Source: Candidatus Heimdallarchaeota archaeon
GTDB lineage: Archaea; Asgardarchaeota; Heimdallarchaeia; Heimdallarchaeales; Heimdallarchaeaceae
Assembly: GCA_023135215.1 (NCBI GenBank)
Contig: JAGLTP010000569.1
Span: 1 to 6,760 of the forward strand
Reading direction: 5' to 3'
DNA: 6,760 nt
Both the position numbers and the translations under genes were made by a program. Positions 1-6,760 of this stretch are shown one piece after another (position 1 is the stretch's first letter; each line of letters opens with the position of its first letter). A model generated the notes under the pieces. It saw only the letters and a program-made list of their open reading frames with translations, had not been told where the DNA came from and did no database searches.

Positions 1-3000
1 CCTAGAATGTGTGTAAGTTCTATAAGGGAAACTGGTCCCAACGACTCAATAAATTTGAGTAGAATATATTTTTGGCTTTCTTCATAACTTGGAAGATTTC
101 CTGATGGTAGATATCTTGAAGAGATATCGTAGACATTGGGTATAAATTGTCTAGGAAGGAAGGAGTCTGTTGTTAGTGATCTCCTCACCAACTGAAGAGT
201 TTTATCAAGTATCATGATACTTTCTTGTGCAATATCATCATCCAATTCCGTGAATTCTATAATTTCTCTTTTCGTCAAAGGTCCATATTTTCTTATTGCA
301 GAAAGTATTTTATCCTCAACTTGAGTTAGTTTAAAGTGTTCTCGATATGCAGTGTAATAGTAGGGAAACATTGATCGTGTAACATAAGCGATTCTTCCAT
401 GACTGAATCTTCCCCTTATAATCTCATTCTTCTCAATATAATCTCTTACCCAACCTATATCATAATCTTGAATTCTAACAGCTAAAGAACTCAATTCCTC
501 AATTGATCCCAGAGTATCCAATATATCAATAATACTTTCTTGTCCGCTAGTTTCTTGAACAAGATATGTCTCAACAGTGAAATAGTAATGGATGAAATTT
601 AGGTCTTCTGGAGTCAATATCAGAGAATCAGGTTTTCTATTGCTTAAGTTTCTTAATAGCTCTCTGTCTGCTAATCTTATATATTGAGGATCAACTGAAG
701 CTTCAATTATCTGACCTTTGAGTATCTCACTCTTCTGTTCCAACTCAGTTAAAGCTCTAACTATTTTCTCTTCCTCAACTCTTAGATATACTACTATTTC
801 TTTTGCTGTGGATGGACCATGCACCTTAAGATATCTTAATAGGAGTTTTTTCAAACATTCCTCAGGATCTAATCGTTTTGCTTGTTTTCTCAAATCCTCT
901 GGGATAATCTCATCGATTAAACAGTACTTCCACTTTTCTTTTCCCCCAAAGAGTTCGAAATCAGTTCTTGCGATTAGTAATGCACTTTCTAATGCAGTTA
1001 ATCTCTTTTCTATAACATCCTTGGATTCATCTATTTCTTCTGTAATATCCTTAGAATCTAGTGGATGTTTGGTCTTCAGTAGTTTCAGGATTTTCTTATC
1101 CATATCAGTTAGCTCAATGGATTTACCATACACATTCCAGAAAATCTGGAAATCATTAACGGGTATGGTTCTTCTTTCTCCCTTAGCAATGTGAATCTCT
1201 AAAAGCTCCTTACTATTATGGAGAGAAAGAACCCATTTTCTTATCTGTTTGGAATCTGAAATAGATAAATGATAGATACTGGGATCAATACTTTCAATTG
1301 TTTTGATTGGAGCTAGTGCTTTAATTGCACTTCTCAATTGTTTTAGTGTGGAGATGGGTAATTCGTTATTTTTGTAGCTTCTATTATTAAAGATTCTAGT
1401 AACTAATTCTTTACTAAAGAGAATTTCTTTAGTTCCTTCTTTTCCGAATACTTTAGCAAGAACTTGTTGATGTAAGTCTCTAAGTAATGCGCTACGGTCT
1501 GAAATTTGTACAATATCTGCTACTCCCAACAACACTATACCATGAGAGAAAGGGCTAGAAATGTCAGAAAGAGGTGTGATTTCATATTTGAAAAGACCTT
1601 TCTCCAATTTGTTAAGAACATTTATTGAATTCTCCAGATCCATATAGTCTTTTAATATTTCTCTATAGGTCTCTTTTATTACACAGAAATTTTCTTGATC
1701 TTTAATTACTGCAAAGATTCTTTTTGCGTACATAGATTGTCTGGAAACAGGAACATTTCGATCTACATTTCTTCTAAGAATCATTAAAGCTCTATTTGCT
1801 ACATGTCTGAATCTTGTTTGAAAGAGTTCAGTGTTAATTATTGCTTTTTTGAGTATTGCTTCAAGATTTTCTGATGATACCAGCTCTGGAATGATTGCTG
1901 TATCAATCATTTTATTCAGGGGAAGCATTAATAGAAAACCATTATCGTTTACTGCGGAACCTACATCCGCATCAATCTTTTTTCCTATTGCATATGCGAA
2001 AGCTCTAGACAACGCATCATTTACTCTTCTTCCATAATAGCAATGAAAGATAAGATTCAACCTTCCTTGTGGATCGATGAAAGATTCAATTAACAATCTT
2101 TTATCACTTGGAACAGTATTCATGAAGAGCAATTGTTCTCTGACATAGTCGACTATTGTCTGAGCTACTATTTCATCAACTTGAAAAGACCTCATTACCC
2201 AATCTTTGACTTCAACTTCCTCTTCTTTTTGAATTTTTTGAGCAACTGCTTCAATGAATCTACCAATCTGTTGTGATAACTCAAATGATCTAGGTAGTTC
2301 TTCTCCTATCCAGTTTGGGATAGATGGTCTTCTTCCAAACGCTTCTGAGACTACAACTCTAGATCCTACTGTTCTTCTGAACTGATATGTATGACTCCCA
2401 AGAACAAATATATCTCCTGGTGTTAACCTTTCCACAAATTTCTCAGAAAGCATTCCTAATCTTGTTCGATATGTTTCCAATTCAACTCTGAAATCTGAAC
2501 TATCTGGGATTGTTCCTACATTTGTATAAAATATCATGCGGGTATTTCTTTTCTTTCCAAAAGCCTTTTCCTGGTGATCATACCATATCTTTCTGTATAC
2601 CTTCCTTTCTTCCATTTCAAGGTTGTGACCTCCCAGATATTCAAGGACATTAATAAAATCTGTAAACTTAAGTGATTGAAAATTATAAGATCTCTTTATT
2701 AGTTGATAAGCTTCATCCACTTGCCACCTTTTGTTTATTGACATAGCAACAACAAATTGTGCAAGGACATCCAAACAGTTTCTCGGGATTTGGACTTTAT
2801 CTATGTCACGACTATACGTGCTTTTATTTATTACAGCACATTCTATTGCATCATCCCTGTCTGTAACAATTAACCTTCCTTTTGCAAATCTATCTAAAGA
2901 GTGCCCACTTCTTCCAACTCTCTGCATATACTTTGCTACGGTTCTTGGAGATCCAATCTGCGCTACTAGCTCTACACTTCCAATATCTATACCCAATTCT

Positions 3001-4055
3001 AGAGATGTTGAAGTTACAGCTGCTAATAATTCATTGTTCTTTAATCTGTCTTCAACATCAAGTCTTATCTCTCTGGATAAACTCGAATGATGAACTGCTA
3101 TTGAAGAGGAGTATTCATCACCAAGAAACTCTTTTAGTTTAAATGCAACACTTTCAGCTCCTTTTCTTGTATTAGTAAAAATAATAGAAGTTTCGTGATC
3201 AAGAATTAGGTCTGAGAGGATAGTGTAAATTCCTTCTTGAGCCATAACATAAGGTGTGTGCAGAAGATCTTTAACTGGACTTTTAACTTCCAAATCTAGC
3301 TTTCTTTGTGGAGGTAAATTAGCTATGTAACACTCGTTCTCTTTTCCATTATCATCTAAACCCACTAAAAATCTAGCAATCTCTTCAATTGGTGCTTGAG
3401 TTGCCGATAATCCTATTTTTGTGACTTTTTGATTAGTAATTTCTGCTTGAAGGTATTCTAAGCAAAGAGACAAGAATACTCCTCTTTTGTTAGAGCTTAC
3501 TTCATGAATTTCATCTAGTACTACCCACCTTACGCTCTTTAGATGTTGAGAAAATTTAGGTGATGTGAGAATTAAGCCTAGGCTCTCAGGTGTTGTAATC
3601 AAGATATGTGGAGGTGTTTTCAGCATTCGAGTTCTTTCAGCTTGAGTTGTATCTCCAGTCCTTACTTCTGCTCTTATCTTGGGGGTGACTATATTATTTG
3701 CTGCAGCTAAATCTTGAATTCCTTGTAAGGGTTCTTCTAAATTTTTTCTTATGTCATTACCCAATGCTTTGAGGGGAGAGATATAAAGAACATAAATTTG
3801 ATCTTTCAAAGTGCCTTTCTTAGATTCTATGAATAGTTCGTTGATTGCAGCTAAGAATGCTGCAAAAGTTTTACCTGATCCTGTCGAACTAAAAACCAGA
3901 GTATTTCTTCTATCGTGTATTGAAGGAATAGCATACAACTGAGGTAGAGTAAATCCACTAGGAAAACTCGAAGTAAACCAATCTTTTATTTCCTCTGCAA
4001 GAAAGGAGAATATAGCTCCCGTTGTAGAAGGCTGATCAAGATAATGCAGCGTCAT
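1..4055 (-). CDS. lhr: Long-form Lhr-family DEAD/DEAH helicase (3' end beyond the window)
   Basis: ATP-dependent superfamily 2 helicase of the Lhr family, whose members translocate on single-stranded DNA and unwind DNA or RNA:DNA in repair or RNA metabolism. The frame is open from the ATG at 4055 to the left edge, at least 1351 codons, and the C-terminus is missing. Seen in order: Q-motif region (FTLPQ, ~35-39), Walker A TGSGKT (58-63), SPLKALGNDI (~133-142), TTPE, DEIHE (181-185), SAT (217-219), IFTNTRKGAE, and motif VI QRVGRSGH (378-385). Lhr-core signatures follow: GTIPD (514-518), PNWIGEELPRS (~580-590), FHCYYGRRVN (~670-679), RFRH (748-751), ETYRE (795-799) and SPFSHGIVL (~834-842). This matches the roughly 860-residue Lhr core. 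Residues ~985-1351 form a winged-helix array, described separately. A TATA box about 33 bp upstream supports the start. No Shine-Dalgarno site is visible. Most archaeal Lhr proteins I know are shorter, about 850-950 residues. Confidence 0.95.
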   Translation of the reverse strand, partial: MTLHYLDQPSTTGAIFSFLAEEIKDWFTSSFPSGFTLPQLYAIPSIHDRRNTLVFSSTGSGKTFAAFLAAINELFIESKKGTLKDQIYVLYISPLKALGNDIRKNLEEPLQGIQDLAAANNIVTPKIRAEVRTGDTTQAERTRMLKTPPHILITTPESLGLILTSPKFSQHLKSVRWVVLDEIHEVSSNKRGVFLSLCLEYLQAEITNQKVTKIGLSATQAPIEEIARFLVGLDDNGKENECYIANLPPQRKLDLEVKSPVKDLLHTPYVMAQEGIYTILSDLILDHETSIIFTNTRKGAESVAFKLKEFLGDEYSSSIAVHHSSLSREIRLDVEDRLKNNELLAAVTSTSLELGIDIGSVELVAQIGSPRTVAKYMQRVGRSGHSLDRFAKGRLIVTDRDDAIECAVINKSTYSRDIDKVQIPRNCLDVLAQFVVAMSINKRWQVDEAYQLIKRSYNFQSLKFTDFINVLEYLGGHNLEMEERKVYRKIWYDHQEKAFGKKRNTRMIFYTNVGTIPDSSDFRVELETYRTRLGMLSEKFVERLTPGDIFVLGSHTYQFRRTVGSRVVVSEAFGRRPSIPNWIGEELPRSFELSQQIGRFIEAVAQKIQKEEEVEVKDWVMRSFQVDEIVAQTIVDYVREQLLFMNTVPSDKRLLIESFIDPQGRLNLIFHCYYGRRVNDALSRAFAYAIGKKIDADVGSAVNDNGFLLMLPLNKMIDTAIIPELVSSENLEAILKKAIINTELFQTRFRHVANRALMILRRNVDRNVPVSRQSMYAKRIFAVIKDQENFCVIKETYREILKDYMDLENSINVLNKLEKGLFKYEITPLSDISSPFSHGIVLLGVADIVQISDRSALLRDLHQQVLAKVFGKEGTKEILFSKELVTRIFNNRSYKNNELPISTLKQLRSAIKALAPIKTIESIDPSIYHLSISDSKQIRKWVLSLHNSKELLEIHIAKGERRTIPVNDFQIFWNVYGKSIELTDMDKKILKLLKTKHPLDSKDITEEIDESKDVIEKRLTALESALLIARTDFELFGGKEKWKYCLIDEIIPEDLRKQAKRLDPEECLKKLLLRYLKVHGPSTAKEIVVYLRVEEEKIVRALTELEQKSEILKGQIIEASVDPQYIRLADRELLRNLSNRKPDSLILTPEDLNFIHYYFTVETYLVQETSGQESIIDILDTLGSIEELSSLAVRIQDYDIGWVRDYIEKNEIIRGRFSHGRIAYVTRSMFPYYYTAYREHFKLTQVEDKILSAIRKYGPLTKREIIEFTELDDDIAQESIMILDKTLQLVRRSLTTDSFLPRQFIPNVYDISSRYLPSGNLPSYEESQKYILLKFIESLGPVSLIELTHIL
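3..1103 (-). other. Tandem winged-helix-like units in the Lhr C-terminal region
   Basis: Protein-level repeat inside the helicase gene, residues ~985-1351. Five segments share the pattern of a helix ending in a short turn (HP, HGP, LGS, YGP or LGP), then a second helix with K/E-E-I/L. The turns fall near residues 998 (KHPLDSKDI), 1081 (HGPSTAKEI), 1184 (LGSIEEL), 1259 (YGPLTKREI) and 1341 (LGPVSLIEL), so the spacings are about 83, 103, 75 and 82 residues. This spacing suits consecutive winged-helix domains. The C-terminal domain of bacterial long Lhr is known to be a winged-helix array related to the DNA glycosylase AlkZ/YcaQ. The homology is inferred from this pattern; no structural comparison was made. 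The last unit is cut by the window edge. Confidence 0.6.
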
Positions 4056-4082
4056 TATGCTACTTTTTGGTAAGTTTTTCAC

Positions 4083-4093
4083 TATATATATTT
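4083..4093 (-). promoter_or_regulatory. TATA box of the lhr gene
   Basis: The minus strand reads AAATATATATA, centred about 33 bp upstream of the ATG at 4055. Archaeal transcription starts about 25 bp downstream of TATA, so the message would begin only a few bases before the start codon and be essentially leaderless. The absence of a Shine-Dalgarno sequence before this ATG fits. The box lies just after the acetyltransferase stop codon, so lhr could be transcribed alone even though it follows that gene closely. Confidence 0.6.
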
Positions 4094-4098
4094 GAGTG

Positions 4099-4614
4099 TC
4101 ATTGAGAAGAAAGATCGCTAAATGTGTCTTCATTTTCTTCTCTTTTACCCCATTCCATTACGTATGCAGACTCTCCATCTCTGTAGTATTCCTTATGTTC
4201 CTTTTTTATGTAAAAACCTAGTTTCTTGTACATTTCAACTGCAGCGATATTGGAAACTCTCACTTCAAGATAAACTGAAGAAACTTTTTGTTCAATCATT
4301 TTCTTCATACCATATTTCATAATCTCAATACCCAATCCTTGCCGTCGATATTTGGGTAGTACTGCGATTGAGATTACATGTCCTTTTACAGGATTCATGC
4401 CCATAAAGGAAGAAAAGGGACGCTCTACTCTGGATAGGAGATAACCAATTACTTGACCATCTTGTTCTGCAATCGCACATGCAAAACCAAAATCAGTTAT
4501 AATTCTATAGAAGAAATCAAAGGAATAGTTCTCGGGGAGACATTGTCTATTTATCTTTATCATATCGTTTATGTCTCCTAAATCCGCTTGTCTGACAAAG
4601 GATTTTTGTTCCAT
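4099..4614 (-). CDS. Archaeal N-terminal acetyltransferase, Ard1/NatA-type (GNAT family)
   Basis: Transfers acetyl from acetyl-CoA to the alpha-amino group of protein N-termini, the role of archaeal Ard1 (eukaryotic NAA10 relative, also called RimI-like). Length is 171 residues from the chosen ATG, typical for the family. Visible landmarks: R8-x-A-D-L-x-DI at the N-terminus; LPENY (26-30), which carries the conserved Glu of archaeal Ard1; GHVISIAVLPKYRRQGLG (78-95), strand beta-4 plus the acetyl-CoA pyrophosphate loop R/Q-x-x-G-x-G (90-95); LEVRVSN (116-122); MYKKLGF (128-134); and YYRDGESAY (143-151). An acidic tail of about 15 residues follows. An in-frame ATG at 4656 would add 14 residues, but the 4614 start is preferred: it has a good Shine-Dalgarno site and the family alignment begins there. 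The gene ends 43 bp before lhr on the same strand. Confidence 0.93.
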   Translation of the reverse strand: MEQKSFVRQADLGDINDMIKINRQCLPENYSFDFFYRIITDFGFACAIAEQDGQVIGYLLSRVERPFSSFMGMNPVKGHVISIAVLPKYRRQGLGIEIMKYGMKKMIEQKVSSVYLEVRVSNIAAVEMYKKLGFYIKKEHKEYYRDGESAYVMEWGKREENEDTFSDLSSQ

Positions 4615-4617
4615 TGA

Positions 4618-4625
4618 CTCTCCTC
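4618..4625 (-). promoter_or_regulatory. Shine-Dalgarno site deciding the acetyltransferase start
   Basis: The minus strand upstream of 4614 reads GAGGAGAG, then TCA and ATG, giving GGAG about 5 nt before the start codon. This is the only strong Shine-Dalgarno match next to a start codon in the window. It selects the ATG at 4614 over the upstream in-frame ATG at 4656. Confidence 0.75.
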
Positions 4626-4668
4626 TGTAGGTTTCAGAAATGAACTTGTTTTTCAATTTTTTGATTAG

Positions 4669-4677
4669 GCTTAAACT
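4669..4677 (-). promoter_or_regulatory. Candidate TATA element for the acetyltransferase gene
   Basis: The minus strand reads AGTTTAAGC here, a partial match to an archaeal TATA box. Transcription would begin near 4647, leaving a leader of about 30 nt that contains the Shine-Dalgarno site. The alternative ATG at 4656 would then lie upstream of the transcript. The match is weak and the call rests mainly on spacing. Confidence 0.35.
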
Positions 4678-4688
4678 TACACTGTTTC

Positions 4689-4701
4689 AAAAATATTCTT
4701 A
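4689..4701 (+). promoter_or_regulatory. Candidate TATA element for the NSUN6-like gene
   Basis: The plus strand reads AAAAATATTCTTA, an AT-rich stretch centred roughly 38-40 bp upstream of the ATG at 4733. This would give a leader of about 10-15 nt. No Shine-Dalgarno sequence precedes the start. It sits back to back with the acetyltransferase promoter in the 118-bp divergent gap. The match is not a clean consensus. Confidence 0.4.
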
Positions 4702-4732
4702 AAGCAAGAAAACTGAAAGCATATTGCATTAT

Positions 4733-6010
4733 ATGTCGTCCCCAAAAGAACCAGATGATTCAGAGGAATTATCTCGAGAACTTGTAAAACAATATGATTA
4801 TGCAGATAGCTTGCTGAATCATTGGATTACAACATTTGGATTGGACAAAACTCTGAAGATTATTGAGAATCTAAGGAAACCATATGATACTATTTGGGTT
4901 CAAGTGAATAAAAGTAGAATTGATTTTGATTCTCTTCGTATGATTTTTGAGGATATGGAGTGTGAAGTACAAAAACATCACTTGTTTGAGGATTTCCTAG
5001 AAGTTAAAGTGGAGAAGAGAGATTTCTCTATTGAAGATCCCGAAATTCCTTCTGTCATAGTTGATATCGAATCTTCTTCAAATATTTCTTTAGGAAAAGA
5101 TGTCCATACAGCTGCAATAGTAAAAAACGACAAGTTTGTTTCAGGAGATAAAGTGAAGGTATTGGATCATACGGGGAGTATTATAGCATTAGGAGTAGCA
5201 GAAGTTAACAGTAAAGAAATTCAGTCACTTTCCCAAATGACCGTAGTAAATGTTTCTGATTCTCTTGGATATATTCCTCCCATAACTGAACTTAGTGTTT
5301 ATAGGAGAGGTTTCTTCAATATATTAACTCCAGTTCAAGCTATTGGAGTAAAATCGCTCTATTTAGATAAAATGGATAACATTCTTGTAGCTTCGAGTGA
5401 TAGAGGGGAAGTTGCATGTTACATTGCAGAGCTAACAAACCATAAAACACCAATAACAGTCATTGCACAAAATGAATTACAAGTTAAAGCTATAACAAGG
5501 CAAATTGAAAGGGTAAAAACCAAGGCAATAAGATTATTACATGTTCCTTTTCTCACCTTTTTGAGAGAAAGACATGAAATGAAATATAGCTCTGTATATC
5601 TAGGATTACAGAACTCAAGAACAGCAATTAAACCTGTTTTTTCTTCGAATCTTAGTGCAGGAAAATTAAGAGAGATGGTGAAAGCACAGACTGATATAGT
5701 TACTTACCTATTTAGATGCCTGCATGAAAATGCATCAATAACTTATACTACGCATTCAATGGATTATTTAGAGAACGAAGGAATTTTCAAGAAGATATTG
5801 GAGAAAGCTTATTATGAGAGTCAGAGCTTTCCAGAGGAAGTAAGAATTCTTCAAACCAAGAAAGTACTCAAAGCTAGAGAAGCTCCAATATTGGACACTA
5901 AAGGAATCTCAATGGACCTAAAAAATTCATCAATATTTCTGGATCCTATTGAAACTGGTAATATTGGTGGTTTTCTTGCTAAATTTAAATTTAAACTTAA
6001 AACAAACTAA
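4733..6010 (+). CDS. NSUN6-like PUA/methyltransferase-fold protein, probably catalytically inactive
   Basis: Length is 425 residues from the ATG at 4733; an in-frame TTG at 4724 would add three, and a stop lies at 4700. The architecture is that of NSUN6-type RNA m5C methyltransferases: an N-terminal domain (LRKPYDTIWVQVN, ~47-59), a PUA RNA-binding domain (~105-172; KDVHTAAIV, GDKVKVLD, GVAEVNSKEI), and a Rossmann methyltransferase domain (~190-425) ending in GGFLAKF, the family's closing strand. The catalytic machinery is gone. The SAM loop, normally CAAPGGKT, reads SSDRGEVA (~221-228). The ribose-binding Asp after strand 2 is Q246. Motif IV, normally D-x-PCSG, reads GLQNSR (291-296). Motif VI, normally TCS/TCT, is THS with H341 in place of the catalytic Cys, while the following ENE is kept. 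Inference: it keeps RNA binding and fold but does not methylate, perhaps acting as a partner or RNA-binding factor. Assignment to the fold is firm; the function is unknown. Confidence 0.85.
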   Translation: MSSPKEPDDSEELSRELVKQYDYADSLLNHWITTFGLDKTLKIIENLRKPYDTIWVQVNKSRIDFDSLRMIFEDMECEVQKHHLFEDFLEVKVEKRDFSIEDPEIPSVIVDIESSSNISLGKDVHTAAIVKNDKFVSGDKVKVLDHTGSIIALGVAEVNSKEIQSLSQMTVVNVSDSLGYIPPITELSVYRRGFFNILTPVQAIGVKSLYLDKMDNILVASSDRGEVACYIAELTNHKTPITVIAQNELQVKAITRQIERVKTKAIRLLHVPFLTFLRERHEMKYSSVYLGLQNSRTAIKPVFSSNLSAGKLREMVKAQTDIVTYLFRCLHENASITYTTHSMDYLENEGIFKKILEKAYYESQSFPEEVRILQTKKVLKAREAPILDTKGISMDLKNSSIFLDPIETGNIGGFLAKFKFKLKTN

Positions 6011-6011
6011 A

Positions 6012-6026
6012 TCAAAAATATTTTGA
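6012..6026. terminator. Small AT-rich inverted repeat between convergent genes, possible terminator
   Basis: TCAAAA, a 3-nt spacer ATA, then TTTTGA: six-base arms in the 21-bp gap between the stops of the NSUN6-like gene (6010) and the GTPase gene (6032). The stem would be weak, with one G-C pair. On the minus strand the area after the GTPase stop also has short T runs (TTTT, TTTTT), the usual archaeal termination signal. The location suits termination in both directions, but AT-rich DNA yields such repeats by chance. Confidence 0.3.
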
Positions 6027-6031
6027 AAACA

Positions 6032-6598
6032 TCATGATAGATGTATATCAAGTTCATTTACAAGCCATGTAAATGCTTCTTTAATTCCCTTCCCATGTAA
6101 AATACTTGTATCAAAAACAGCGAATGTTCTATCTTTCAAATCAAGATGCAGCCCTAGCATTTGTATTAACAATGGTGCTTCTACAGCTCCAGGTAGATCT
6201 TGCTTATTAGCCATGATTAGTGTAGGTACGTTTTCCATGTAAGGGTTGTTAAAAACATGTGTCTTGAGAACGTCTCTTGCTTCAGGAAGACGCTCAATAT
6301 CAGCAGCATCAATGACAAAAATGACAGCACTACATCCAGGATAATGTGCTTCCCACAGAAAACGAAAATGTGATTGTCCTGCAACATCAATAGCTGTTAT
6401 AGTCCATCCTTCAAATTCAAACGACTCTATGTTTTGCCCTATGGTTGGTGTGAGGTTTTCAGCAAATCTACCAAATCTCATAAATCGAGTTAAGGTTGTT
6501 TTACCTGCTGCATCTAGCCCTAATATTAATATTTTAGCCTTTTGCTCTTTCTTTAGTTTTGCTCTCAACCATGAGGAAAACGAACCAAACATGCTCAT
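6032..6598 (-). CDS. Arf/Arl-family small GTPase (Asgard type)
   Basis: Ras-superfamily GTP-binding switch of the Arf/Arl branch, whose eukaryotic members recruit effectors to membranes. Length is 188 residues, near the family norm of about 180. G1 is GLDAAGKT (27-34), the Arf-type P-loop; G2 is T52 in TPTIG; G3 is DVAGQ (71-75), with the Gln used for hydrolysis; G4 is NKQD (131-134); G5 is TSI near 164-166. Eukaryotic Arfs usually have WDVGGQ at G3; here the Trp is Ile70 and the first Gly is Ala73. The N-terminus (MFGSFSSWLRAKLKK, 3-17) looks like an amphipathic helix, as in Arf, but residue 2 is Ser, so the myristoylated Gly is absent. The start at 6598 has a TATA box about 44 bp upstream; Met3 at 6592 is a possible alternative. 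The gene converges on the NSUN6-like gene. Its cellular role in Asgard archaea is not known from the sequence. Confidence 0.93.
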   Translation of the reverse strand: MSMFGSFSSWLRAKLKKEQKAKILILGLDAAGKTTLTRFMRFGRFAENLTPTIGQNIESFEFEGWTITAIDVAGQSHFRFLWEAHYPGCSAVIFVIDAADIERLPEARDVLKTHVFNNPYMENVPTLIMANKQDLPGAVEAPLLIQMLGLHLDLKDRTFAVFDTSILHGKGIKEAFTWLVNELDIHLS

Positions 6599-6638
6599 GT
6601 GCTGACATTCCGTTTTGTTATTTTACATTTCTTAATGG

Positions 6639-6646
6639 TTTTATAA
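6639..6646 (-). promoter_or_regulatory. TATA box of the GTPase gene
   Basis: The minus strand reads CTTATAAAACC here, a near-consensus archaeal TATA box centred about 44 bp upstream of the ATG at 6598. This predicts transcription from around 6617 and a leader of about 19 nt. No convincing Shine-Dalgarno site is present; GGAATG at about 10 nt is weak. Confidence 0.6.
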
Positions 6647-6649
6647 GTG

Positions 6650-6760
6650 TTGTTTTTCTTTTCGCTTTATCTGTTTAATTTTGTGTTAATTTCTTATTAA
6701 AGGTTTTCCAGATATGCAAATGAACTTTTACAGTTCTAAAGCCCAATCACTTTAAATTCC
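6650..6760. other. Right-edge non-coding stretch, nothing identified
   Basis: AT-rich DNA beyond the GTPase promoter. On the minus strand all three frames entering from the right edge meet stops within about 25 bases, and on the plus strand the only ATG-initiated frame (near 6714) ends after 13 codons. I see no RNA gene or repeat. Confidence 0.5.

Follow-up and report, generated by a model that had tools for sequence, protein, structure and literature searches.

Analysis of the window, a 6,760-nucleotide stretch of DNA from a Heimdallarchaeota archaeon, located a gene for a degenerate NSUN6-type protein (pseudo-NSUN6) between genes for a Lhr-type helicase and an Arf-family small GTPase (Table 1). 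The ATG at 4733 was adopted as the start; every sequence in the family alignment has this Met.

Table 1. Features of the window, with coordinates and the evidence for each assignment
Feature	Coordinates	Strand	Remarks
Lhr-type helicase, N-terminal part, cut by the window edge	3-4133	-	
Open frame, TTG start	4724-6010	+	428 aa
Pseudo-NSUN6 gene, ATG start: N-terminal/RRM-like part, PUA, degenerate Rossmann methyltransferase domain	4733..6010	+	425 aa
N-terminal extension and first RRM-like part, about residues 1-100	4733..5032	+	Alignment to PH1991
PUA domain, residues 106-175	5048..5257	+	Pfam PF01472, 2.4e-8
Former motif I (SAM loop) SSDRGEVA, residues 221-228	5393..5416	+	D223 and G225 in 49/49 homologues
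Ala245, at the place of PH1991 ribose-binding Asp233	5465..5467	+	Alignment
Former motif IV GLQNSR, residues 291-296	5603..5620	+	PH1991 Cys280 = Asn294; NSR in 48/48 readable homologues
Former motif VI THS, residues 340-342	5750..5758	+	PH1991 catalytic Cys327 = His341; 48/48 readable in own lineage, 37/37 in second lineage
ENE after motif VI, residues 347-349	5771..5779	+	Kept in 48/48 readable homologues
Closing strand GGFLAKF, residues 412-418	5966..5986	+	
Arf-family small GTPase	6032-6598	-	9.8e-44; very strongly conserved

The encoded protein was compared with archaeal NSUN6 (PH1991, also called PhNSun6; PDB 5zvd, 5zve, 5zvg and 5zvh), a tRNA m5C72 methyltransferase whose RRM motif is placed at residues 34-79 and 173-185 in the accessible text of PMC6393295. 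The RRM-like part, the inserted PUA and the Rossmann core follow one another in the NSUN6 order, and both the predicted model and the sequence indicate an NSUN6 fold with a PUA domain. The methyltransferase domain scored 23.5 bits, under the Pfam cut-off of 27 bits. An earlier note, made from the sequence, had described an intact frame with a PUA domain, the motifs SSDRGEVA, GLQNSR and THS, the ENE and the closing GGFLAKF, and all of these were confirmed.

Active-site residues were matched through an alignment that included PH1991 and relatives of every kind, using the contact residues that the accessible text of PMC6393295 names. Neither the SAM-binding motif I nor the ribose Asp of NSUN6 is present in the window protein, and the cysteines of the catalytic TC and PC motifs are both replaced, by His341 and Asn294. 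Of the 13 SAH contacts named there, 12 differ and a single one, Gly213 (Gly225 here), is identical. Among the changes, Lys215 of PH1991 became Val227, Tyr304 became Ala318, and Asp277 became Gly291, at a position where 39 of the 44 family rows have Glu; the Phe308 position holds Ile, as it does in 10 of 21 active Asgard relatives. The replacement of the ribose-binding Asp had been assigned to Gln246; the alignment corrects this to Ala245, Gln246 being the next residue. On the RNA side, the CCA contact Glu174 of PH1991, one of those given in the accessible text, corresponds to Glu186 and is Glu in 44/44 sequences of the family alignment, but in just 7 of 37 proteins of the second lineage described below. 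Asn98 of PH1991 is Asp111, as in 20/21 active Asgard relatives. Of the tRNA contacts named in the same text, Tyr112 became His125, at a position that varies among family members, and residues Ser190/Gln107/Tyr41 of the N73 pocket became Gln202/Leu120/Trp55, where the active Asgard relatives vary too.

A protein search returned 49 homologues. Asn294, Ser295, Arg296, His341, Ser342 and the ENE are identical in 48 of them, the remaining one (P0049) being gapped at the motif IV and VI sites; the family alignment (A1) comprised 44 of the 49, and the five shorter sequences omitted from it were included in the residue counts. With Asn294 and His341 shared so widely, the replacements reflect neither chance nor sequencing error. 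The reading frame is under purifying selection: dN/dS was 0.125 for the window and its relative L001, and of 231 pairs the 12 with the least divergence gave 0.09-0.25. Across all 231 pairs, in most of which synonymous sites are saturated, median pN/pS was 0.45 and the maximum 0.63. For the same window-L001 pair the Arf gene gave a dN/dS of 0.022 and the GNAT gene 0.18, so that pseudo-NSUN6 is less constrained than the Arf gene. Motif IV and VI positions, picked after the alignment had been inspected, scored higher for conservation in A1 than positions drawn at random from the same domain (0.753 versus 0.635, p 0.0004); the 13 SAH-contact columns taken alone (0.693, p 0.093) did not significantly exceed the level of the domain. 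When the residues of the family alignment are ranked by conservation, Asp223, Asn294, Ser295, Arg296, His341, Asp344 and Glu347 all fall within the top 60. Extra constraint at motifs IV and VI, together with the fixed replacements, indicates that the old active site was first rebuilt and thereafter maintained. The idea of a decay confined to catalysis oversimplifies the picture: the motif IV and VI positions are extra conserved, and several tRNA-contact positions have changed.

The gene was found at 21 genome loci, all labelled Heimdall or Asgard, and in 21/23 genomes of the family of G008. When 58 genomes of the class were searched, pseudo-NSUN6 was present in 42: 21 belonged to the window's lineage (H), 12 to a second lineage (T) and 9 to a third (N). 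Three of the other class genomes (G100, G191 and G195) had other NSUN matches alone, and 13 had none at E 1e-20. Lineages were assigned by motifs where these were read, namely in 16 H rows (15 extend as far as motif VI and have His there), 11 of the 12 T genomes (the twelfth, G110, being a fragment) and all 9 N genomes; for G196 and G197, both counted as H, the assignment came from score alone. A fourth lineage, V, occurs in two genomes outside the class-search list (L094 and L101; ISL/VPS in motif VI). The T set consists of 37 of the 38 proteins found, P0054 being a V member and left out, and includes named Heimdallarchaeota, Kariarchaeaceae and one Methanobacteriota. All 37 carry His for the catalytic Cys together with Asp223, Asp344 and Glu347; the motif IV Cys is retained in three, and the positions of Asn294-Ser295-Arg296 hold Ser (33/37), Thr (22/37) and Glu (28/37). 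The catalytic Cys position is Asn or Ser in N and Ile or Pro in V. Among the N members L081, L082, L084, L085, L092 and L149-L152, some keep the ribose Asp and none keeps either Cys. A profile search with all lineages yielded 6 proteins among the best 7998 candidates by shared words, and a scan of viral contigs with just the window protein as query confirmed no relative.

In a tree of 67 rows built without the motif columns, one branch parted the degenerate rows from the active ones with support of 99/92. The same split was recovered (98/94) in a tree of 50 rows from which further SAH-contact columns had also been removed, and H and T grouped at 100/99 in both. Constraining N to the active NSUN6 group gave p 0.047 in the AU test, and constraining V likewise gave p 0.041, so that independent losses are marginally disfavoured. 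A single origin of the degenerate lineages would be favoured only marginally by these tests, and long branches could mislead. We offer with considerable reserve a fuller version, in which one ancient loss in early Asgard or Heimdall archaea would have founded a four-lineage pseudo-NSUN6 superfamily that outlived active NSUN6 in some genomes. On this view the former methylation cleft would have turned into a new site for recognising or processing RNA ends, with Asp223 and His341 at its centre in H and T, the lineages that have the His.

Within the window's lineage the Arf gene is the direct convergent downstream neighbour at 16 of 21 loci, and an Arf-type GTPase is found at 19 in all (two further off, one rearranged); GNAT and Lhr-type helicase genes lie near 20 of 21. 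The exceptions, L010 for GNAT/Lhr and L020 and L021 for Arf, sit at contig ends. In relatives the Lhr-type helicase is about 1908 aa long and is followed by a protein of ~780 aa with weak winged-helix matches alone. An Rpb6-family gene is also a near neighbour in this lineage, and one stands beside the T copies L136 (by Pfam) and L140 (by similarity), 54-56% identical to the L018 copy. A class I LysRS gene lies downstream of the T copy L138 (Pfam); archaeosine TGT and RNase HII genes are near the N copy L142 (Pfam), with similar genes at L144 and L145 (by eye). The neighbourhoods of the lineages disagree and do not indicate a function.

Taken together, the sequences support the view that the window encodes what appears to be a long-lived non-methylating relative of NSUN6 and not a broken gene, because the same remodelled version has been kept under selection in many Heimdall-type archaea. 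This agrees with the earlier note's proposal that an NSUN6-type methyltransferase gave rise to a conserved pseudoenzyme. Neither of the outcomes which that note had set against it was observed: none of the 48 readable homologues has intact motifs, and dN/dS lies far below 1. On balance we lean towards a catalytically dead paralogue of archaeal NSUN6 that would work alone, binding structured RNA as a chaperone, quality-control or assembly factor and not as a methyltransferase. The methyl-donor contacts and both catalytic cysteines have been replaced, and the replacements are fixed across a family whose reading frame is under purifying selection. The PUA, the RRM-like part and the remodelled cleft may together bind structured RNA, most likely the tRNA acceptor/CCA end, as the parent enzyme does, and Asp223, Asn294-Ser295-Arg296 and His341-Ser342 may form a binding surface in place of the methylation site.

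Alternatively, the protein could serve within a heterodimeric RNA methyltransferase as the subunit without catalysis, the part that Trm6 plays beside Trm61, with an active NSUN paralogue or another methyltransferase as its partner. Candidate partners were looked for in the genomes of relatives. Of the 23 family genomes, 20 contain an NSUN6-type match 389-407 aa long, and reading the motifs in ten of these showed intact C[AS]APG, PPC and TC; the ten include seven of the eight H genomes searched for PF01189. Against this, the eighth, G003, carries the pseudoenzyme but yielded no NSUN6-type match in the PF01189 search or in the class search, and a recognised active NSUN6 was found in none of the ten T genomes examined (of 12 known), in one of five N genomes (of nine) and in neither of the two V genomes searched, although absence is soft in any one genome. 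G171, a T genome, has no PF01189 match at E 1e-6. Two assignments were near ties: L104 (T, G151, 328 aa), at 188.6 bits for NSUN6 and 187.6 for Trm4-like, and L125 (N, G127, a 176-aa fragment), at 94.7 for RsmB-like and 93.1 for NSUN6. Hence a recognised active parental paralogue does not accompany the dead one wherever it occurs (0/10 T genomes, with L104 the one near tie), and obligate pairing with the parental enzyme is disfavoured. In addition, the genes that directly flank it in the window's lineage (those for the Lhr helicase, GNAT and Arf) do not encode methyltransferases. The suggestion of a heterodimer, raised in the earlier note, is weakened by the second-lineage genomes in particular, and we judge it unlikely; an RNA-binding role would fit better.

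It is also improbable, in our estimate, that the cleft was rebuilt for a new activity or a small ligand held by Asp223, Asn294, Ser295, Arg296, His341, Ser342, Asp344 and Glu347. That most of these residues rank among the 60 most conserved, and that Asp223, His341, Asp344 and Glu347 are invariant in the second lineage, would suit such a site. The lineages nevertheless share no complete catalytic set, as Asn294-Ser295-Arg296 is not retained in T and the His is absent from N and V, and known catalytic motifs gave no match. As to stops, L013 (apparently the G080 copy), alone among the 21 loci, has an in-frame stop near residue 372, either an assembly error or a real loss; one stop was flagged also in G004, G193, G183 and G086, whose open frames span nearly the whole profile, so that these stops are read as terminal ones. 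A decaying gene, for which L013 might speak, was rejected on dN/dS values far below 1, the fixed replacements and presence in 21 of 23 family genomes, and a methyltransferase still working with unusual residues conflicts with the joint loss of the ribose Asp, the motif I Lys and both Cys, which leaves either version very improbable.

A solitary, RNA-binding, catalytically dead NSUN6 paralogue, the reading we prefer, would allow a test of whether the fold of an RNA methyltransferase can persist for the sake of RNA binding alone, in a protein present in 42 of the 58 class genomes searched. A natural comparison is offered by lineages that have an active paralogue and lineages that lack a recognised one, and the host archaeal group is thought to be the closest to eukaryotes. 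The earlier note had recognised no described archaeal NSUN pseudo-methyltransferase, and our searches of open-licence PMC papers likewise found no archaeal NSUN pseudoenzyme among the papers listed.

Compared with PH1991, the window protein differs in its SAM contacts, ribose Asp, both catalytic Cys and N73 pocket residues. We take its active-site differences from human NSUN6 to be the same. Human NSUN6 (5wwq-5wwt, 9imb) is 17-18% identical to it in alignments. Pseudo-methyltransferases as such are already known: Trm6 is a dead tRNA methyltransferase paralogue paired with its active paralogue Trm61. The window protein resembles Trm6 in being an apparently dead paralogue, but here one lineage lacks a recognised active NSUN6 paralogue. 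Two things set human NOP2/NSUN1 apart from the window protein: it is an active enzyme, and it is without the inserted PUA of NSUN6. According to the accessible text of PMC9561284, it has a non-catalytic role in ribosome assembly and so gives an earlier example of an NSUN protein that can fill one of its roles without methylating.
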